DNA of 64,000 nucleotides, from contig NZ_CP095462.1 of assembly GCF_023022965.1 (NCBI RefSeq), forward strand, positions 248,001 through 312,000. Direction: 5' to 3'. A program made the translations under genes and the position numbers. The notes beneath the pieces are model-generated. The model was not told where the DNA came from and searched no databases. It saw only the letters and a list, made by a program, of their open reading frames with translations. The stretch's first letter is position 1; the number at the start of each line of letters is the position of its first letter. The stretch is from Ectobacillus sp. JY-23. GTDB lineage: Bacteria; Bacillota; Bacilli; Bacillales; Bacillaceae_G. Below are positions 1 to 64,000 of the stretch, piece after piece.

Positions 1-59
1 AAATGAAGTGCATGTAAAAGTAGTAATTGTAGACATATAACGGAGAGAAGGAGAGGAAT

Positions 60-176
60 ATGAAAGCTTTACTGGTTACAACTAGGTTCATACCCATGTT
101 GTTTGTAAGCATGACAGCTTGTTCCAAAGAAACTAACAAAGCAATTGATAGAAAGGAATATTATTGGGGGGCTTAA
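60..176 (+). CDS. short lipoprotein-like peptide, possibly a gene remnant
   Basis: A 38-codon frame starts at an ATG preceded by a purine-rich GAGAAGGAGAGG ribosome binding site. It reads as a lipoprotein signal: basic start (MKALLVTTR), hydrophobic stretch (FIPMLFVSM) and a lipobox-like MTAC, with only about 18 residues after the cysteine. The TAA stop abuts the GTG of the decayed membrane-protein gene that follows, which suggests the two once formed one operon. It is too short for a normal lipoprotein, so it may be the truncated 5' end of a larger gene. I do not recognise a family. Confidence 0.35.
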   Translation: MKALLVTTRFIPMLFVSMTACSKETNKAIDRKEYYWGA

Positions 177-418
177 GTGAATACACATGGTAAACTTTAA
201 CTATTGATGGTTGGTATTTGTATATTACTTTCCTTTTTCATCAATGGAAAGTATGCAGGCATGTTCCTGTAATAGTCAGTATACTTTCGATAACCGGGGT
301 TATTTTTGCTGTCCTATCAAAAAAACGGACGAATATCATTCTTGGTGTAGTTCTAAATAGTGCTACATTGGTTTTCTTTTTCTTTTTGTTGCTGGCAATG
401 GGGATTGGTGAAGTATAA
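177..418 (+). pseudogene. decayed small membrane protein gene
   Basis: Reading from the GTG at 177 gives MNTHGKL and a TAA at 198-200. The same frame then continues as membrane-like sequence (LLMVGICILLSFFINGKYAG) to a second TAA. A +1 change near 272 (one C missing in a TTCCCTGTA-like string) moves into the frame that runs to 418, reading VIVSILSITGVIFAVLSKK and a second hydrophobic helix. Joined, this is a small protein of about 80 residues with three predicted TM segments, similar in layout to many small Bacillus membrane proteins. One nonsense codon and one frameshift indicate a pseudogene, unless both are sequencing errors. Confidence 0.5.
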
Positions 419-439
419 TTGGACAATATAGACCAAATT

Positions 440-466
440 AACGACTCAGATATGGGTCGTTTTTTC
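440..466 (+). terminator. rho-independent terminator
   Basis: An AACGAC/GTCGTT stem around a short loop is followed by TTTTTT. It lies just downstream of the decayed membrane gene and suits termination of that unit. Nothing recognisable as a gene lies between it and 760. Confidence 0.6.
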
Positions 467-759
467 TATGCTACTTTTAATGATTTCATAATGGTTTGTG
501 TTGGATTTTGGTAAACGGAAATAAGCATCTGCTCCAAACGGTTCTCAAATGTTATTTGCTTTTCGATTTCGAGCTGTGGGAACCAATAAAAATAACTGTA
601 TAACGTTAATGGCTCCATTCCTAATGGAAACAATTTTTAAACCGATTCAAAGGTATCGCAACGAAATAGCTCGACCACTACCTAGCCTCCTTTTGTTTGT
701 GGATAGTGTGAATGGAATCTGCAAAATCTATCCGTAAGAACTTTACAGGAGTGAGCGTT

Positions 760-1179
760 GTGAAAAAAGTTATTGTTTTCTTTGTAATTGTATTCATATT
801 TGCTGCAGATAACTTGGTTTATGCTAAATCTCCAGAACCAAAGGAAATTAAACCATATACAGAAGACTGGTACGTGACAACAGAAGATATTATTCGAGAC
901 ATTATTTTTCCAGCTATTGATAAAAGGGTGATACAGGAGTATGGTGGAAGAGAAACTTCTGGTTTTGGTTGGCAGCAACAGAGGATTGTAAATATTGTGT
1001 ATAACAACAATCACTCTTATGATATTTCCTTAAAAATTCAAGTTCCAGAACGAAACGATGGACCAATTGAATTAAGAGAAGATCTGGTAAAAGTAAGAGT
1101 TTCTCCATCTTGTGATAGTCCTAAAATTGTGTGTAGTCACGGCTTTCATGTAGAAGTATTAGAATACCAGCATCAGTAA
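760..1179 (+). CDS. secreted DUF3888-like protein
   Basis: The GTG at 760 is chosen because AGGAG lies eight bases upstream; an in-frame ATG at 712 has no such site. The 139-residue product starts with a Sec signal peptide (VKKVIVFFVIVFIFAAD, likely cut near VYA-K). The mature part has the DIIRDIIFPAIDKRVIQEYGG segment and a beta-rich C-terminal half ending in a Cys-Asp-Ser-Pro / Val-Cys pair, which may form a disulfide. This layout resembles the DUF3888 family of exported Bacillus proteins of unknown role; the assignment is from memory of the pattern. It appears monocistronic. Confidence 0.6.
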   Translation: MKKVIVFFVIVFIFAADNLVYAKSPEPKEIKPYTEDWYVTTEDIIRDIIFPAIDKRVIQEYGGRETSGFGWQQQRIVNIVYNNNHSYDISLKIQVPERNDGPIELREDLVKVRVSPSCDSPKIVCSHGFHVEVLEYQHQ

Positions 1180-1679
1180 TAGGAAAAACGTTATCTTTAA
1201 TCGTTAGAACCTTGTTTATAGCAACGCTTGGTTTGTTGAACAAGAATGGGAGACCTCTACAAATTTTTATTAGAAAGCAAGTGTTTTGATCGGGGCTTAC
1301 ATCTACTTGAAATTCTATAAAATGTTACATATGATAATAGGGATTGGGTAAGAGGAGAGTAGTTAAGAATTGTGTAGGTCATTCTGTACCACAACATGAC
1401 CACATATTACTGTAACGTTTATGATCCACTTTCATCCCTCCGTACGTAATAGACAGCCATGAGTCTTAGCTTCTTTGATACATATAAGAACTTACGTTTG
1501 ATTTATTGTAAAATAAAACGCGTCATGCGTGCAAGAGTTGCTACGGTAGACGTTAGTGGAATTTTATCGCGTATAAGGAATGAAAACAGAGGGAAGTAGC
1601 GTCTTCTGAGCGCTATTGACTCATACTATATAAAAAAGCAGGGAAAAGAGGTATCGAGAGTGATAAAGGAGAAATTCAA
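1180..1679. other. 500-bp gap without a supported gene
   Basis: All frames are closed every few dozen codons. A short stretch around 1285-1345 reads as a hydrophobic fragment (VLIGAYIYLKFYKMLHMI) followed by a stop, so this may hold remnants of a dead small membrane protein gene. No hairpin with a U-tail and no convincing promoter pair was found. Confidence 0.4.
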
Positions 1680-1871
1680 ATGAACGGGTTAGAATGGACA
1701 CAATATAAAGCTAATTTCGATGCCGAGCCGCACAAAAAATTATTAGAGCAATACCATCATGTATTTCGTGCAGTGGATGGAGAGGCCGTGTATGAAATGA
1801 CAAGTCAAGGGTGTACGGTAGAAGAAATCCGGAAGTTGCTTGCAAGCTTTCATTCTACTACAAACCCATAA
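1680..1871 (+). CDS. small conserved-looking protein of unknown function
   Basis: A 63-codon gene whose ATG is preceded by AAAGGAGA at ideal spacing. The product is soluble, with no TM segment or signal peptide. It carries an aromatic N-terminal helix (EWTQYKANFDAEPHKKLLEQ) and a C-terminal segment MTSQGCTVEEIRKLLASF that resembles the second half of a helix-turn-helix or a ligand-type helix pair. I do not recognise the family. The gene stands alone and ends just before a strong hairpin, consistent with a short monocistronic transcript. Confidence 0.55.
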   Translation: MNGLEWTQYKANFDAEPHKKLLEQYHHVFRAVDGEAVYEMTSQGCTVEEIRKLLASFHSTTNP

Positions 1872-1893
1872 CAAAAACCAGAAGCGTGTAAAA

Positions 1894-1948
1894 TGTACCC
1901 TATAGGGTAGACAATTTAGAAAAGGTCTACCTGTAGGGTACATTTTTG
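1894..1948. terminator. bidirectional terminator
   Basis: A long inverted repeat has TGTACCCTATAGGGTAGAC on one side and GTCTACCTGTAGGGTACA on the other, with a T-run after it on the plus strand and an A-run before it. It separates the small gene at 1680 from the minus-strand transporter gene. Confidence 0.7.
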
Positions 1949-2038
1949 TATAAAAAGCTTATAGTTCCAGTAAGAAATAAACTAGATTATTTTTAGGTCA
2001 GTCAACTCAGAATAAAGGGTCTTGATTTGGCTAATTTG

Positions 2039-2902
2039 TCAATTGCTGAATCGCCTTGCGCCCGCTACGCATAATACAACAGCTACATTTACTGCTACAA
2101 GCGACAAGCCCACTTGTTCATGTAGGAGTATGGAGGCAATCAGTAGTCCGAAAAAGGGTTGAAGAAGCTGTAGCTGTCCCACTGCGGCTATACCGCCTTG
2201 AGCGAGACCGCGGTACCAAAATATAAAGCCGATAAACATACTGAACAGAGATACGTAAGCGAGGCTTAAAAAAGAGGGAACGCTGATATCTGTCCACGAG
2301 TTCGGTGTGAAATAAAATGAGAGCGGTAGCATAAGAGGAAGCGATAAAACGAGAGCCCAAGATATCACCTGCCAGTTTCCTAGCTTGCGTGAGAGACGAG
2401 CTCCTTCTGCATAACCTAGACCGCATACGATGATGGAAGCTAGCATGCATGCGTCACCTATTGGTGAAGACGAGCTTCCCTGGATTAGAGCGAATCCTGC
2501 TACGAGACAGCTGCCTATCACGGAAAAGACCCAGAAAGCCGGTCGAGGGCGTTCACCGCCGCGCAGTACACCAAATATAGCTGTTGCGAGTGGGAGAAGT
2601 CCGACGAAAATAATGGCATGCGCAGCCGTCATATATTGAAGCGCCAAGGCTGTCAACAATGGAAACCCAATGACCACACCGAATGCTACAATTAAAAGCG
2701 GAATGATGTCTTTTCTCCCAGGGCGTTGTTGCTGAAAGATGAAGAGAAGCACTCCTGCTAATACGCCAGCTATGGCACCGCGGCACACAGTTAGAAATAA
2801 AGGACTAAAATCGACCACAGCCAAGCGTGTGGCAGGCAGTGATCCGCTAAAGATAAGTACACCTAAAAACCCATTGGCCCAGCCACTAGACGATTTGTTC
2901 AT
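2039..2902 (-). CDS. EamA/DMT-family transporter
   Basis: The product has 287 residues and about ten hydrophobic helices arranged as two EamA repeats, the layout of the drug/metabolite transporter superfamily. The N-terminal repeat carries FLGVLIFSGSLPATRLAVVD; the C-terminal repeat carries the FWYRGLAQGGIAAVGQLQLL signature typical of EamA. Such proteins usually export amino acids, vitamins or other small metabolites across the inner membrane; the substrate here cannot be read. The gene is divergent from a MocR-type regulator, and that pairing usually means the regulator controls the exporter in response to a PLP-related or amino-acid ligand (inference). Confidence 0.85.
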   Translation of the reverse strand: MNKSSSGWANGFLGVLIFSGSLPATRLAVVDFSPLFLTVCRGAIAGVLAGVLLFIFQQQRPGRKDIIPLLIVAFGVVIGFPLLTALALQYMTAAHAIIFVGLLPLATAIFGVLRGGERPRPAFWVFSVIGSCLVAGFALIQGSSSSPIGDACMLASIIVCGLGYAEGARLSRKLGNWQVISWALVLSLPLMLPLSFYFTPNSWTDISVPSFLSLAYVSLFSMFIGFIFWYRGLAQGGIAAVGQLQLLQPFFGLLIASILLHEQVGLSLVAVNVAVVLCVAGARRFSN

Positions 2903-3070
2903 TGCAATCTCTCCCTAATATATTTCTTGATTAAATCAATAAATAAATTTTTATCTGAATCGTTCTTTTCGCTCCATTTATGGATTACAATAAACTCTAA
3001 ATTGACAATGGTCTTTTATCAATAGCCAGTTATCATAAAAAAATACATGCCAGTTGGGAGGGGGATATAA
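2903..3070. promoter_or_regulatory. divergent control region between exporter and MocR gene
   Basis: This 168-bp region must hold both promoters. It contains a TTGACA at about 3002 and a 12-bp palindrome TCCATTTATGGA at 2973-2984, and it is very AT-rich. No full promoter could be fixed with confidence. The palindrome is a candidate regulator site only by position. Confidence 0.3.
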
Positions 3071-4462
3071 ATGGATATCATCCCGTTTTTAAATCGGAAT
3101 CTGGCGCTTCCTCTTTATCAGCAGCTCTATCAGTCTCTTAAAGAAGATATACAACAGGGCCGCATTCAAAAAGGAATGAAGCTTCCTTCCAAAAGGCTGC
3201 TTGCAAGTCGGCTTGTTATCAGTCAGCAAACTGTGGAGCGCGCCTATGAGCAATTGGCTGCTGAAGGCTATATTATAAGCAAACCAAGAAGCGGCTGGTT
3301 TTCTGATTATGATTATTCTGACCTTATCCATGTCCACGGATCCAGCAGATTATCAGTTAAACGAAACGTACAAGAAAACGAACAATTCATTGATTTTCAT
3401 TTCGGCAATGTGGATTCTACACAATTTCCTTTTTCTGCTTGGAGAAAAAGCATGGTTAATAGCTGGGATCAGTACGGTCATCAGCTGTATCGACCAGGTG
3501 ATGTGTTAGGAGAGCTCGAACTAAGAACACTTATCGCGGAGCATCTGTATCAATCGCGCGGCGTTAATTGTCTTCCTGAACAAGTTGTTATAGGTGCTGG
3601 CACCCCTATTCTTCTGCAGATCTTATGTCAAATGTTTGTATCGGATATTTCCATAGGTTATGAAGATCCTGGATCTCCAAGAGCAAGAGAGATTTATGAA
3701 GCCAATCACAAACATATTCTCCCTATCCCAATTGATGAGGAGGGAATTTGTATACAAGAGATTCAAAAGCAACACCCAAGTATTGTGCATGTAACACCCT
3801 CTCATCAATTTCCTCTCGGGACCATCATGACAATCAACAGGAGAATGCAGCTGCTTACATGGGCGAGAGAAACGCAGTCGTTCATTATTGAGGACGATTA
3901 TGACGGAGAGTTTAGATACAGCGGACAGCCTATTTCATCTTTACAAGGGCTTGATCAGCATAATCGTGTCATTTATATGGGCACTTTCTCCAAATCAATT
4001 CTTCCGTCGCTGCGTATTAGTTACATGATTCTTCCTCTGTCTCTTTTAGAAAAAGGCTATAATATTACTTCCATGTATAAACAAACGGTGTCTTGTCATA
4101 GTCAATTGACGCTGATTGATTTTATGAAAAGCGGAAGTTGGCAAAAGCATATTAACAGAATGAGAAAACTGTACTGGAAGAAAAGAGAAAATCTACTGGA
4201 ATCTGTACAAATTGAATTAGGAAAACATGTGAGGATTTGCGGAGAAAACTCTGGACTTCGAATCTTACTTAATGTTTACTTGCCATTTAGTGAACAAGAG
4301 CTAATCGAGAGGGCTTTAGAATACGGAGTGAAGATTTATCCTGCCTCCCTGTTTTACAAAAAAGAACCACCTACAACCACTGTCTTGCTCGGTTTTGCAG
4401 GCGTTTCGGAGAGCTGCATACGAGAGGGAATAAAAAAGCTAAAAGCTGCTTGGGGGATATAA
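3071..4462 (+). CDS. MocR-type regulator (GntR HTH plus aminotransferase-like domain)
   Basis: The 463-residue product has the MocR/PdxR architecture. A winged-helix GntR domain covers residues 10-80 (LPLYQQLYQSLKEDI, KLPSKRLLASRL, ERAYEQLAAEGYI), and a fold-type I aminotransferase-like domain covers about 110-460. The PLP lysine lies in GTFSKSILPSLR and the cofactor-binding Asp/Tyr in IIEDDYDGEFRY. These proteins sense PLP or a PLP adduct and act as transcription factors in the cytosol. It is divergent from the EamA exporter, its likely target. The start has GGGAGGGGG just upstream. Length is normal and no key residue is missing. Confidence 0.88.
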   Translation: MDIIPFLNRNLALPLYQQLYQSLKEDIQQGRIQKGMKLPSKRLLASRLVISQQTVERAYEQLAAEGYIISKPRSGWFSDYDYSDLIHVHGSSRLSVKRNVQENEQFIDFHFGNVDSTQFPFSAWRKSMVNSWDQYGHQLYRPGDVLGELELRTLIAEHLYQSRGVNCLPEQVVIGAGTPILLQILCQMFVSDISIGYEDPGSPRAREIYEANHKHILPIPIDEEGICIQEIQKQHPSIVHVTPSHQFPLGTIMTINRRMQLLTWARETQSFIIEDDYDGEFRYSGQPISSLQGLDQHNRVIYMGTFSKSILPSLRISYMILPLSLLEKGYNITSMYKQTVSCHSQLTLIDFMKSGSWQKHINRMRKLYWKKRENLLESVQIELGKHVRICGENSGLRILLNVYLPFSEQELIERALEYGVKIYPASLFYKKEPPTTTVLLGFAGVSESCIREGIKKLKAAWGI

Positions 4463-4640
4463 GTCGGTTTCATCATGCTAAAGGGAGAGTTGAATAAAAG
4501 AAACCTGTCTTCTACTACGAAACACTTTAACTGCTTTTGAATTTTCACACCATCTGTAATAAATGTGCAATAGGTATTGTGAGAACTATATTTTGGTATG
4601 AGACCTTAATTACTTAGGAATTCATTATATGTATAAAGCA

Positions 4641-4672
4641 AAAAAGAGCTAGAATTCTAGCTCTTTTATTAT
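4641..4672 (+). terminator. rho-independent terminator
   Basis: AAAAAAGAGCTAGAATTCTAGCTCTTTT is a near-perfect hairpin with a U-tail, about 180 bp after the MocR gene stop. The rest of the 4463-4862 gap is AT-rich and holds no supported gene. Confidence 0.7.
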
Positions 4673-4862
4673 TAATTCTAGATATACATCACTTTCATTA
4701 TGTAAGAAGGGCATATCAAATATGTTGATAAAATAAAGGTATTATGATAAAGTAGTATAGAAACATTACTTTTTTTAAAAAAACATTAATACCCTAATTC
4801 AATCATACTAAAAAAACTTGTTTTAGTCAACTCTTATTTTCATTTTTTGAGGAGTGAATGCT

Positions 4863-7274
4863 ATGAGCAAAGAAATTCGTCAGGAGCAAAAACGATTAGA
4901 TCATGTAATGGCAGTTATTGCGGATCAAACAGGCCGACTAGAGAAGGAAACACAACAGCGCCGAAAAGAAGTGGTTGATATTCGCAAGCACTTTTGGGAT
5001 GATCTTAAGGTTAATACGGACACGTTTGACGATTATCTTGAGACGGTCATCGGGTTAAGACAGCAGGCGCAAGCTCTTTCTGTAACTCAGGGTATTCACA
5101 GACATGCCTTTCATCGTCTTTCTGTGCTACATCGCATGCAAAAATCTCCTTATTTCGGTCGAATTGATTTTGTAGAAGAGGATGCTATCCCGGAGCAAAT
5201 ATATATCGGCATCGCTACTCTTACGGATACAAGTGGAGAAGAATTTCTTATCTACGACTGGCGTGCGCCAGTGGCCAGTGTTTATTATGATTATGGGCCT
5301 GGTCCAGCCAAATATGACACGCCAGAGGGAGAGATTCATGGTACGTTAAAGAAAAAGTGGCAATATATAATCCGTAATGGTGTGGTTGAGTCTCTATTTG
5401 ATACGAGTTTAACTATAGGAGATGAAATTCTGCAGCAGGTGCTTGGTAAAAGCACGGATAAATATATGCATAACATAGTGGCTACTATTCAACAGGAGCA
5501 AAATCACATTATTAGGCATGACCACGGTCGATTACTGATTGTGCAAGGGGCAGCCGGTAGCGGTAAAACGTCGGCGGCCTTGCAGCGGATTGCTTACTTG
5601 CTTTATAAATATCGGGACAGGTTAAAAGCTGACCAAATTATTTTATTCTCTCCTAATCCCATGTTTAACAGCTATGTAGCTAATGTTTTACCTGAACTTG
5701 GTGAAGAGAACATGCAGCAGGTGACGTTTCAGGAGTATTTGAATCATAGGTTGGGGCGTTCATTTCAAGTTGAAGATCCTTATGAACAATTAGAATATGT
5801 ATTGACTGCAACAAACGCCCCTTTCTATCAAGCTAGGACTGCGAGTATCAAATTTAAAGCATCCACTCAGTTTGTTGAGATTATTAAGGCATATAGACTA
5901 TCTTTAGAAGAATCCGGTATGCGATTTAAGGGAATTAAATTTAGAGGGAAACCAGTTGTTACTGCCCGTCAAATATCCGAAAAATTCTATAGCAGTGACA
6001 ACTCACTTAGCTTTCAAAACAAAATAGAAAAACTGAGAGAATGGCTGAGCGAAATGGTGGATGAAATGGAGAGGGTAGAGCAAACAAGGTCATGGGTACA
6101 AGAAGAAATCGAGTTATTGAGCAAAGATGAGTATCAAAGGATATATATTTACTTACAGAAAAAACAAGGTCTTACCAATGAAAGTGTTGGCGATTATGCG
6201 CCAGTTCAAGAGCTTGGGCAAGTATTATCAAACGAAGTTGCGGAAAGCGAACTCGATGACTATGAAAAAGAGCATAAAGCGCTTCGACGTATGATTGTTC
6301 GAAAAAAACTAAAGCCGTTGCGCACATGGATACGAGCACTTCGGTTTATTGACTTTACGCGCATATATAAACAGTTATTTACGAACCCAAGGCAGGTTTC
6401 GTCATGGACCTCTAGGGAAGTGCCCAAGGAGTGGGAAGATATTTGTATATTAACGACAAAGGTGCTCGACGAAGGGAAGCTGTTTTATGAAGATGCAACA
6501 CCCTTTTTGTTTTTGAAAGAATTGATGCAAGGATTCCACACAAACAATCTAATTAAACACGTGTTGATAGACGAGGCTCAGGATTATTCACCGTTTCAGT
6601 TCGAGTTTTTAAAGCGGTTGTTTCCAACAGCAAAGATGACTGTACTAGGAGACTTCAATCAGGCGATATTTGCGCATGCCAGCGAGAAAATTGATTTTCA
6701 GATGCTAACCAATTTATATGGTCCAAGTGAAACGAATATCATCAATCTGACTCGTAGCTACCGGTCTACACGGCCTATCACAGAATTCACACGAGAGCTT
6801 GTGCCTGACGGTGAACACATTAATACTTTTGCACGAGACGGAGTAAAGCCTATATTAATGAAGGTGTCTAATCATACAGAGCTGCATCGTTACATCATTT
6901 CTAAGGTCATAGAGTTACAGAAGCGCGGTTATCATACGATTGCAGTTATATGTAAATCCATTGCAGAAAGCACGGCTGCATACGAAGCCTTAAATAATAT
7001 TGAAGCAATCAAACTTATTAAGAGCGGTTCAGCTGAATATGAACAAGGGGTTCTAATTATACCTGCGTATTTAGCAAAAGGAATTGAATTTGATGCAGTT
7101 ATTATTTATGACGCGTCAATGCAAGTATACGGAAATGAGAGTATACGCAGATTATTTTATACGGCTTGCACTCGTGCTTTGCATGAACTGTATCTCTACA
7201 GTGTAGGGGAGCCAAGCCTATTTTTGCAACATGTTGGATCTGAGAAGTTGCTTCGCGATAGAACGAGAAATTGA
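4863..7274 (+). CDS. helD: HelD-like RNA polymerase recycling motor ATPase
   Basis: The product is an about 803-residue UvrD/Rep-like superfamily 1 protein with the HelD layout. It has a long N-terminal coiled coil (residues 1-70, SKEIRQEQKRLDHVMAV), the DWRAPVASVYYDY segment typical of HelD, Walker A VQGAAGSGKTSAAL, Walker B DEAQDYSPFQ, and motifs GDFNQAIF and TRSYRSTRPI, ending in the C-terminal helicase half. HelD binds RNA polymerase, opens its clamp and helps release stalled enzyme from DNA. B. subtilis HelD is of similar size. ATG 4863 is chosen over the GTG at 4854 because GAGGAG lies eight bases upstream. It stands alone between an intergenic terminator and a small zinc-finger gene. 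Confidence 0.85.
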   Translation: MSKEIRQEQKRLDHVMAVIADQTGRLEKETQQRRKEVVDIRKHFWDDLKVNTDTFDDYLETVIGLRQQAQALSVTQGIHRHAFHRLSVLHRMQKSPYFGRIDFVEEDAIPEQIYIGIATLTDTSGEEFLIYDWRAPVASVYYDYGPGPAKYDTPEGEIHGTLKKKWQYIIRNGVVESLFDTSLTIGDEILQQVLGKSTDKYMHNIVATIQQEQNHIIRHDHGRLLIVQGAAGSGKTSAALQRIAYLLYKYRDRLKADQIILFSPNPMFNSYVANVLPELGEENMQQVTFQEYLNHRLGRSFQVEDPYEQLEYVLTATNAPFYQARTASIKFKASTQFVEIIKAYRLSLEESGMRFKGIKFRGKPVVTARQISEKFYSSDNSLSFQNKIEKLREWLSEMVDEMERVEQTRSWVQEEIELLSKDEYQRIYIYLQKKQGLTNESVGDYAPVQELGQVLSNEVAESELDDYEKEHKALRRMIVRKKLKPLRTWIRALRFIDFTRIYKQLFTNPRQVSSWTSREVPKEWEDICILTTKVLDEGKLFYEDATPFLFLKELMQGFHTNNLIKHVLIDEAQDYSPFQFEFLKRLFPTAKMTVLGDFNQAIFAHASEKIDFQMLTNLYGPSETNIINLTRSYRSTRPITEFTRELVPDGEHINTFARDGVKPILMKVSNHTELHRYIISKVIELQKRGYHTIAVICKSIAESTAAYEALNNIEAIKLIKSGSAEYEQGVLIIPAYLAKGIEFDAVIIYDASMQVYGNESIRRLFYTACTRALHELYLYSVGEPSLFLQHVGSEKLLRDRTRN

Positions 7275-7460
7275 TTGTATATAAATGATTGGGTTTGATA
7301 ATAGCGATCTTTTAGTAAAGTACGAATCACATAATAACCTTCTGTTTCACTGTACACAGGCTCATGTTATAATAAGATGCTTAACATAACTATAATTTTT
7401 GCTTATTGTTACGGAAGCTAGAAGCCTCCGCACAGCGAAAAGATACGGAGGTAGTAGACA

Positions 7461-7670
7461 ATGAATAAAAAATGGACAATAGATAAAATTAAAGAGTTTG
7501 TCGAGAAGAACTCTGAAAGCAAATTGCTGACAACAGAATATCGTGGCTTTTCACAAAAGCTGCTATTCAAATGCGCATGTGGCAATAACTTTGAAAAAAC
7601 ATTTACGAAGTTCAAAAACAATAACCAACGCAAATGCGATGTGTGTCAGCCGCCTAAACCATCGCGCTAA
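7461..7670 (+). CDS. small zinc-ribbon protein
   Basis: A 69-residue protein with a Cys-X-Cys near residue 39 (FKCACGNNFEKTF) and a Cys-X2-Cys near residue 61 (RKCDVCQPPK). Together they form one treble-clef or ribbon-type zinc site. The pattern resembles the zinc fingers at the N-terminus of phage HNH or GIY-YIG endonucleases, but there is no nuclease domain here. Possible promoter elements, TTTCAC and TATAAT separated by 17 bp, lie at about 7346-7374. The gene is followed directly by a strong terminator, so it is a one-gene unit. Function unknown. Confidence 0.6.
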   Translation: MNKKWTIDKIKEFVEKNSESKLLTTEYRGFSQKLLFKCACGNNFEKTFTKFKNNNQRKCDVCQPPKPSR

Positions 7671-7680
7671 ACGTATGAAA

Positions 7681-7719
7681 GTGTCCAGCTCTCTAACCAT
7701 AGAGCTGGGCACTTTTTTT
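7681..7719 (+). terminator. rho-independent terminator
   Basis: GTGTCCAGCTCT and AGAGCTGGGCAC form a stem with a short loop, followed by seven T residues. Confidence 0.8.
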
Positions 7720-7826
7720 GAAGGGCTCACCTTTATAGTTTAGAAAGAATTGTTCTTTTCTGTTTTATGTTATTAATTACCATGGTATAATATGGTTTTA
7801 AAGAAGCGGTTAATAGAGTACTATGA

Positions 7827-8333
7827 ATGAAAATACAAATGGGAGAGGATATAGATGGATTACATTTCATTTCATATATAAGAAGCATGGTAGGACATGA
7901 GAAAGTGATTATGGTAGCGGCAGGAGCACTTGTGCTTGATCGTGAAAAGCGCGTGCTTCTCCAAAAGCGCGCAGATAATGGGTATTGGGGGCATCCTGGC
8001 GGCTTTATGGAATTAGGAGAAACCGTTCAGGACACAGCAAGAAGAGAAGTATTTGAGGAAACTGGACTTCGTCTTGGTAAGCTAGAATTCTTCCATATTT
8101 ACTCAGGTCCTAAATACGAAAAGACACTTGCCAATGGCGATCAAATTGCGCAGGTAAAGATTGTCTTCATATGTAAGGAATTTGAAGGGGAATTGCAGCG
8201 ATCAAATGAGGAATCCCTTGACAACCGCTTCTTTCCGTTAGATAACTTTCCGGAAAACTTGCTTCCTGTTCACAAGGAGATCTTTGATGCATTGCTTGTA
8301 CAAGAAGGATTAGCGCAGGCTAAAGATGTGTAG
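7827..8333 (+). CDS. NUDIX hydrolase, 5' end probably frameshifted
   Basis: The product carries a complete NUDIX box (GGFMELGETV followed by REVFEETGL), so it should hydrolyse a nucleoside diphosphate linked to another group using Mg2+. The start is odd. The best ribosome binding site (GGGAGAGGAT) serves an ATG at 7855, but that frame reads MDYISFHI and stops. Removing one copy of a tandem 5-bp repeat (ATTTC twice, 7864-7873) would give MDYISYIRSMVGHE joined to the NUDIX frame, the N-terminus expected for this family. As written, translation would use a weak ATG at 7827 or the ATG at 7887. The core domain is intact, so a shorter enzyme could still form. Confidence 0.8.
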   Translation: MKIQMGEDIDGLHFISYIRSMVGHEKVIMVAAGALVLDREKRVLLQKRADNGYWGHPGGFMELGETVQDTARREVFEETGLRLGKLEFFHIYSGPKYEKTLANGDQIAQVKIVFICKEFEGELQRSNEESLDNRFFPLDNFPENLLPVHKEIFDALLVQEGLAQAKDV

Positions 8334-8506
8334 ATACATAGTTTAGTAGCAAAGTCTAGTTTATAAATTCTGAATACTTTGTTTTTTTGTCAATTCAGTA
8401 TTACAAGCTGTTTGTTGACGAGGAAACAGATGGTGTTTCCTTGCGGTATAAGCGTATGTTAGCAAATTTGTAATAAAAAATGAAAGTAAGCGCCTGAGAA
8501 AGGCGG

Positions 8507-9265
8507 ATGAAGATGACTGGTAAAAATAATATTGCTGTAATTACAGGAGCCAGTGATCCTAGAGATATTGGAACGGCTATTTGTCGTAAACTAGCTTCTC
8601 GTGGCATTCATATTTTCTTTACGCATTGGCATGCAGAAGCTGCATGGATTCAAGTATTTCAACAAGAGATTATGAATATGGGTGTCTTATGCGCTCATAT
8701 GAATATTGATTTGGCTGACAAACATGCTGCTTTTCACCTATTAGATACTGTGCAAGAAAAGTTAGGCGTTCCATCTACATTAGTTAATAACGCGGCATAT
8801 TCGATAAGCAGCAGCTATAAAGAGTTAGATGCCACAACATTGGATGAACATTATGCAGTAAATATGAGATCTACTTTTCTTCTTTGTACAGAATTTGCTC
8901 GTCGCTTTGAAAAAACTGGTTTAGCAGCAGGGAGGATTATTAATATGACATCTGGTCAAGAGCTAGGATCGATGCCTGGTGAGTTAGCATACGCAGCAAC
9001 TAAAGGGGCTATTTCAGCCTTTACCAGGTCGCTATCGCAGGAGCTGGCGCCATTAGGAATCACAGTTAATGCAGTTAACCCTGGGCCGACAGATTCAACT
9101 TGGATGAACAATGAAATAAGGGAACATCTATTACCTAAATTGCCTATGGGCCGCATTGGTGAACCAGAGGATGTGGCAAAGATTATTGCGTTTCTTGTGA
9201 GTGAAGAAGACCAATGGATGACAGGGCAGGTGATTCACTCTGAGGGCGGTTTTATTCGAGGGTGA
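8507..9265 (+). CDS. short-chain dehydrogenase/reductase (FabG-like)
   Basis: A 252-residue classical SDR. Visible motifs are the N-terminal nucleotide site VITGASDPRDIGTAI, a variant of TGxxxGIG; NNAAYS in place of NNAG; the catalytic Ser in NMTSGQE with YAATK; and NPGPTDS after the active site. It is probably an NADP(H)- or NAD(H)-linked oxidoreductase acting on an alcohol or ketone. The GASDPRDIG loop, with an inserted Asp-Pro, is common in a Bacillus subgroup annotated as 3-ketoacyl-ACP reductase-like, but the substrate is not known. AAAGGCGG lies upstream of the ATG. It is a single-gene unit with a terminator right after it. Confidence 0.85.
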   Translation: MKMTGKNNIAVITGASDPRDIGTAICRKLASRGIHIFFTHWHAEAAWIQVFQQEIMNMGVLCAHMNIDLADKHAAFHLLDTVQEKLGVPSTLVNNAAYSISSSYKELDATTLDEHYAVNMRSTFLLCTEFARRFEKTGLAAGRIINMTSGQELGSMPGELAYAATKGAISAFTRSLSQELAPLGITVNAVNPGPTDSTWMNNEIREHLLPKLPMGRIGEPEDVAKIIAFLVSEEDQWMTGQVIHSEGGFIRG

Positions 9266-9284
9266 ATTACAGGTTCAGTAACAG

Positions 9285-9322
9285 CTGTACTGATGTATAA
9301 TAAAATCAGTACAGTCTTTTTA
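9285..9322 (+). terminator. rho-independent terminator
   Basis: CTGTACTGAT and ATCAGTACAG form a perfect 10-bp stem, followed by TCTTTTTA, just after the SDR gene. Confidence 0.8.
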
Positions 9323-9381
9323 GGTAGAAAAAATGTACACAAATAGGACATTCGTATAGTAAGGAATTGGGGGATAAAAAG

Positions 9382-9414
9382 ATGCTATCAATTTCTAAGG
9401 TGTTATATGTCTAG
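9382..9414 (+). CDS. possible 10-residue leader peptide
   Basis: The best ribosome binding site before the MFS gene (GGAATTGGGGGAT) serves an ATG at 9382. It encodes MLSISKVLYV and stops at a TAG overlapping the MFS start (ATGTCTAG). The MFS ATG itself has no clear Shine-Dalgarno sequence. This suggests a leader whose translation delivers ribosomes to the transporter start. Alternatively it may be a frameshift remnant of a longer N-terminus. Confidence 0.3.
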   Translation: MLSISKVLYV

Positions 9415-10681
9415 CACAGCTTATGGAACAAATCGGAGTTATATTTCTCAGGAAAAACAAAAACAGCTATACAAGCGTACGTTACTCATTGTAAGTATTT
9501 CGCAGGTGTTTGGCGGAGCGGGATTAGCTGCTGGCATTACTGTAGGTGCGCTTCTTGCACAGCAAATGCTTGGGACAGATGCAGTTACTGGCATTCCATC
9601 CGCTTTATTTACCCTAGGATCGGCAGGAGCTGCTTTACTGGTGGGAAAACTTTCTCAGCGCTATGGTCGCCGTATAGGACTTACGACTGGCTTTATGATA
9701 GGTGGAATTGGAGCAATTGGTGTCGTGACAGCAGCTGTATTGGAGAGTGTTCTTCTACTATTCGTCTCGTTACTTATTTATGGTGCTGGAACAGCGACAA
9801 ATTTGCAAGCTCGTTATGCAGGTACGGACTTAGCAAATGATAAACAACGAGCCACTGCTGTGAGTACGGCTATGGTGTTTACAACGTTTGGTGCAGTTGC
9901 GGGGCCTAACTTAGTAAATACAATGGGCAGCTTCGCCTTATCTCTTGGTCTTCCATCACTTTCTGGCCCGTTTATATTATCAGCAACAGCCTATCTTTTA
10001 GCAGGCTTTATCCTTTTTGTTATGCTTCGCCCGGACCCATTAATTATCGCAAAAGCAATAGAAGTTTCTAACCAAGCGTATAGTCAAAAAGGGTATTCAC
10101 ACACGGATCAGCTTGAAAATAACAAGGGAGTAATAATGGGTGCAACCATGATGGTCCTTACGCAAATTGTCATGGTTGCTATTATGACAATGACACCGGT
10201 ACACATGAGACATCATGGACATGGTTTAAGTGAAATAGGTCTTGTTATTGGATTTCATATCGGCTCAATGTATCTTCCATCACTAGTTACAGGAATTTTG
10301 GTGGATAAGATAGGTCGTATTACGATGGCTGTTGCTTCTGGCGTTACGTTGCTTTTGGCTGGTTTACTAGCGGCGATTATCCCTGGTGATTCTGTTATCC
10401 TTTTAGTAATTGCGCTTTCTTTATTAGGATTAGGGTGGAATTTTGGCTTGATAAGTGGGACTGCTTTACTCATTGATTCAACCAAAGCTTCAACGCGAGC
10501 TAAAACACAAGGTACGGTGGATGTTTTAATTGCGCTGTCGGGTGCTTCAGGTGGTGCCTTGTCCGGAATGGTTGTAGCTCATGCAAGTTACTCGGCATTA
10601 TCGTTGGCCGGAGGGCTGCTAGCTTTATTGCTCATTCCAGTCGTGTTCTGGTCTCGAAGGGAGAATAATAACACTATATAA
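9407..10681 (+). CDS. MFS transporter
   Basis: A 424-residue major facilitator with about twelve hydrophobic segments. The loop between TM2 and TM3 carries the GKLSQRYGRRIGL form of the MFS motif A, and the equivalent loop of the second half reads DKIGRITMAV. It begins with a polar N-terminal tail (residues 1-25). The family exports or imports small molecules by proton exchange; the LARYAGTDLAND and MTPVHMRHHGHGL segments recall Bacillus MFS proteins of unknown substrate. Translation may be coupled to the short leader that overlaps its ATG. Confidence 0.85.
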   Translation: MSSTAYGTNRSYISQEKQKQLYKRTLLIVSISQVFGGAGLAAGITVGALLAQQMLGTDAVTGIPSALFTLGSAGAALLVGKLSQRYGRRIGLTTGFMIGGIGAIGVVTAAVLESVLLLFVSLLIYGAGTATNLQARYAGTDLANDKQRATAVSTAMVFTTFGAVAGPNLVNTMGSFALSLGLPSLSGPFILSATAYLLAGFILFVMLRPDPLIIAKAIEVSNQAYSQKGYSHTDQLENNKGVIMGATMMVLTQIVMVAIMTMTPVHMRHHGHGLSEIGLVIGFHIGSMYLPSLVTGILVDKIGRITMAVASGVTLLLAGLLAAIIPGDSVILLVIALSLLGLGWNFGLISGTALLIDSTKASTRAKTQGTVDVLIALSGASGGALSGMVVAHASYSALSLAGGLLALLLIPVVFWSRRENNNTI

Positions 10682-10745
10682 GGAATGTTTGCTTTGTTAG
10701 CTGAATGGAATGAATGTTATAGAATTAAAGCATTAGGAGGGGATT

Positions 10746-11492
10746 ATGTTAACTAACTTACATGATTACTTAAAAGATATTATGGTTCATATACCTGCGG
10801 GACAAATTCGCTTGCGAGATTTTCGAAACGAGCAAAAATGGATTAGTTCAAACTATAAATTTGGAATGCCTGGTACTAGAAATAATTTAAAGGAAATTGT
10901 ATGGGATGTAGAGGTAAAGCAATTTTACCTTGCCAAATATACAGTAACAGAAGAGCTGTATGAAGCAGTGATGGGCTTCTCAAAAACTGGAGGGCGCCAA
11001 CCGGTTGTCAATATATCTTGGTTAGAGGCGGTGTATTTTTGCAATGTGTTGTCTGAGGCACTTGGATATGAGAAGTTTTATGGGGTGGATGATGAAGGTA
11101 AGTTGGTCACCTGTCATACAAGCAGCAATGGTTTCCGTTTACCGACCGATGCGGAGTGGCAATATGCATGTCAGGCATCATCAACGGGATATCGGTATGA
11201 TAACATTACTAAAATTGCTTGGTATAAAGATAATTCTCATGGACAAGTACATGAGGTTGGTAAGAAACAGCCCAATGCTTGGGGCTTATATGATATGATT
11301 GGCAACGTTTGGGAATGGTGCTGGGATTTATATGATGAAGAAACGTTTGGTGATTATAGAATCATTCGTGGAGGAAGCTGGGCAGAAGAAGAACGCGGCT
11401 GTGGAGCTACTTGTCGCCGAAAAAGCATGCCGGATTTTTCTATAGACGACATTGGTTTCCGAGTTGCTAGGAACTGTAATAAGGAACAGTAG
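10746..11492 (+). CDS. SUMF1/formylglycine-generating-enzyme-like protein without the usual active cysteine
   Basis: The 248-residue protein has the SUMF1 fold pattern: MVHIPAGQIRL at the start, YTVTEELYEAVM, then FRLPTDAEWQYAC, NAWGLYDMIGNVWEWCWD, IIRGGSWAEEE and DIGFRVAR at the end. True formylglycine-generating enzymes have a Cys just after the GGS motif and another in the following CR segment. Here GGSW is followed by acidic residues, with Cys only further on (CGATCRRK), so FGE activity is doubtful. Related roles include sulfoxide synthase-like or lectin-like domains. No sulfatase gene is nearby. It has a strong AGGAGGGG site. Confidence 0.75.
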   Translation: MLTNLHDYLKDIMVHIPAGQIRLRDFRNEQKWISSNYKFGMPGTRNNLKEIVWDVEVKQFYLAKYTVTEELYEAVMGFSKTGGRQPVVNISWLEAVYFCNVLSEALGYEKFYGVDDEGKLVTCHTSSNGFRLPTDAEWQYACQASSTGYRYDNITKIAWYKDNSHGQVHEVGKKQPNAWGLYDMIGNVWEWCWDLYDEETFGDYRIIRGGSWAEEERGCGATCRRKSMPDFSIDDIGFRVARNCNKEQ

Positions 11493-11545
11493 ATGGAGTG
11501 TTTTGTATGAGAACGTGTATTTTATTATGAATAACTGTTCTTACC

Positions 11546-11586
11546 GGAGCTCATCTTGTCATTGTGAAAGACAAGATGAGCTCCCT
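11546..11586 (+). terminator. stem-loop after the SUMF1-like gene
   Basis: GGAGCTCATCTTGTC and GACAAGATGAGCTCC form a 15-bp perfect stem with a short loop. The following tail is CCTTC rather than a T-run, so it may act as a weak terminator or an mRNA-stabilising 3' hairpin. Confidence 0.45.
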
Positions 11587-11677
11587 TCAAAGATAAGTAA
11601 GGAAAACATAAAATAGTGGCTAAGAAAGATGGAGCTGTATATTGAAACTATCCACAATAGATTCAGGAGATAATGAC

Positions 11678-12115
11678 ATGATTCAAATTAGAAAAGCGAT
11701 ACGTGACGATTTAGAAAGCTTAGTACATATTGATTTTGAGGTTATAGGACGCAGTAGAGAGGAAAAATTATTAGAAGCCATAAAAGAAGATAGATGCATT
11801 TTGGCACAAATAGAAAAGCAGAATGCAGGTTTTTTAATTTATCATAAGCACTTTTTTGAACAGCTGTTTATTGATTTGATTATTGTACATCCAGCGTTAC
11901 GAAAAAGAGGTGTCGCAAAGGCTTTGATAGAGTATGTGGAAAATGCTTGTACATCAAAGAAGATTTTCTCATCAACGAACAAGTCTAATGAAAGTATGCA
12001 ACATGTGTTTGATACACTTCATTATAAACAAAGTGGCTATATTGACAATTTAGATGAAGGTGATCCGGAAATTGTATTTTATAAAGAAATTAGCTCTTTG
12101 AAATCATCGGAGTGA
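11678..12115 (+). CDS. GNAT-family N-acetyltransferase
   Basis: The chosen ATG (MIQIRKAIRDD) has AGGAGATAATGAC upstream; a TTG 36 bases earlier in the same frame does not. The product of about 145 residues has the GNAT fold: an N-terminal IRKAIRDDLESLVHID helix, a central beta strand, and acetyl-CoA-binding motif A (DLIIVHPALRKRGVAKALI, with RKRGVA as the Q/RxxGxG/A loop). The C-terminal part SSTNKSNESMQHVFDTLHYKQSG is typical of small-molecule acetyltransferases. The substrate is unknown and the gene is monocistronic. Confidence 0.82.
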   Translation: MIQIRKAIRDDLESLVHIDFEVIGRSREEKLLEAIKEDRCILAQIEKQNAGFLIYHKHFFEQLFIDLIIVHPALRKRGVAKALIEYVENACTSKKIFSSTNKSNESMQHVFDTLHYKQSGYIDNLDEGDPEIVFYKEISSLKSSE

Positions 12116-12254
12116 TATTTTTCAAACAAATAATTTTATTATGTAAACTGAAGGGTGTAAAAATAGTACGCTTACAATTATTGTGCAAGATGCTGACGAT
12201 TGTTACATTGACAAATATAGGATTCTTTCTTACTCTTTAAATAAAGGGGGTGTC

Positions 12255-12338
12255 ATGATGGCAAATATTTTATTGCCAGAAACTTCAGTGTCCCATGCAA
12301 AGTCTGATGTTAAAAGGGCGATCCTTTTGCATGGGTAA
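12255..12338 (+). CDS. possible 27-residue peptide overlapping an RNA fold
   Basis: An ATG follows AAAGGGGGTGTC, a very strong ribosome binding site. The frame reads MMANILLPETSVSHAK and ends 27 codons on. A TTGACA lies at 12208-12213 but the matching -10 (TACTCT) is poor. The frame overlaps the inverted repeat described next, so it may be a leader peptide for the CD3324-family gene at 12422. Confidence 0.3.
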   Translation: MMANILLPETSVSHAKSDVKRAILLHG

Positions 12339-12361
12339 GAACAAAGAATTTAGATCGCCTT
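12292..12361 (+). other. possible H-type pseudoknot upstream of the CD3324-family gene
   Basis: CCCATGCAAA (12292-12301) pairs with TTTGCATGGG (12326-12335). The loop between them holds GGGCGATC, which can pair with GATCGCC (12353-12359) downstream. A stem whose loop pairs with 3' sequence is the H-type pseudoknot layout. It lies between a strong ribosome binding site and the next gene, so a regulatory leader is possible. Seen directly in sequence; function is inference. Confidence 0.3.
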
Positions 12362-12421
12362 AGGTATTAACGCAGGCTTTGCACCTTATTATTTATCTTA
12401 CAATAAGGAGCGGGCAAACCG

Positions 12422-12685
12422 ATGAAATATGTAAAAGCTGCGGCGGTATTACCTGAAGAGTTACTGCAAGAGCTGCAAAAGTACGTACAAGGGGAATTAC
12501 TGTATATCCCTAAACGAAAAGAAAATCATGAACAATGGGGCTCGCGCTCAGGCGGGCGCAAGCAATTGGATGAAAGAAATGAAGCGATTCGACTGGCCTA
12601 TAAGGGCGGTAAGCATATAACGCAATTATCACAGGAATACTTTTTATCGGTGGATACAATCAAACGAATTGTATATGCACAGTAA
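12422..12685 (+). CDS. CD3324-family HTH protein
   Basis: An 87-residue protein matching the pattern of CD3324-family small proteins: N-terminal MKYVKAAAVLPEELLQELQK, then GELLYIPKRK, a basic WGSRSGGRKQLDERN segment, and a C-terminal helix-turn-helix (AIRLAYKGGKHITQLSQEYF, LSVDTIKRIVY) like the Mor/C-activator or recombinase HTH. It probably binds DNA, perhaps as a small transcription regulator. It is preceded by AAGGAGCGGG and followed at once by a terminator. The long leader with a possible pseudoknot suggests post-transcriptional control. Confidence 0.75.
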   Translation: MKYVKAAAVLPEELLQELQKYVQGELLYIPKRKENHEQWGSRSGGRKQLDERNEAIRLAYKGGKHITQLSQEYFLSVDTIKRIVYAQ

Positions 12686-12692
12686 TCAAGGT

Positions 12693-12725
12693 AGCGATAA
12701 CTCGTGTACGAGTTGTCGCTTTTTG
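12693..12725 (+). terminator. rho-independent terminator
   Basis: AGCGATAACTCG and CGAGTTGTCGCT form a stem with a TGTA loop, followed by TTTTT. Confidence 0.8.
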
Positions 12726-12823
12726 GGTTAAATTCATTTATAAATCGTATTTGCATTAGCGTAGGGGCAAAAGGATTTCCTATAATATAGAGGAGAATGT
12801 CGGCTGTAAAAGGAGTGGAAATA

Positions 12824-13462
12824 ATGCATACATGTATTAGAAGTGATGAGTTTAATTTTATTAAGATGCAAATACGCAATATTGTAAATGGATATGCAGC
12901 GTCAAGTGATAAGGATGTTCTGCAAGCACTTGTGTCTCTAGTAAAAGAGCGTGTTTTAGATGTTTGTCATGATTTCAACGAAGAACAGATGAAGCTACTG
13001 CATACGATTGAAGAGATTCGAGATAAAGAGGATGCAGAACGATTTTTCCTGCAACTTGCACCTTATGTTAAACCATTTCCAGAATTGACAGAGCAGGGGT
13101 TAAAAAGGGTATTTCCAAAGGTCAAACGTCTTAAAAAGCCCGACCTGGCAGGGTGGAATTTACAAGAAACTTCATACATTAGCTGGGATGATAAAGGGTC
13201 TAACCAAAGATATATCATCGCTGTAAATGAGGATGGACTTGTTGGGGTAAAGGGCGTATTTACAAGCTCACATCAGAAGGGGATATGTACGATCTGTAAA
13301 CGTCATGCGGAGATCGGGATGTTCATCTCTGAAGTAAAAGGATCGGTTATGGGAACCTATACGAAGCGAGGAAATTATATCTGTCAAGATACTATAATAT
13401 GTAATCAAAACATAACATCTTTAGAGAATTTGAACGACTTTGTATCGCGACAACGGAGCTAA
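12824..13462 (+). CDS. FusB/FusC-family EF-G-binding protein
   Basis: The product of 212 residues matches the size and layout of FusB-type proteins: an N-terminal helical bundle (SDEFNFIKMQIRNIVNGYA, HTIEEIRDKEDAERFF, LKPYVKPFP-like) and a C-terminal treble-clef zinc finger, with ligands in CTICKRHAEIG and in the YICQD...CNQN segment. FusB proteins bind elongation factor G on the ribosome and promote its release, giving fusidic acid tolerance in staphylococci; chromosomal Bacillus homologues are common and their native role is unclear. The ATG at 12824 has AAAAGGAG at good spacing; an in-frame ATG at 12797 is less likely. Confidence 0.82.
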   Translation: MHTCIRSDEFNFIKMQIRNIVNGYAASSDKDVLQALVSLVKERVLDVCHDFNEEQMKLLHTIEEIRDKEDAERFFLQLAPYVKPFPELTEQGLKRVFPKVKRLKKPDLAGWNLQETSYISWDDKGSNQRYIIAVNEDGLVGVKGVFTSSHQKGICTICKRHAEIGMFISEVKGSVMGTYTKRGNYICQDTIICNQNITSLENLNDFVSRQRS

Positions 13463-13475
13463 AAAATAATAATAT

Positions 13476-13511
13476 AAACCCTCGTCCTACATGTTAGGGC
13501 GAGGGTTTTAG
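13476..13511 (+). terminator. rho-independent terminator
   Basis: AAACCCTCGTCCTA pairs with TAGGGCGAGGGTTTT around a short loop, right after the FusB-like gene. Confidence 0.82.
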
Positions 13512-13653
13512 TATGTATAAGTATCAAACGCATTACATTTACATTCACAAACTGTTAATCTAACGCAGGAAAACGAAATAGGAAATGTATACATGTATTC
13601 TCTATGCTTGGACAAATTATATGGAAAAGACAGCCATAAGTGGAGGTACAGTC

Positions 13654-15195
13654 ATGGAGAAGCATCAAACAGGAACTAGTAAAATGCCGCAATATCCTGA
13701 GCCCTATTGGAGAACTAGTTTGGACATTCCGTCTTTCCCTAAACTAGATCGGGATATAGAAGCCGATGTAGCAATAGTTGGTGCGGGAATTTCTGGAATT
13801 ATAACCGCCTATTTACTTGCACAAGAAGGGCTAAATGTTGTTCTTTTAGAGGCAAGTACTATATTGAACGGAACAACGGGTCATACTACCGCGAAAATTA
13901 CTGCGCAGCATGATTTAATTTATGACGAACTGATTCATCATTTTGGGGAAGAAAAAGCTAGGCTATATTATCAAGCTAACAGCGATGCTTTGCAGTTTAT
14001 TAAAAATATGGTTAACGAACATCAGATTGAATGTGATTTTACGGAAGAAGATGCTTATATTTATGCCAATACAGGTGAAGGTGTTAAACAAATACAGGTG
14101 GAGTATGAAGCCTATAAGAAGCTTGGCATTGTGAGTGAATACGTACAAAGTATGCCGCTGCCACTTGAAATGCAGGCAGCCATTGTGATGAAGCAACAGG
14201 CTCAGTTCCATCCCTTGAAGTTTTTACTTCAGCTTGTTCAAGCTTTTGTAGGAAAATCAGGCATTATTTATGAGAACACGACAGCTGTCGATATTGAAAA
14301 AGGGGAGCGGCCGAGCGTTATCACAAGAGATGGTTACCGGGTCACCTGCAACCATATAGTATCCTGCTCGCATTTTCCCTTTTATGAAATGCCTAATTTA
14401 TACTTTACACGCATGTATGCAGAACGTTCATACGTGCTGGGTGTAAAGACAGAAAAAGCCTTCCCAGGCGGTATGTATTTGAGTGCGGACTCTCCGAAGC
14501 GTTCGCTGCGATATACGAACGTCAACGGAGAAAAGCTTGTTTTAATTGGAGGAGAAAGCCATAAAACGGGGCAAGGAATATGTACAATCAAGCACTATGA
14601 AGCACTAGAGGCCTTTGGTGAGGAATCATTCGGCATTACAGAGATTCCTTATAGATGGTCCGCTCAAGATTTAATTACCTTGGATAAAGTCCCTTACATT
14701 GGTCGTCTTTCAGCTGATGAGTCGAATATATTTGTTGCGACAGGATACAGGAAATGGGGGATGACAAACGGAACTGCAGCGGCTTTGTTATTAAGAGATT
14801 TGATTGTAGGAAGAGACAATCCATATCAAGAGCTGTATAGTCCGTCTAGATTTCATGCTGATCCGAATATTAAAGCCTTTATTACGACAAACATTGATGT
14901 GGCGAAGCATTTGATTGGCGACAAGATAGGGATTGTGCGTAGAAGTCCTAGTGACTTGAGTAGCGACGAAGGAGCCGTTGTTAATGTGAACGGAAAAAGA
15001 GCCTGTGGATATCGTGATGAGAGCGGGCACCTACATATTGTGGACTCTGCGTGTACTCACATGGGCTGTGAGCTTGCATGGAACAGCGGAGATCGTACAT
15101 GGGACTGTCCTTGTCATGGTTCTAGGTTTTCAGTGGATGGCGATGTAATTGAGGGACCAGCGGAAAAGCCTTTAAAGCGAATAGAACTGGAGTAA
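13654..15195 (+). CDS. FAD-dependent oxidoreductase with C-terminal Rieske domain
   Basis: The 513-residue protein joins two domains. Residues about 30-400 are a DAO-type FAD oxidoreductase, with the dinucleotide site VAIVGAGISGIITAYL, EAS at the strand end and GHTTAK for FAD contact. Residues about 430-510 are a Rieske [2Fe-2S] domain with CTHMGC and CPCHGS, all four ligands present. Such fusions (YhfW-like) oxidise an amine or similar substrate, passing electrons through the cluster; the substrate is unknown. ATG 13654 follows AAGTGGAGGTACAGTC, so the upstream 23 in-frame codons are excluded. A small SnoaL-like gene follows 80 bp on. Confidence 0.88.
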   Translation: MEKHQTGTSKMPQYPEPYWRTSLDIPSFPKLDRDIEADVAIVGAGISGIITAYLLAQEGLNVVLLEASTILNGTTGHTTAKITAQHDLIYDELIHHFGEEKARLYYQANSDALQFIKNMVNEHQIECDFTEEDAYIYANTGEGVKQIQVEYEAYKKLGIVSEYVQSMPLPLEMQAAIVMKQQAQFHPLKFLLQLVQAFVGKSGIIYENTTAVDIEKGERPSVITRDGYRVTCNHIVSCSHFPFYEMPNLYFTRMYAERSYVLGVKTEKAFPGGMYLSADSPKRSLRYTNVNGEKLVLIGGESHKTGQGICTIKHYEALEAFGEESFGITEIPYRWSAQDLITLDKVPYIGRLSADESNIFVATGYRKWGMTNGTAAALLLRDLIVGRDNPYQELYSPSRFHADPNIKAFITTNIDVAKHLIGDKIGIVRRSPSDLSSDEGAVVNVNGKRACGYRDESGHLHIVDSACTHMGCELAWNSGDRTWDCPCHGSRFSVDGDVIEGPAEKPLKRIELE

Positions 15196-15274
15196 GAGGT
15201 GTGTAATAGCATATTTCCTAAGCATGACGGTTACAAGAGAATGGCGCTACTTTTATTAAAAGGAAGTGGAAAGC

Positions 15275-15667
15275 ATGCAACTAGAGACAGTGAAACGTTT
15301 TTTTGAACTGAGTGAACAGTTCAGTACCTCGCCAGAAGATTATAAGCCATTGTTGCATCCAGACATTGAGCAGACTGAATTTCCAAATTGGATTACAGAT
15401 CGCGTCGTGGTCAGTAATTGGGATATGCTGCTGCAAAGAATGCCCGCCGGCAAAAAATTGCTTATGCAGCAAAAGTACGATATACAAGGTGTGATTGAAT
15501 CGGGAGATGTTGTAGTGACAGAAGTAATCTGGACTGCAGAGGTGGCTACGGACGTAGGAGTGTTTCGGATGGGGCAAAAATTAAAGGCTTATTTTTGTTG
15601 TGTATTTGAATTCAAAAACGGAAAGATATTTCGGCAACGAAACTACGACTGCTTTGAACGATTCTAA
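15275..15667 (+). CDS. SnoaL/NTF2-like protein
   Basis: A 130-residue protein with the cone-shaped NTF2-like pattern: an N-terminal helix (VKRFFELSEQFSTSPEDY), LLHPDIEQTEFPN, a middle helix, and C-terminal strands VVVTEVIWTAEV and FCCVFEFKNGKIFRQRNYDCF. Members act as small isomerases, hydrolases or ligand binders; this one cannot be placed further. ATG 15275 is preferred over the GTG at 15266 because AAAGGAAGTGG is then correctly spaced. It may share a transcript with the FAD/Rieske gene and is followed by a terminator at 15784. Confidence 0.75.
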   Translation: MQLETVKRFFELSEQFSTSPEDYKPLLHPDIEQTEFPNWITDRVVVSNWDMLLQRMPAGKKLLMQQKYDIQGVIESGDVVVTEVIWTAEVATDVGVFRMGQKLKAYFCCVFEFKNGKIFRQRNYDCFERF

Positions 15668-15783
15668 CTATCAAAGCTGTAGTGAATAAGCAAAGTGAAA
15701 ACATAATTCAGCAAATCAAGCTAAAGCAGAAACACATATTGTTAGATGCTGCAGAACAATAGGAAACTAAGATCAGAAAGAAA

Positions 15784-15815
15784 GCGGGAGTTCACAAGTG
15801 TGAGCTCCCGTTTTT
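15784..15815 (+). terminator. rho-independent terminator
   Basis: GCGGGAGTTCACA and TGTGAGCTCCCG form the stem, followed by TTTTT. It ends the FAD/Rieske-SnoaL unit. Confidence 0.8.
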
Positions 15816-15852
15816 AAATCATCATAAAGTGTCTGGTATAGATGTGCGTAGC

Positions 15853-16068
15853 CTAAGGTTTGTAGTCGGAAATCTTATTTGTTAACACCGGTGGTCCCAA
15901 CTCTTCTGTTTTAGAGTTGGATGGGCGTACTTGAATTTGTACATTTATCATTTTAGCGGTAATAATGTCAATTTTCCCAGACCAGGTCGGAGCTTCTTCG
16001 GGTGAAGAATACAATTTGAAACGCCAGCTGATTTCATCTGGTATAAACGCAAGTCCCTCATATCCATT
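15853..16068 (-). pseudogene. 3' remnant of a minus-strand gene, cut off at a repeat element
   Basis: Read on the minus strand, 71 open codons end in a proper TAG: GYEGLAFIPDEISWRFKLY at the start, WSGKIDIITAKMINVQIQV in the middle and SDYKP at the end. The sequence has clear protein character (Trp, aromatic and charged residues in blocks) but has no start codon or ribosome binding site. It stops at 16069-16071, exactly where the interspersed repeat begins. The 5' part is missing, so this looks like a gene whose beginning was lost when the repeat arrived or during a deletion. Family not recognised. Confidence 0.5.
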
Positions 16069-16275
16069 CTAAAAGATTGTTGTTTTTAGATAGGTTTCTT
16101 CGTTTCAGGTTGGTTGGAGCGGAAGGTGCGAGACGCCTGCGGGAGCAGCGGGTCAGGTGAGACCCCAGTAAGCCGAGAAGGCTCACCGCACGCCCCGCGG
16201 AAAGCGAGCAACCCCGAGCTGAAATCAACCACTCCCCACTACGTGTTACATAGCAACAAAGATTGGGAAAACAGT
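16069..16275 (+). repeat. interspersed GC-rich repeat, copy 1
   Basis: About 200 bp that is much richer in GC than its surroundings. It begins AAAGATTGTTGTTTTTAGAT, passes through GGAAGGTGCGAGAC, CTGCGGGAGCAGCGGGTC and CCCCGCGGAAAGCGAGC, and ends near ACAAAGATTGGGAAAACAG. The same string is found inverted at 31.4 and 48.8 kb, with a variant at 28.6 kb. The middle parts (GCGGGTCAGGTGAGACC and GGCTCACCGCACGCCCCGCGG) can fold into long hairpins. It carries no gene. Confidence 0.75.
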
Positions 16276-16418
16276 CATTATTTTTTATTGATACTTTACT
16301 CACAACGCAATTACCTTATGTACTGTCAACCTTGTTTGCAGGAATTAATCGCCAAAGCGAGAATACAAAGAGAGGTTATTTTCGTGATGAGTTGCACTAT
16401 TGTTTGAAGGAGGTTTAT

Positions 16419-17441
16419 ATGAAGATTCTAAATGCTACACAGATGCAGCAGCAGGTTGCATCACACCCTGAGTTTTCTGGTGTGATTACAATCGAACAGG
16501 CAGGAAGCACTTTATTTGAGCACGCACAGGGCTATTACAATCGTTCCGAAGGGCTCCGCAATACCCTGCAAACTCGCTTTGGTATCGCTTCTGGATGTAA
16601 ATTGTTTACTGCAATTGCTATATGCCGCTTGATTGAACAGGATTTATTAGCATTTGACACAAAATTAAAGGATTGCTTACCTATAGCGTTTCCCCATATA
16701 AATGGTGATTTGACAATTCATCATTTATTAACGCACACCTCAGGGATTCCTGACTATTTTGATGAAGCAATAATGAGCGATTTTGAGGATTTATGGCAGG
16801 AATACCCCATGTATACCTTGAAGCGTCCTTCAGACTTTTTACCGATGTTTCAGCATGGCCGCATGATGTTTGAACCAGGTGAACAATTTCATTACAACAA
16901 CGCTGGCTTCATTGTGCTTGGAATGATTATTGAGCAGGTGACCGGAGCGCCTTTTTCTACGTATATAGAAGAACATGTGTTACGACGCTGTGATATGTTT
17001 GATTCCGGGTACTTTTCACTAGATTGTTTGCCGAAAAATACTGCGTTTGGGTATATTGATGAAGATGGCGGTGCGTGGCGTACGAATATATACTCCATTC
17101 CCATTCAAAGTGGTGCTGATGGGGGGGCTTATGTAACGGCGCCGGATATGACGAAATTTTGGAGAGCTTTACTTCGCTATCAAATACTTAGCGAGGCATC
17201 TACGAAGCTGCTTTTAAAGCCGCATGTGCAGGTGAAAGAGCATGTGTATTACGGGTATGGCATTTGGATGAAGATAGAAAATAAGCATGTGAAAAAGTAT
17301 CATATTATGGGATACGATCCGGGTGTTAGTTTTCACTCTGTCGTTTACCCTGCATCTCAAACCATACTATCGGTGCTTTCAAATAAATCTTCAGGTGCAT
17401 TTCAAATGATGAATATAGTGGAGGAACAATTACAGGTATGA
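16419..17441 (+). CDS. beta-lactamase-family serine hydrolase
   Basis: A 340-residue protein of the class C beta-lactamase/penicillin-binding family. The active-site SxxK is SGCK (IASGCKLFTAIA), the YxN motif is YNN (FHYNNAGFIVLG), and the third motif is near KYHIMGYDPGV. HLLTHTSGIPDYFD is a hallmark of this group. It is probably a soluble esterase or D-amino-acid peptidase; no signal peptide is visible. The frame is open much further upstream, into the repeat element, but ATG 16419 follows a perfect GAAGGAGGTTTAT and is taken as the start. It is separated by 75 bp from the next lipoprotein gene. Confidence 0.85.
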   Translation: MKILNATQMQQQVASHPEFSGVITIEQAGSTLFEHAQGYYNRSEGLRNTLQTRFGIASGCKLFTAIAICRLIEQDLLAFDTKLKDCLPIAFPHINGDLTIHHLLTHTSGIPDYFDEAIMSDFEDLWQEYPMYTLKRPSDFLPMFQHGRMMFEPGEQFHYNNAGFIVLGMIIEQVTGAPFSTYIEEHVLRRCDMFDSGYFSLDCLPKNTAFGYIDEDGGAWRTNIYSIPIQSGADGGAYVTAPDMTKFWRALLRYQILSEASTKLLLKPHVQVKEHVYYGYGIWMKIENKHVKKYHIMGYDPGVSFHSVVYPASQTILSVLSNKSSGAFQMMNIVEEQLQV

Positions 17442-17516
17442 TAAGTAGGATAAAAAGTCAAGCAATTATTTTATAGGTATAGAATAATTGACTGTAGACA
17501 AATAGGAGAGGAACAG

Positions 17517-18191
17517 ATGAAAGATAGATGGGTCATGATACTATGTTTGTTGCTGTTGACGGCCTGTGGGGAGCAACGGCATGCCGTAATTGAATGGGTG
17601 GACTTTATCAAGTGGAACAATGAGCAATACCATGGGATTTCAACAGGAACGCTGGCTGATCCAAGTTTAATAGGTGAGGAAGTCGGAAAAATAAAGTTCC
17701 GTATCAGCGACAATATTCATGACCCGGAATATAAAGCCAAAAATGGAGACGCAGCCTTTTTAGAAGCGGGTACGGTGCTGTATCAGGTAAAGGGTCATCC
17801 AGAATTGCTTGCAGTAAAGGACACTAAAAAAGTGAATGGATATTGTATATATTATAAAGATAAGTCTCTAGAGAACTATAAGTGGCATTATAAAGATATG
17901 CCAAAGCAGGAAGTACAGAAAATAACGGTGTACGCACGTGATAACGCAAACATACAGTTCATCCGTGAGATTACAGATCCAAGTGAAATAGAGAGAATGT
18001 TTAGCTTGCTAGAGGAAGGGCATGTGCAGGAGGTTGCGATCAGTGAGGAGGCTAAGGAATATGAAGTTAGCTTCTATACAAATGAGCCAGTTGCTTATAC
18101 CTACTCCGTGTTTCAAAGTCAGGATCAATATTACTGGATGCCATGGGAGCAAGAGGTTTTGCCTGCTGAAATAGGAGAGTTCCTACAATAA
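17517..18191 (+). CDS. lipoprotein of unknown function
   Basis: The 224-residue product starts with a lipoprotein signal (MKDRWVMILCLLLLTAC) with lipobox LTAC, so the mature protein is anchored on the outer face of the membrane from residue 17. The rest is beta-rich, with EWVDFIKWNNEQYHGI, AGTVLYQVKGHPELLAVKD and a C-terminal QDQYYWMPWEQEVLPAEIGE. Similar Bacillus lipoproteins are annotated only as hypothetical. GGAGAGGAAC precedes the ATG. It lies downstream of the serine hydrolase and may be co-transcribed with it. Confidence 0.7.
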   Translation: MKDRWVMILCLLLLTACGEQRHAVIEWVDFIKWNNEQYHGISTGTLADPSLIGEEVGKIKFRISDNIHDPEYKAKNGDAAFLEAGTVLYQVKGHPELLAVKDTKKVNGYCIYYKDKSLENYKWHYKDMPKQEVQKITVYARDNANIQFIREITDPSEIERMFSLLEEGHVQEVAISEEAKEYEVSFYTNEPVAYTYSVFQSQDQYYWMPWEQEVLPAEIGEFLQ

Positions 18192-18396
18192 ACGCCATAC
18201 AACTCGCCATCTTTCAAAGAGAAAGGTGCTTGTTCCCTTTCATTAAAGCATGTTTCTTTGTTATTCTCCCTACTGATAGGAATAGTGAGCTGGGGATGTT
18301 TTTTGTTAATACAGACCATGCTTTGGTTAAGTTAATGACTGAATTTTCTTTCTTTTAATGTTATAATATGTATAAAGGATTGTGTAGGGGGCCATC

Positions 18397-18717
18397 ATGA
18401 AAAAATTTCTAGGAATTATTTTTACTATTTTCATTGAGGCAATGCTTGTATATGGTTTAACGAAGGTAGTCGGCTGGAAATATGAAGATCTTGCCTTTTT
18501 TGTGGGGCTTCTGTTTATTGTTATTACGTATTTCTTCAGCAGTAAGGGTGGTTTTTCTAGTAATAGTCTGCGCTTACAGGCGCAGGCACAGAGCGGGATT
18601 AAGGTGGATGAGGAGGAATATGAATTTCGAGCGAATGCGGTGTTCATTGGTTCTATTGTGTATACGATACTATCACTTTTCTATGTTATCGCAGCGTATT
18701 GGAAGTATTTTGCGTAA
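18397..18717 (+). CDS. DUF3899-like membrane protein
   Basis: A 106-residue membrane protein with an N-terminal TM helix (FLGIIFTIFIEAMLVYGL), a second (LAFFVGLLFIVITYFFSS), a polar stretch with GGFSSNSLRLQAQAQSG, and a third near the C-terminus (AVFIGSIVYTILSLFYVI). This matches the three-TM layout of DUF3899 proteins from Bacillus; function is unknown. GTAGGGGGCC precedes the ATG. It is a single-gene unit. Confidence 0.7.
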   Translation: MKKFLGIIFTIFIEAMLVYGLTKVVGWKYEDLAFFVGLLFIVITYFFSSKGGFSSNSLRLQAQAQSGIKVDEEEYEFRANAVFIGSIVYTILSLFYVIAAYWKYFA

Positions 18718-18810
18718 ATAAATAGGGGTTAAAAATCAGTTTTTTTGAAAAATTCATTGTATATCTGTTTCTCCTCTGGTAAAATCATGTAAAGATTTGG
18801 AGGGATACAT

Positions 18811-19824
18811 ATGATACAATATCCAGCTTTAAGACATCGGACGCTTGGTGTTACTGCTCCTTCTTCAGGTGTACCAAAAGTGCTACATGAAATGTTTCGA
18901 CTTGCATGCCGGCGTATGGAGGAGCGAGGTTTTCGAGTTGTATGCGGTGATACAGTGTGGACGCAGTATAAAGCAAAATCCGCTGATGCTAAACAGCGTG
19001 CTGACGAGTTTAATCGTATGATACGAGATCAAGAGACTACAATTATTATACCCCCTTGGGGCGGGGAATTACTTATAGAAATGTTAGAGTACGTTGATTT
19101 TAAAGGACTGCAGCCAAAATGGGTGCTAGGCTATTCTGATACGAGCTTATTGTTGCTGGCGCTTACGCTACAGACGGGTATAGCAACAGCGCATGGTACA
19201 AACCTCGTCGATTTGCGTGGTGAGCTCGTTGATGAAACAACAGCGATGTGGGAGCAGGTTGTTACGACAACAACTGGCGCATCAATTGTACAACATTCAT
19301 CGAAACGTTATCAAAAAGAATGGAATCATGAAAATCCTTCACCTTGTGTATTTCATTTAACTGAGCAAACTGAATGGAAAACAATCACAGGAGACGATGT
19401 ACATATAGAAGGTCGCTTGCTTGGAGGCTGTATTGATGTGATTCGTCATATCATTGGTACGCCTTTTGGTGATATAGCCAAATTTCAAAAAGAGCATATT
19501 CATGATGAACCGATTGTGTGGTATTTTGAAAACTGTGAATTGACTACGACTGATGTACGCCGAACGCTTGTACAGATGAAGCTAGCGGGATGGTTTGAGA
19601 ACTGCAGTGGTATTTTGTTTGGCAGAAGCGCTGCGAACAAGGAAGTTGGCGGATACACTATTGAGGACGTGTATCGTGATTTACAAGATGAACTGCAGAT
19701 TCCGATTGTCTATGATGTAGATTGCGGTCATGTGCCGCCGCAAATCACATTTGTAAACGGCGCTTACGCCGAAGTACAGGTAAGCAAGGGAAAAGGAACT
19801 GTTATACAGCATTTTAAAGCTTAG
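18811..19824 (+). CDS. S66-family peptidase (LD-carboxypeptidase/MccF-like)
   Basis: A 337-residue serine peptidase of family S66. Visible are the N-terminal LGVTAPSSGV, PPWGGELL, the nucleophile in VLGYSDTSLL (Ser of GYSD), the glutamate in IVWYFENCELTT, and the histidine in DCGHVPPQITF, giving a Ser-Glu-His triad. The family includes cytosolic muropeptide LD-carboxypeptidases and MccF-type enzymes that inactivate microcin C-like compounds. The WYFENCE form and size are closer to the MccF subgroup. GGAGGGATACAT precedes the ATG. It is monocistronic, with a terminator straight after it. Confidence 0.85.
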   Translation: MIQYPALRHRTLGVTAPSSGVPKVLHEMFRLACRRMEERGFRVVCGDTVWTQYKAKSADAKQRADEFNRMIRDQETTIIIPPWGGELLIEMLEYVDFKGLQPKWVLGYSDTSLLLLALTLQTGIATAHGTNLVDLRGELVDETTAMWEQVVTTTTGASIVQHSSKRYQKEWNHENPSPCVFHLTEQTEWKTITGDDVHIEGRLLGGCIDVIRHIIGTPFGDIAKFQKEHIHDEPIVWYFENCELTTTDVRRTLVQMKLAGWFENCSGILFGRSAANKEVGGYTIEDVYRDLQDELQIPIVYDVDCGHVPPQITFVNGAYAEVQVSKGKGTVIQHFKA

Positions 19825-19829
19825 TATGG

Positions 19830-19863
19830 AAAAGGTCTTCTGATGAGAATGAGGACCTTTTTC
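19830..19863 (+). terminator. rho-independent terminator
   Basis: AAAAGGTCTTC and GAGGACCTTTTT form a stem with a short loop and U-tail after the S66 peptidase gene. Confidence 0.75.
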
Positions 19864-19972
19864 GTTTATATAAAACGTAAGAGGAACACTCTGAATTGAA
19901 TAAGAGGTAGAGAATACGAAACCAATTCTGTATAAAGGACGGAGAATATAAACTAATATCAAAGGAGTTCGT

Positions 19973-20530
19973 ATGTACGCTATCATTGCATTATTTGATA
20001 AAGAAACACATCAACAAGTAATACGTATTTGGAATGAATTGGCTGGTTTACAGATTTCTCACTATGCAAAGGAGATAGAAAACAGACAGCCGCATATTAC
20101 ACTTGCAAGCTACGACAAGTTAGACGAAATCTCATTTATCAAAAGAATGGATATGTGTTACCAAGCGACACAGCGTGTACCGATTACACTGTGTACAATT
20201 GGTACATTTATATCCTCTGGAGCACTGTTTTGGGCACCGATACCGACGAAGGAGCTCCTGGACTTTCATAAACGGCATCATGATTTGCTGAGTGGTTTCG
20301 CTGCTGAGGAACCTTCTCTATATGAACCTGGACGCTGGGTGCCGCACTGTACGATTGCCAGCAGGCTAAAAGCGGACAAATTGGCGGAGGCGTTGTTGTA
20401 TTGTACAAATAAGCTACCTGTACAGAACGCTTTTCTAACAAAGCTGGCGCTCATTCGCACTGAGAAAGTAAACGGAAAAATAGTAGCAGCACCAATAATT
20501 CAGGAATGGTCTTTAAAGGAGAGAGCATGA
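19973..20530 (+). CDS. 2H phosphoesterase (2'-5' RNA ligase-like)
   Basis: The 185-residue protein has two H-X-[ST] motifs, PHITLASY near residue 42 and PHCTIASR near residue 124, which define the 2H phosphoesterase superfamily. Members cleave or join 2',3'-cyclic or 2'-5' phosphodiester bonds in RNA or small nucleotides. AAAGGAGTTC precedes the ATG. Its stop overlaps the ATG of the next gene (ATGA at 20527-20530), so the two are translationally coupled. That gene starts with an RNA- or nucleotide-linked DUF402 domain, so a shared role in RNA or nucleotide processing is plausible (inference). Confidence 0.82.
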   Translation: MYAIIALFDKETHQQVIRIWNELAGLQISHYAKEIENRQPHITLASYDKLDEISFIKRMDMCYQATQRVPITLCTIGTFISSGALFWAPIPTKELLDFHKRHHDLLSGFAAEEPSLYEPGRWVPHCTIASRLKADKLAEALLYCTNKLPVQNAFLTKLALIRTEKVNGKIVAAPIIQEWSLKERA

Positions 20531-21939
20531 AGCGAAAGTATGGAGATCGAGCAGATTGGTCACGCATTATTAGTAAAGATTATCGAGTGTATGAGCGAAA
20601 TACCAGTGTATTCACCGGTATAGTTTGTGAACTGTTTATCAGAGAAGTACGCGAGCCGCTTTGGATGCTGCAGGGAAATCGAAAGATATGCGTGGCAGAT
20701 AACGGTTATACGTGGCTGCAGTATTTTCCAAAAGGAAAGCCCTACACAATTACTACTATGCTGGATGCTAATCGAAAAGTTGTACAGTGGTATATTGATA
20801 TTTGCGAATCTCACGGTATTCGTGCAGATGGTGTACCGTGGTACGATGATTTGTATTTGGATGTGGTGTGTTTTCCTGATGGAGAAGCGGTGTTACTAGA
20901 TGAAGATGAATTATGTGATGCGTTAGACGCAAATCTCATCACAAAAAAGCAATATGATTGTGCAGAGAAAACAGCACAAACTGTGCTCCGTATGTATCAG
21001 AATGGAGAGCTACAAGCGTTGCTAGATTTTACATCTGTTCCGTCATCGGTTCCATATGCCTTTTGTAAAAAAATTACGGCATGCTTTGGGGAGAAGGGCA
21101 CACAATGGCTGATGCATCTAGATGATACGGTTCATACGTACGAGGAAAAATGGAGCCTTTATATAGGTGAACCAATATCAAATTTGTCTTATAACTATGT
21201 ATTGCGCGCACAGATACACGGCGGAACACCGGTCATTTTAAAGCTAGGTATCCCTGGTCATGAATTTAATAACGAGGTTCAGACGCTACAAATCTATGAA
21301 GGTAAAGGATGCGCTCGGTTGCTTCAGGTAGATGCGGCGGGTGGTGCGATGCTTTTAGAATGTTTGGAACCGGGCGTAATGCTGCGAGAGGAGAAGGATG
21401 AAAGAACAGCCCTGTTACATTATGCAGAGGTGTGGAAGGCTTTACGCCGTCCATTACCATCACATATGTTAGTTCCAAAAGTAGCTGATTGGATGAAGGG
21501 GTTGGATCGTTTTTTACAAAATCAAACAGGAGACGCTACGATTTTAGTAGAACTTGTTTACAAAGCCAAGATGTTTTTTGGAGAAATTATTTCATCAGAG
21601 CCTGAAGAGCTATTGCACGGTGACCTCCATCATCAAAATATTTTATATACAAACGAAGGCTGGAAAGCAATTGATCCAAAGGGTTTGGCAGGAAGTCGTT
21701 ATTTTGATGTTACATCCTTTTTGGTAAACGAGTTAAAGGATGTGAGCAATGCCAAAGCCGTGCTGAACGACCGTGTTTCGATGCTGAGCGAAGAGCTGCA
21801 GTTGAATCGAGAGCGGATATTGAAGGCCGGATTTGCGATGGCAATTCTGTATACCTGCTGGAATGTAGAAGAAAATAGTTTAGGGTGGAAGGATACATAT
21901 GAATATGCAAATTGGTTTTTAACATTTTTGGAGGGATAA
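20527..21939 (+). CDS. DUF402 domain fused to an APH(6)/hydroxyurea-type kinase
   Basis: The 470-residue product looks like two proteins in one. Residues 1-175 match the DUF402 family (MKRKYGDRADWSRI, YTWLQYFPKGKPYTITTM, QWYIDICESHGI, YLDVVCFPDGEAVLLDEDEL), relatives of which are nucleoside di/triphosphatases or RNase-linked. From about residue 180 (PYAFCKKITACFGEKGTQWL) the rest matches aminoglycoside 6-phosphotransferase/hydroxyurea kinases, with the Brenner-type motif LLHGDLHHQNILY and the metal-binding segment AIDPKGLAGSRYFDV. Both domains keep their key residues. The two are usually separate genes in Bacillus. The reading frame is continuous, with no internal ribosome binding site seen at the junction. 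Confidence 0.82.
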   Translation: MKRKYGDRADWSRIISKDYRVYERNTSVFTGIVCELFIREVREPLWMLQGNRKICVADNGYTWLQYFPKGKPYTITTMLDANRKVVQWYIDICESHGIRADGVPWYDDLYLDVVCFPDGEAVLLDEDELCDALDANLITKKQYDCAEKTAQTVLRMYQNGELQALLDFTSVPSSVPYAFCKKITACFGEKGTQWLMHLDDTVHTYEEKWSLYIGEPISNLSYNYVLRAQIHGGTPVILKLGIPGHEFNNEVQTLQIYEGKGCARLLQVDAAGGAMLLECLEPGVMLREEKDERTALLHYAEVWKALRRPLPSHMLVPKVADWMKGLDRFLQNQTGDATILVELVYKAKMFFGEIISSEPEELLHGDLHHQNILYTNEGWKAIDPKGLAGSRYFDVTSFLVNELKDVSNAKAVLNDRVSMLSEELQLNRERILKAGFAMAILYTCWNVEENSLGWKDTYEYANWFLTFLEG

Positions 21940-21949
21940 GGAGGAGATC

Positions 21950-22480
21950 ATGTTGGAGAGGCGACTTTCTCTCATAGCCGCCAGCTGTCTTTTAACTGCA
22001 GGCTGCTTTGAAAAAGAGGTTAATCCTAGACCTGTTAAAACAAGCTCACAAGTACATGTGCCGGGGCAGTTGCCTTCGTTTGTCAAGCTAGAACATACCA
22101 AGAAAATTGATTGGAGCAAGAAGGTACAGCATTTCGCCTCTGAAAAAGTAGAACTAACAGGTAATCCGAATAAGTCGGCATATTTAGGGCCGCAGCTACA
22201 AGTGAATCAACCAGAAAAATGGATGTGGTTATTTTGGAAAGAGAGCGGAAGTCTGATGACAATAGCAGCCTTTCATAAGAACAGTGGCACTTTTGAGCCC
22301 ATTTTATATGACGGTACCGAAGCTGCAATTTGGTCACGTAATGGGCTAGGCTCTGCGATACATGGTGCTAATTTACATACACCTTCTAATGTAATGCTTC
22401 CAAAGGCTGGAGAATGGGCATTATTAGTTTACATTGATCAAAAGTTGTTTGATGTGCTTCTAATAGATGTGATAGGGTAA
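21950..22480 (+). CDS. DUF4871-like lipoprotein
   Basis: The 176-residue product has a lipoprotein signal ending LLTAGC (Cys at residue 19), so it should be tethered to the outer membrane face. The mature domain contains KWMWLFWKESGSLMTIAA, GANLHTPSNVMLPKAGEWAL and a terminal YIDQKLFDVLLIDV. This is the order of conserved segments seen in DUF4871 proteins (an MWHFW-like, then an HxPSxxxLPxxGxW-like motif). Function unknown. AAGGAGGAG lies upstream, 10 bp after the kinase fusion stop, so it probably belongs to the same operon. Confidence 0.65.
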   Translation: MLERRLSLIAASCLLTAGCFEKEVNPRPVKTSSQVHVPGQLPSFVKLEHTKKIDWSKKVQHFASEKVELTGNPNKSAYLGPQLQVNQPEKWMWLFWKESGSLMTIAAFHKNSGTFEPILYDGTEAAIWSRNGLGSAIHGANLHTPSNVMLPKAGEWALLVYIDQKLFDVLLIDVIG

Positions 22481-22550
22481 AATAAAGTGACGACTGGCTG
22501 GTCTCTCACGCCTTTTATTAATTTCTATATCTTAAATGATTAAAAGGAAA

Positions 22551-22931
22551 TCAATATTTTCCGTCTATCTTTTTCTCCATAAATGTTCCCAGCACAACTC
22601 CCAGCGTATACGCAAGCAAATCACTCCATAGAAAGCCGTGTCCTAGCACGAGAGCCAGCGGTGTTTGTCGCAGTTCTTGAATCCAATCAGCTTGATATAA
22701 TTGACTCAGCTCAATGCCATAGCAAAACGATATACTTATCAGCATCATCGTTTTCGTTCGGTAGTGTGGAAACAAAATACCAAATCCAATAAAAATTAGT
22801 AAAGCCCATAACAAATCGCCAGCGTAGGTATTCACAAGAGCAGGCAAAGCAAAGCTGGACTTTCGGACAAGCAAACCCAGTCCCATTGTGAGAAACAGAA
22901 ATAAGCTGTAGTACAATCTGTTACGCTTCAT
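22551..22931 (-). CDS. DUF2809-family membrane protein
   Basis: A 126-residue protein with four predicted TM helices. Conserved pieces include YAGDLLWALLIFIGFGI, ELSQLYQADWIQ and GHGFLWSDLLAYTLGVVLG, the hallmark order of DUF2809 (D-LWAL, E-SQLY, G-GF-W-D). Function is unknown. Its GGAGG site (minus strand) is preceded by the left copy of the palindrome that flanks the insertion sequence. Before the IS arrived, it lay directly downstream of the membrane gene at 24565. Confidence 0.8.
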   Translation of the reverse strand: MKRNRLYYSLFLFLTMGLGLLVRKSSFALPALVNTYAGDLLWALLIFIGFGILFPHYRTKTMMLISISFCYGIELSQLYQADWIQELRQTPLALVLGHGFLWSDLLAYTLGVVLGTFMEKKIDGKY

Positions 22932-22954
22932 AAATATACCTCCAAATTAAGTAA

Positions 22955-22976
22955 GGGGATTCTATACAGAATCCCC
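22955..22976. repeat. left target duplication (22-bp palindrome)
   Basis: A perfect palindrome starting GGGGATTCTAT, identical to the one at 24538-24559. It lies exactly outside the left end of the IS. Together they are best read as a duplicated target, probably a former terminator hairpin of the minus-strand gene at 24565. Confidence 0.75.
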
Positions 22977-23079
22977 AGAGTGTTGAGAAACCTAAAAGGT
23001 TTCTTAATACTCTGTCCCTAGTTTCAATTTTTATGGAAACTATGTCTGAAATGAAGTAAAAATAAACAGGAATTGCCCT

Positions 23080-24440
23080 TCATCTGACCTGTTTGGTCAG
23101 ATGAAGGGCAATTTTTTTCATGTTTTGACAAGCTGCGGTGAGAAAAGCCTGCATTTGGACAGACTCCCGCCCTCGAAAACGTGCATACCGGTAGCCATGA
23201 AGTTCTTTCGCATCGGCAAAACTGCGCTCAATTGTAGAACAACGTAGCTTGTACAGACGCTTACCGGCACTTGTCTTTTTGTTGGCGCGAGCCAAGTCCT
23301 TATAATCCTCCCAAATATGTCGAGTAATGGTACGCGTTTTTTGTTGTTTAGAAAAACACTTGGGACGAAGAGGACAAGCCGCACAATCATCTGGATTCGA
23401 TTTATATTGTCGATTTCCATCACGGTCTGTCGTCACATAAGATAAGATACAACCCATCGGGCAAGCAAAGCGATTTGACTCTTTTACATAATGAAAAGAA
23501 CGTTTTGGTACCTCTTTATTTGTTTTTCCGAATCTACGATATCCCATGACCATAAAAATGTTTTGTTTCGCTAAATTTTTACAAATATGACCTGTAAAGT
23601 ATCCCGCATCTAGTGCCACAGCTTCTACCTGAAATCCAAAGGTTTTTATTTGCGCTTTAAGACGTGCCAAATACGGCCCAGAATCGGATACATTCCCGGC
23701 CGTAATATATGTGTCTGTGATGATATTGTATTTTGCATCGACAGTGCGATGATCGAGGTAGTGAAACCCATTTGGTTTTCCGTCTCTCATTAGAAATCCA
23801 CTGTCAGGGTCTGTTGTACTAGAACGGATATAAGTAGGTTGTTTGGCTTCGCCTTCCTTTCGAGGTTTTAGTTCTTTTTTCCGTTTGTTTGCCGATCCTC
23901 AGTTACAGCCTTTTCTAATTCTTCTAGATAGATTTTGGGCTGTTCTTTTTTTAGCTTTTGTACATACTTATTTTTATTTGCATTCGCCTTTACGTGCGTA
24001 GAATCTGTCATTAGAGCGCGACCGCCCACCATGCGGTGGGATTGAGCTTGTCTGACAATCTCTTGAAAGATGTCTTCAAAAATGGTTGTGTGAACAAAGC
24101 GAGTACGTCGGTTCCAACTAATAGTAGAGTGATCAGGAACAGGATCTGATAAAGAAAAGCCTAAAAACCACCGATACGCTAGATTCATTTTAATTTCTTT
24201 CTCTAACTGACGTTCGGAACGGATTCCATAAAAGTAACCGATAAAAATCATCTTGAATAAAGTGATGGGATGAATGGAAGGACGCCCATTATCTTCGCAG
24301 TAATACGGGCGAAGCTTTTCCTCAATAAAAGCAAAATCTATTGTGGCTTCTACAGCTCGTAAAAAGTGATCTTGTGGAACAAGCTCTTCGATTGAAGTCG
24401 TAACACGCTCATCTCGGTGATTTTTCAGTGCACCCATCAT
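23080..24440 (-). CDS. IS1182-type DDE transposase in two overlapping frames
   Basis: The first frame (24440 to 23868) gives 190 residues with the N-terminal domain (FKMIFIGYFYGIRSERQLEK, FLGFSLSDPVPDHSTI) and the first catalytic Asp in LMTDSTHVKANANK. It ends at TAA just after an A6 run. The -1 frame continues KKELKPRKEGEAKQP and runs to 23080, with the second Asp in VALDAGYFTG, a Cys-rich insertion (CPMGC, CAACPLRPKC) and the Glu in STIERSFADAKELHGYRY. The total of about 453 residues is normal for the family. The switch lies on A AAA AAG, a classic -1 slippery heptamer. It is either programmed or a one-base loss. Confidence 0.8.
23874..23880 (-). promoter_or_regulatory. A AAA AAG slippery heptamer in the transposase
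   Basis: In the zero frame the mRNA reads GGA AAA AAG AAC TAA. Slipping back one base on A AAA AAG gives AAA AAA GAA CTA, which enters the frame of the transposase C-terminal half exactly. The zero-frame stop comes two codons later. Confidence 0.5.
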
Positions 24441-24537
24441 ATCAAATCTCTCCTTCTCTCCTTTTTAATCAGTTTGCACAGTGGAAAGAAGTCATAAACA
24501 TAAAAAACGGCTGTGGAGAACACTTTCTCCACAGCCT

Positions 24538-24559
24538 GGGGATTCTATACAGAATCCCC
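24538..24559. repeat. right target duplication (22-bp palindrome)
   Basis: Identical to 22955-22976 and only 5 bp from the stop of the membrane protein gene at 24565. This position suggests the original palindrome was that gene's terminator hairpin. Confidence 0.75.
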
Positions 24560-24564
24560 GAATT

Positions 24565-25629
24565 TTATAGATTTTGAAATTCTTTAAGTTTTTTAGTAAG
24601 AGCTGTGTAAAAGGCTTCCGGATCGTCAGGGCGAATATGTGCCTTCGTTATTGCTTTTGTAAAGCCATACATGAGCTTAGCCTGTTGTGGTGTATAAAAT
24701 TCAATTTCGAATGCGGGTTTCTCACGAATAAAATCAGGTGCTAAGCCATCAAATACTGTTTTTTCTTCTTGCTTGGACAAACGTTCCGGTCCGTCGTAAC
24801 GCACGATTTGTTTGATTTCAGAAAGGGGAACAGTCAGCCTTTTAGTTAGACCCACCTGCAGGTGAAGTGTATGTTGTGTAATCGTAAACGGGCACAAACG
24901 CGTAGCTTGTATTTGTGCTAGGAAAAACAAAACGGTGTATACATTTAGTACTAACGTTACGATAGATAGAACAGGACTGATGCTGTGAAGGATAAAGTGC
25001 AGTCCAACTGTTTCAATTACCATCGCATGAATTAGCATAACATATAGTGCAATCATACTGGTTTTTTGATGATACGTAAATTGAAGCGGTGCTGGCGATA
25101 CAGCTTTTCGCCAAGAAAATAAACTATAATACACCATAGCTAATTCTGCGTAATACACATCTAGTATCCGAGAAGATTTTAAGTGTGCGGCAGAGGAGGA
25201 TTCTAGTCGTTGCTCAAATGTTAATGTATTCGTTTGTGACTTAAAACTCCTTATAACACGAGGGATTTTGGTAATAATTTTGTATAAAATGTATAGTTCT
25301 AATAGGAGAAACGCGCCCTCTCCTGCAAATAAAATATACCTGAGAAAAGAATAAGATGTAAGGTGATGAGCAGGAATAATAAGATGAGCGATACCATAGC
25401 CAACAATTGCAACAAGGGGAATATATTTTAACGAATATCGTTTTCGTATAACAAAGAAGTACGTGAGTAAAGGGATAACAACAATAAAGTCAAGGAGAGA
25501 ACCAACGGCAACTGCGGGTGTAACAGGTTGAAGCGCTTCTAATTGATAAACGAGAATGTTAGAGCTAACAATGAGAACCGTGAACGCTGCGAACCAACAT
25601 AGTTTTTTTATAGATAAAGAGCTTGTCAT
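24565..25629 (-). CDS. polytopic membrane protein of unknown function
   Basis: A 354-residue protein with about seven or eight TM helices in two groups, the first at residues 5-125 and the second around 190-260. A cytosolic C-terminal domain follows (PFTITQHTLHLQVGLTKRL, VPLSEIKQIVRYDGPERL), which resembles a PH-like or bPH domain. Similar Bacillus proteins are often labelled beta-carotene 15,15'-monooxygenase, a label I see no sequence support for. ATG 25629 is chosen because AAGGAGGTACACT lies just upstream; nine earlier in-frame codons are excluded. The IS is inserted just downstream. Confidence 0.65.
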   Translation of the reverse strand: MTSSLSIKKLCWFAAFTVLIVSSNILVYQLEALQPVTPAVAVGSLLDFIVVIPLLTYFFVIRKRYSLKYIPLVAIVGYGIAHLIIPAHHLTSYSFLRYILFAGEGAFLLLELYILYKIITKIPRVIRSFKSQTNTLTFEQRLESSSAAHLKSSRILDVYYAELAMVYYSLFSWRKAVSPAPLQFTYHQKTSMIALYVMLIHAMVIETVGLHFILHSISPVLSIVTLVLNVYTVLFFLAQIQATRLCPFTITQHTLHLQVGLTKRLTVPLSEIKQIVRYDGPERLSKQEEKTVFDGLAPDFIREKPAFEIEFYTPQQAKLMYGFTKAITKAHIRPDDPEAFYTALTKKLKEFQNL

Positions 25630-25825
25630 AGTGTACCTCCTTACGTGTATTTTCACTATATTTATAGTATATACTGTAAAGTGAATGTTTTATATTGGAA
25701 AAAGGTGATGTTTGTGATAAATATTTGTAATTTAATGGTATAATTAGGTTGGAAATAACACGAGAAATACTCATTAACATCGTATATGAAAGATGAATGA
25801 AGCAAGACGCGGGAGGTTGAGAGGT

Positions 25826-26725
25826 TTGTTTATTACAGCTGAACACATAAGGAAAAGCTATGGAGAGCAGCTTGTTTTACAAGATGTTAGTTTTGCTGTG
25901 AAAGAGGGAGAGACGGTTGGGTTACTTGGACCGAATGGTTCTGGTAAAACGACCATTATTCGATTGTTAAATGGCGTTATTGATGCAGATGGAGGCAGCA
26001 TCCTTGTTGGAAATTGGAATCCTGTTACAAACGGACATGAAATTCGGCGCATGAGTGGTATTTTAACGGAAAGTGCGGGCTTATATTACGAGCTGAGTGG
26101 ACTTGAAAACTTGAAATTTTTTGCAAAGCTATACGGAATGTATGACGAAAGAAGAATACAAATGCTATTAGAAGAATTTCAGTTAGCGAATCATCAGCAT
26201 AAAAAGGTCGGAACATACAGCACCGGGATGAAGCGGCGCCTCGGGATGATTAAATCCATTTTGCATAGACCATCTTTATTGTTTTTAGATGAACCAACAA
26301 ATGGATTGGACCCAGAAGGCATTCAGCTTGTTATGCAGTATATTCGTAGGCTTAGCAAGGAAGAGGGCACGACTATTTTGATTTGCTCACATATTTTGCA
26401 TCAAATGGAGACGGTGTGCGATACATATTTATTCTTGGAGCAAGGACGCATTTTGGAAAGTGGTACAAAATCTGAGCTGGAAGCACGTCATGTGCAGCAA
26501 ATTAGCGTTAAAGTTGAAACTGGCTTGGCTGGGTCAGGACAATATGCTGGCTATTCGTACGAAAGAGTAAATCATGAAACAGTGCGTTTCGAGTTACCAA
26601 GTAAAGATGCAATTACGAACTTGCTTGCTGCTTTGACAAAGGAAACATGGGTACATCAGGTGGAAATTGAAAATCGTGATTTAGAATCGTTGTATTTTGC
26701 AATCAGGAGGGGAAAACATGAATAG
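25826..26725 (+). CDS. ABC transporter ATP-binding protein (NatA-like)
   Basis: A 299-residue ATPase: Walker A GPNGSGKTTIIRLLNG, signature YSTGMKRRLGMIKS, Walker B LLFLDEPTNGLDPEG, and the H-loop ICSHILHQ. An accessory C-terminal part of about 80 residues is typical of NatA/DrrA-type ATPases that drive export. TTG 25826 is chosen because GGGAGG lies nine bases upstream and it gives MFITAEHIRKSYGEQ; an ATG at 25793 is possible but weakly supported. It overlaps the permease gene by 8 bp. The pair is divergent from the membrane gene at 24565. Confidence 0.85.
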   Translation: MFITAEHIRKSYGEQLVLQDVSFAVKEGETVGLLGPNGSGKTTIIRLLNGVIDADGGSILVGNWNPVTNGHEIRRMSGILTESAGLYYELSGLENLKFFAKLYGMYDERRIQMLLEEFQLANHQHKKVGTYSTGMKRRLGMIKSILHRPSLLFLDEPTNGLDPEGIQLVMQYIRRLSKEEGTTILICSHILHQMETVCDTYLFLEQGRILESGTKSELEARHVQQISVKVETGLAGSGQYAGYSYERVNHETVRFELPSKDAITNLLAALTKETWVHQVEIENRDLESLYFAIRRGKHE

Positions 26726-27545
26726 GACGGTAATCTGGACGATTGCAAAAAAAGACATGAAGGCCATTACGTCCAATAGTCAGATTTGGCTGGGGATGGT
26801 TCTGTTGCCGTTTATTGTATGCGTCATTTTGCCGCTTGTATTAACCCTAACGGCGAAATACGCACCCATTGATAAAGATATTGAAATGTTTGTGAAAACG
26901 ATTATGGGCGCTTTACCGCAAGGTGAAACAAGGCAGATGCTAGAAGAATTACCGAGTATGAATCATCAAATTGTATATGTGATGACAAATTATATGCTTG
27001 GTTCCTTGTTTTTGTTGATTCCGTGTCTTAACGCCATGATGGTCGCCGCCAACAGCTTTGTAGGCGAAAAGGAGCGTCGTACACTAGAGAGTCTTTTGTT
27101 TGCGCCAATTAGAATAAAGGAGCTATTTATCGGAAAAGTGTTGTCTGCATTCATTCCGGCAGTTTTGATTTCCTTTGTAAGCTTTCTGTTATTCGGTATA
27201 GTCATTACATTGGCGACGATAGGTATGTTTGAGTCGCGTATCTTTCCAAATGCAAATTGGCTGCTCCTTGTATTTTGGGTAGCACCCCTTGTGGCTTTGC
27301 TAACAATTTTAATTAACGTATTAATATCGGCACGTGTACAAAGTTTTCAGGCAGCACAGCAGCTCGGTAGTACTGTTGTCATTCCAATCATTGCTTTAGT
27401 TGTTGCACAGGCGACTGGGCTATTACTATTAAATCCCGTCATATTATTCATTATAGGAGTGGTTTTATTGGTCGGAAATATCTTTGTATTAAATAAAATT
27501 GCCAAGTACAACAATCGAAATACCTTATTTGAAAAACAAATGTGA
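26718..27545 (+). CDS. ABC-2 type permease
   Basis: A 275-residue permease with six TM helices and a large extracellular loop after TM1 (residues about 45-90, APIDKDIEMFVKTIMG). The segment NSFVGEKERRTLESLLFAPI is the classic ABC-2 permease motif that contacts the ATPase. It pairs with the ATPase gene upstream (overlap of 8 bp; AGGAGGGG lies inside that gene). The role is probably sodium, drug or peptide export, by analogy with NatB-type pairs. A terminator follows within 25 bp. Confidence 0.83.
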   Translation: MNRTVIWTIAKKDMKAITSNSQIWLGMVLLPFIVCVILPLVLTLTAKYAPIDKDIEMFVKTIMGALPQGETRQMLEELPSMNHQIVYVMTNYMLGSLFLLIPCLNAMMVAANSFVGEKERRTLESLLFAPIRIKELFIGKVLSAFIPAVLISFVSFLLFGIVITLATIGMFESRIFPNANWLLLVFWVAPLVALLTILINVLISARVQSFQAAQQLGSTVVIPIIALVVAQATGLLLLNPVILFIIGVVLLVGNIFVLNKIAKYNNRNTLFEKQM

Positions 27546-27564
27546 GCAGGTTGTTTGCTATAAA

Positions 27565-27590
27565 ATAAAAAAGCCATCGTTTGGCTTTTT
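27565..27590. terminator. bidirectional terminator
   Basis: AAAAAAGCC and GGCTTTTTT pair around a 7-base loop. It serves the ABC permease on the plus strand and the convergent hydrolase gene on the minus strand. Confidence 0.8.
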
Positions 27591-28441
27591 TATTTTGTAT
27601 TTGGATACATCGCAAAAAACTCATCTATATAAGCAATGAATTCATCAGGTTTTTGACGAAATGGTGCATGAAAGCCTTCTTCAATAATGCGCAGCTCGCT
27701 GTTTGGAAGCAAGCGATCATATGTTTCGCCATCCTGCCATGGCACGCTGCTGTCTTTTCGCCCCCAAACAATGAGGGTTGGAACAGTAAGCTCTTTTGCG
27801 GGAATTTGCAGACGGCGGGAACGTTGTTTATGAAGCTCAATATGATGGGCATTATCGTTACGATTATTGCGAACCTGATTCAAATCATATGCTTTCATAT
27901 CAGAAACAGTAGTAAGCTCGGTGCTGAGATTCGGTTTTTTACTGCCTTTTCCTGTAGTAAGTGTTTCGACTCCTGGTGCATCAGATAAAATTAGATGCGT
28001 TACCGCTTCTGGATAAAGGTAACTTAAATTCATAACAATCTCACCACCCATAGAGTGTCCTAGGGTTGAAAATTTCACGTACCCTAATTTAAGCATAAGT
28101 TTATAATATATATTTGCTTGTGCAGGAAAGGAGTAGCGGAAGTCAGTTGGCTTAGAAGATCTTCCAAACCCTAATATATCAACAGAAATAATGGTAAAAC
28201 GCTTTGCCAAAGCGGGGTAAATTTTTTTGAAGCCGTCAGATGAGCCGCCGTAGCCATGAAGCATTAAAAGCGGCGGCTTGTCGTCCCCAATTTTCTTAAA
28301 GTAAATCGTTTGTCCATCAATGTCCATGATTTTCTCTTCTATCCTAAAGGTTTCCGGGGGTTGTTTGATGCTAGGAGTAGAAGGCGGTGTTTTACAGCCT
28401 ACCATCAGTAAGAGACACAATCCAATCAACCATTTTTTCAC
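27590..28441 (-). CDS. alpha/beta-hydrolase lipoprotein
   Basis: The product has about 283 residues. It has a lipoprotein signal (KKWLIGLCLLLMVGC) and an alpha/beta-hydrolase fold: oxyanion segment LLMLHGYGGSSDGF, nucleophile elbow TLGHSMGGEIV, the acid in VWGRKDSSVPW and the histidine in EEGFHAPF. All three catalytic residues are present. It should be a membrane-anchored esterase or lipase-like enzyme outside the cell. GTG 28441 has GAGGTG six bases upstream; another GTG nine bases earlier overlaps that site. The gene is convergent with the ABC operon. Confidence 0.83.
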   Translation of the reverse strand: MKKWLIGLCLLLMVGCKTPPSTPSIKQPPETFRIEEKIMDIDGQTIYFKKIGDDKPPLLMLHGYGGSSDGFKKIYPALAKRFTIISVDILGFGRSSKPTDFRYSFPAQANIYYKLMLKLGYVKFSTLGHSMGGEIVMNLSYLYPEAVTHLILSDAPGVETLTTGKGSKKPNLSTELTTVSDMKAYDLNQVRNNRNDNAHHIELHKQRSRRLQIPAKELTVPTLIVWGRKDSSVPWQDGETYDRLLPNSELRIIEEGFHAPFRQKPDEFIAYIDEFFAMYPNTK

Positions 28442-28573
28442 AAACTTCACCTCGTGTACACGATATAATTAGCTACAGTTTAGCAGTAAAACAGGTATGT
28501 AAACAAATTTCAGGTTTTAAATGTTTCTTTTTTCTTAGACTGTGCTAAAGCCTAATGTTGATTATTTTCACTT

Positions 28574-28711
28574 GTTGATGGGAGTAAAGGGGTCGAGACT
28601 CCTGCGGGCAAAATGAGTCAAAGGGAGACCCCGCAGGCGCATAGCGCTGAGGAGGTCCCTGACTCCCCGCGGAAAGCGAGCATCTGTAACGGAAATCAGC
28701 AGCAAGCTTTA
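28574..28711 (+). repeat. interspersed GC-rich repeat, divergent copy
   Basis: GTCGAGACTCCTGCGGG, GGGAGACCCCGCAGG, GCGCATAGCGCTGAGGAGG and CCCCGCGGAAAGCGAGCATC in order. These share the core of the repeat at 16.1, 31.4 and 48.8 kb but have a different middle and no conserved outer ends. It resembles a GC-rich intergenic element widely seen in Bacillaceae genomes. It fills much of the gap between the hydrolase and GNAT genes; the remainder (28712-28919) holds no supported gene. Confidence 0.65.
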
Positions 28712-28919
28712 ACGGAGCCTTTCCTTAAGAAACTCTTAAGAAATTCCCTAAATAGATATTAAGATTTATCTCTTACACTACATACATGGTGTTGCTTTAA
28801 AAGTAACTTGATAGCGACGCGTGATACACAATTAATAATGTGCTGTTCTAGAAAGAGGTGTTTAGCAAAATATGGAGAATTAAAGATAGGTTGTCGAAAA
28901 AAGAAGGGAGAAATTATCT

Positions 28920-29381
28920 ATGCAATTATCGCTGCAACCTATGACGAAAGAGACATTTCAAGTATTTTTACAGGAAGAAATTCAAAGCTACGCCCAAAGT
29001 ATTGCCAAAAGCATGTTGTTGACGGAGGAGCAAGCTTTGCAGCGCTCGAAAGAACAAATCAATAAGTTATTACCAGATGGCCACCTGACAAAGCATCATT
29101 ATTTATTTGATGTAGTGGGTGAAAAACAGGTTGGGAATGTATGGGTTTTTCTGGATCAAGAGAAAAAAAGAGCGTTTTTATACAACATTCGATTAGTAGA
29201 AGAAGAACGGGGAAAAGGTTATGGCCGCATGACCATGACTTTGCTAGAAGAATGGGTAAAAGAACAAGGTATGATGCATTTAGCGCTACATGTGTTTTCT
29301 TATAACACGGTTGCTCGTAATTTGTATGAAAGCCTTGGTTTTGAAGTAGCAAGTTTAAATATGTTAAAGACATTGTCGTAA
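28920..29381 (+). CDS. GNAT-family N-acetyltransferase
   Basis: The 153-residue protein has an N-terminal LQPMTKETFQVFLQEEI, a beta-strand GEKQVGNVWVFLD, motif A YNIRLVEEERGKGYGRMTM (RGKGYG binds acetyl-CoA pyrophosphate) and motif B HVFSYNTVARNLYESLGFEV. This is the standard GNAT layout, with the common N-AR-LYE-LGF C-terminal pattern. It acetylates an unknown amine in the cytosol. A purine-rich AAGGGAGAAATTATCT site precedes the ATG. The gene runs directly into the LolD/MacB-like ABC operon, 19 bp away, and may be co-transcribed. Confidence 0.83.
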   Translation: MQLSLQPMTKETFQVFLQEEIQSYAQSIAKSMLLTEEQALQRSKEQINKLLPDGHLTKHHYLFDVVGEKQVGNVWVFLDQEKKRAFLYNIRLVEEERGKGYGRMTMTLLEEWVKEQGMMHLALHVFSYNTVARNLYESLGFEVASLNMLKTLS

Positions 29382-29400
29382 ATAGAAGGGAGTAGTATGC

Positions 29401-30093
29401 ATGATTGAAATGAAACATATATCACATTCTTTTCGCATTGGAAGAAAAGGAAAAGAACAAATCATTTCTGTATTACGAGAGGTTTCGTTAACGATACATA
29501 AAGGTGAAGTTGTGACGATTGTCGGCAAAAGTGGATCGGGGAAATCGACCCTGCTAAATTTACTTTCCGGATTTATTTCTCCTGATACGGGTTCTATTCG
29601 CATTGACGGGACAGATGTGACGAAGTTTAATGAAAAGCAGTGGGCCAAGTTTCGTTTGGACCATTTTGGTTTTATCTTTCAAAATTTTCAGTTGATCCCT
29701 GGTTTAACCGCCTATGAAAATATTGAATTACCGCTTACATTAAAAGGGATGACAAATCGAAAGGAACGTGTAACCGAAATTTTAGAACGTGTCGGTTTGA
29801 CGGAGGTACAAGATCATTTTCCAAACGAACTTTCAGGCGGACAGCAACAGCGTGTTAGTATTGCTCGTGCACTCGTGACAAAGCCATCTATCATTTTTGC
29901 AGATGAACCGACGGGCAGTTTGGACTCTGAAACGGAGAAAGAGATTTTAAAGCTCATTCGCGAGTTAAATGAAGAACAAGACATTACATTTGTCATGATT
30001 ACTCATGATGAAGAAGTAGCGTCTATTGGACATCGCAAGTTGCATTTGGCTGACGGTCAGCTTGTAAAGGAGGGTGTTCTTCTTGAAGCTTAA
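29401..30093 (+). CDS. MacB/LolD-type ABC ATPase
   Basis: The 230-residue ATPase has Walker A GKSGSGKSTLLNLLSG, signature LSGGQQQRVSIARAL, Walker B IIFADEPTGSLDSE and H-loop MITHDEEV. The GLTAYENIELPL Q-loop region is characteristic of the MacB/LolD/FtsE group, which works with an FtsX-type permease in mechanotransmission rather than classical transport. Its partner gene starts inside its 3' end. AGGGAGTAGT precedes the ATG. In Bacillus such pairs often act in antimicrobial peptide sensing or cell-envelope stress; no two-component system is adjacent here. Confidence 0.87.
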   Translation: MIEMKHISHSFRIGRKGKEQIISVLREVSLTIHKGEVVTIVGKSGSGKSTLLNLLSGFISPDTGSIRIDGTDVTKFNEKQWAKFRLDHFGFIFQNFQLIPGLTAYENIELPLTLKGMTNRKERVTEILERVGLTEVQDHFPNELSGGQQQRVSIARALVTKPSIIFADEPTGSLDSETEKEILKLIRELNEEQDITFVMITHDEEVASIGHRKLHLADGQLVKEGVLLEA

Positions 30094-31381
30094 AGATCAG
30101 TTAGCATTTGCCGGTAAAAATATGAAGAAAAACAAATTACGTTTATTTATGACGATTTTTGCGACAACTATTGGATGTGCTTTTTTAGTTGTGCTAGCAT
30201 CCATCGGATTCGGGATTCAAAAGAGTGCCACACAGGAAATGCTTTCAACGCAAACCTTAACAGAAGTTAGTATACATGGTAAACAAGATGGTGGTACGTT
30301 TACGCAGGCAGATTTGGATGTATTACGAGCTACAGAAAATATAAAAGCAACTGTATTTAGAGAAGAATTTATGGGGGCAACAGAAGTGCAATGGGAAAGT
30401 CGTACTGGTTTTATGCCCGTTCGATTTTCGGATATGAAAGAAGAAAAAAAATCCAATCTCGAGCTTTCGCAAGGAAGGTTGCCAGAAGCAGCAGATGAAG
30501 TAATTGTTGGATACAATTTTGGCAAAGCTTTATTAAGCGAAGAGGAACGAAAAGCGTTAGAAACTCCTATGTCAGAAAAGCCTGTACAGCCTGAGGGGTA
30601 TACAGGTGAGTTGCTCAATAAAAGTTTTACTCTGACTATAAAGAATCCAAAAGAAGGTACTGAAGATAAAAAAGAATATAAGCTACGTGTTGTAGGGATA
30701 GGAAAAAAACCAGCCAAAGATTGGATGCAGGATGATGCAATCTTGTTACCTGATACAGCAAAAACTGATATTCTATCGTTTCTCCAAAGCAAAGGAGTTA
30801 CAGAACAAGAGTTATTTATGCCGAACTATAAGCTGTATGCAACATCTGTGGATAAGGTGCAGGGCATTACGGAGAGCTTAAAGGAAAAGGGCTTTTATGT
30901 ATACTCTGTCAGTGAAGAGCTGGATCAAATGAACTTGTATTTCACTATTTTTAAAATCGGTCTGATTTTTATTGGTACCATTGCTGTTTTAATTGCTTCT
31001 ATCGGCATTTTCAATACAATGACAATGGCCGTTACTGAAAGAACGCAAGAAATTGGAATTATGAAGTCTTTGGGTGCTGATCCTGGTTTAATTCGTAGAT
31101 TATTTTTAATGGAAAGTGCGTTTATCGGTATCGTTGGATCATTATTTGGTATTTTAATTGCGTATGCGGTAAGCTGGAGTGTGAATATACTTTTACCCAT
31201 CGTGTTACGACAGCTCGGTGAAGCACAAGGAGAAATTGATTTTACGCTATCTTATATTCCAATGAGTCTTGTTTTAATTGCGGTAGGAATTAGTTTATTT
31301 GTTGCGCTGGTTTCCGGATTCCGTCCGGCGCTAAAGGCAACACGAATTAACGTACTGGCTGCACTTCGCCGTGACTTATAG
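30083..31381 (+). CDS. FtsX/MacB-like ABC permease
   Basis: A 432-residue protein with one N-terminal TM (LRLFMTIFATTIGCAFLVVL), an extracellular domain of about 240 residues (MacB_PCD-type), and three C-terminal TMs forming the FtsX domain (IGLIFIGTIAVLIASIGIF, TMAVTERTQEIGIMKSLGA, VLIAVGISLFVALVSGFRP). The TERTQEIGIMKSLGA piece is the conserved FtsX coupling region. TTG 30083 is preferred over the GTG at 30074 because AAGGAGG is then nine bases away. It overlaps the ATPase gene by 11 bp and is followed by a strong terminator. Confidence 0.85.
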   Translation: MKLKDQLAFAGKNMKKNKLRLFMTIFATTIGCAFLVVLASIGFGIQKSATQEMLSTQTLTEVSIHGKQDGGTFTQADLDVLRATENIKATVFREEFMGATEVQWESRTGFMPVRFSDMKEEKKSNLELSQGRLPEAADEVIVGYNFGKALLSEEERKALETPMSEKPVQPEGYTGELLNKSFTLTIKNPKEGTEDKKEYKLRVVGIGKKPAKDWMQDDAILLPDTAKTDILSFLQSKGVTEQELFMPNYKLYATSVDKVQGITESLKEKGFYVYSVSEELDQMNLYFTIFKIGLIFIGTIAVLIASIGIFNTMTMAVTERTQEIGIMKSLGADPGLIRRLFLMESAFIGIVGSLFGILIAYAVSWSVNILLPIVLRQLGEAQGEIDFTLSYIPMSLVLIAVGISLFVALVSGFRPALKATRINVLAALRRDL

Positions 31382-31387
31382 TAACTA

Positions 31388-31415
31388 GCCGCCTCGTAAC
31401 AGGAGGCGGTTTTTC
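31388..31415 (+). terminator. rho-independent terminator
   Basis: GCCGCCTC and GAGGCGGT form a stem around GTAACAG, followed by TTTTTC. It ends the MacB-like ABC operon. Confidence 0.82.
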
Positions 31416-31420
31416 TATTA

Positions 31421-31640
31421 GGCTGTTTTCGCAAACTTTGTTGCGATGTAGCAAGTAGTCGTGAGTGGCTGATTTCCGCTCCAGGGTGCTGGCTTTCCGC
31501 GGGTCGTGCGGTGAGCCTCCTCGACTTACAGCCTGTGAGGTCTCACCTGACCCGCTGCTCCCGCAGGAGTCTCGCACCTTCTGCTTCAACCAACCTGAAA
31601 CAAAGAAACTTATTTAAAAATAGCAATCTTTTAGAAAAAA
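31421..31640 (-). repeat. interspersed GC-rich repeat, inverted copy
   Basis: Starts GGCTGTTTTCGCAAACTTTG and ends AATCTTTTAGAAAA; the core holds GGCTTTCCGCGGGTC, GTGAGGTCTCACCTGACCC and CCGCAGGAGTCTCGCACC. It is the reverse complement of the 16.1 kb copy and parallel to the 48.8 kb copy. It sits between a terminator and the secretion operon. The rest of the gap (31641-31923) holds no supported gene, only a long leader to the next operon. Confidence 0.75.
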
Positions 31641-31923
31641 GCCGTCTATTATAAGCGTAAGAAAGAGGAAGGACAATTCGCTTAATATGTACAGTTTTAT
31701 AAGATACGAACGCTTGTTGGTCAAACATACCATACCTGCTTCTGTCTATTTGAATACAGTTAACATAATAATATTATTGAAAAATGTTACTAGTTTTCTA
31801 TCGTAGAAAGTTATGTCGAGATTTTACGAAAAGAAGCTGTGCTATAAAAGTTGTCTTTGTGGACTGACATGGATATACATAGAGGAAGAAAGGAAGATTT
31901 CTTATAAAGAAGGGAGAACACGC

Positions 31924-32091
31924 ATGAAACAGGAGGAAACGAAAAAATTGAATGCGGAAATCCCAATTGAGCTGAAAAAACGGCTTGATGTGTATTGCAG
32001 TCTGCATGATCGCTTTATTTATCATGTTGTAGCCCGTGCTTTGGAGGAGTATCTGGATAAGCATACCCTGCCGAAAGGAGAACAGCGATGA
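31924..32091 (+). CDS. ribbon-helix-helix protein at the head of the secretion operon
   Basis: A 55-residue protein that reads as a ribbon-helix-helix DNA-binding fold: strand EETKKLNAEIPIEL, helix KKRLDVYCSLHD, and helix FIYHVVARALEEYLDKH. It has AGGGAGAACACGC before the ATG; the open frame extends upstream with no support. The last bases overlap the start of the pilin-like gene (ATGA). Small RHH proteins often act as operon repressors or relaxosome accessory factors (compare MobC-type proteins). Here it may autoregulate the operon. Confidence 0.7.
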   Translation: MKQEETKKLNAEIPIELKKRLDVYCSLHDRFIYHVVARALEEYLDKHTLPKGEQR

Positions 32092-32402
32092 ATACGTACC
32101 GGCGTTTACTAGTGTTTATATTTTTGTTTTGTATCGGATTGGTTCCTCAGTCGGTATGGGCTGCAGATGACCCTACCACAATTGTAAAAAATGTTGCGAA
32201 TGGTCTTATTAATTTTTTTATGGTGGTTGCTCCGTCTATTGGAACGGCAGCTATTATGGCAATGGGTGTGATGTATACGATGTCCACTTCTTCTGGAAAA
32301 AAAGGTGAGTACAAAAAAGGAATGAAAGATACGTTGATTATTGTTGCTGTGGTGATGAGTGCTGGGGTTATTATGAAGTGGTTCTTAAGTTTACTTGGGT
32401 GA
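32088..32402 (+). CDS. VirB2/TrbC-like pilin subunit
   Basis: A 104-residue protein with a Sec signal peptide (RLLVFIFLFCIGLVPQSVWA, cut after AWA), then two hydrophobic helices (NGLINFFMVVAPSIGTAAIM and DTLIIVAVVMSAGVIMKW) separated by a short basic loop (SSGKKGEYKKG). This is the size and topology of VirB2/TrbC-type pilins or related two-TM conjugation proteins. It overlaps the RHH gene upstream by 4 bp and lies 4 bp from the next gene, so it is firmly in the operon. Confidence 0.7.
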   Translation: MNTYRRLLVFIFLFCIGLVPQSVWAADDPTTIVKNVANGLINFFMVVAPSIGTAAIMAMGVMYTMSTSSGKKGEYKKGMKDTLIIVAVVMSAGVIMKWFLSLLG

Positions 32403-32406
32403 CAGA

Positions 32407-32781
32407 ATGGAAGAGAAACAAGAGTATACCATTCCTGGAAATGTAAATGGACAATTTGAAGTGTTACCACATGTGACATTGCGAGATTTACTTTGTTTTG
32501 TTCCATCTCTCTTATTGGATATTCCAATATTCTTGATGCCAATTTCTATGTACATTAAAATCCCAATCATTACAATTACACTCATGGTTTCAGCTGTTCT
32601 TGTGTATGTAAGACCTGTTCGAGAGAACATTCCGTTTTGGCATCATGCGCGGGAGTGTTTGCGTTTTTTTAATAGACAACGAGTGTATTACTATCGAAAG
32701 GAGAGTATATATGTGGAAACGATGGAAACAACGCGGAAAGGAACAGAGCGTCCAAAATCTTATTCCGGTTCGGGCGCTTGA
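32407..32781 (+). CDS. PrgI/TcpE/VirB3-like conjugation membrane protein
   Basis: A 124-residue protein with a soluble N-terminus containing TIPGNVNGQFEVLPHVTLRD, a pair of TM helices (LLCFVPSLLLDIPIFLMPIS and IPIITITLMVSAVLVYVRPV), then a basic tail (HHARECLRFFNRQRVYYYRK). This is the layout of PrgI, TcpE and VirB3 proteins that anchor the VirB4 ATPase to the membrane in Gram-positive conjugation. It overlaps the next gene by 71 bp, unusually long for a real overlap, which suggests tight coupling or that the C-terminal end is less constrained. Confidence 0.65.
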   Translation: MEEKQEYTIPGNVNGQFEVLPHVTLRDLLCFVPSLLLDIPIFLMPISMYIKIPIITITLMVSAVLVYVRPVRENIPFWHHARECLRFFNRQRVYYYRKESIYVETMETTRKGTERPKSYSGSGA

Positions 32782-33361
32782 TGGGGGCATTATTGTAACT
32801 GAGAATTTTCGACTTGTTCAACTCCTTCGCGTCTCTTCTTTCAATTTAGATTTAATGAGTCATCGTGAATTAAATGAGACCATGCAAAAGTACGAGTTGT
32901 TTTTAAGGAGTTTATCATTTCCTCTGCAAACAGCCATTGTTTCACAGCCAGTGGATATGGGGGGCTATATTAAATCACTAGAAGCTAAACAAGCTGAGAG
33001 CACAATGAAGCAGGAATTATTAAAGGGATATATCGCATATGCAAAGGGGATAGAAACGAGTGCGGCTATCATTCAAAGACAGCGCTACGTAATGATGAGC
33101 GAATCCATAGAGGGTACAACGAAGGAGTGCTATGAGAAGGGGATGCTTGTACTTGAGCAAAAGAAAAAGCATGTGAAGACGGGCTTAGAAGAAATAGGTC
33201 TTATGGCACGAGAAGCCAATGACTTAGAGATTGCAAGGTATCTTCATACCTTGTTTAATTACGAAGGGTCACAGCACAGTCCGATTGAACATATCTTTCA
33301 TCCGTATACAACAGGGGGGAACACATATGGTTTTTTCGGGCAAGAAGTTGTCAGAGCTTGA
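32711..33361 (+). CDS. VirB4 N-terminal-like conjugation protein
   Basis: The ATG at 32711 has AAAGGAGAG at good spacing; the frame upstream is excluded. The 216-residue product has LIPVRALDGGIIVTENFRLV, SHRELNETMQKYELFLRSLS and PLQTAIVSQPVDMGGYIKSL. These match the N-terminal, non-ATPase part of VirB4/TraC-type proteins in Gram-positive systems. It then has a helical region up to the C-terminus. Its end overlaps the VirB4 ATPase gene by 35 bp in another frame. The VirB4 function therefore seems split over two genes. Confidence 0.65.
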   Translation: MWKRWKQRGKEQSVQNLIPVRALDGGIIVTENFRLVQLLRVSSFNLDLMSHRELNETMQKYELFLRSLSFPLQTAIVSQPVDMGGYIKSLEAKQAESTMKQELLKGYIAYAKGIETSAAIIQRQRYVMMSESIEGTTKECYEKGMLVLEQKKKHVKTGLEEIGLMAREANDLEIARYLHTLFNYEGSQHSPIEHIFHPYTTGGNTYGFFGQEVVRA

Positions 33362-35132
33362 GTTATATATAGGAACATGCACAGATTTAAAAAATAAAAT
33401 CGCGCCTGGGGTTGCTGAAGAGCAACGGGATTATATTATACTTGGCAACAATTATGCACGCACTTTACTTGTTGTTGATTACCCTGGAAGTGTTCGTGGC
33501 AATTGGCTTACCAAATTATATCGCTTTTCAGGAAATATGAATATTAGTACACATATTGTACCAATTGCCAGCGATAAGATGATTCGTCATTTAAATCAAT
33601 CTATAGAAGAGTATGAAGCAAGGCTGGATCAACCACTTTCCCCAGTTCGGCGTAAGGAAACGGAAAAGAAGAAGACAAGCGCAGAACATATGCTGGATAT
33701 ATTACTTGCACATAATCATAAAACGATTTTCCTCGTGCATACATATATCCACTTGCAGGCGATGAGTCTGGAAGAGCTAGAGCGATTGACAGAGCGTCTG
33801 CAGAGCATCATTTGGCAAACAGGTCTTTCAGTAGCACCGGCTAGAGACAATATGATGCATGCGTTTAAAAGCGTACTCCCAATTTGTGACATTACTTTGC
33901 CGCATTATACACATCAAAATATGCATGCCGCAGCCGTTTCTTCTATGCTTCCCTTTGATGAGAGCGAATTATTTATGCAAAGCGGTATTATTATGGGGCA
34001 AAACATGCATACCGATAACGTTGTGTTAGTTGATATGAATGATAAAAAAATGTTTCCGTCTCGGAATATGCTTATTTTAGGGACGACAGGAATGGGCAAA
34101 AGCTTTTTCATGCAAAAGCATCTGCTGCGGCAATGGGTACTTGAGCGAGAAGACACCCGCTTTTTTCTCATTGATCCTGAACGTGAATTTGCGCGTGTTG
34201 TAAAACAAATTGGCGGTCAAGTCATTCGGCTTAGCAACAATACCGAGCATGTTATTAATCCGTTTCATATCTTACATGATATAACTGACGATGATATGCG
34301 TGGTAGTGTTTTATTTTTAAAGATGCAGCGATTAAAAATATTTTTTAAGCTTATTTATCCAAATATGAGTGTACTCGAAAGTGCACTTTTGGAGAGAGCT
34401 TTGTTTGCTGTGTATAAACAATATGATATTACTGAACATACACAGTTTGCAGGAAGGAATGCTAAGGATTTTCCAACGCTGAGCGACCTGTATCATCATA
34501 TTGAGGAAGGGTATGAGCGCTTGCGGGATTTTCGGGAAATTTTACGAACGTATACAGAAGGAACGAACGCCAAGCTTTTTAATGGTGCAACGAACGTTAA
34601 TTTGCATAATCCGCTTATTTGTTTTGATATTCGTGATTTGCAACAGGACGGCGATAGTCAACCGGTTGTTATGTTTCATGTATTGTCGTTTTTATGGGAG
34701 GAAATTACCCGTGATACGACAACACCTAAAAAGCTGTATGTAGATGAAGCACATTTGCTGATGCGCAGTGAGAAAAGTGCCCTATTCTTGCTCGATGTGT
34801 ATAAACGTATCCGTAAATATGAAGGAGAAGCTATCGTCGCTTCGCAGCAACCGATTGATTTTCTAGGTGCAGCAGCTGGAAAGGCAATTTTGAATAACAG
34901 CATCGGTATGCTGCTCTTAGGACTACAAGATAATGATATTCGTGATTTAAAAGAGCATGATGTACTACCCCTTTCGGAAGAAGAGGAAGCAATCATTGGT
35001 CGTCGTAAACAAGGAGAGGGTATTTACGTTGCTGGCAATCATCGTGTATACATGAGAGTTGATGTCACACCGGAAGAGCTGCGTGTCATCGATCCGCAGC
35101 AATATGCAGAACGATTCGGGAGTCATGCATGA
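33327..35132 (+). CDS. VirB4-like secretion ATPase
   Basis: A 601-residue ATPase: Walker A LILGTTGMGKSFFMQKHLLR, the second conserved block FLIDPEREFARVVKQIGG, Walker B KKLYVDEAHLLMRSEK, and RKYEGEAIVASQQPIDF with the arginine and glutamine motifs of VirB4/TrbE. The N-terminal 200 residues (ARTLLVVDYPGSVRGNWL) are the usual VirB4 middle domain. It powers assembly or substrate transport by the type IV channel at the inner membrane. ATG 33327 has GGGGGGAAC upstream. It overlaps both neighbours (35 bp and 4 bp). Confidence 0.87.
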   Translation: MVFSGKKLSELELYIGTCTDLKNKIAPGVAEEQRDYIILGNNYARTLLVVDYPGSVRGNWLTKLYRFSGNMNISTHIVPIASDKMIRHLNQSIEEYEARLDQPLSPVRRKETEKKKTSAEHMLDILLAHNHKTIFLVHTYIHLQAMSLEELERLTERLQSIIWQTGLSVAPARDNMMHAFKSVLPICDITLPHYTHQNMHAAAVSSMLPFDESELFMQSGIIMGQNMHTDNVVLVDMNDKKMFPSRNMLILGTTGMGKSFFMQKHLLRQWVLEREDTRFFLIDPEREFARVVKQIGGQVIRLSNNTEHVINPFHILHDITDDDMRGSVLFLKMQRLKIFFKLIYPNMSVLESALLERALFAVYKQYDITEHTQFAGRNAKDFPTLSDLYHHIEEGYERLRDFREILRTYTEGTNAKLFNGATNVNLHNPLICFDIRDLQQDGDSQPVVMFHVLSFLWEEITRDTTTPKKLYVDEAHLLMRSEKSALFLLDVYKRIRKYEGEAIVASQQPIDFLGAAAGKAILNNSIGMLLLGLQDNDIRDLKEHDVLPLSEEEEAIIGRRKQGEGIYVAGNHRVYMRVDVTPEELRVIDPQQYAERFGSHA

Positions 35133-36091
35133 TTAAGGGCTTTGTTGTTTTGAAATATTGGAAAGAGCTATTGGTAGGCGGGATTTTCACTTGTATGCTT
35201 GGCTTTATTTTACTGTTTGGCGGTAGTGAATTGTCGGAAAGTAAACCACAGACAACTAGCGTATCGGTATGGGAACCGGTTATGCGAATGGCTGTACAAG
35301 ATGCCGGTCTTGAAGAACAACATGTACCTATATTACTTGCAATTATGATGCAAGAAAGCGGCGGAAAATTGGCAGATATTATGCAAAGCAGTGAATCAGC
35401 TGGTTTACCTCCCGGCGCCATAACTGACCCTGAGGTGAGCATTCGGCAAGGTGTAAAGCATTGGAAAAGTATGCTCGATACAGCTCGAAAGCTTGGTATT
35501 ACAGACCTTGCCACTATTATACAAAGCTACAACTACGGACCGGGTTGGCTTTATTATGTGAAGGAACAGGGACGTATTGGTACGGAAGAGTTACGCAAGC
35601 ATTTTTCCCTATCACATGCCACATCAGCGAGTTGTGGCTGGCGAACACCTCATTGTTACGGCGATTATACGTATGCTAAAAAGGTTATGAAATATTTGCA
35701 AGGGCCGGGAGACACATTTCAAGCAGTGATGGCAGAAGCGCTCAAATATAAAGGCTGGCCGTATAGCTGGGGAGGTGCAACACCGGATACGAGCTTTGAT
35801 TGTAGCGGTCTTACAAAATGGGCCTTTGCGGCGGCTGGTATTTATTTGCCGCGAACAGCACAAGAGCAATTTCAATATACAAAACGTATTTCTGAACAGG
35901 AGCTTAGGCCGGGAGATTTGGTATTCTTTACCGGTACAAGCGACCATGCATTTATCAGTCATGTCGGTATTTACGTAGGAAACGGTATGATGTATAACAG
36001 CAATAGTGCGGGCGTAGAATACAGTGATTTACATAAAGCGGTTTGGCGTGAAAAAATCTACGCGTACGGAAGGGCAGGGGAAAAGCAGTGA
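35129..36091 (+). CDS. bifunctional cell-wall hydrolase (lysozyme-like plus NlpC/P60), CwlT-like
   Basis: A 320-residue protein with one N-terminal TM (ELLVGGIFTCMLGFILLFGG) and two extracellular domains. Residues about 50-180 are a lysozyme-like transglycosylase (MAVQDAGLEEQHVPILLAIM, catalytic Glu in MQESGG). Residues about 195-315 are an NlpC/P60 peptidase (Cys in SFDCSGLTKW, His in ISHVGIYVGNG). CwlT of ICEBs1 has this order and opens the wall for the mating channel, so the context fits. The start overlaps the VirB4 stop (ATGA) and the stop overlaps the next gene (GTGA). Confidence 0.88.
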   Translation: MIKGFVVLKYWKELLVGGIFTCMLGFILLFGGSELSESKPQTTSVSVWEPVMRMAVQDAGLEEQHVPILLAIMMQESGGKLADIMQSSESAGLPPGAITDPEVSIRQGVKHWKSMLDTARKLGITDLATIIQSYNYGPGWLYYVKEQGRIGTEELRKHFSLSHATSASCGWRTPHCYGDYTYAKKVMKYLQGPGDTFQAVMAEALKYKGWPYSWGGATPDTSFDCSGLTKWAFAAAGIYLPRTAQEQFQYTKRISEQELRPGDLVFFTGTSDHAFISHVGIYVGNGMMYNSNSAGVEYSDLHKAVWREKIYAYGRAGEKQ

Positions 36092-36525
36092 GATGGCTTA
36101 CATGGTTAATTTTCACTGTACCACTCATTTGTATTATATCCGCTTGGGTCTTTTACTTTTGTCTGTATGAAGAGAAAGTGGTTGTAAAACAAACGCCAAG
36201 TGTAGAAGAAACGGCTCGTTCATTCTGTGAAGCTTTGTACAATAAAAACTATGAAGTTTTAGCCACATACGCAACAGAGCAAGTAGTTGCTTCTGTAATA
36301 CCGCCGGGAGAGTCAAAGAAAGAAGCCAATATACGCATTCGTAATATCTCTGTTTTTGTTAGTAAACAGCGAGAAGGGATAACAAAAAGTATTGCGGTGG
36401 TGGAGCGTACCATTCAAGTAAAAGGCAAATCTATTGATACAACCCATTATTTGGAGTTATCTATGCACAAGGAGAAGGTGTGGCTAGTAGATGAGGTACG
36501 CGTAATCGCTGATATTCCAAATTGA
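36088..36525 (+). CDS. VirB8-like/NTF2-like conjugation protein
   Basis: A 145-residue protein with one N-terminal TM (LTWLIFTVPLICIISAWVF) and an extracellular domain whose order fits the NTF2-like fold of VirB8/TcpC family proteins: ETARSFCEALYNKNYEVLAT helix, then strands ending in THYLELSMHKEKVWLVDEVR. It should be a structural subunit of the channel. GTG start overlaps the hydrolase stop. The stop TGA lies in the first bases of the inserted IS200/IS605-type element. Without the insert the frame would read IPK and a TAA, so the insertion changed only the last residue. Confidence 0.68.
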   Translation: MRWLTWLIFTVPLICIISAWVFYFCLYEEKVVVKQTPSVEETARSFCEALYNKNYEVLATYATEQVVASVIPPGESKKEANIRIRNISVFVSKQREGITKSIAVVERTIQVKGKSIDTTHYLELSMHKEKVWLVDEVRVIADIPN

Positions 36526-36700
36526 CACTCCCACCCCTAAAGGGGCAAGCTGGCTAACGCCAGTGGGATTCTCAAATGACGAAGCGTTCGCAGTTCATTT
36601 CTGTTTTGAACAGTCTTTGAGATTAGGGTGTGCCATCACCCCTCCATAGGCAGTGCGTATAGCACCTATGGCTACGGTACTGTGACCATACCGTACAGAT
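36522..36700 (-). ncRNA. possible orphan TnpB-associated reRNA scaffold
   Basis: The right-end half of the element folds into several stems (CTATGG/CCATAG, AATGA/TCATT with a GCGAACGC core, TGGCGTTAGCCA, CCCCTTTAGGGG). A TnpB reRNA would read from this scaffold into the flank, so the guide would be the minus-strand sequence starting TTTGGAATATC, inside the 3' end of the virB8-like gene. The 5' boundary is not known. Expression and a partner TnpB elsewhere in the genome are unproven. Confidence 0.4.
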
Positions 36701-36941
36701 TTTGAGTTCTCATATGCGTTTTAGCGTCTTGTGCGTGACGACACATATCGTTTTACCGACAGCTTGTATTAGGCTGTCGAACCTCATACAATATCCAGTT
36801 TTCAGAGAACGATTTGTTTTAGAGACTTATACTTGTCTATGTGGATATTGTACCATGTTTTGCGTAGCAAAAGCGATACTTTCATCCCATGCCTAAAGGC
36901 GGACTAAAGTCCTGCATGGGCTTTCTCATATCGCAAATTCT
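36522..36941 (-). mobile_element. non-autonomous IS200/IS605-type element with a TnpB-type RNA end
   Basis: About 420 bp with no coding frame. On the minus strand the left end has a hairpin (CCCATGC and GCATGGG around internal GGACT/AGTCC and CCTTTAGG-like arms, 36886-36920). The right end reads GAGAATCCCAC, TGGCGTTAGCCA, CCCCTTTAGGGG, GTGGGAGTGTCAA. The GAATCCCAC...GTGGGAGTGTCAA layout is typical of right ends that carry the guide-RNA scaffold of TnpB. The likely target TTTAC (plus-strand GTAAA, 36942-36946) flanks the left end. Removing 36522-36941 restores a clean VirB8 stop and the ribosome binding site of the next gene. No tnpA or tnpB is present. Confidence 0.65.
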
Positions 36942-36956
36942 GTAAAGGGGCCGGCA

Positions 36957-37799
36957 ATGATGCTGAAAAGTCCAATTGAGTATATAAAGGAATTATTACA
37001 TGAATTGATGAATGATATTGCGAATGCTGCCTTTAGTTGGTTAAAAATCTATTTGTTCGCTCCGACAGATCTATCAAAATATACGTACGTATCAGAGGCA
37101 TATGATATCATCTTTATGATTTCTGTTACGCTTGGCGGTGTGTTTTTTACATTCAATATGTTCAAGTTGATTATTGAGAAAGTAGGGGGGTACAGTCAAA
37201 GAGGGGTACAAACCATTATCGTGCGGACTTTTTTAGGAGGGGTGCTAGCTGTATTGGCACCATTTATTTTGCAAGAAGTATTGCTTCCATTTAACAATGC
37301 AATTGTACAAATTTTTCTAGATAAAGGTGTTACGATTGATGCTTTTTCCAAATTTGTTGGCGTTCCTGGTACTGTATCGACGGCGATTTTATTTTCAGGC
37401 TTGGCAATGGCAATTATTTTCTTACTGCTAGCTATTCAGTATATTATTCGTACTGTGGAATTGCTCATTATATTAATTATGAGCCCATTGGCAGCTTGGT
37501 CAATTGTCAATGAAGATATGAATATATGGAGCGTATGGTGGCGCGAAACCATTGCGACCATCTTTACACAAAGCTTACAAATGATGACGCTTTGGCTTGC
37601 GCTTAATACAATTGGAGATGCAGCAGATTTAAAAGATTTTATTATAGGATTTGGTTTTATGTTTTTTTGTTTAACTGGTCCCAGCTTTTTACGGAAGTTT
37701 CTATACAGCACAGGTGCCGGTCAAAAAGCTGTCGGTGTACTCGGAGGTGCCGGAAAATCAGTTTTGGTACGATACGTGACAACCAAGCTAGTGAAATAA
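36957..37799 (+). CDS. VirB6/TrbL-like polytopic conjugation protein
   Basis: A 280-residue protein with about six TM helices: an amphipathic N-terminus (SPIEYIKELLHELMNDIANA), IIFMISVTLGGVFFTFNMF, a middle pair and ELLIILIMSPLAAWSIVNED, plus a terminal GLY-rich tail (GAGQKAVGVLGGAGKS). The pattern fits VirB6/TrbL family channel proteins of Gram-positive systems. AAAGGGG precedes the ATG; a second ATG one codon later is equally possible. It was originally next to the virB8-like gene; the IS200/IS605-type element now separates them. It ends the operon, with a terminator straight after it. Confidence 0.75.
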   Translation: MMLKSPIEYIKELLHELMNDIANAAFSWLKIYLFAPTDLSKYTYVSEAYDIIFMISVTLGGVFFTFNMFKLIIEKVGGYSQRGVQTIIVRTFLGGVLAVLAPFILQEVLLPFNNAIVQIFLDKGVTIDAFSKFVGVPGTVSTAILFSGLAMAIIFLLLAIQYIIRTVELLIILIMSPLAAWSIVNEDMNIWSVWWRETIATIFTQSLQMMTLWLALNTIGDAADLKDFIIGFGFMFFCLTGPSFLRKFLYSTGAGQKAVGVLGGAGKSVLVRYVTTKLVK

Positions 37800-37827
37800 A
37801 AAGAGTGGCGTGAGTCACTCTTTTTTA
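37798..37827 (+). terminator. rho-independent terminator
   Basis: AAAGAGTG and CACTCTTT pair, followed by a T-run. It ends the secretion-like operon. Confidence 0.78.
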
Positions 37828-37923
37828 TGTTGTCTTGTTATTATACAAATTCACAAAATTATAAGATTCATATAGTCTTTATGCTATAATAAAGTGGTAA
37901 AATCATCCAAAGGGGAGATATAT

Positions 37924-38616
37924 ATGCTTGAGGTACATATTCGCTCTGCTGGCTACAAGGAAGCAGAGGCAATTATTACAAATGTAGCTTTCTCCGTACA
38001 AGCAGGAGAATTAGTCGCGTTAATAGGTGCAAATGGTGCTGGAAAAAGTACAACCATTAAAGGAATTTTAGGTATGCTCCCACATATGGATGGAGAAGTT
38101 ACGGTGAGTAACTATGCCTATGTTCCAGAGCAGCCTGTATATTACGATTATCTTACATTATGGGAGCATATGGAATTGCTTGCTGCTACAAAGGAATTGT
38201 CACAGACGTGGAAGGATGAGGCATTAAAACTTTTGCATGTATTTCAAATGGAAGAAAGTCAACATGAATACTTGGGACAGTTTTCAAAAGGCATGAAGCA
38301 AAAAGCAATGCTAATGCTTGCTTTTTTAGCAAAACCTTCGATATATATTGTGGATGAGCCATTCATTGGATTGGATCCGACGGCGGTGCGGGATTTTTTA
38401 AAGCTACTTGAGGAAGAACGAAAAAGAGGCGCAGGTGTGTTACTTTGTACCCATGTACTTGATACAGCAGAACGAATCTGCGAACGCTTTTTATTGGTTT
38501 CCAAAGGTACATTGCTTGCAAGCGGTGACATAACCGCAATTCAACAGGCAGCAGATCAACCGGGAGAATCCTTATTAGAATGCTTTGATAGCATTGTGAG
38601 GAGGAACTATGCGTAA
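37924..38616 (+). CDS. ecsA: EcsA-like ABC ATPase
   Basis: A 230-residue ATPase with Walker A GANGAGKSTTIKGILG, signature FSKGMKQKAMLMLAF, Walker B SIYIVDEPFIGLDP and H-loop LCTHVLDT. The YVPEQPVYYDYLTLWEHMEL Q-loop area is very close to Ecs transporters, which affect secretion, competence and intramembrane proteolysis by RasP in B. subtilis. The downstream EcsB supports the name. The ATG has AAAGGGGAGATATAT upstream; ten earlier in-frame codons are not supported. This copy may be a paralogue rather than the main ecs operon, because hit-family neighbours are not seen. Confidence 0.82.
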   Translation: MLEVHIRSAGYKEAEAIITNVAFSVQAGELVALIGANGAGKSTTIKGILGMLPHMDGEVTVSNYAYVPEQPVYYDYLTLWEHMELLAATKELSQTWKDEALKLLHVFQMEESQHEYLGQFSKGMKQKAMLMLAFLAKPSIYIVDEPFIGLDPTAVRDFLKLLEEERKRGAGVLLCTHVLDTAERICERFLLVSKGTLLASGDITAIQQAADQPGESLLECFDSIVRRNYA

Positions 38617-39808
38617 TCTTTTTTATCAGCGATTGTTATACGAGTGGAGGCAAAAGTGGAGGGTACTTCGTTCAGTGGTGGACTGGACGATTGCTTTGTA
38701 TTTTGTAGTTCCGGTGTTAGTGTTTGTTGGTATTTATCATGCATCATTATGGGATCAAACACCAACATGGGTTCACACAATTCCACTTCCAATTCTATGT
38801 GTGCCAGTATTATCACTGTTATCTCTCGGCGGTGTTCGCTCCTTTTTAGAAGCGGCGGACAGTCTATTTTTAATACAGTCGCCTCATTTGCAATCAGTAG
38901 TCAAAAAGGGGATAGGGTACACATTTTTAACAGTGGGTATTTGGATGACCGTTTTAACGTTGTATGGACTGCCATTACTGCAAAATGGCTATGAACTTAG
39001 TGTACAGCAGGTGGTGGGGGTGTGGTTTTTTATGGTGTATATGGTAATAGTACAGCGTTGTCTACAAGATCTTATCTACTCGGATCTATGGTGGGAACGC
39101 TTGCTTTACGGATTTGTAACACGAGTGGTCATCATTTTGTTAACAAGTGGTGGCGTATGGCTTCTATTACATAAACCTGTGTTTCTTTTGTTTTATAGCA
39201 TACTACTCATTATCATCTGGAGATGTTTACAATTAAAACTGCGTTATCGCTTTGCTTTTTTAAGAGAGGTAGAGCGGGAGCAAAAAGAAGCGATGAAATG
39301 GACGTCTACTGTGATGATTGGTGGTGGACATGTTCCAAAACCAGTTGAAACTAAGAAGCCGCGTATTTTTCCGCAGTCTAAGAGGCTATTAAAAACCCGC
39401 AAAAAAGAGTGGGTGATTGCTGAGTTATTTTGTAAAGAGTATGTGCGTACAGATACAAATCGCCAATTTTATTTCATGACCATGTCATATAGTGCATTAT
39501 CTCTATGGATAACGCCTTGGTGGATTGCTTCTATTATAATAGCGTTTGCGTCTTTTGCGTTATTTAAGCAATCAGGAGAACAATGGAAAGTATTTAAGGA
39601 TAAGCCAATAATTCGTTTATATTGCGCTGAAGGAGAAGTTCTACTAATGGGTGAACCACGTCTGCTTGTATTAGTGCCAGCACTTATGTTATACATGATT
39701 GCGATTGTTGCTGTTGCATATATATGGGTAGCTCTTGCGTTAGTTATTCTTCTCGTAGTCTTATGTATTCCATATGTATTTTTTGCAAGTAAACAAAAAG
39801 GGAATTGA
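38609..39808 (+). CDS. ecsB: EcsB-like ABC permease
   Basis: A 399-residue permease that starts RNLFYQRLLYEWRQKWRVLR, the conserved EcsB N-terminus. It has about ten TM segments in two blocks (residues 25-210 and 290-395), with a cytosolic loop rich in Lys/Arg between them (REVEREQKEAMKWTS, QSKRLLKTRKKEWV). It pairs with EcsA (8-bp overlap, GAGGAGG inside the EcsA end). Function by family: an exporter of unknown substrate needed for normal protein secretion. It ends at a bidirectional terminator. Confidence 0.82.
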   Translation: MRNLFYQRLLYEWRQKWRVLRSVVDWTIALYFVVPVLVFVGIYHASLWDQTPTWVHTIPLPILCVPVLSLLSLGGVRSFLEAADSLFLIQSPHLQSVVKKGIGYTFLTVGIWMTVLTLYGLPLLQNGYELSVQQVVGVWFFMVYMVIVQRCLQDLIYSDLWWERLLYGFVTRVVIILLTSGGVWLLLHKPVFLLFYSILLIIIWRCLQLKLRYRFAFLREVEREQKEAMKWTSTVMIGGGHVPKPVETKKPRIFPQSKRLLKTRKKEWVIAELFCKEYVRTDTNRQFYFMTMSYSALSLWITPWWIASIIIAFASFALFKQSGEQWKVFKDKPIIRLYCAEGEVLLMGEPRLLVLVPALMLYMIAIVAVAYIWVALALVILLVVLCIPYVFFASKQKGN

Positions 39809-39825
39809 CAGCAACTCCCTTTTAA
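39797..39825. terminator. bidirectional terminator
   Basis: AAAAGGGAATTG and CAACTCCCTTTT pair around ACAG. It lies at the ends of the convergent ecsB and microprotein genes. Confidence 0.75.
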
Positions 39826-39899
39826 TCAGTAATGCTTTCATATACGAAAAAAGCTAACACCGCAAAGCTAGTAATAAAAAATAGTGTATCAATACTCAT
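39822..39899 (-). CDS. 25-residue single-TM microprotein
   Basis: On the minus strand, AAAGGAGTGATTATA precedes an ATG that opens MSIDTLFFITSFAVLAFFVY and five more residues (ESITD). The peptide is one hydrophobic helix with an acidic end, as in many Bacillus microproteins. The strong ribosome binding site and the terminator directly at its 3' end support a real gene. It is convergent with ecsB. Function unknown; it may modulate a membrane protein. Confidence 0.55.
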   Translation of the reverse strand: MSIDTLFFITSFAVLAFFVYESITD

Positions 39900-40051
39900 T
39901 ATAATCACTCCTTTTACTATTAGAATACCCATTTTTCTAAATTTTATGACATTTCAGGTTTGTATCAAAGCGAAAATTTCTTAAAGATGTAATAAACAAA
40001 CAGAAGCTAAGATGATAAAATAGGGAGAAATCATTGAACTAGGGGGCGGAT

Positions 40052-40573
40052 ATGATAATTCGAGAAGCACTTATACATGATGCTATGCAAATTGTAGCAA
40101 TTAAACAAGAAATTATTACAACAACCTTCTTTTTTGTATCCGCGCCGGAAGAAATACCAAAAGATGTACAACGAGAGAAACAAAAAATTGAGGAATCAAA
40201 AACAAAGGGGAATTTGATATTAGTTGCCGAAGTAAATGAAGAAGTGGTAGGATTTTTGGAATTCAAACGAAATCCGATGCAACGCCTCAATCATACGGGG
40301 TCATTCGGTATGGCGATTCAGAAGGAGCATCGCGGCGTTGGCATAGGAACAAGTATGCTTGGTCATCTTATTGCGTGGGCATTGGTACAAGAAGGATTAG
40401 AAAAAATATGCCTAGGCGTACTATCTAACAATGAACGGGCACTGCACGTATATCACAAGCTTGGTTTTCAGGAAGAAGGTCGCCAACGTAAACAAGTGCG
40501 TTTTGAAGACGGTACATATGCCGACGATATTTGGATGGCACTTCATCTTGAGAAGAGGAGGAAAGAAACATGA
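40052..40573 (+). CDS. GNAT-family N-acetyltransferase
   Basis: A 173-residue [24 protein letters not shown], central strand [17 protein letters not shown], motif [21 protein letters not shown] (HRGVGIG acetyl-CoA loop) and motif [41 protein letters not shown]. This last part is the pattern of RimI/YhhY-like amino-group acetyltransferases. ACTAGGGGGCGG precedes the ATG. Its stop overlaps the ThyA start (ATGA), so the two genes are translationally coupled. Confidence 0.87.
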
Positions 40574-41526
40574 GTAAAAACGAACGTACATATTTAGATT
40601 TATGTGAGTATGTTTTAAAGCATGGAACGAATAAAGAAGATCGTACGGGAACGGGAACTCGCTCTTTATTCGGATATCAAATGCGCTTTGATTTGAACGA
40701 GGGCTTTCCTTTATTAACAACGAAACGTATTCCATTTCGATTGATTGCAAGTGAACTGCTTTGGTTTATAAAGGGTGATACAAATATCCGCTATTTACTG
40801 CAGCACAACAATAATATATGGAATGAGTGGGCTTTTAAGAGATGGGTGGAAAGCTCTGATTATACAGGTCCTGATATGACAAATTTTGGACTTCGTGCAC
40901 AGACAGATGAAGTTTTTGCTGCACAATATGAAAAGCAAATGGTGTTTTTTAAAGAGAGCATTTTAACAGATGATGCTTTTGCTAAAAAGTATGGGGAGCT
41001 CGGAGATGTATATGGCAAGCAATGGCGCGCTTGGACAACGTCCACCGGTGACACCATTGATCAGCTAAAAGATGTCATTGCAACAATTAAAGTCAATCCT
41101 GACTCGAGAAGACTTATTGTGTCTGCTTGGAATCCGGAAGATGTGCCAACCATGGCACTTCCACCTTGTCATACATTGTTTCAATTTTACGTATTAGAGG
41201 GCAAGTTATCTTGTCAGCTCTATCAAAGAAGTGCAGACATTTTTCTTGGCATTCCGTTTAACATTGCTAGCTATGCTTTGCTTACCCATCTGATTGCACA
41301 TGAATGCGGACTTGAGGTAGGGGAATTTATTCATACTCTTGGTGACGCGCATATTTATACCAATCACATTGAACAGATAGAGACGCAGCTGCAGCGCGAA
41401 CCTAAACCCTTACCAACGTTAAAATTAAATCCGGATAAACGCTCTGTATTTGACTTTGAGATGGATGATATTGTAGTGGAAGGGTATGAATCGCATCCGT
41501 CTATCAAAGCACCGGTTGCAGTATAA
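40570..41526 (+). CDS. thyA: thymidylate synthase ThyA
   Basis: A 318-residue folate-dependent thymidylate synthase. Visible are the N-terminal [20 protein letters not shown], the catalytic Cys in [15 protein letters not shown], the [18 protein letters not shown] segment, the [20 protein letters not shown] dUMP site and [12 protein letters not shown]. All active-site residues are present. An insertion around residues 90-150 makes it longer than the E. coli enzyme (264 residues), as in the Lactobacillus casei-type group. It makes dTMP from dUMP with methylene-THF in the cytosol. DHFR, which regenerates the folate, is 1.9 kb downstream. Confidence 0.95.
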
Positions 41527-41681
41527 AGGTTTATGAAGCTCTACAATCCTTCTTGGCTATGAACTTGTTCTATAATTCGGTAGGTATATTTGGCGTAAAA
41601 GCCACTATCATTTAGATAGTCTAAGAAAAGCGAGTCAATAATGTCAGCAAATAGGCTGAAACGCGCCAAGTACTGACTTTT

Positions 41682-41718
41682 AAATAAAACGCACAGATTT
41701 TATCCGTGCGTTTTATTT
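41682..41718. terminator. bidirectional terminator
   Basis: AAATAAAACGCAC and GTGCGTTTTATTT form a long stem around AGATTTTATCC. It lies between convergent thyA and the WYL regulator gene, and overlaps the regulator stop. Confidence 0.8.
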
Positions 41719-42654
41719 GTTTTCATTTTGGTACAGCTTCAATATACTTTGTGCCTTTTCACATATATAAGATACCATTTCAGCAGGCTCTTCCACTATA
41801 GCATCGCTACCTAGTGAAAAAAAGAAGTCCCCTGTAAAATGGATTTCACTTGTTTCAATCATCATCTCAATATACCCTGCTTCGTTATCTGATGCTACAT
41901 ATTGCTCAAGCCAGGGATTTGTTAGACATTGCCGAACACCTTCTCTTGTAAGGCGCACTTTAAGTTTTATCGGTTCTTTTGTTTCTTCATTCGATAGCCA
42001 TTCTCTGAGTGTCATATAAGTTCCTGGGTCTTCCTCTATGATTTCTATATCAAAAATTCGATCTATACGAAACAACGAAATACTGTCTTTTTCGTATAGA
42101 TAGGCAGGACAGTACCATAAACCATTGTTGGCATATACGCCGATTGGCCTAATAAGTCGTGAAGACATACCGCGTTTGGCATTATAGCGTATACGCAACT
42201 TAGCCCCAGCTATAGCTGAGTCAAGCAAATCTTTGAGTAACGGCGCATGTATATGGCGCAGGGGTGTCCAGAACGAAATATAATCACGTAGCATTTTTAA
42301 TTTCTCTTTCGCATCGGGTGGCAAATGCATATAAAATTTGTGAAGAGCTGCTTTTATTTCTGTATTAAATGGTAAAGAATTATAGTGAAGCAAAGATTCA
42401 TAAGCAAAATACATAGAAATCGCTTCTTCTTCAGTAAAAAGAATAGGAGGAAGCAAGCTATTTTTTAGTACGGTATAACCACCGTGTGGTCCTTGCTCCG
42501 CGTACAATGGAACACCCCAATGGCTAAGCTCTAATAAATCACGTTGTACGGTACGGACAGACACCCCAAACTCATCCGCAATCTCGCGAGCTGTAAACGT
42601 TCGTTTTAGATTAATATAGGTCATCATATCAAGCAGTCGCTTTACTTTAGACAT
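41713..42654 (-). CDS. WYL-domain transcriptional regulator (DeoR-type HTH)
   Basis: A 313-residue regulator of the YafY/PafC type. The N-terminal HTH is KRTFTAREIADEFGVSVRTV with QRDLLELSHWGVPL; the WYL core follows (LRIRYNAKRG, IRPIGVYANNGLWYCPAYLY, FRIDRIFDIEI), then a C-terminal extension. The WYL motif is present as LWYCPAYL. WYL proteins bind nucleic acid or small ligands and control stress or defence genes. The ATG at 42654 has AAAGGAG upstream. It is divergent from the DHFR-family gene at 42869 and probably regulates it. Confidence 0.85.
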   Translation of the reverse strand: MSKVKRLLDMMTYINLKRTFTAREIADEFGVSVRTVQRDLLELSHWGVPLYAEQGPHGGYTVLKNSLLPPILFTEEEAISMYFAYESLLHYNSLPFNTEIKAALHKFYMHLPPDAKEKLKMLRDYISFWTPLRHIHAPLLKDLLDSAIAGAKLRIRYNAKRGMSSRLIRPIGVYANNGLWYCPAYLYEKDSISLFRIDRIFDIEIIEEDPGTYMTLREWLSNEETKEPIKLKVRLTREGVRQCLTNPWLEQYVASDNEAGYIEMMIETSEIHFTGDFFFSLGSDAIVEEPAEMVSYICEKAQSILKLYQNENK

Positions 42655-42793
42655 ATACGCTAGCTCCTTTATATACATACAAGTAATACAGTTCTGTTAG
42701 TACCTATGGTTTTACACTTCTTAAGTTTTGAGAACCGCTACATATGGTACGTTCTCCCCCTTCAAAAAATGTTTTTATGATTGTCTATATTTT

Positions 42794-42845
42794 ATGTCAT
42801 AAATATGACATGTTTTGTCGTAATTAGATAGTAAGATTATCTTAC
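42794..42845. promoter_or_regulatory. two palindromes between WYL regulator and DHFR-family gene
   Basis: ATGTCAT-AAAT-ATGACAT lies at 42794-42811 and GTAAGATTATCTTAC at 42831-42845, just upstream of the ribosome binding site of the gene at 42869. Both are two-fold symmetric, and either may be the WYL regulator's binding site. The placement suggests control of the plus-strand gene. Confidence 0.45.
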
Positions 42846-42868
42846 CACAAGCACAAGGAGGAATTGTA

Positions 42869-43396
42869 ATGGAAGAGAAAAAAGTCGTATTATATATTGC
42901 AGTTAGTGTGGATGGATATATCGCTGATGAGTTTGGTGGTATCGAATGGTTAGAAGAGGCAGGACAAAAAGGCGAAGGCGACAACGGATACAGTGTTTTT
43001 TACGAGACAGTTGATACGATTGTAATGGGAAATGCGACATATGAACAAATCCTAGGATTTGATATTCCGTTTCCGTATGAAGGTAAACCTTCCTATGTAT
43101 TTTCACGTACGAAAACAGGAAAAGATGAACATGTCGAATTTATTAACAGTGACCCTAAAACGTTCTTAGATCGCTTACAGGGAGATCGGCGTATTTGGTT
43201 GGTCGGAGGTGCAGGTGTGTTAAACGCTTTTATGAAATCAAACACGGTAGATGAATTACGTATTACGTATATTCCCATTTTACTTGGAAAAGGTATTCCT
43301 TTATTTCATGGCGGCTATGAAAAAACAAATTTACAACTTCAAAATGTGACGACGTATAAGGAAATTGTGGAGTTACATTATAAGGTAGAGAGGTAA
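42869..43396 (+). CDS. dihydrofolate reductase family protein (RibD C-terminal-like)
   Basis: A 175-residue protein with the DHFR/RibD_C fold: VVLYIAVSVDGYIADEFGG, DTIVMGNATYEQILGF, YVFSRTKTG, RIWLVGGAGVLNAFM and ELRITYIPILLGKGIPLF. This matches YwjB/YyaP-type proteins in Bacillus, which are not true dihydrofolate reductases and have an unknown substrate; they use NADPH. CAAGGAGGAATTG precedes the ATG. It is 44 bp upstream of folA and divergent from the WYL regulator. The position suggests it is inducible and might work on pterin or another heteroaromatic compound (inference). Confidence 0.83.
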   Translation: MEEKKVVLYIAVSVDGYIADEFGGIEWLEEAGQKGEGDNGYSVFYETVDTIVMGNATYEQILGFDIPFPYEGKPSYVFSRTKTGKDEHVEFINSDPKTFLDRLQGDRRIWLVGGAGVLNAFMKSNTVDELRITYIPILLGKGIPLFHGGYEKTNLQLQNVTTYKEIVELHYKVER

Positions 43397-43440
43397 ACGA
43401 AGGCCCTCTTATGCTACAATGTAGAAAAGGGGGGTTGTAT

Positions 43441-43926
43441 ATGATTTCACTCATTGCAGCGATGGATCGCAATCGCTTAATTGGAACAAATAATGAACTG
43501 CCATGGCGATTGCCTGCGGATTTGGCTTATTTTAAAAGTGTTACAATGGGACATCCCGTTATTATGGGACGTAAAACATATGAATCAATAGGTAGACCAT
43601 TACCAGGGCGGGAAAATATAATTGTAACTCGTAATCCTGCATACAAAGCTGAAGGATGTGTTGTTGTGCATTCTTTAGACGAATTGCTGACGCGGTTTGC
43701 TTCTTCTGATAAAGAGGCCTTTGTTATCGGCGGAGCCGAACTGTATAAAGAGGCATTGGCTGTAGGAAACCGTCTATATATTACACATATTGAAGATGAA
43801 TTCTCAGGAGACGCTTGGTTCCCTTGTATTGATGAATGGCAAGAAATATCTCGAGAGCCCGGAATATGTGACGAAAAAAATCCATATGCATATTATTTTT
43901 CGATTTATGAAAAAAAGAACCAATAA
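43441..43926 (+). CDS. folA: dihydrofolate reductase
   Basis: A 161-residue DHFR: MISLIAAMDRNRLIGTNNEL, PWRLPADLAYFKSVTMGHPV, IMGRKTYESIGRPLPGRENI, FVIGGAELYKEAL and TYITHIEDEF-like ends. The catalytic acid in LPADLAYF and the NADPH loop GRKTYESIGRPLPGR are present. It reduces dihydrofolate for thymidylate and purine synthesis and is the trimethoprim target. ATG 43441 follows GGGGGGTTGTAT; ten earlier in-frame codons are excluded. It may be co-transcribed with the DHFR-family gene upstream, and is followed by a terminator. Confidence 0.93.
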   Translation: MISLIAAMDRNRLIGTNNELPWRLPADLAYFKSVTMGHPVIMGRKTYESIGRPLPGRENIIVTRNPAYKAEGCVVVHSLDELLTRFASSDKEAFVIGGAELYKEALAVGNRLYITHIEDEFSGDAWFPCIDEWQEISREPGICDEKNPYAYYFSIYEKKNQ

Positions 43927-43941
43927 TTTGGTTCTTTTTTT
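43911..43941 (+). terminator. rho-independent terminator
   Basis: AAAAGAACCAA pairs with TTGGTTCTTTT around ATAA, ending in a T-run. It overlaps the folA stop. Confidence 0.78.
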
Positions 43942-43990
43942 ATGCGTGCAACAATCCTGTATTATAATGGAAGATATAGGGGGGATATGT

Positions 43991-45967
43991 ATGAAAAAAA
44001 TAGGTAGTCTGATCTTATTGTGTTTACTTATGGTTGCATGCAATAAAGAACCGCAGCCGGAAGAAGTGATGGATAAGTACATAAAGGCGTGGAATAAGCA
44101 AAATTTCAGTGAGATGTACGAACAGCTTTCTGAGGATGCAAAAAGTCAAATAACAAAAGAAGAATTCACTTCTCATTATAATGATATTTATAAAGATATG
44201 GAAGTAAGTGAAGTACAAGTGAAAGCTGTATCTACAAAAGAAGACAAAAAAAACAAAGAAAAAACCGCTTTACCTTATAAAGCACAATTAAAAACGCTAG
44301 CGGGAGAAATTTCATTCAAAAGTAATGTGGAGCTAGTGAAAGAGAAGGAGGACAAGACAGAAGTCTGGCGAATAGCGTGGACGCCTGCACTGATTTTTCC
44401 TGCTATGAAAGAAGATGATAGGGTGCAGGTTAAACCGTATATACCAAAGCGTGGTGACATTGTAGATCCAAAAGGTAACATACTTGCCGGCGAAGGAACT
44501 GTATACGAAATTGGTCTTGTGCTGGAGAAAATGGGTGAAAATCATAGTGCCACAAAGCAACGACTCTCTCAATTGCTAGAGATGAGTGTCGATGAAATTG
44601 ATAAAAAGCTGAGCGAAAAATGGGTAAAACCACATTTGCTTGTTCCGCTTACAATCTTATCTGATGAAGCCAGTCACGCAGAACTTCTGCGTTTACCTGG
44701 TGTAAAGATAACGGACAAAAAAATGCGAGTGTATCCATTAAAAGAAGCTGCCGCACACGTAACAGGTTACATCGGAGAAATTACAGCGGAAGAGTTGCAA
44801 AAAACAAAAGGATATCAACCTGGCGATAAGATAGGCAAAAGAGGTCTTGAACAGGTATATGAAGACAAATTAAAGGGGCAGAAGGGTGCTCGCATTTACA
44901 TTGTAGATCGTAATAAAAAAGAAAAAGAGGTGCTAGCAGATAAACCTGCGAAAGATGGAGAAACCGTTACTGTAACCATTGATACAGCTATGCAGCAAGC
45001 GCTATATACAGAGCTGAAAGATAATGCAGGAACGGCAAGTGCCATTAATCCTCAGACAGGCGAAATACTTGCGCTTGTCAGCACGCCTGCTTTTAATCCG
45101 AACGATTTTGTGCAAGGAATGAAAGCGGCGGATTGGAATGTACTTAACGATAATTTAAAACAACCACTCTTAAACCGATTTACGCAAGCATACACACCAG
45201 GTTCAGTATTCAAACCAATTACGGCTGTTATTGGTATGAACACGGGTACGTTAAATCCGAAGGAAGAAAAGCAAATTACTGGTTTACAGTGGGCGAAGGA
45301 TGGATCTTGGGGTAATTATTTTGTCACAAGGGTAAAGGAAGCAAGTCCCATTGATTTAGAAACCGCTTTGGTATACTCTGATAACATTTATTTTGCACAA
45401 GAGGCACTGAAGGTTGGAACAGAAACGTTCAGTGAAGAAGCAAAGAAATTTGGATTTGGAGAAAAATTACCACTTGCTTATCCGTTCCAGGAATCAAAGT
45501 TGGCAGTGACAGATATTAAAAATGATATCCAACTTGCTGATACAGCTTACGGCCAAGGGGAGGTTTTAATGACACCGCTGCATGTTGCACTATCATATGC
45601 ACCGTTCATAACGAGAGGATCTATTCCAGCCCCCTCTTTACAAAAAGGAGAAAACGAGGGAATGGTTTGGAAAGATAAGATCATGAGTGAAGCAACCGCT
45701 ATGCTTGTTCACAACAGCTTAATCCGAGTGATTGACGACCCTGAGGGGATAGGCCGAGCTGCTAAAATAGATGGGGCACGGCTTGCGGGTAAAACAGGTA
45801 CAGCTGAATTAAAGAAGGCAAAGAGAACGGAAGGACAAGAGAATGGCTGGTTTGTTGCGTATGATGAGAAAAAAGTTGTCGTTGTTATGATTGAAGACGT
45901 AAAAACGCGTGGTGGTAGTAACTATGTAGTTGCAAAAGTGAAACGCGTGTTCGATAATGAAAAATAA
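43991..45967 (+). CDS. MecA-type class B penicillin-binding protein, lipoprotein form
   Basis: A 658-residue class B PBP. It begins with a lipoprotein signal (MKKIGSLILLCLLMVAC) rather than a plain anchor, then a MecA_N/NTF2-like domain (residues about 20-140), a dimerisation domain (GDIVDPKGNILAG, ITDKKMRVYPLKEAA, GKRGLEQVYEDKLKG) and the transpeptidase domain with SVFK (PGSVFKPI), SDN (VYSDNIYF) and KTGTAELKK. It forms DD cross-links in the outer cell wall. The order matches B. subtilis PBP3 (PbpC, about 668 residues) and low-affinity PBPs. ATG 43991 has AGGGGGGATATGT upstream. Confidence 0.9.
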   Translation: MKKIGSLILLCLLMVACNKEPQPEEVMDKYIKAWNKQNFSEMYEQLSEDAKSQITKEEFTSHYNDIYKDMEVSEVQVKAVSTKEDKKNKEKTALPYKAQLKTLAGEISFKSNVELVKEKEDKTEVWRIAWTPALIFPAMKEDDRVQVKPYIPKRGDIVDPKGNILAGEGTVYEIGLVLEKMGENHSATKQRLSQLLEMSVDEIDKKLSEKWVKPHLLVPLTILSDEASHAELLRLPGVKITDKKMRVYPLKEAAAHVTGYIGEITAEELQKTKGYQPGDKIGKRGLEQVYEDKLKGQKGARIYIVDRNKKEKEVLADKPAKDGETVTVTIDTAMQQALYTELKDNAGTASAINPQTGEILALVSTPAFNPNDFVQGMKAADWNVLNDNLKQPLLNRFTQAYTPGSVFKPITAVIGMNTGTLNPKEEKQITGLQWAKDGSWGNYFVTRVKEASPIDLETALVYSDNIYFAQEALKVGTETFSEEAKKFGFGEKLPLAYPFQESKLAVTDIKNDIQLADTAYGQGEVLMTPLHVALSYAPFITRGSIPAPSLQKGENEGMVWKDKIMSEATAMLVHNSLIRVIDDPEGIGRAAKIDGARLAGKTGTAELKKAKRTEGQENGWFVAYDEKKVVVVMIEDVKTRGGSNYVVAKVKRVFDNEK

Positions 45968-46004
45968 AAAAACACACGCAGCATGATGCTGCGTGTGTTT
46001 TTTT
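45966..46004 (+). terminator. rho-independent terminator
   Basis: AAAACACACGCAGCAT and ATGCTGCGTGTGTTTT form a long perfect stem ending in T7. It immediately follows the PBP gene. Confidence 0.85.
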
Positions 46005-46061
46005 GTTCGAAAAGATTAGCAAATCTTTTCATAAGCAAAGTATAGACTGCAAGTAGAACGT

Positions 46062-46709
46062 TTAAGGCCCTTCTTTTATAATACGTACTTCGACTGTTCG
46101 TACGCCCCATTGACGCCCCTTATTTTTATCATGTATGAATACATCGATTTTATTTCCCTTAATTGCACTGCCCGTATCCAGTGCTTTTGCATATCCATAG
46201 CCCTCAACCCAAACGGTGCTTCCAAGTGGAATAACCCTTGGGTCTACCGCGATTACTTTTGCGGTGGGATTGTCTGTTAAACTGAATCCCGTTTTGGTTA
46301 AGACTTTTCCGTTGTAAGTACCGCCGTTTTCAGCAGGATCTGCTGAATAGGCAGTTGCTCTTACTTGAATTGTGCGAGCTGCTGCAACCTCGTCATTGCT
46401 TCGTGAAGGAACTGCAGCACCAGCTTCGGTCATCTTTTGTTCAGTTTCCTGCAATTTTTGTTGCATTTGCTGCAACTGTGCATCCTTCTGCTGCACTGTC
46501 CCTTGCATTTGTTGCGTTTGTTGCTCCAATTCTTTCACTTTCATTTGGAGTGCTTCGTTCTTTGTTTGCATGTCTGTTTGCACTTCTTGGTGCTGCTGCT
46601 TTGCTTTCTGATATTGATTATGAACGCTTACTGTTGTTCCTCCGAACCCCGCTGCCACTAGAAGCGGCGGAATCATCTGAATCGACATAAATCGTTTTAC
46701 AATACGCAA
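46062..46709 (-). CDS. 3D-domain cell-wall protein with N-terminal coiled coil
   Basis: A 215-residue secreted protein. An N-terminal signal or anchor (IPPLLVAAGFGGTTVSVHN) is followed by a long Gln/Glu/Met-rich coiled coil (residues about 35-95, KAKQQHQEVQTDMQTKNEAL). The C-terminal 3D domain has the three aspartates in YSADPAENGG, VIAVDPRVIPLGS and ALDTGSAIKGNKIDVF. This is the fold of YocH/YabE/Rpf-type muralytic domains (double-psi barrel, MltA-like). It probably trims peptidoglycan. TTG 46709 has AAGGTGAT upstream. It is convergent with the PBP gene. Confidence 0.83.
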   Translation of the reverse strand: MRIVKRFMSIQMIPPLLVAAGFGGTTVSVHNQYQKAKQQHQEVQTDMQTKNEALQMKVKELEQQTQQMQGTVQQKDAQLQQMQQKLQETEQKMTEAGAAVPSRSNDEVAAARTIQVRATAYSADPAENGGTYNGKVLTKTGFSLTDNPTAKVIAVDPRVIPLGSTVWVEGYGYAKALDTGSAIKGNKIDVFIHDKNKGRQWGVRTVEVRIIKEGP

Positions 46710-46937
46710 TTAGCATCACCTTTTATTTAAATTTACGGGCTTTAACGTATTCTAATGATATGCGTTGTAACATAAAGGAACAAGTGAAGTCACCAAACTG
46801 TTATGTTGTTGTTAGTAAAGATACATAACTGTAATACAACAAAAGATTCTGAGTGTGAAGAAAGATGTAAATTGTCGGAAAATAGTGTCGCAAAAACAAT
46901 TTGTCATATATGTGTAATAAAAATTAAAAGAAGATTG

Positions 46938-46988
46938 TTGACAGGTTGATTCAACTTTTATATACTTACTTATGTAATGTAAGTAAGT
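46938..46988 (+). promoter_or_regulatory. azoR promoter with overlapping operator palindrome
   Basis: TTGACA (46938-46943), a 17-bp spacer and TATACT (46961-46966) form a near-consensus sigma-A promoter. ACTTACTTA-TGTAATG-TAAGTAAGT (46964-46988) is a 9-bp inverted repeat overlapping the -10 and start site. A repressor binding there would block transcription. This resembles MarR/DUF24-type control of azoreductase genes, but no such regulator gene is adjacent. The rest of the 46710-47054 gap holds no gene. Confidence 0.7.
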
Positions 46989-47054
46989 AATTTTTTTATA
47001 AACTATCTTTAATTAAAAATAATTTAAATCAAGCCATAAAGGAGAGAAAGAATC

Positions 47055-47690
47055 ATGAAAAAAGTATTGTACATTACAGCTAATCCAAATACAGCAGAGG
47101 TATCATTCAGCAAAGCAGTAGGAGATGCGTTTATTGAAGCGTATCAAGCAAAAAATCCACAAGATGAAGTGATTGCAGTAGATTTGTTCCAGACAAATGT
47201 ACCAATGATTGATGGTGAAGTAATGGACGCTTGGGGTAAATTAGCTGCAGGTGTAGCATTTACAGATTTAACAGAATCACAACAACAAAAAATTGCGGCA
47301 ATGAATGCGAACCTAGAACAATTTATGTCTGCAGATCGTTATGTTTTTGCAACACCAATGTGGAACTTTAGCTATCCGCCAGTTGTAAAAGCTTATATTG
47401 ATAACTTGGCTGTTGCAGGTAAAACATTCAAATACACAGAAAATGGCCCAGTGGGTCTATTAGAAGGTAAAAAAGCGTTGCACATTCAAGCAACAGGCGG
47501 TATTTACTCTGAAGGACCAGCAGCAAGCATGGACTTTGGACGTAACCACTTACAAGCTGCACTTGCATTCTTTGGGGTAACAGATACAGCATATCTACCT
47601 GTAGAAGGAATGGGAGCAGCACCAGATAAAGCTGTGGAAATTAAAGAAGCTGCAATTGCAGCAGCAAAAGAAGCTGCAACGAAATTTTAA
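47055..47690 (+). CDS. azoR: FMN-dependent NADH-azoreductase
   Basis: A 211-residue flavodoxin-like enzyme: KVLYITANPNTAEVSFSKAV at the N-terminus, TPMWNFSYPPVVKAYIDNLA (the FMN-contacting segment), KTFKYTENGPVGLLEGKKAL, IQATGGIYSEGPA and FGVTDTAYLPVEGMGAAPD. This matches AzoR-type azoreductases, which reduce quinones and azo compounds with NADH and FMN. It appears to be highly expressed: perfect promoter, AAAGGAGAGAAAG site and Gln/Ala-biased codons. The operator overlap suggests induction by quinone or thiol stress. It stands alone, with a terminator at 47818. Confidence 0.92.
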   Translation: MKKVLYITANPNTAEVSFSKAVGDAFIEAYQAKNPQDEVIAVDLFQTNVPMIDGEVMDAWGKLAAGVAFTDLTESQQQKIAAMNANLEQFMSADRYVFATPMWNFSYPPVVKAYIDNLAVAGKTFKYTENGPVGLLEGKKALHIQATGGIYSEGPAASMDFGRNHLQAALAFFGVTDTAYLPVEGMGAAPDKAVEIKEAAIAAAKEAATKF

Positions 47691-47713
47691 TGAAAGGCGA
47701 TGTTACAGCTTAA

Positions 47714-47798
47714 AGTTGATAATGGGAACTTGTCGATCGGAGTGAATCTCTGATTGTAGGTAAGAAGAGAGACCCTGCAGTTGAAATCAACAAATAAC
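47714..47798 (+). repeat. possible decayed copy of the interspersed repeat
   Basis: AAAGTTGATAATGGGAAC, GATCGGAGTG, GAGAGAGACCCTGCAG and TTGAAATCAACAAATAACT keep the order of pieces seen at 28.6 and 16.1 kb but lack the GC-rich core. It may be an eroded copy. The rest of the gap to 48061 holds the terminator and no supported gene. Confidence 0.25.
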
Positions 47799-47817
47799 TT
47801 TCACAGAGCTAATGAAA

Positions 47818-47855
47818 AAAGAGGAGGTGCCTATGATCATAGGCACCTCCTCTTT
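47818..47855 (+). terminator. rho-independent terminator
   Basis: A near-perfect palindrome, AAAGAGGAGGTGCCTATGA paired with TCATAGGCACCTCCTCTTT, with a short T-tail. It ends the azoR transcript. Confidence 0.7.
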
Positions 47856-48061
47856 GCTATAGAGATGCTGTACAGGTTAAGCGTGCAAAGCATACTTAAA
47901 CAACTTGTTTTTTGAGTCAGGTTATTACCTCATTTGAATTGCTGTTGTATGCTAAGAGCCGCTTTTATAATCTAAAAGGACATGTTTCTTTTTTCTTATT
48001 CTTCTTTTTCCTTCTATTGTCTTGTATAATGAAGACGAATGGATATGAGGAGGACTTATGA

Positions 48062-48772
48062 ATGGTAAGAACTGTGTTTGCTGTAATTTATATCGTATTA
48101 TTAGTATTGGGAACGCTGCCACGCTTATCTCGCATGAAAAAGCTAGCCCCAACATTATCACCGGAAGAGAAAGATCGTCTTGTACATAAAACACCGGATT
48201 CGTTTGGTAAAGGAATGATAAAGGCCTCCGGTTCTACTGTAGAGGTAAAAGGACTGGAACACGTGCCTGACCGCGCAGTTCTTGTTGTATGTAATCATCA
48301 AAGCAACTTTGATATTCCAGTATTAATGGGGTATCTAAACAAACCAATTGGATTCATTTCTAAAGTGGAAATTAAGAAATTGCCAATTGTGTCTACTTGG
48401 ATGGAACTAATGAATTCTGTATTTATGGATCGAAGTGATCGACGTCAGTCATTGCAGGCAATTAAAGATGGTATTGAGTTATTAAAAAATGGCCATTCGC
48501 TGGTTATCTTTCCTGAAGGGACAAGAAGTAAAGGAAAGGAAATGGGAGAATTTAAAACAGGAAGTTTTCATTTGGCTGTGAAGTCAGGTGTACCTATTTT
48601 ACCTGTAACGGTGAATGGAACATATAACATATTGGAAGCAAATCATAATAAGATTAAACCTGCTCACGTTACTTTGACTATTTCAGAACCGATTTATGAA
48701 GAACAGTATAAAGATATGGATTTAAAAGAGCTAGCAGCATATACACAACATGTTATTGCGTCTAAACTATAA
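48062..48772 (+). CDS. plsC: 1-acyl-glycerol-3-phosphate acyltransferase (PlsC family)
   Basis: A 236-residue membrane-bound acyltransferase. An N-terminal hydrophobic helix (TVFAVIYIVLLVLGTLP) is followed by the four motifs of PlsC: VVCNHQSNFDIPVLM (HX4D), VFMDRSDRRQSLQAI, LVIFPEGTRSKGKEMGEF and VPILPVTVNGTYNIL. It acylates lysophosphatidic acid to phosphatidic acid in phospholipid synthesis. GAGGAGGACTTATGA precedes the ATG. Bacilli often have several PlsC paralogues; which one this is cannot be judged. Confidence 0.88.
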   Translation: MVRTVFAVIYIVLLVLGTLPRLSRMKKLAPTLSPEEKDRLVHKTPDSFGKGMIKASGSTVEVKGLEHVPDRAVLVVCNHQSNFDIPVLMGYLNKPIGFISKVEIKKLPIVSTWMELMNSVFMDRSDRRQSLQAIKDGIELLKNGHSLVIFPEGTRSKGKEMGEFKTGSFHLAVKSGVPILPVTVNGTYNILEANHNKIKPAHVTLTISEPIYEEQYKDMDLKELAAYTQHVIASKL

Positions 48773-48798
48773 AAAAGTCGACATTGTCGGCTTTTTTA
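48771..48798 (+). terminator. rho-independent terminator
   Basis: AAAAAAGTCGACA and TGTCGGCTTTTTT-type arms form a stem with T-tail immediately after the plsC stop. Confidence 0.8.
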
Positions 48799-48803
48799 TT
48801 ATA

Positions 48804-49001
48804 GGCTGTTTTCGCAAACTTTGTTACTATATAACAAATAGTGGCTCGGGGTTGCTCGCTTTCCGCGGGTCAGGTGAGCCTCCTCGGCTTACAGCCTGTG
48901 GGGTCTCACCTGACCCGCTGCTCTCGCAGGAGTCTCGCACCTTCCGCTCCAAACAACCTGAAACAAAGAAACCTATCTAAAAACAACAATCTTTTAGAAA
49001 A
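48804..49001 (-). repeat. interspersed GC-rich repeat, inverted copy
   Basis: Begins GGCTGTTTTCGCAAACTTTG and ends AACAATCTTTTAGAAAA; the core holds GGGTTGCTCGCTTTCC, GCGGGTCAGGTGAGCC and GTGGGGTCTCACCTGACCC. It is closest to the 31.4 kb copy in orientation and to the 16.1 kb copy in sequence. It is placed directly after a terminator. Confidence 0.75.
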
Positions 49002-49227
49002 GAGCCTTATTATATGTAGAAAACCGTACACCTAGCATAAAAGCAACCGTACACGAACACACAAGGACGAATGTGTATGGTTCTAACTCAATGCACCCTT
49101 CTTTTAGGTACTCACCGTAGTCGTACGTCGTCTTTTCTAAAAATATTGGTTGTTTTCTGTATTCATATATAAACGAATGGAAAATATTCTTGAAACACAA
49201 GGTGTTGTGACCTAATATGAGTATCAT
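48994..49227 (-). pseudogene. possible gene remnant next to the repeat
   Basis: On the minus strand a 77-codon frame includes IYEYRKQPIFLEKTTYDYGE and IELEPYTFVLVCSCTVAFML, which have protein-like composition. The end runs into the repeat element, with no ribosome binding site or promoter. It may be the remnant of a gene cut by the repeat, as at 15853-16068, but the case is weak. The family is not recognised. Confidence 0.25.
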
Positions 49228-49256
49228 ATATCATTGACTGGAAAGAGGTTGAGAAC

Positions 49257-50432
49257 ATGTTGACGCTCTTACAAAATGGAGAAGTGTATGCGCCTCATTA
49301 CATAGGAAAAAAAGATGTATTGTTGGCGGGAGATCAAATCTGCTATATTGCGGACAAAATATCCATACCGGATAACTTTGCGCCTATGCGCGTCATTGAT
49401 GCAACAAACAAGTTAATTGTACCAGGATTTATTGATTCTCATGTGCACATTATTGGCGGAGGCGGTGAGGGCGGTTTTAAAACAAGAACTCCGGAAATCA
49501 TGCTAACCGATGTGACAACCGCAGGAGTCACTACCTTGGTCGGAGTTTTAGGAACAGACGGAACAACACGTTCTATGGAAAGTTTATTAGCCAAAGCTAG
49601 AGCTTTAGAAGAAGAAGGTGTTACATGTTATATTCACACCGGCTCCTATCATATTCCTGTGCAAACATTAACTGATAAAATCCAAAACGATATTATCCTA
49701 ATTGATAAGATTATTGGGGTTGGTGAAATTGCAATTGCAGATCACCGTTCTTCCCAGCCGACTGTCGAAGAGTTAATTAAGGTGGCTGTTGCTGCTCGTA
49801 ATGGCGGTATTTTGTCTGGAAAAGCTGGCATACTTGAGATACATGTTGGTGATGGGAAAGACAAGCTCCAATTGCTAGAAACGATTGTAGAGCAAACATC
49901 CATTCCCATAAGGCAATTTCATCCTACACATATTAATAGGAATGAAGAGTTATTTCAAGCCGGCATTCACTATGCACTGCGCGGTGGGTATGTAGACTTC
50001 ACAACAAGTACAATTCCGCAGTTTCTAGAGGAGGGGGAAGTAAAGTGTTCTCGAGGCCTTAAGTTGATGCTAGAAGCGGGTGTACCAATTGGAGCGATTA
50101 CCTTTTCTTCAGATGCACAAGCGAGTTTGCCCTCTTTTAACAGTGATGGTGAATTTTTAGGATTGCAGGTTGGACGCGTAGCCTCATTATTTGAAGCGGT
50201 TAGAGAGGCTGTATTAGAGGAGAAGCTTCCTCTTGAAGTAGCGCTACAGACGATTACATCCACACCGGCAACTGTATTAAAGTTATCGCAAAAAGGTACA
50301 ATTGCAAAAGGAAAGGATGCAGACCTTGTACTTTTAGAGAAGAATACGCTAAGGATACACACTGTGTTTGCTAAAGGAAATATGATGGTATCTGATGGTC
50401 AAGCCATCGTGAGAGGAACGTTTGAACAATAA
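49257..50432 (+). CDS. iadA: isoaspartyl dipeptidase (beta-aspartyl peptidase)
   Basis: The 391-residue amidohydrolase has the metal-binding HXH in PGFIDSHVHIIGGGGEGG, TAGVTTLVGVLGTDG, YIHTGSYHIPVQTLT, GVGEIAIADHRSSQPT, LEIHVGDGKDK, FHPTHINRNEELFQ and ITFSSDAQASLPSFN. This exact set marks IadA, a dinuclear zinc enzyme that hydrolyses isoaspartyl dipeptides from damaged proteins. The GEIAIADHRSS and carboxylate positions are present. GAAAGAGGTTGAGAAC precedes the ATG. It is monocistronic, or leads into the tat genes 117 bp downstream. Confidence 0.92.
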   Translation: MLTLLQNGEVYAPHYIGKKDVLLAGDQICYIADKISIPDNFAPMRVIDATNKLIVPGFIDSHVHIIGGGGEGGFKTRTPEIMLTDVTTAGVTTLVGVLGTDGTTRSMESLLAKARALEEEGVTCYIHTGSYHIPVQTLTDKIQNDIILIDKIIGVGEIAIADHRSSQPTVEELIKVAVAARNGGILSGKAGILEIHVGDGKDKLQLLETIVEQTSIPIRQFHPTHINRNEELFQAGIHYALRGGYVDFTTSTIPQFLEEGEVKCSRGLKLMLEAGVPIGAITFSSDAQASLPSFNSDGEFLGLQVGRVASLFEAVREAVLEEKLPLEVALQTITSTPATVLKLSQKGTIAKGKDADLVLLEKNTLRIHTVFAKGNMMVSDGQAIVRGTFEQ

Positions 50433-50549
50433 TTTTCAAATTTTTGTGAGAAAACATTACAATTCATTGACGAGTGCATGCTTTTTTGCCAAAATAAAAG
50501 AGTAAGAAGGGGTTTGTCTGAGAAGGCAGCCAATTTAAGGGGGATAATT

Positions 50550-50723
50550 ATGCCAAATATCGGATTTCCAGGCCTGATCTTAATCTTGCTAATTGCATTA
50601 ATTGTATTTGGGCCGAAAAAGCTGCCGGAGATTGGAAGGGCTTTCGGTGAAACTTTGAAGGAGTTTAAGCGTTCAACAAAAGACTTACGAGAAGACGCAA
50701 TAGAAGCAAAAGAAAAACAATGA
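50550..50723 (+). CDS. tatA: twin-arginine translocase subunit TatA
   Basis: A 57-residue protein with an N-terminal TM helix ([20 protein letters not shown]), the [11 protein letters not shown] hinge and a charged amphipathic helix ([20 protein letters not shown]). This is a TatA with the expected length and motifs, forming the export pore with TatC. ATG 50550 has AAGGGGGATAATT upstream; the open frame upstream is unsupported. TatC follows 66 bp on, forming a minimal TatAC system. Confidence 0.93.
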
Positions 50724-50788
50724 TGCGGTAAAGGGATGTGGGAGACGTTCTCTTGCATCCTTTTTTCAGAAATGAGCAGGTGAGACAG

Positions 50789-51523
50789 ATGCAGGAAGAA
50801 ATGAGTGTTGTAGAACACTTAAGTGAATTAAGAAAGCGTTTAATTATTACAGCGCTAACTTTTATAGTATTTATGACAGTTGGATTTATATATACAAAAG
50901 ATATATATAAATTTTTGGTGAAAGATTTGGAGGTTCAGCTCGTTGTGCTGGGACCAGGTGATATTTTATGGATTTATTTTATAATTTCTGCTGTATTTGC
51001 TGTTATATGTACTATTCCGATTGCCGCAGTACAAGTATGGTTATTTGTAAAACCGGCATTATTGCCACATGAGCAAAAAATGACGCTTCTTTACATACCT
51101 GCGTTATTTATTCTTTTTGTGGGAGGCCTTTGTTTTGGCTACTTCATTATTATGCCAACTGTATTTTCTTTTTTACTTAGCTTAGGAACCGATATGTTTC
51201 AAGAGATGTTTACAACTGAAAAGTATTTTGAATTTGTCATGAATATGACTATGCCGTTTGCAGTGTTATTTGAGTTACCAGCGGTAGCAATGTTTTTGAC
51301 AAGCATTGGTTTATTAAATCCAATTGCATTACAGAAAATTAGAAAGTATGCATACTTTGTTTTAATTGTCATCGCGGTATGCATTACGCCACCTGATTTT
51401 TTATCGGATTTTCTTGTTTCAATACCTTTATTGCTTATCTACGAGTTAAGTATAGCGTTGTCAGCGTATGTATATAGACGGAAAGTGAGAAGAGAAGCAC
51501 AAGATATAGTGGGAAATGCCTAA
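50789..51523 (+). CDS. tatC: twin-arginine translocase subunit TatC
   Basis: A 244-residue membrane protein with six TM helices and the TatC hallmarks: SVVEHLSELRKRLIITALTF, FVKPALLPHEQKMTLLYIPA, LCFGYFIIMPTVFSFLLSLG, FEFVMNMTMPFAVLFELPAV and ITPPDFLSDFLVSIPLLLIY. It recognises the twin-arginine signal peptide and recruits TatA. ATG 50789 (QEEMSVVEHL) is the family's usual start region; the 17 preceding in-frame codons are not conserved in my recollection. It is followed by a strong terminator. Confidence 0.93.
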   Translation: MQEEMSVVEHLSELRKRLIITALTFIVFMTVGFIYTKDIYKFLVKDLEVQLVVLGPGDILWIYFIISAVFAVICTIPIAAVQVWLFVKPALLPHEQKMTLLYIPALFILFVGGLCFGYFIIMPTVFSFLLSLGTDMFQEMFTTEKYFEFVMNMTMPFAVLFELPAVAMFLTSIGLLNPIALQKIRKYAYFVLIVIAVCITPPDFLSDFLVSIPLLLIYELSIALSAYVYRRKVRREAQDIVGNA

Positions 51524-51548
51524 GTAGTAGGCATTTCCCACTTTTTTT
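51508..51548 (+). terminator. rho-independent terminator
   Basis: AGTGGGAAATGCCTA and TAGGCATTTCCCACT form a 15-bp perfect stem, followed by T7. It ends tatAC. Confidence 0.88.
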
Positions 51549-51677
51549 GTTATACTATCTATGAAAACGCATACAATATAGTGGATAGAAAAAATAATGT
51601 ACTGCTAAATTTAGACAAACTTTTTACTTGTCTTTGTTTATACTAAATATAACTCCACAAAAAAGAGGATTGATATC

Positions 51678-51929
51678 GTGATTATGAAAAGTTTCTATTT
51701 CACTCACCTGACAGGCATGTGTGTTAAAATTGTAGAAATCCCCGTCTTAGAATCACAACATCCTTTTGCATTTCAGATCAATGCGCGTCTTCAATTATTT
51801 ATCTCTAAAATTCAAAAACAAAAAAATCCAAATTTTAGTTATTCGTTTCGCGAGTACTTGCGTAATTCGATGAAATGGTCGGAATATTCACATGTATATG
51901 ATGTGAATACTCTAGAGAAAAATGCATAG
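51678..51929 (+). CDS. small conserved-looking protein of unknown function
   Basis: An 83-residue soluble protein starting MIMKSFYFTHLTGMCVKIVE from a GTG, with GAGG nine bases upstream; an ATG two codons later is also possible. Middle part NARLQLFISKIQKQKNPNFS, end YLRNSMKWSEYSHVYD. It has many aromatic residues and no clear motif. The gene stands alone, with a large perfect palindrome just after it. I do not recognise the family. Confidence 0.55.
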   Translation: MIMKSFYFTHLTGMCVKIVEIPVLESQHPFAFQINARLQLFISKIQKQKNPNFSYSFREYLRNSMKWSEYSHVYDVNTLEKNA

Positions 51930-51973
51930 ACGAAAAAGAAACAGAATTGTACAATTCTGTTTCTTTTTCGTCT
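51928..51973. terminator. long perfect palindrome, bidirectional terminator
   Basis: A 46-bp perfect palindrome: AGACGAAAAAGAAACAGAAT on the left and its mirror on the right. Because both ends are A/T-rich, it can work as a terminator in either direction. It lies one base before the gene's stop ends and is the longest perfect palindrome I saw here. Confidence 0.65.
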
Positions 51974-52102
51974 ATTTTATAAAAGGTAATTTAGTTCATA
52001 AATGGATAAGTATATTTTGAGGAATTTGGTAAGTAATTGTTGAAAGCGGTGCAAATACTAGTATAATAACAAGAAGAGTGTACCGGAAAGGAACGAAGAA
52101 TA

Positions 52103-52945
52103 ATGACAAAAATTAAGCTTGTGACAGATTCTACAGTAGATTTATCTGATGATGTAATTAAACAATATGATATCCATGTGATTCCTTTATCCATTACTAT
52201 AGATAATGAGACATACTTAGACCGTGTTGACTTGACACCGCAGCAATTCATTGAAAAGATGCAAGTATCAAAGGAGTTGCCAAAAAGTTCCCAGCCTGCT
52301 GTCGGCGCATTTGTAGAATTGTACGATCGTTTGGGTGAGGATGGTAGTGAAGTATTGGCAATCCATATGACGAGTGGTATGAGTGGAACTTTTAATACAG
52401 CGACAAGCGCAGCTGCGATGACAGATACAAAAGTTACCGTGATTGACTCCACATTTATGACGCATGCGATGGGGTATCAGGTGATTGAAGCAGCTAAAAT
52501 GATTCAACAAGGTAAAACACTTGAAGAAATTTTAGAGCGTGTGGAAGAAGTACGCCAGAATTCACATTTATATGTTGTAGTTGATACACTTGAGAATCTA
52601 GTTAAAGGCGGGCGTATCGGAAGAGGGAAGGCTTTTCTTGGTTCATTGTTAAATATTAAACCAATTGCAAATTTAGCGGATGGTGTGTACACGCCTGTTA
52701 CAAAAGTACGTAGTCATGGACAAGTGGTAAAAACGTTGGTGAAAATATTAGCAGAAGATACAGCTGGTAAAACGATTAAGGCGGTAAGTATTCCACATGC
52801 GGAAGCTTTACCACTTGCACAAAGCTTAAAAGAGGCAATTGAGAAAGTAACAGGATTTCAGAATACACAAATCTTTTATACAACACCGGTTATTAGTACA
52901 CATACAGGTGTAGGAGCAATCGGCTTTACCTATTTTGCTGAGTAA
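52103..52945 (+). CDS. DegV-family fatty-acid-binding protein
   Basis: A 280-residue DegV protein: KIKLVTDSTVDLSDDVIKQY at the start, PKSSQPAVGAFVELYDRLG, VLAIHMTSGMSGTFNTATSA, VTVIDSTFMTHAMGYQVIEA and VVDTLENLVKGGRIGRGKAF, with IFYTTPVISTHTGVGAIGF at the end. These are the standard fatty-acid-contacting segments. DegV/FakB proteins hold a fatty acid for phosphorylation by FakA. GGAAAGGAACGAAG precedes the ATG. It is a single gene with a terminator right after it. Confidence 0.92.
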   Translation: MTKIKLVTDSTVDLSDDVIKQYDIHVIPLSITIDNETYLDRVDLTPQQFIEKMQVSKELPKSSQPAVGAFVELYDRLGEDGSEVLAIHMTSGMSGTFNTATSAAAMTDTKVTVIDSTFMTHAMGYQVIEAAKMIQQGKTLEEILERVEEVRQNSHLYVVVDTLENLVKGGRIGRGKAFLGSLLNIKPIANLADGVYTPVTKVRSHGQVVKTLVKILAEDTAGKTIKAVSIPHAEALPLAQSLKEAIEKVTGFQNTQIFYTTPVISTHTGVGAIGFTYFAE

Positions 52946-52970
52946 GGGAGGGAAACCTCTCTTTTTTTTT
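52944..52970 (+). terminator. rho-independent terminator
   Basis: AAGGGAGG and CCTCTCTT pair around GAAA, followed by a T-run. Confidence 0.78.
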
Positions 52971-53033
52971 GCCAAAAATGGTTAACAAGGCAAAGTGTGG
53001 GAAATATAAGAAAAAACAAAAGAGGGATTGATT

Positions 53034-54659
53034 ATGTTTTTTCGAAAGCGACGCAAAAAGCAAAAACCATCACAAAAGCATAATCAGGTAGAAATGTTTG
53101 AAGTAAAATCTACGCAAGGTTATGTGATAGATCATGGGAAAACAGAACGGGCGAAACACTCTATAAATAGAAATAGCAATGAAGAGCAGGTAGAAATAGA
53201 CAATGGAGAGTTGAGCAAGCAAATTAAAAAGGCAATGAATGAAAATCCAGATCTGCAAACTCGCAGCCTTTACAAAGAGAGTCGTCTTGTTACCATATTT
53301 TTCATGAAGGGTGCAATTAACGAACAGGCACTTCATGAAGATGTACTAGCTAATATTATGAAGTTGTCGGTACAACATCTTACAAATGAAGAGTTAAAGA
53401 GTAACATTCCAATCAGTCGTATACAAGAAAGTCATCAAATTACAGAAATTTGTAGTAATTTAATGGATGGTTGGATTTTTATTCATATTCAAGACGAACA
53501 AGATGGTTTGCTGTTTAATTTGTCGCAACCGCAATATCGACCGTTATTTCAATCTATGAACGAAGCAAATGTTTTAGGGCCGAAGCTTGAGTTTACAGAA
53601 TCATTGGAAACGAATACACAAGTGCTAAGACAATTAATTAAAGATGAAAATCTGGTAATGGAATCTTACACGCTGGGGAGGCGCGCTCCAAAAGAGATTC
53701 GGATTATATATATGAAAGGCATTGCAGATGAAGAAAATGTAAAAACGTTTCGGGAACGAATTCAAAGGATCGACATTGATGATATATTAGACAGCTCAGT
53801 CCTGATTCAGCTGATTGAAGAAAATGTATACTCATTGTTTCCGCAGTTTATTATGACAGAACAACCACAGCGCTTTGCGTATTCTGTTTTGGGAGGGCGG
53901 ATTGGCGTGCTAGTGAACGGAAGCCCGATGGCTGTATTGGGACCAGTAACATTCTTTAGTTTTTTTGAATCGACAGAAGACCTATATTTTCGCTGGAACG
54001 TAAGCACGTTTTTCCGGCTACTGCGCTTCGTTGCAGTATTCATTTCCATGGCATTTACACCTGTATATGTCGCAGCCTTAACCTATCACTATGAAGTTAT
54101 TCCTTCTGCATTGTTAGTTTCACTAGGGCAATCACGTGCTAACGTTCCTTTTCCGCCTGTGATGGAGGCACTTATATTAGAGGGTGCCATTGAACTCCTT
54201 AGGGAGGCGGGTGCACGCTTGCCAACAAAAGTAGGTCAAACCATTGGTATCGTAGGTGGTATAGTGATTGGACAAGCGGCAGTGCAAGCGGGGCTGACAA
54301 GTAATATTCTCATTATTGCGGTAGCTCTTAGTGCACTGGCTTCATTTACATCACCAAATTATGTGATGGGTACAGTAATTCGAGTAATCCGATTTCCGCT
54401 TATTATTTTAGCTGGGATTGCAGGGGGAATAGGCCTTACGTTTGGTCTTACCTTTTTGCTTATTCACTTATTAAAGGTGACCAGTTTAAATCGGCCGTAC
54501 CTCGCGCCGATTTATCCATGGCGCTTTCGAGATATGACAAAGAGCATTATTCGAATTCCGCATTTATACAGCACAGAGCGGTCCAGTTATAATAATCCCC
54601 AAGACAAAGTACAATTGAAAGAAAATCGAAAGAAACAGAAAAAAGATATTGATGAGTAG
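53034..54659 (+). CDS. gerKA: spore germination receptor subunit A (GerKA-like)
   Basis: A 541-residue GerA-family A subunit. It begins with a basic tail (FFRKRRKKQKPSQK), then the soluble N-terminal domain (LQTRSLYKESRLVTIFFMKG, LMDGWIFIHIQDEQDGLLF, GPKLEFTESLETNTQVLRQL, RAPKEIRIIYMKGI) and a membrane domain with about five TM helices (FMAFTPVYVAALTYH-like, EALILEGAIELLREAGARLP, VGQTIGIVGGIVIGQAAVQA). It senses germinants in the inner spore membrane with GerB and GerC subunits. ATG 53034 has AGAGGG upstream. The next gene starts 8 bp on. Confidence 0.9.
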   Translation: MFFRKRRKKQKPSQKHNQVEMFEVKSTQGYVIDHGKTERAKHSINRNSNEEQVEIDNGELSKQIKKAMNENPDLQTRSLYKESRLVTIFFMKGAINEQALHEDVLANIMKLSVQHLTNEELKSNIPISRIQESHQITEICSNLMDGWIFIHIQDEQDGLLFNLSQPQYRPLFQSMNEANVLGPKLEFTESLETNTQVLRQLIKDENLVMESYTLGRRAPKEIRIIYMKGIADEENVKTFRERIQRIDIDDILDSSVLIQLIEENVYSLFPQFIMTEQPQRFAYSVLGGRIGVLVNGSPMAVLGPVTFFSFFESTEDLYFRWNVSTFFRLLRFVAVFISMAFTPVYVAALTYHYEVIPSALLVSLGQSRANVPFPPVMEALILEGAIELLREAGARLPTKVGQTIGIVGGIVIGQAAVQAGLTSNILIIAVALSALASFTSPNYVMGTVIRVIRFPLIILAGIAGGIGLTFGLTFLLIHLLKVTSLNRPYLAPIYPWRFRDMTKSIIRIPHLYSTERSSYNNPQDKVQLKENRKKQKKDIDE

Positions 54660-54667
54660 GGAATAAC

Positions 54668-55768
54668 ATGGAAAAAACAATTCCAAAACATTTAATGTTT
54701 CCGAGTGGTCTTTTGGTTATCGTGATTCATACCTTGCAGATTGGTGTTGGCATTACAGGGTTTTCACGTCTTATCTTTCAATATGCGAAGCAAGATGCAT
54801 GGATAGCCGTTATAGTAGCTGGCTTAGTGGCACATGTAGTCGTGTTTGTTATTGTACAAACCCTAAAGCGCTTTCAAGGCAAGGGGTTGTTCGAAATTCA
54901 CGTTGATTTATTTGGAAAGTGGCTAGGAAATGCACTTAATTTCTTGTATATTCTTTATTTATTTGGCTACGGCATTACATACATTATCAATTATTACGCT
55001 TTTGTGGGCGAATATTTAATGCAGGATATGCCGATATGGTTTATTTCAGTGGTTATGCTTATTTTAACTATTTATACAGTCAAGGGCGGTATACGAGTTG
55101 TCATCGGTATTAGTCTCACCACCTTTTTACTTACGTTTTGGCTTTTCTTAGTAGCTTTACAAACGTTACAGTATTTTGATTGGTTGCATTTTCTACCGGT
55201 TTTTGAAGCTAGTCCGAACAATCTATTACAGGGTGCGTATGAAATGTCATTTTCCCTCACAGGATTTGAACTGTTGTATTTTCTCTATCCGTATGTAGGA
55301 ACAAAGCAAACTGTTCATCGATATGCGCAGTTCGCTATCCTTTTCACAAATATGGTTTATTTGTACACTATTATAGTTACTATTGGCTTCTATTCAGATG
55401 AGAGTTTACTAAAAACAATTTGGCCAACATTAAATCTTTTTAAATCTGTTAATTTTCCCTTTTTAGAGCAATTTGAAGTAGTCCTTATTTGTATGATGAT
55501 GCTCGTGTTATTGCCGAATATGAGTACTTTAGCATGGGTAGTAACAAAAGGACTTAAAGAAACTTTTAGGATAAAGCAAACAACAGCTTTATATACACTC
55601 AGCATTATTATGTTTTTCATTACGCTTTTCTTTAAATCACGAGCTCAAATTGGAGATTATACAGAATTTTTTAATACGGTAACCTTTATTGCTTCGTTTA
55701 TATATCCAGTTGTATTATTCATTGCAACATTGCTTATACAGACCATTAGAAGGAGGAAGGCAATTTGA
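54668..55768 (+). CDS. gerKB: spore germination receptor subunit B (GerKB-like)
   Basis: A 366-residue membrane protein with about ten TM helices, related to the APC amino acid permeases. It starts PKHLMFPSGLLVIVIHTLQI, then GISLTTFLLTFWLFLVALQT, GFELLYFLYPYVGTKQTVHR and VLLPNMSTLAWVVTKGLKET. This is the GerB/GerKB layout, the likely germinant-binding subunit in the receptor. The end overlaps the TTG start of the C subunit by 4 bp. AGTAGGGAATAAC precedes the ATG. Confidence 0.9.
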   Translation: MEKTIPKHLMFPSGLLVIVIHTLQIGVGITGFSRLIFQYAKQDAWIAVIVAGLVAHVVVFVIVQTLKRFQGKGLFEIHVDLFGKWLGNALNFLYILYLFGYGITYIINYYAFVGEYLMQDMPIWFISVVMLILTIYTVKGGIRVVIGISLTTFLLTFWLFLVALQTLQYFDWLHFLPVFEASPNNLLQGAYEMSFSLTGFELLYFLYPYVGTKQTVHRYAQFAILFTNMVYLYTIIVTIGFYSDESLLKTIWPTLNLFKSVNFPFLEQFEVVLICMMMLVLLPNMSTLAWVVTKGLKETFRIKQTTALYTLSIIMFFITLFFKSRAQIGDYTEFFNTVTFIASFIYPVVLFIATLLIQTIRRRKAI

Positions 55769-56904
55769 AAAGATTGATTATTGTTTTAGCTTGCTGCACG
55801 ATCTTTCTTTCGGGGTGTGTAATCAAAAAACGAGCGTTAGAAACCTTAGGATTGGCTACTGCAATTGGCCTTGATAGGGAAGAGAATGACAAAGTGCGCG
55901 GAACGATTGTTTTACATCATTTTGGCTCTAAACCAGAAGATGTAGCGCAGCAGTTAACAAGTATGGCTGATACAAGCAAAGGTTTATTTAAATATATGAA
56001 TTTAGAGACTAGTGATCGGCTTGTGACCGGGCAGCTTCGTGTGGCTATATATGGAAAGGAATATGCAGAGAAGAGGGAGATTGTACGGCAAGTAGAAACT
56101 TTAAAACGTGATGCAGCTACGCAAACTAACATGTATCTTGCAATCAGCAAAACAACAGCTAAAGATATTTTATATCAGCCACAAGATCAAGAGCATTCTA
56201 AAAATATGGGTACGTATTTATACAAAATGATTCAACAAAACATTGAAGATGACGGTGTTATTTCTTGTACAGTGCAAGAATTTTTGCGGGATTATTATCA
56301 GGTGGGGAGAGATCCCGTTTTGCCACTTTTAGAAAAAAGAAAGGATTTTGTGTTAATTGACGGTTCGGCATTGATGTATCGAGGGAAATTAATGGGATCT
56401 ATTACAGCAGCAGAAACATTTTATATAAAAGCGTTAAGAGAAGGATACAAAGGATTTGGTTCTATTGATGTGAAATTGCCCGCTGAGCCATTTCAAAAAT
56501 TTTATGGTGAGAAAGGAGACGACTTTCCTTTACTGGTTAACTTGCAACAGATAAAAGTAAAGCCAAAATTGAAATTAGTACAACAAAACAATCCGATTTT
56601 TGATGTGGATGTCAAAATGACTGCAAATATAGCTGCTTTAAGTCAGCCTATTGACCTTGGTAAGCCCGGTGTATATAAAGTATTTGAAAAAGAGCTTAGC
56701 AAAAAAATGAAGCAACATTTTTTAAAGGAAATTGAAAAGGTGCAAAAAATGAAAGTAGATCCAATAGGGTTTGGAGCTGTTTATGATGCTTCCGTACGGC
56801 ACTTGACTTTAGGTGAGAAGCAATGGTACAGCGATTTATATCCAAAAGCAAAATTTAATATTAAACTCAAGCTAACGATCGCAAGATCAGGTGTTCTTAA
56901 CTAA
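55765..56904 (+). CDS. gerKC: spore germination receptor subunit C (GerKC-like lipoprotein)
   Basis: A 379-residue Ger(x)C protein with a lipoprotein signal (IIVLACCTIFLSGC, lipobox LSGC) and the Ger(x)C domains: LGLATAIGLDREENDKVRG, GRDPVLPLLEKRKDFVLIDG, GSALMYRGKLMGSITAAETF and LSKKMKQHFLKEIEKVQKMK, with a C-terminal DLYPKAKFNIKLKLTIARSG. It is the lipid-anchored subunit of the GerA-type receptor, on the outer face of the inner spore membrane. TTG start with AGGAGGAAGGCAAT upstream. Its stop overlaps a minus-strand microprotein gene. Confidence 0.9.
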   Translation: MKRLIIVLACCTIFLSGCVIKKRALETLGLATAIGLDREENDKVRGTIVLHHFGSKPEDVAQQLTSMADTSKGLFKYMNLETSDRLVTGQLRVAIYGKEYAEKREIVRQVETLKRDAATQTNMYLAISKTTAKDILYQPQDQEHSKNMGTYLYKMIQQNIEDDGVISCTVQEFLRDYYQVGRDPVLPLLEKRKDFVLIDGSALMYRGKLMGSITAAETFYIKALREGYKGFGSIDVKLPAEPFQKFYGEKGDDFPLLVNLQQIKVKPKLKLVQQNNPIFDVDVKMTANIAALSQPIDLGKPGVYKVFEKELSKKMKQHFLKEIEKVQKMKVDPIGFGAVYDASVRHLTLGEKQWYSDLYPKAKFNIKLKLTIARSGVLN

Positions 56905-56974
56905 TAAGATAATAAATAACGAGTGTAAGAAAAGCGGCTGTGCTGTACATAAAACGTTTTTGTAGATACGACAT
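56897..56974 (-). CDS. 25-residue single-TM microprotein, antisense to the gerKC end
   Basis: The minus strand has GGAGGGATTTT before an ATG that opens MSYLQKRFMYSTAAFLTLVI and five more residues (YYLIS). The peptide has a basic start and one TM helix. Its 3' end overlaps the gerKC stop by 8 bp. The ribosome binding site and TM composition support a small membrane gene; function unknown. Confidence 0.45.
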   Translation of the reverse strand: MSYLQKRFMYSTAAFLTLVIYYLIS

Positions 56975-57026
56975 AAAATCCCTCCAGAAGCTTTTTCTAT
57001 ATAGAATGTTCAGGAGGGGCGTATTG

Positions 57027-57340
57027 TTATACGTGTAAAGCAAATTTTGTGTGATCTTTAATCTCGTTATAGCACAGTGTTTGACCGTGTAACAAGACGT
57101 GCAAATATTTAGGGGGTAACTGGTGGCTTTCCCAAGCAGTAGTTAGTCGTTCTAAAGCCTCTTGCGGTGTTTCGTCAGCAAGCGCAAATGCACCATAATG
57201 CATGGGAATAAAGTAAGTTGCCCCAAGGTCTTTGTAAGCACGTACAGACTCCTCAGGTGTCATATGAACATGCTTCATAAACCACTCTGGTTCATTAATA
57301 TCTAAAGCTAGAAGGTAAAAAACCTTGATATCATGCGGTT
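57027..57340 (-). pseudogene. 3' part of a metallo-beta-lactamase-fold hydrolase gene, interrupted by the prophage
   Basis: On the minus strand the C-terminal part of an RomA/NAPE-PLD-like MBL hydrolase reads from about PHDIKVFYLLALDINEPEWF, with MKHVHMTPEESVRAYKDLGA, YFIPMHYGAFALADETPQEA and a normal end. This matches the last third of proteins that carry EPRWFMKDVHMNPEEA-like segments. The N-terminal metal ligands (HxHxDH) are missing. Upstream sequence changes into prophage DNA, so the phage integrated inside this gene. The other part should lie beyond the right end of this window. Confidence 0.72.
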
Positions 57341-57409
57341 TCTTTGTTAAAGAGAAGCCGTCTTTTTTATGTTTGCTAACGAAATGCTAACATAGTGACC
57401 ACATAAAAT
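57300..57409. other. probable prophage left attachment region (attL)
   Basis: Between the MBL homology and the integrase stop there is a short stretch with TGCTAAC repeated (GTTTGCTAACGAAATGCTAAC, 57371-57391) and a hairpin-like GGTTTCTTTGTTAAAGAGAAGCC. The core cannot be set without the right end. The region is adjacent to int, which is where attP lies in most temperate phages. Confidence 0.4.
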
Positions 57410-58525
57410 TTATGGGATGTTTCTGAACAATAAATCACTTACTTTTTGAGCTGCTTCTTTTTGCATCCCTTTCACCACATGTGAATAAGTGTTAAGTGTA
57501 ATGCTCACATTTGTATGTCCTAGCCGTTCGGCTACTACTTTTGGGTGTACACCAGCTCTCAGCATAAGAGTAGCATGTGTGTGCCTTAAATCATGAAAGC
57601 GAATGCGAGGTAACTTGGACTCCTTCACATATGCAGACCATAAACTCCAAAGGCTTTCATTATGCAGTATTTTACCAGTTGTTGTGCAACAAACTAAATC
57701 TAAATCGTAATATGCAGACCCTTGACGCATTTTCTCTTTCAAGACTCGAACACGATGCTCTTTCAAGGCAATAAGAGTATTGGCGTCCAAATCAATAGAT
57801 CGCTGAGAGGATGCTGTTTTTGCAGTAGCCAGCAGCTTATTTTGTGCTGACAGTGTTTGGCGAATTGATATTGTCCCTTGATCAAAGTCGATATCCTGCC
57901 AACGAAGTCCTAATATTTCACTGCGACGCATGCCAGTTGTTACAGCTAATAAAAATACGATATAGTATCTACTCTTCTTAACTATATCTAAAAAGTGTTG
58001 TACCTGTTTTTCGTCCCATACTGTTACGGAACGCTTTTCCTCTTTTGGTTTTTCTACACGTAAAGCTGGATTATCTCTGAGATATTTAAAATTAACCGCT
58101 TGGTCTAGCACGCCTTTTAGTATCTTGTGTACTTTGTTCACGGTTGCAGGAGAATGAGTTTGCGCCATCTCGTTATAAAGTTTTTGGATGTGAGATGGCT
58201 TTAATTTTTCTAATGTCACTGCGCCTATTTTTGGTGTAATATAGGTTTGTGCATAACGTCTATAGAGTTCGTAGGAGCTCTCTTTTAAATTCATCTTCTT
58301 ACCTTCTAACCATAAGTCGATGAAAGCACTCAGTTTTTCTTTTGAAGGCTCCAAATAGGAGCCTTCTTCTATTTCTGTTAAGACTTTGTTCAAAGCAGCC
58401 TGCGCATCTTTCTGGCGCTTAAAACCACCTTTGTTTTTTTGTTTACGTTTACCAGTCACTTCGTCATATCCAATATCAACGACATACGTCCATGTTTTTC
58501 CTCGTTTATATAAATGTCCTTTCAT
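57410..58525 (-). CDS. int: phage tyrosine integrase
   Basis: A 371-residue tyrosine recombinase of the Int family. It has an N-terminal AP2-like arm-binding domain (HLYKRGKTWTYVVDIGYDEV), a SAM-like core-binding domain (residues about 60-160) and a catalytic domain with Arg in VTTGMRRSEILGLRWQDIDF, HxxR in RFHDLRHTHATLMLRAGVHP, His in ERLGHTNVSITLN and the nucleophile Tyr in NTYSHV. It integrates and excises the prophage. Its start overlaps the stop of the ImmA-like gene (ATGA type, 4 bp). Confidence 0.93.
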   Translation of the reverse strand: MKGHLYKRGKTWTYVVDIGYDEVTGKRKQKNKGGFKRQKDAQAALNKVLTEIEEGSYLEPSKEKLSAFIDLWLEGKKMNLKESSYELYRRYAQTYITPKIGAVTLEKLKPSHIQKLYNEMAQTHSPATVNKVHKILKGVLDQAVNFKYLRDNPALRVEKPKEEKRSVTVWDEKQVQHFLDIVKKSRYYIVFLLAVTTGMRRSEILGLRWQDIDFDQGTISIRQTLSAQNKLLATAKTASSQRSIDLDANTLIALKEHRVRVLKEKMRQGSAYYDLDLVCCTTTGKILHNESLWSLWSAYVKESKLPRIRFHDLRHTHATLMLRAGVHPKVVAERLGHTNVSITLNTYSHVVKGMQKEAAQKVSDLLFRNIP

Positions 58526-59010
58526 GCTGTATACTCCTTTATTGCCATTCTATTGCGAATTTGATTTAGTCGCTCTTTACACAGCCTTGGAGTTACTTTA
58601 AACATTTCGGACATATCAGCAATGATGTCTCGATTATTTTCAAGACGAATATATTGTAGCATATGTATTGGAATAGCTGCGCACTTGGTAAAACGTACCG
58701 CATCCCATTCTTGTAGCTGGCGGAAGGATTCTGGCATAATACCTTGGTTGCCATAATGCCGTAGCATGTGGCATAACTCATGAAAGAACACTTCACGCTG
58801 CTTTTGTGGAGAAAGTCGCTCATCAAGTACAATGATTTGGATAAAGTCGTTATCAATGCGATAGGACTCTGTCCGTTCGCGAAGCAATAGGACATTACAC
58901 TGATCTGCGATGTAATCAATATTTAAGTCTTTAGGTTGTTTTACTCCAATACGTTTATAGAAGGCTGTTATCCAGTCCTCCAGTGGAGTAGTAGGGAAGT
59001 ATAAGTGCAA
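58522..59010 (-). CDS. ImmA/IrrE-family metallopeptidase
   Basis: A 162-residue protein with a zinc peptidase motif HELCHMLRHYG (HExxH, residues about 93-97) and an IrrE-like fold: FYKRIGVKQPKDLNIDYIAD, RIDNDFIQIIVLDERLSPQK, FRQLQEWDAVRFTKCAAIPI, and a C-terminal helix-turn-helix-like segment (SEMFKVTPRLCKERLNQIR). In ICEBs1 and phi105, ImmA cleaves the repressor on induction. Here it should target the cI-like protein encoded 1.3 kb upstream. TTG 59010 is chosen because AAGGAG is eight bases away; ATG 59016 is only two bases from it. Confidence 0.85.
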   Translation of the reverse strand: MHLYFPTTPLEDWITAFYKRIGVKQPKDLNIDYIADQCNVLLLRERTESYRIDNDFIQIIVLDERLSPQKQREVFFHELCHMLRHYGNQGIMPESFRQLQEWDAVRFTKCAAIPIHMLQYIRLENNRDIIADMSEMFKVTPRLCKERLNQIRNRMAIKEYTA

Positions 59011-59150
59011 GAACATCACTCCTTTTATATAAATTAGAACGTATGTTCTTATTTTAATATAAAAATAAAACCCCGAAAAGGGGCTTTTGGAAAATATTGA
59101 TGTTTGGCTAAAAAGAATTGATTGAGCTTATAAAGAATTATAGAATGACA

Positions 59151-59179
59151 TTGATAATTTTATGTGCATAACATATACT
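59151..59179 (+). promoter_or_regulatory. promoter of the small RNA
   Basis: TTGATA (59151-59156), exactly 17 bp, then TATACT (59174-59179). This is a near-consensus sigma-A promoter, pointing into the structured RNA, with no protein gene on that strand downstream. Confidence 0.7.
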
Positions 59180-59185
59180 GAGAAT

Positions 59186-59260
59186 AGAAATAGTATTACT
59201 GGGCCGGGTGCTCCCCTCTGGGGTGCAGATAGACATAAATGTCGCCTGAGGCCCTTTTTT
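59186..59260 (+). ncRNA. structured small RNA next to the DUF3800 gene
   Basis: About 75 nt from the promoter to a T-run. The outer stem GGGCC/GGCCC (59201-59205 with 59250-59254) encloses a GC-rich hairpin (GCTCCCC TCT GGGGTGC) and a second hairpin (GACATAAATGTC), forming a three-way junction. The following TTTTTT makes the outer stem a terminator. It ends exactly at the 3' end of the convergent DUF3800 gene. Several candidate structured RNA motifs named DUF3800-I, -II and so on have been reported beside DUF3800 genes; this one fits that association. Function unknown. Confidence 0.65.
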
Positions 59261-60005
59261 ATTTTTTCCATTCATTACAATTTGAATAGCCATATCCTAT
59301 AATGTCTCCTGTTTCCGTAGCATAAAAACGCTTCTGTAAAATCTTAGAGAAAGTTCTGTCTTTACTTTCCAGTGATCTCCACATTGCTCCAGCTACTATA
59401 TCTGCAAGTTGAGCCCCTATTGTATATCTAGATACTACAACGTTTATGGTTGGAGAAAAAACAGTTGTATCAAAGTTGCGGAACACAGTATTATCCGAAA
59501 GAGCCTCTTTATAAGCTTTGAAAATTACTTCATCTTGATGTTTATCTTTTGTATCTATGAACACAATGATTGGCTCATGAATTTTATTTACAAAGAGAAA
59601 AGAATTAATAAGATACAGCAAGTGTTGGAAGTTTAGCTTGTAAATGGAATGTTTGTCCTTAGCTACATTATTAGTATAAGTAACATATTTGTTTTGCCCG
59701 CAAGCAAATAGTATACAATCACTTTCGGCGAGACAATTATATATTTCATTACGGTATAAAGAAATGTTTTCTTTATGTTCAGGTTTGAATGATTGTTTTT
59801 TTAAACTATACTTTATTTCCATAAAAACATCTTTGAAGTATTTGGCTTTAATATCATGGAACTTATTTTCTAAAGACTCTAGGCTTGTAGGCTTTAATAA
59901 TACACCACCTAGAACAAAATAAAGAGTATTTCCCCCGTCAGTACTTGGTTCTTTATCTTTTTTTAAAGTGTTAGTTCCAGCATCATCAATATATAGTAGG
60001 TACAT
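59259..60005 (-). CDS. DUF3800-domain protein
   Basis: A 248-residue protein with the DUF3800 hallmarks: N-terminal MYLLYIDDAGTN (in place of the usual YIDESG), GNTLYFVLGGVLLKPTSLES, PIIVFIDTKDKHQDEVIFKA and the C-terminal TIGAQLADIVAGAMWRSLES. The Asp residues in these segments resemble an RNase H-like active site. DUF3800 proteins occur in phages and mobile islands with unknown function. Its start lies 3 bp after the zinc-ribbon gene stop; no strong ribosome binding site is seen, so translation is probably coupled. It is convergent with the structured RNA. Confidence 0.8.
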   Translation of the reverse strand: MYLLYIDDAGTNTLKKDKEPSTDGGNTLYFVLGGVLLKPTSLESLENKFHDIKAKYFKDVFMEIKYSLKKQSFKPEHKENISLYRNEIYNCLAESDCILFACGQNKYVTYTNNVAKDKHSIYKLNFQHLLYLINSFLFVNKIHEPIIVFIDTKDKHQDEVIFKAYKEALSDNTVFRNFDTTVFSPTINVVVSRYTIGAQLADIVAGAMWRSLESKDRTFSKILQKRFYATETGDIIGYGYSNCNEWKK

Positions 60006-60008
60006 ATA

Positions 60009-60296
60009 TTAAAAAGGTAAATCATCATCAGATATATCAATCATGCCGGGGGTTCTTCTTTTAGAACTTACCAAATCTGCTTTTAAAAAGTGTGATTCAC
60101 TTCCACAATAGGGGCAATAAGCTGCTTCAGGTGGAATTTTTCTTCCACAATGTCCATAGTTAGTGCAATTGTTAACTAAAGGATAACCACAGTGTATGCA
60201 ATGTGTCATATCCACATCATCTATAAAACGATTTGTTTCCCTACAATGCAGGCATTTAATTAAATGTCCATTTTTGTCAGTTTCAAAATTACACAT
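60009..60296 (-). CDS. double zinc-ribbon protein
   Basis: A 95-residue protein with four Cys-X2-Cys units: IKCLHCRETN, MTHCIHCGYPLVNNCTNYG, HCGRKIPP and AYCPYCGSES. This makes two zinc ribbons in tandem, followed by a polar tail ending in ISDDDLPF, which resembles the acidic C-terminal tip of SSB-like proteins. ATG 60296 has AAAGGGGG upstream. It forms a two-gene unit with the DUF3800 gene, and so may be its partner or adaptor. Confidence 0.7.
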   Translation of the reverse strand: MCNFETDKNGHLIKCLHCRETNRFIDDVDMTHCIHCGYPLVNNCTNYGHCGRKIPPEAAYCPYCGSESHFLKADLVSSKRRTPGMIDISDDDLPF

Positions 60297-60310
60297 CAAT
60301 CATTCCCCCT

Positions 60311-60697
60311 TTATTTTTCCTGTTTTCTTTTCCTCTCCATCGCCTTATGCAGCACATAATCAAAGTGCTTCTTCAATTCCTCCACGTCCTCAGGTGATAG
60401 GTTTTTCCATTTATCTATGTCAAAGAAGCTCATGCTGGTGATTCCTAGTTTTTCTATGTAGGCTGTGATTTCGGCTAGGGAGTCGTAAGGTTTATTCTCG
60501 TCGTCTCCTGCAATTATATAGTTAACAGGTACGTCATATTTTTTTGCCAACCTCTTGATACTTTCAAGAGGAGGCTCATTACGTCCTTGTTCGTAGTAAC
60601 CGTAGCCACTTTCTGAAATCCCTAAGAAGTCAGCAACATCTTTTTGCGTGAGTTTGTGTTTCTTTCTCAATTCCCTTAAACGATCTTTAAGTTCCAT
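60311..60697 (-). CDS. cI-like phage repressor (XRE family)
   Basis: A 128-residue protein with an N-terminal XRE helix-turn-helix (LRELRKKHKLTQKDVADFLG, ISESGYGYYEQGRNEPPLES) and a C-terminal part with KNLSPEDVEELKKHFDYVLH, similar to ImmR/Xre-type repressors of ICEBs1-like and phi105-like elements. It should hold lysogeny and be cut by the ImmA-like peptidase. ATG 60697 has AAAGGAG upstream; 15 earlier codons are excluded. It is divergent from the cro-like gene, with operators between them. Confidence 0.87.
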   Translation of the reverse strand: MELKDRLRELRKKHKLTQKDVADFLGISESGYGYYEQGRNEPPLESIKRLAKKYDVPVNYIIAGDDENKPYDSLAEITAYIEKLGITSMSFFDIDKWKNLSPEDVEELKKHFDYVLHKAMERKRKQEK

Positions 60698-60739
60698 AAT
60701 AACTCCTTTCCGTGCAATACTGTTCTTCCAACTATTATA

Positions 60740-61101
60740 CAACTTCCAGTTGGGTATCTGAAAATAAAACGAATAAAAACAATAAAAAGTTGTTAAAATG
60801 TATTTACAAACAACAAAAAGTTGGGTAATATTAAGACAACAAAAAGTTGGGAGGTGTTGAAAGGAGAATGATTAAAAAGCGCTTCAAGTTAATCCAACTT
60901 AGAAAAGATGCAAATTTGTTTCAAAAAGACGTAGTATATCGTCTTGAATCTCAATATGGGATCTCTATAACAGAAAGCTATTATGGCATGATTGAACAAG
61001 GAGTTCGTACTCCGAGCTTAGAAATTGCACTGGCTATATCAAAAGTATTCGACAAAAGCCCTGAATATATTTTTTTTGGGGATTAACACAACAAAAAGTT
61101 G
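60740..61101. promoter_or_regulatory. five repressor operators, CAAC-N5-GTTG
   Basis: CAACTTCCAGTTG (60740-60752), CAATAAAAAGTTG (60780-60792), CAACAAAAAGTTG (60811-60823), CAACAAAAAGTTG (60837-60849) and CAACAAAAAGTTG (61089-61101). All have the CAAC/GTTG two-fold arms with a 5-bp centre. Four lie in the cI-cro control region. The fifth lies between cro and the next gene. The last three are identical. Confidence 0.75.
60868..61086 (+). CDS. Cro-like phage regulator (XRE family)
   Basis: A 72-residue protein made of one helix-turn-helix domain (FKLIQLRKDANLFQKDVVYR, GISITESYYGMIEQGVRTPS, LEIALAISKVFDKSPEYIFF). It is the first gene of the divergent early operon and so a Cro-type regulator. 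ATG 60868 has GAAAGGAG upstream; seven earlier codons that include an operator are excluded. Operator four lies 20 bp upstream of the start. Confidence 0.83.
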   Translation: MIKKRFKLIQLRKDANLFQKDVVYRLESQYGISITESYYGMIEQGVRTPSLEIALAISKVFDKSPEYIFFGD

Positions 61102-61111
61102 GGGTGATAGT

Positions 61112-61411
61112 GTGAACATTGACCAAATTATTGAAGAAAAAGTACGAAACGCAGTAAGTGAAGCTATCCAGCCTCTTGTCCAGCTGCTTGAACAAGCTAG
61201 TATGTCCAATCAAAAGCCAACGCTGACATTAGAAGAAGCAGGTTCGATACTTGGAGCTGGCATGAACACCATGTATGAATTAGTTCGGACACCAGACTTT
61301 CCGTGTTTAAAAGTAGGTAACAAATGGATGGTGTTACATCAAGAACTACACCAATGGATGCGGCAACGTGCCAGAAAGGGTGAAGGACATGGTGATAGAG
61401 AGTACCACTAA
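61112..61411 (+). CDS. excisionase-like HTH protein
   Basis: A 99-residue protein with a helical N-terminal part (NIDQIIEEKVRNAVSEAIQP, LVQLLEQASM) and a C-terminal MerR/excisionase-type winged helix (LTLEEAGSILGAGMNTMYEL, VRTPDFPCLKVGNKWMV, HQELHQWMRQR). These are usual in phage early regions as Xis or helper proteins. GTG 61112 has GGGGTGATA upstream, just after operator five. The open frame upstream is not used. It overlaps the next small gene. Confidence 0.72.
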   Translation: MNIDQIIEEKVRNAVSEAIQPLVQLLEQASMSNQKPTLTLEEAGSILGAGMNTMYELVRTPDFPCLKVGNKWMVLHQELHQWMRQRARKGEGHGDREYH

Positions 61412-61547
61412 CCTATTGATACTTATGGTGCTGTTAGTGATGGGGGTTGGGATTATGGCATTTGTTATGGAAGCAATCAAGGTGTTAATTGACGATCACG
61501 ATCGCTTAGAAGAAGAAAACAGGAAGTTGAAGTTGAGGAAGAGATAG
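61389..61547 (+). CDS. small single-TM phage protein
   Basis: A 52-residue frame with an ATG overlapping the end of the previous gene. It reads a short polar start, a TM helix (LLILMVLLVMGVGIMAFVME), and a charged coiled-coil tail (DDHDRLEEENRKLKLRKR). The overlap and TM-plus-coil layout suggest a real small early phage gene. Function unknown. Confidence 0.5.
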   Translation: MVIESTTNLLILMVLLVMGVGIMAFVMEAIKVLIDDHDRLEEENRKLKLRKR

Positions 61548-61565
61548 AAAGGGGGTGATAAACCA

Positions 61566-61787
61566 ATGTTTTATGTAAAAGCGCAAATCAATACGCAAGT
61601 CGAAATCACGATTGATCTGTATGAGGATGAAATTTTCACACGGTGTGCGGATTGCAGAGTTGAACACCAGGTGGATACAGAGACATTAATCAATGTACTA
61701 AGAGAAGGGTGCCTTGCTTCTACATCCATCTATTGCAAAGTTTGCTCCGCTAAATTAATCGCTGAAAACGAGGAGGGAAACGAATGA
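61566..61787 (+). CDS. small phage protein with zinc-ribbon-like cysteines
   Basis: A 73-residue protein with Cys-X2-Cys near residue 27 (TRCADCRVEHQVD) and Cys-X2-Cys near residue 58 (IYCKVCSAKLI), probably one zinc site. The N-terminus is beta-rich (FYVKAQINTQVEITIDLYED). GAAAGGGGGTGATAAACC precedes the ATG. Its stop overlaps the antirepressor ATG. Function unknown. Confidence 0.65.
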   Translation: MFYVKAQINTQVEITIDLYEDEIFTRCADCRVEHQVDTETLINVLREGCLASTSIYCKVCSAKLIAENEEGNE

Positions 61788-62575
61788 TGAATTCACTCAA
61801 GGTAGTAGCAAATGAAATGCTTCCGGTTTATGAAAATGAGAATGGAGAAAAGCTCGTGGATGCTCGGGAATTGCATGAGCAACTAATGGTCAGCACTCGT
61901 TTTAACGATTGGATTACTCGGATGATTAGTAATTATGGGTTTACAGAGGGTGAAGACTTTTACTCATTTTTGAGTAAAACCACTGGCAGACCATCAACAG
62001 AATATCTACTCACGATGGATACTGCAAAAGAAATTGCTATGGTCCAAAACAATGAAACTGGCCGCGTGGTTCGGAAGTACTTTATCAAAATTGAAAAGCA
62101 AGCTAAACAGCAACCACAAACACAGGCGGAGATGCTTCTGTTATATGCACAACAAATGGTTGAGCAAGAACGTAAAGTACAACAACTCACACAAAAAGTA
62201 GAAGAGACTGAACGCAAGGTCGAAGGTATAAGCGAAATCGTCGCCCTTAACTCCACAGATTGGAGGAAAGATACCACAGCAATCCTGAATAAAATCGCAT
62301 TTAAAACAGGTGGATTTGACCAATACGGCAATATTCGAAACGAAAGCTATGAACTACTGGAACAACGAGCCAATGCAAATCTTGGCATCCGCGTCACAAA
62401 CAAGAAAAAGAAAATGGCGCTGGAAGGTGTGGCCAAATCAAAAGTCGATAAGGTTTCCAAATTGGATGTCATTGATGATGACAAACGCCTGCTTGAGATT
62501 TACTTAGCGGTCGTGAAAGAAATGGCGATTCGGTACGGTATTGATTACAGCCGTATAAAGGAGGAAAGTGCATGA
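61784..62575 (+). CDS. phage antirepressor (AntA/AntB plus ORF6C domains)
   Basis: A 263-residue protein. The N-terminal AntA/AntB-type domain reads NGEKLVDARELHEQLMVSTR, FNDWITRMISNYGFTEGEDF and PSTEYLLTMDTAKEIAMVQN; a central coiled coil follows (QQMVEQERKVQQLTQKVEET); the C-terminal ORF6C-like domain has STDWRKDTTAILNKIAFKTG and YELLEQRANANLGIRVTNKK. Antirepressors bind the repressor to help induction. GAGGAGGGAAACGA lies upstream. It overlaps both neighbours by 4 bp, in a tight early operon. Confidence 0.87.
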   Translation: MMNSLKVVANEMLPVYENENGEKLVDARELHEQLMVSTRFNDWITRMISNYGFTEGEDFYSFLSKTTGRPSTEYLLTMDTAKEIAMVQNNETGRVVRKYFIKIEKQAKQQPQTQAEMLLLYAQQMVEQERKVQQLTQKVEETERKVEGISEIVALNSTDWRKDTTAILNKIAFKTGGFDQYGNIRNESYELLEQRANANLGIRVTNKKKKMALEGVAKSKVDKVSKLDVIDDDKRLLEIYLAVVKEMAIRYGIDYSRIKEESA

Positions 62576-62940
62576 TTAGCACAATCAAACGTTATACGCT
62601 CAGTCAGCAAGTAGCGTCTACTGACCTTGAGTGCGCACTATCACTACAAAGCTATATCGCACATTGCAACAACTGGTTGCTGAGCACGATGAACCTAGCC
62701 AACCCACAGGAAGCTGACGAACAATTTAGGTTTTGGAAACTTGAACAGCTAAGGGCTGAAATTGAATTGTTTGAGCTAAAAGAAAAGTTTGTTCAGAAAC
62801 AAGCTGAGCAACAAAAGGTATCAGCTTTGCTACAAGATTTAGCAAACCGGGGTTTACATAGCGTAGCGCATGTCATCAGAGAAGCGCAGATGCGCGGTGA
62901 GCAAGAGTATCTGCAGCTCATAGCACTTGAAGGGAGGTGA
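62572..62940 (+). CDS. phage early protein of unknown function
   Basis: A 122-residue helical protein (LSQQVASTDLECALSLQSYI, NWLLSTMNLANPQEADEQFR, RAEIELFELKEKFVQKQAEQ, LQDLANRGLHSVAHVIREAQ). No motif recognised. It overlaps the antirepressor stop by 4 bp, with AAGGAGGAAAGTGC upstream, and is read as part of the same operon. Confidence 0.6.
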   Translation: MISTIKRYTLSQQVASTDLECALSLQSYIAHCNNWLLSTMNLANPQEADEQFRFWKLEQLRAEIELFELKEKFVQKQAEQQKVSALLQDLANRGLHSVAHVIREAQMRGEQEYLQLIALEGR

Positions 62941-62945
62941 GATAA

Positions 62946-63128
62946 GTGCAAGAGACACCTAAACGAAAAGAATTGCTAAAACGATTAAGTCGTTTTCGGA
63001 CTGTGCCTGGTCATGGTCGACACATCTCGAAAAAAACAGATGAAGAACTAGAGGTGTTTGTGAATTTGTTGGAATCCATGTTTAAACGAGGATCTAGTAA
63101 GGCTAAGGAGAGTGATACAAATGATTGA
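62946..63128 (+). CDS. small phage protein of unknown function
   Basis: A 60-residue basic protein (KRKELLKRLSRFRTVPGHGR, HISKKTDEELEVFVNLLESM) starting from GTG with GGGAGGTGAG upstream. It may bind nucleic acid through its Arg/Lys-rich N-terminal half, but this is a guess from composition. It overlaps the next gene by 8 bp. Confidence 0.5.
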   Translation: MQETPKRKELLKRLSRFRTVPGHGRHISKKTDEELEVFVNLLESMFKRGSSKAKESDTND

Positions 63129-63312
63129 GAACGGCATGACACTTCATAACGAGTATGACAGCTGTAAGAAAGACTTCAATGATTACTGCACAATCTGCGA
63201 TGGTGAGATTTATCACGGCATGAAGTATTACCAGATGGGGACTATCTTGATTTGCGAAGAATGCACACATCGGGTTTTAGAAATTGCCCTTGTGAGAGTG
63301 GCAGGAGAATAA
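63121..63312 (+). CDS. small phage zinc-finger-like protein
   Basis: A 63-residue protein with Cys in DYCTICDGEIYHGMKYYQMG and Cys in LICEECTHRVLE, i.e. two Cys-X2-Cys units about 20 residues apart, probably one zinc site. ATG 63121 has AAGGAGAG upstream; the GTG at 63112 lies in that site. It lies in the early operon. Function unknown. Confidence 0.6.
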   Translation: MIENGMTLHNEYDSCKKDFNDYCTICDGEIYHGMKYYQMGTILICEECTHRVLEIALVRVAGE

Positions 63313-63386
63313 AAAAGAACCCATTGGGGTGGGTTCTAGTGAAAAAGATTTCGGAATCAGTTTACCACAGAAAGAGAGGAAAAACC

Positions 63387-64000
63387 ATGCAAGCAAAAGT
63401 TTTGGTAAACACGCTTAATATGGATCGTGAAACGTGGTTAGCAATGCGGTCCAAAGGGATTGGGGGCTCAGATGTAGCTGCTCTTGCAGGATTAAGTAAA
63501 TGGAAATCACCAGTGCAAGTGTATCTTGAAAAAACAGGCTTGTTACAAAAAGAAGATGTACAAAGTGATGCTGCGTATTTTGGCAACATCTTGGAAGACA
63601 TAGTGGCAAAGGAATTCAGCTTACGAACTGGTTTAAAAGTCCAACGCCGTAATGCTATTCTGCAACATCCTGAGTATCCTTGGATGCTCGCTAACGTGGA
63701 CAGGCTCATTGTAGGGGAAAGAGTTGGTCTCGAGTGCAAAACCACCTCTGAATACAACAAGAAGGAATGGGAGGGCGATGAAATCCCTGCAGCTTATCTT
63801 TTGCAGTGTCAGCACTATATGGCGGTGACTGGCTATGAAGCATGGTGGATTGCTGTCCTGATTGGTGGGAACAAGTTCGTGTACAAAAAAGTGGAGCGTG
63901 ACGAGGATATCATTCATTACATCACCACTATTGAAAAAGACTTTTGGCAAGAGCACGTGGAGAAACAAGAGCCTCCAATGTTTGATGGTACAGAAGCATC
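63387..64000 (+). CDS. YqaJ-type phage recombination nuclease, cut by the window end
   Basis: A frame open from the ATG at 63387 (GAGAGGAAAAACC upstream) to the window end, so only about 204 codons are seen. The sequence has MRSKGIGGSDVAALAGLSKW, FGNILEDIVAKEFSLRTGLK, WMLANVDRLIVGERVGLECK and LLQCQHYMAVTGYEAWWIAV. This is the YqaJ/lambda-exonuclease order: E-D at the start, D in NVDRL, then ExK (LECKTTS) as the active site. It resects DNA ends for phage recombination with an annealing protein that should follow. Confidence 0.9.
   Translation, partial: MQAKVLVNTLNMDRETWLAMRSKGIGGSDVAALAGLSKWKSPVQVYLEKTGLLQKEDVQSDAAYFGNILEDIVAKEFSLRTGLKVQRRNAILQHPEYPWMLANVDRLIVGERVGLECKTTSEYNKKEWEGDEIPAAYLLQCQHYMAVTGYEAWWIAVLIGGNKFVYKKVERDEDIIHYITTIEKDFWQEHVEKQEPPMFDGTEA

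Follow-up and report, generated by a model that had tools for sequence, protein, structure and literature searches.

A prophage of Ectobacillus sp. JY-23 carries a compact module of three parts: a zinc-ribbon protein whose tail copies that of the host SSB, a DUF3800 protein with a predicted RNase HII-like fold, and a putative small structured RNA facing them from the opposite strand. Comparison across loci shows, at the level of sequence, that the RNA is a real conserved structure with covarying stems and that the parts recur together. Our favoured reading, to which we give a probability of about one half, is that they form a lysogeny cassette in which the RNA would be the structural partner of the DUF3800 nuclease, the SSB-tailed zinc ribbon would dock the complex to SSB-binding proteins, and the lysogen would be protected. 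The original prediction covered the RNA and the DUF3800 gene; the module reaches on to the zinc-ribbon gene, at 60299. Its features are given below, with positions counted within the window, by which we mean the whole stretch of 64,000 nucleotides that was analysed.

57410 to 58525, minus strand: tyrosine integrase at the prophage end (profile match)
59067 to 59087, minus strand: terminator-like hairpin, the first such site on this strand, past the RNA gene
59151 to 59179, plus strand: RNA promoter, TTGATA-17-TATACT, 10/12 consensus positions (from sequence)
59186 to 59262, plus strand: small RNA, putative transcript with both ends inferred from sequence
59201 to 59254, plus strand: three-way junction of 54 nt (folding, alignment by helix, covariance model and pair statistics)
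59201-59206/59249-59254, plus strand: outer stem P1, GGGCC/GGCCC, last pair G-A
59207-59209/59244-59246, plus strand: stem P1b
59210-59216/59220-59226, plus strand: P2, a GC-rich hairpin
59232-59235/59240-59243, plus strand: P3, a GACA/TGTC hairpin
59255 to 59260, plus strand: T-run of the RNA terminator, overlapping the DUF3800 stop codon (59259-59261)
59259 to 60005, minus strand: DUF3800 protein of 248 aa, predicted RNase HII-like fold (Pfam, AlphaFold model, Foldseek)
60009 to 60041, minus strand: C-terminal tail IDISDDDLPF (exactly the final ten residues of host SSB) and stop codon
60009 to 60299, minus strand: zinc-ribbon protein of 96 aa (DZR; PF12773, E 6.5e-8)
60311 to 60742, minus strand: CI/Xre-type repressor (HTH_3 and RstR-like matches), upstream of the module genes and in the same direction

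The original prediction had described a near-consensus promoter leading into a three-way junction that ends at the stop of the convergent DUF3800 gene, on a strand free of protein genes, and each of these elements is present as described: the list of open reading frames of at least 60 aa is empty on the plus strand over the junction, whose body lies past the DUF3800 stop codon. The strength of the window promoter is not significant by itself, being equalled in 15% of shuffles; at homologous loci TTGACA/TATAAT-like promoters occupy the same position, and those of the Streptococcus loci match the consensus at 12/12 positions. The RNA would start about 7 nt past the -10 box and end within the T-run, which is present on one strand only, promoters and RNA ends having been called from sequence alone at all loci. 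The hairpin at 59067-59087 would end the zinc-ribbon/DUF3800 mRNA after readthrough of the small-RNA complement and, since it is the first terminator-like site on the minus strand, that mRNA would include a complement to the RNA over its full length.

The module belongs to a clade of 11 loci, which comprises the window, the Streptococcus phages Clyde and Javan291, three viral contigs (L024, L025 and L026), Paenactinomyces guangxiensis (L032, the same locus as L028), Streptococcus infantis (L033), a Clostridium bin (L034), Streptococcus oral taxon 058 (L035) and S. hyointestinalis (L036). Six of the 11 are closely related Streptococcus copies, so that about five independent lineages are represented; the genes of L024 and L036 are near-identical. 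Every locus has a convergent promoter and a junction RNA, with closing stem, inner hairpins and T-run, at the 3' end of DUF3800, and in every one the zinc-ribbon gene precedes DUF3800 in the same gene order. Both the co-occurrence of the RNA with DUF3800 genes across prophages and the zinc ribbon as third component, as the original prediction had it, extend to the entire clade. In L025 the DUF3800 gene is frameshifted while the RNA is kept. In the flanking DNA examined at DUF3800 loci outside the clade there was no such zinc ribbon.

DUF3800 of this form is rare: it was found in one of 397 genomes of the order, which is the window itself, and in none of 18 other genomes of the host family; searches of the host genus and family gave no DUF3800 relative, the best DNA match being a terminator, while plasmids yielded no relatives and single-protein pattern scans of viral and genome contigs no further loci. 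Elsewhere, two other DUF3800 genes of the same class (L042 and L044) are met at their 3' ends by convergent GC-rich sequence that is structured and has no Rfam match. In a Shapirobacteria bin (L037, 3001-3783), the 3' end of a distant DUF3800 gene likewise faces hairpin sequence and a convergent site resembling a TTGACA promoter; immediately upstream of that gene is a group I intron match.

Folding energy by itself is a weak argument for the RNA. The window RNA folds mildly better than its shuffles (z about -1.5) and the same architecture appears in 18 of 1000 dinucleotide shuffles (1.8%); it is the comparison of sequences across loci that decides that the RNA is real. Folded without any alignment, the RNAs of the window, L025, L034 and L026 adopt the same three-way junction as their best structure; in the L032 RNA the junction lies within 1 kcal/mol of the best fold, and comes out best when the last bases are left off, and the Streptococcus RNAs have one additional hairpin inside the junction. 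When five divergent sequences were aligned by hand, helix by helix, compensatory changes were found in all three stems, with most pairs affected: in P1 at pair 3 (GC/AU/CG), pair 4 (CG/AU) and pair 5 (CG/UA/GC), and in P3 at pair 3 (CG/UA/AU/GC) and pair 4 (AU/CG). Four of the five sequences, and those of Streptococcus, keep the GGU strand of P1b, and L025 has GAU with a matching U opposite. In a model-based alignment of three sequences, both sides have changed at 6 of 19 pairs, against 2.0 in shuffles (0/500 as high) and 0 or 1 in slid structures; such an alignment leans to its own structure, and the hand alignment and unaided folds agree with it. The six Streptococcus rows retain 100% pairing, with two compensated pairs in P2. 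Pair counts were taken from the hand and model-based alignments, a MAFFT alignment of the five divergent RNAs having been excluded because it shifted P1 by one base. Covariation of the stems, the check proposed with the original prediction, thus supports the fold. The fold belongs to the plus strand, that of the RNA, because the G-U wobbles, present in each of the five divergent sequences, would turn into A-C mismatches if the opposite strand were folded. Variable loops, combined with kept stems and a kept GGU strand, form the pattern expected of a protein-binding RNA.

A covariance model (R1) built from L025 and L034 only, with the window left out, finds the window RNA at 59201-59261 with 27.9 bits (E 6e-5 over the window; next best 12.9 bits) and as the sole match in the whole 3.9 Mb genome (E 0.004), E-values that are rough given the short calibration. 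Across 398 genomes, model R2 returned 11 weak matches besides the window, with about 20 expected by chance at the cut-off; none of the 11 lies beside a DUF3800 gene and several resemble terminators. R1 and R2 are too narrow to pick up the copies in Streptococcus and L026, and score the Paenactinomyces one at about 10.7 bits only; these RNAs are assigned by position and fold.

The DUF3800 protein matches PF12686 with an E-value of 4.3e-16 (60.4 bits, against a gathering score of 21). Its AlphaFold model (pLDDT 85.6) gave 11 Foldseek hits in the PDB at E≤0.001, all of them RNase HII, H2 or HIII (best E 2e-5, TM about 0.4-0.5), and the protein is accordingly predicted to have an RNase HII-like (type 2 RNase H) fold; a PDB sequence search with the DUF3800 profile returned nothing relevant. 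The RNase H-like aspartates of the original prediction have their counterpart in D7, E63, D154 and D202, which are invariant in the clade, while D151 is N in the Paenactinomyces copy; these candidate catalytic residues were taken from the alignment, not from superposition. In its first strand, the protein has a D[DE]xG motif that resembles the DEAG motif of RNase HII. An RNase H fold for DUF3800 has been reported previously (PMC10910872; PMC12669027).

The original prediction made no mention of the copy of the SSB tail on the zinc-ribbon protein. A degenerate DNA pattern for the ending DISDDDLPF, including the stop, occurs in exactly two genes of the 3.9 Mb genome, those of the zinc ribbon and SSB, and the reversed control pattern in none. 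The zinc-ribbon partners in all relatives have an acidic tail ending in PF, that is, the acidic C-terminus and terminal PF of an SSB-type tip, and the SSB tails of three relatives' host genomes are of the same type as the partner tails. In E. coli, the partners bound by such SSB tips number more than 17 (PMC7913777). Outside the clade, the Latilactobacillus phage TMW 1.706 P1 (L072, 2167-3324) encodes an ImmA/IrrE-type M78 domain fused to a zinc ribbon with an EALPF tail, and DUF3800 is absent nearby.

In ten of the 11 loci the module is flanked by a regulator on one side and an integrase or recombinase on the other, some of these identities having been assigned by eye. The exception is the Paenactinomyces copy, which instead adjoins Wadjet JetA/JetB, and neighbours in relatives include Abi_2 (L033) and ParE (L023). 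This position in the lysogeny module, the Abi_2, ParE and single Wadjet neighbours and a weak PADLOC candidate match for relatives are suggestive hints of a defence role, and a part in defence or lysogen immunity is plausible. Between the RNA and the integrase the window has a gene for an M78 (IrrE-like) peptidase (58522-59019), and similar-looking genes, judged by eye, follow the module in L026 and L034. At three Streptococcus loci an element resembling Spy779816 (RF02589), below the gathering score, stands between the integrase and the RNA promoter (L022, 3871-3953; L023, 3875-3962; L033, 3872-3955).

In proposing a mechanism, we consider that a zinc ribbon with an SSB-like tail, an RNase HII-like DUF3800 protein and a convergent, separately transcribed small RNA would act as one cassette. 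Adjacency and co-occurrence suggest that the small RNA would bind DUF3800 and serve it as structural cofactor or as inhibitor, but not as a guide. The tail of the zinc ribbon would dock the complex to SSB-binding replication or repair proteins, and the nuclease would then act on RNA or RNA-DNA hybrid close to replication forks, or be released at such substrates; what the lysogen would most likely gain is protection from competing phages. A more specific version, in which the small RNA controls the nuclease, the SSB-tailed adaptor joins it to the replication-fork hub and takeover of that hub by an incoming phage activates it, seems to us unlikely in so exact a form. The SSB-like tail may also be a wider adaptor in lysogeny modules.

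Of the alternatives to the cassette as proposed, the one that we would set marginally above that specific version, though still as rather improbable, is a toxin-antitoxin pair, type III in logic and not in family, in which the nuclease DUF3800 would be toxic and would be neutralised by direct binding of the RNA, transcribed independently of it. The nuclease-like predicted fold, the separate promoter and the location with other toxin-antitoxin and Abi genes in relatives all favour it, and retention of the RNA in L025 after loss of the DUF3800 frame would fit without being proof; however, type III antitoxins have tandem repeats, which this RNA does not, and it faces the gene convergently instead of lying upstream. 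Membership of the type III family was rejected: that family has a tandem-repeat RNA preceding a ToxN-like gene on the gene's own strand, whereas here a single junction RNA lies downstream on the opposite strand. We regard it as distinctly unlikely that the RNA serves as a cis-antisense regulator, fully complementary to the 3' UTR of the zinc-ribbon/DUF3800 mRNA and limiting its expression as in type I toxin-antitoxin control. The genes do converge, and transcription of the minus strand would meet its first terminator-like site only beyond the RNA gene, yet what is conserved is structure and not complementarity alone, and the wobble pairs suit one strand. Moreover, because RNAs of the Rfam class DUF3800-I lie downstream on the gene's own strand at two loci, where antisense pairing to that mRNA is impossible, the association of RNA with DUF3800 is in general independent of antisense pairing.

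There is very little likelihood that the hairpin is a mere shared terminator of convergent transcription units. Its T-run ends at the stop codon, and the weak covariance-model matches elsewhere resemble GC-rich terminators; but the T-run is on a single strand, and a plain terminator was set aside on the grounds of a three-way junction in place of a simple hairpin, a dedicated promoter in homologues (up to 12/12) and covariation in internal hairpins that terminators do not need. Least credible of all is a guide role, with the RNA directing the nuclease to target nucleic acids. Some Cas12a2 loci do have DUF3800 proteins alongside (PMC10910872), but the RNA has no unpaired segment of guide length, and its leader is short, AU-rich and conserved among Streptococcus copies from different hosts; a guide-RNA nuclease of the OMEGA, Argonaute or CRISPR kind was rejected on the absence of a variable unpaired guide segment, the core being fully structured. 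The module unites a compact new RNA class with a fixed gene partner and a predicted protein fold, and the copied SSB tail gives it a first molecular address. It is found again in phages and bacteria that are only distantly related, and makes the function of a DUF3800-associated RNA directly testable in a minimal three-part system.

Comparison with known systems begins with the proteins. RNase HII, H2 and HIII share the predicted fold of the DUF3800 protein but differ at the level of sequence (11-14% identity), and the likeness is one of predicted fold. PADLOC gave no match for the window protein; its PDC-M04A, a candidate system only, matches relatives weakly (E 2e-11 to 6e-7). Host SSB has the same ten C-terminal residues as the zinc ribbon, which, unlike SSB, bears the tip without an OB fold. 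As regards the RNA, the DUF3800 motifs were reportedly first described by Weinberg and colleagues in 2017, and in the literature searched we found no function for the Rfam classes named after neighbouring DUF3800 genes. At all 11 loci a structured RNA stands beside a DUF3800 gene, as in the Rfam DUF3800 motifs, and its stems covary. A match to one of those models, which the original prediction had envisaged, was not obtained: among 4227 Rfam families there was no DUF3800 motif match in the window at the gathering score and none in the region at E≤10, and the homologous RNAs of the other clade loci were likewise without an Rfam match. Since no Rfam model matches it, we assign the window RNA, by sequence, to a new class of DUF3800-associated RNA. 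DUF3800-VIII (RF03075) offers a close parallel in L054, where a minus-strand RNA ends exactly at the stop of a convergent DUF3800 gene, but its consensus folds into a single long hairpin, interrupted by an internal loop, and not into a three-way junction. A DUF3800-VIII RNA also occurs in Paenactinomyces (L032, 2387-2452), where it lies upstream of the intact zinc-ribbon/DUF3800/RNA module, about 250 nt from the zinc-ribbon gene, and probably faces the decayed remnant of another DUF3800 gene; in L051 the DUF3800-VIII RNA is 3' of the gene on the same strand. DUF3800-I (RF02969) similarly places a structured RNA directly 3' of the gene (L045 and L049), but on the gene's own strand, and its 115-position model is not matched by the window RNA. 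A 3'-adjacent RNA is thus common among these DUF3800 genes, in either orientation, and the window would add a class to those already known.
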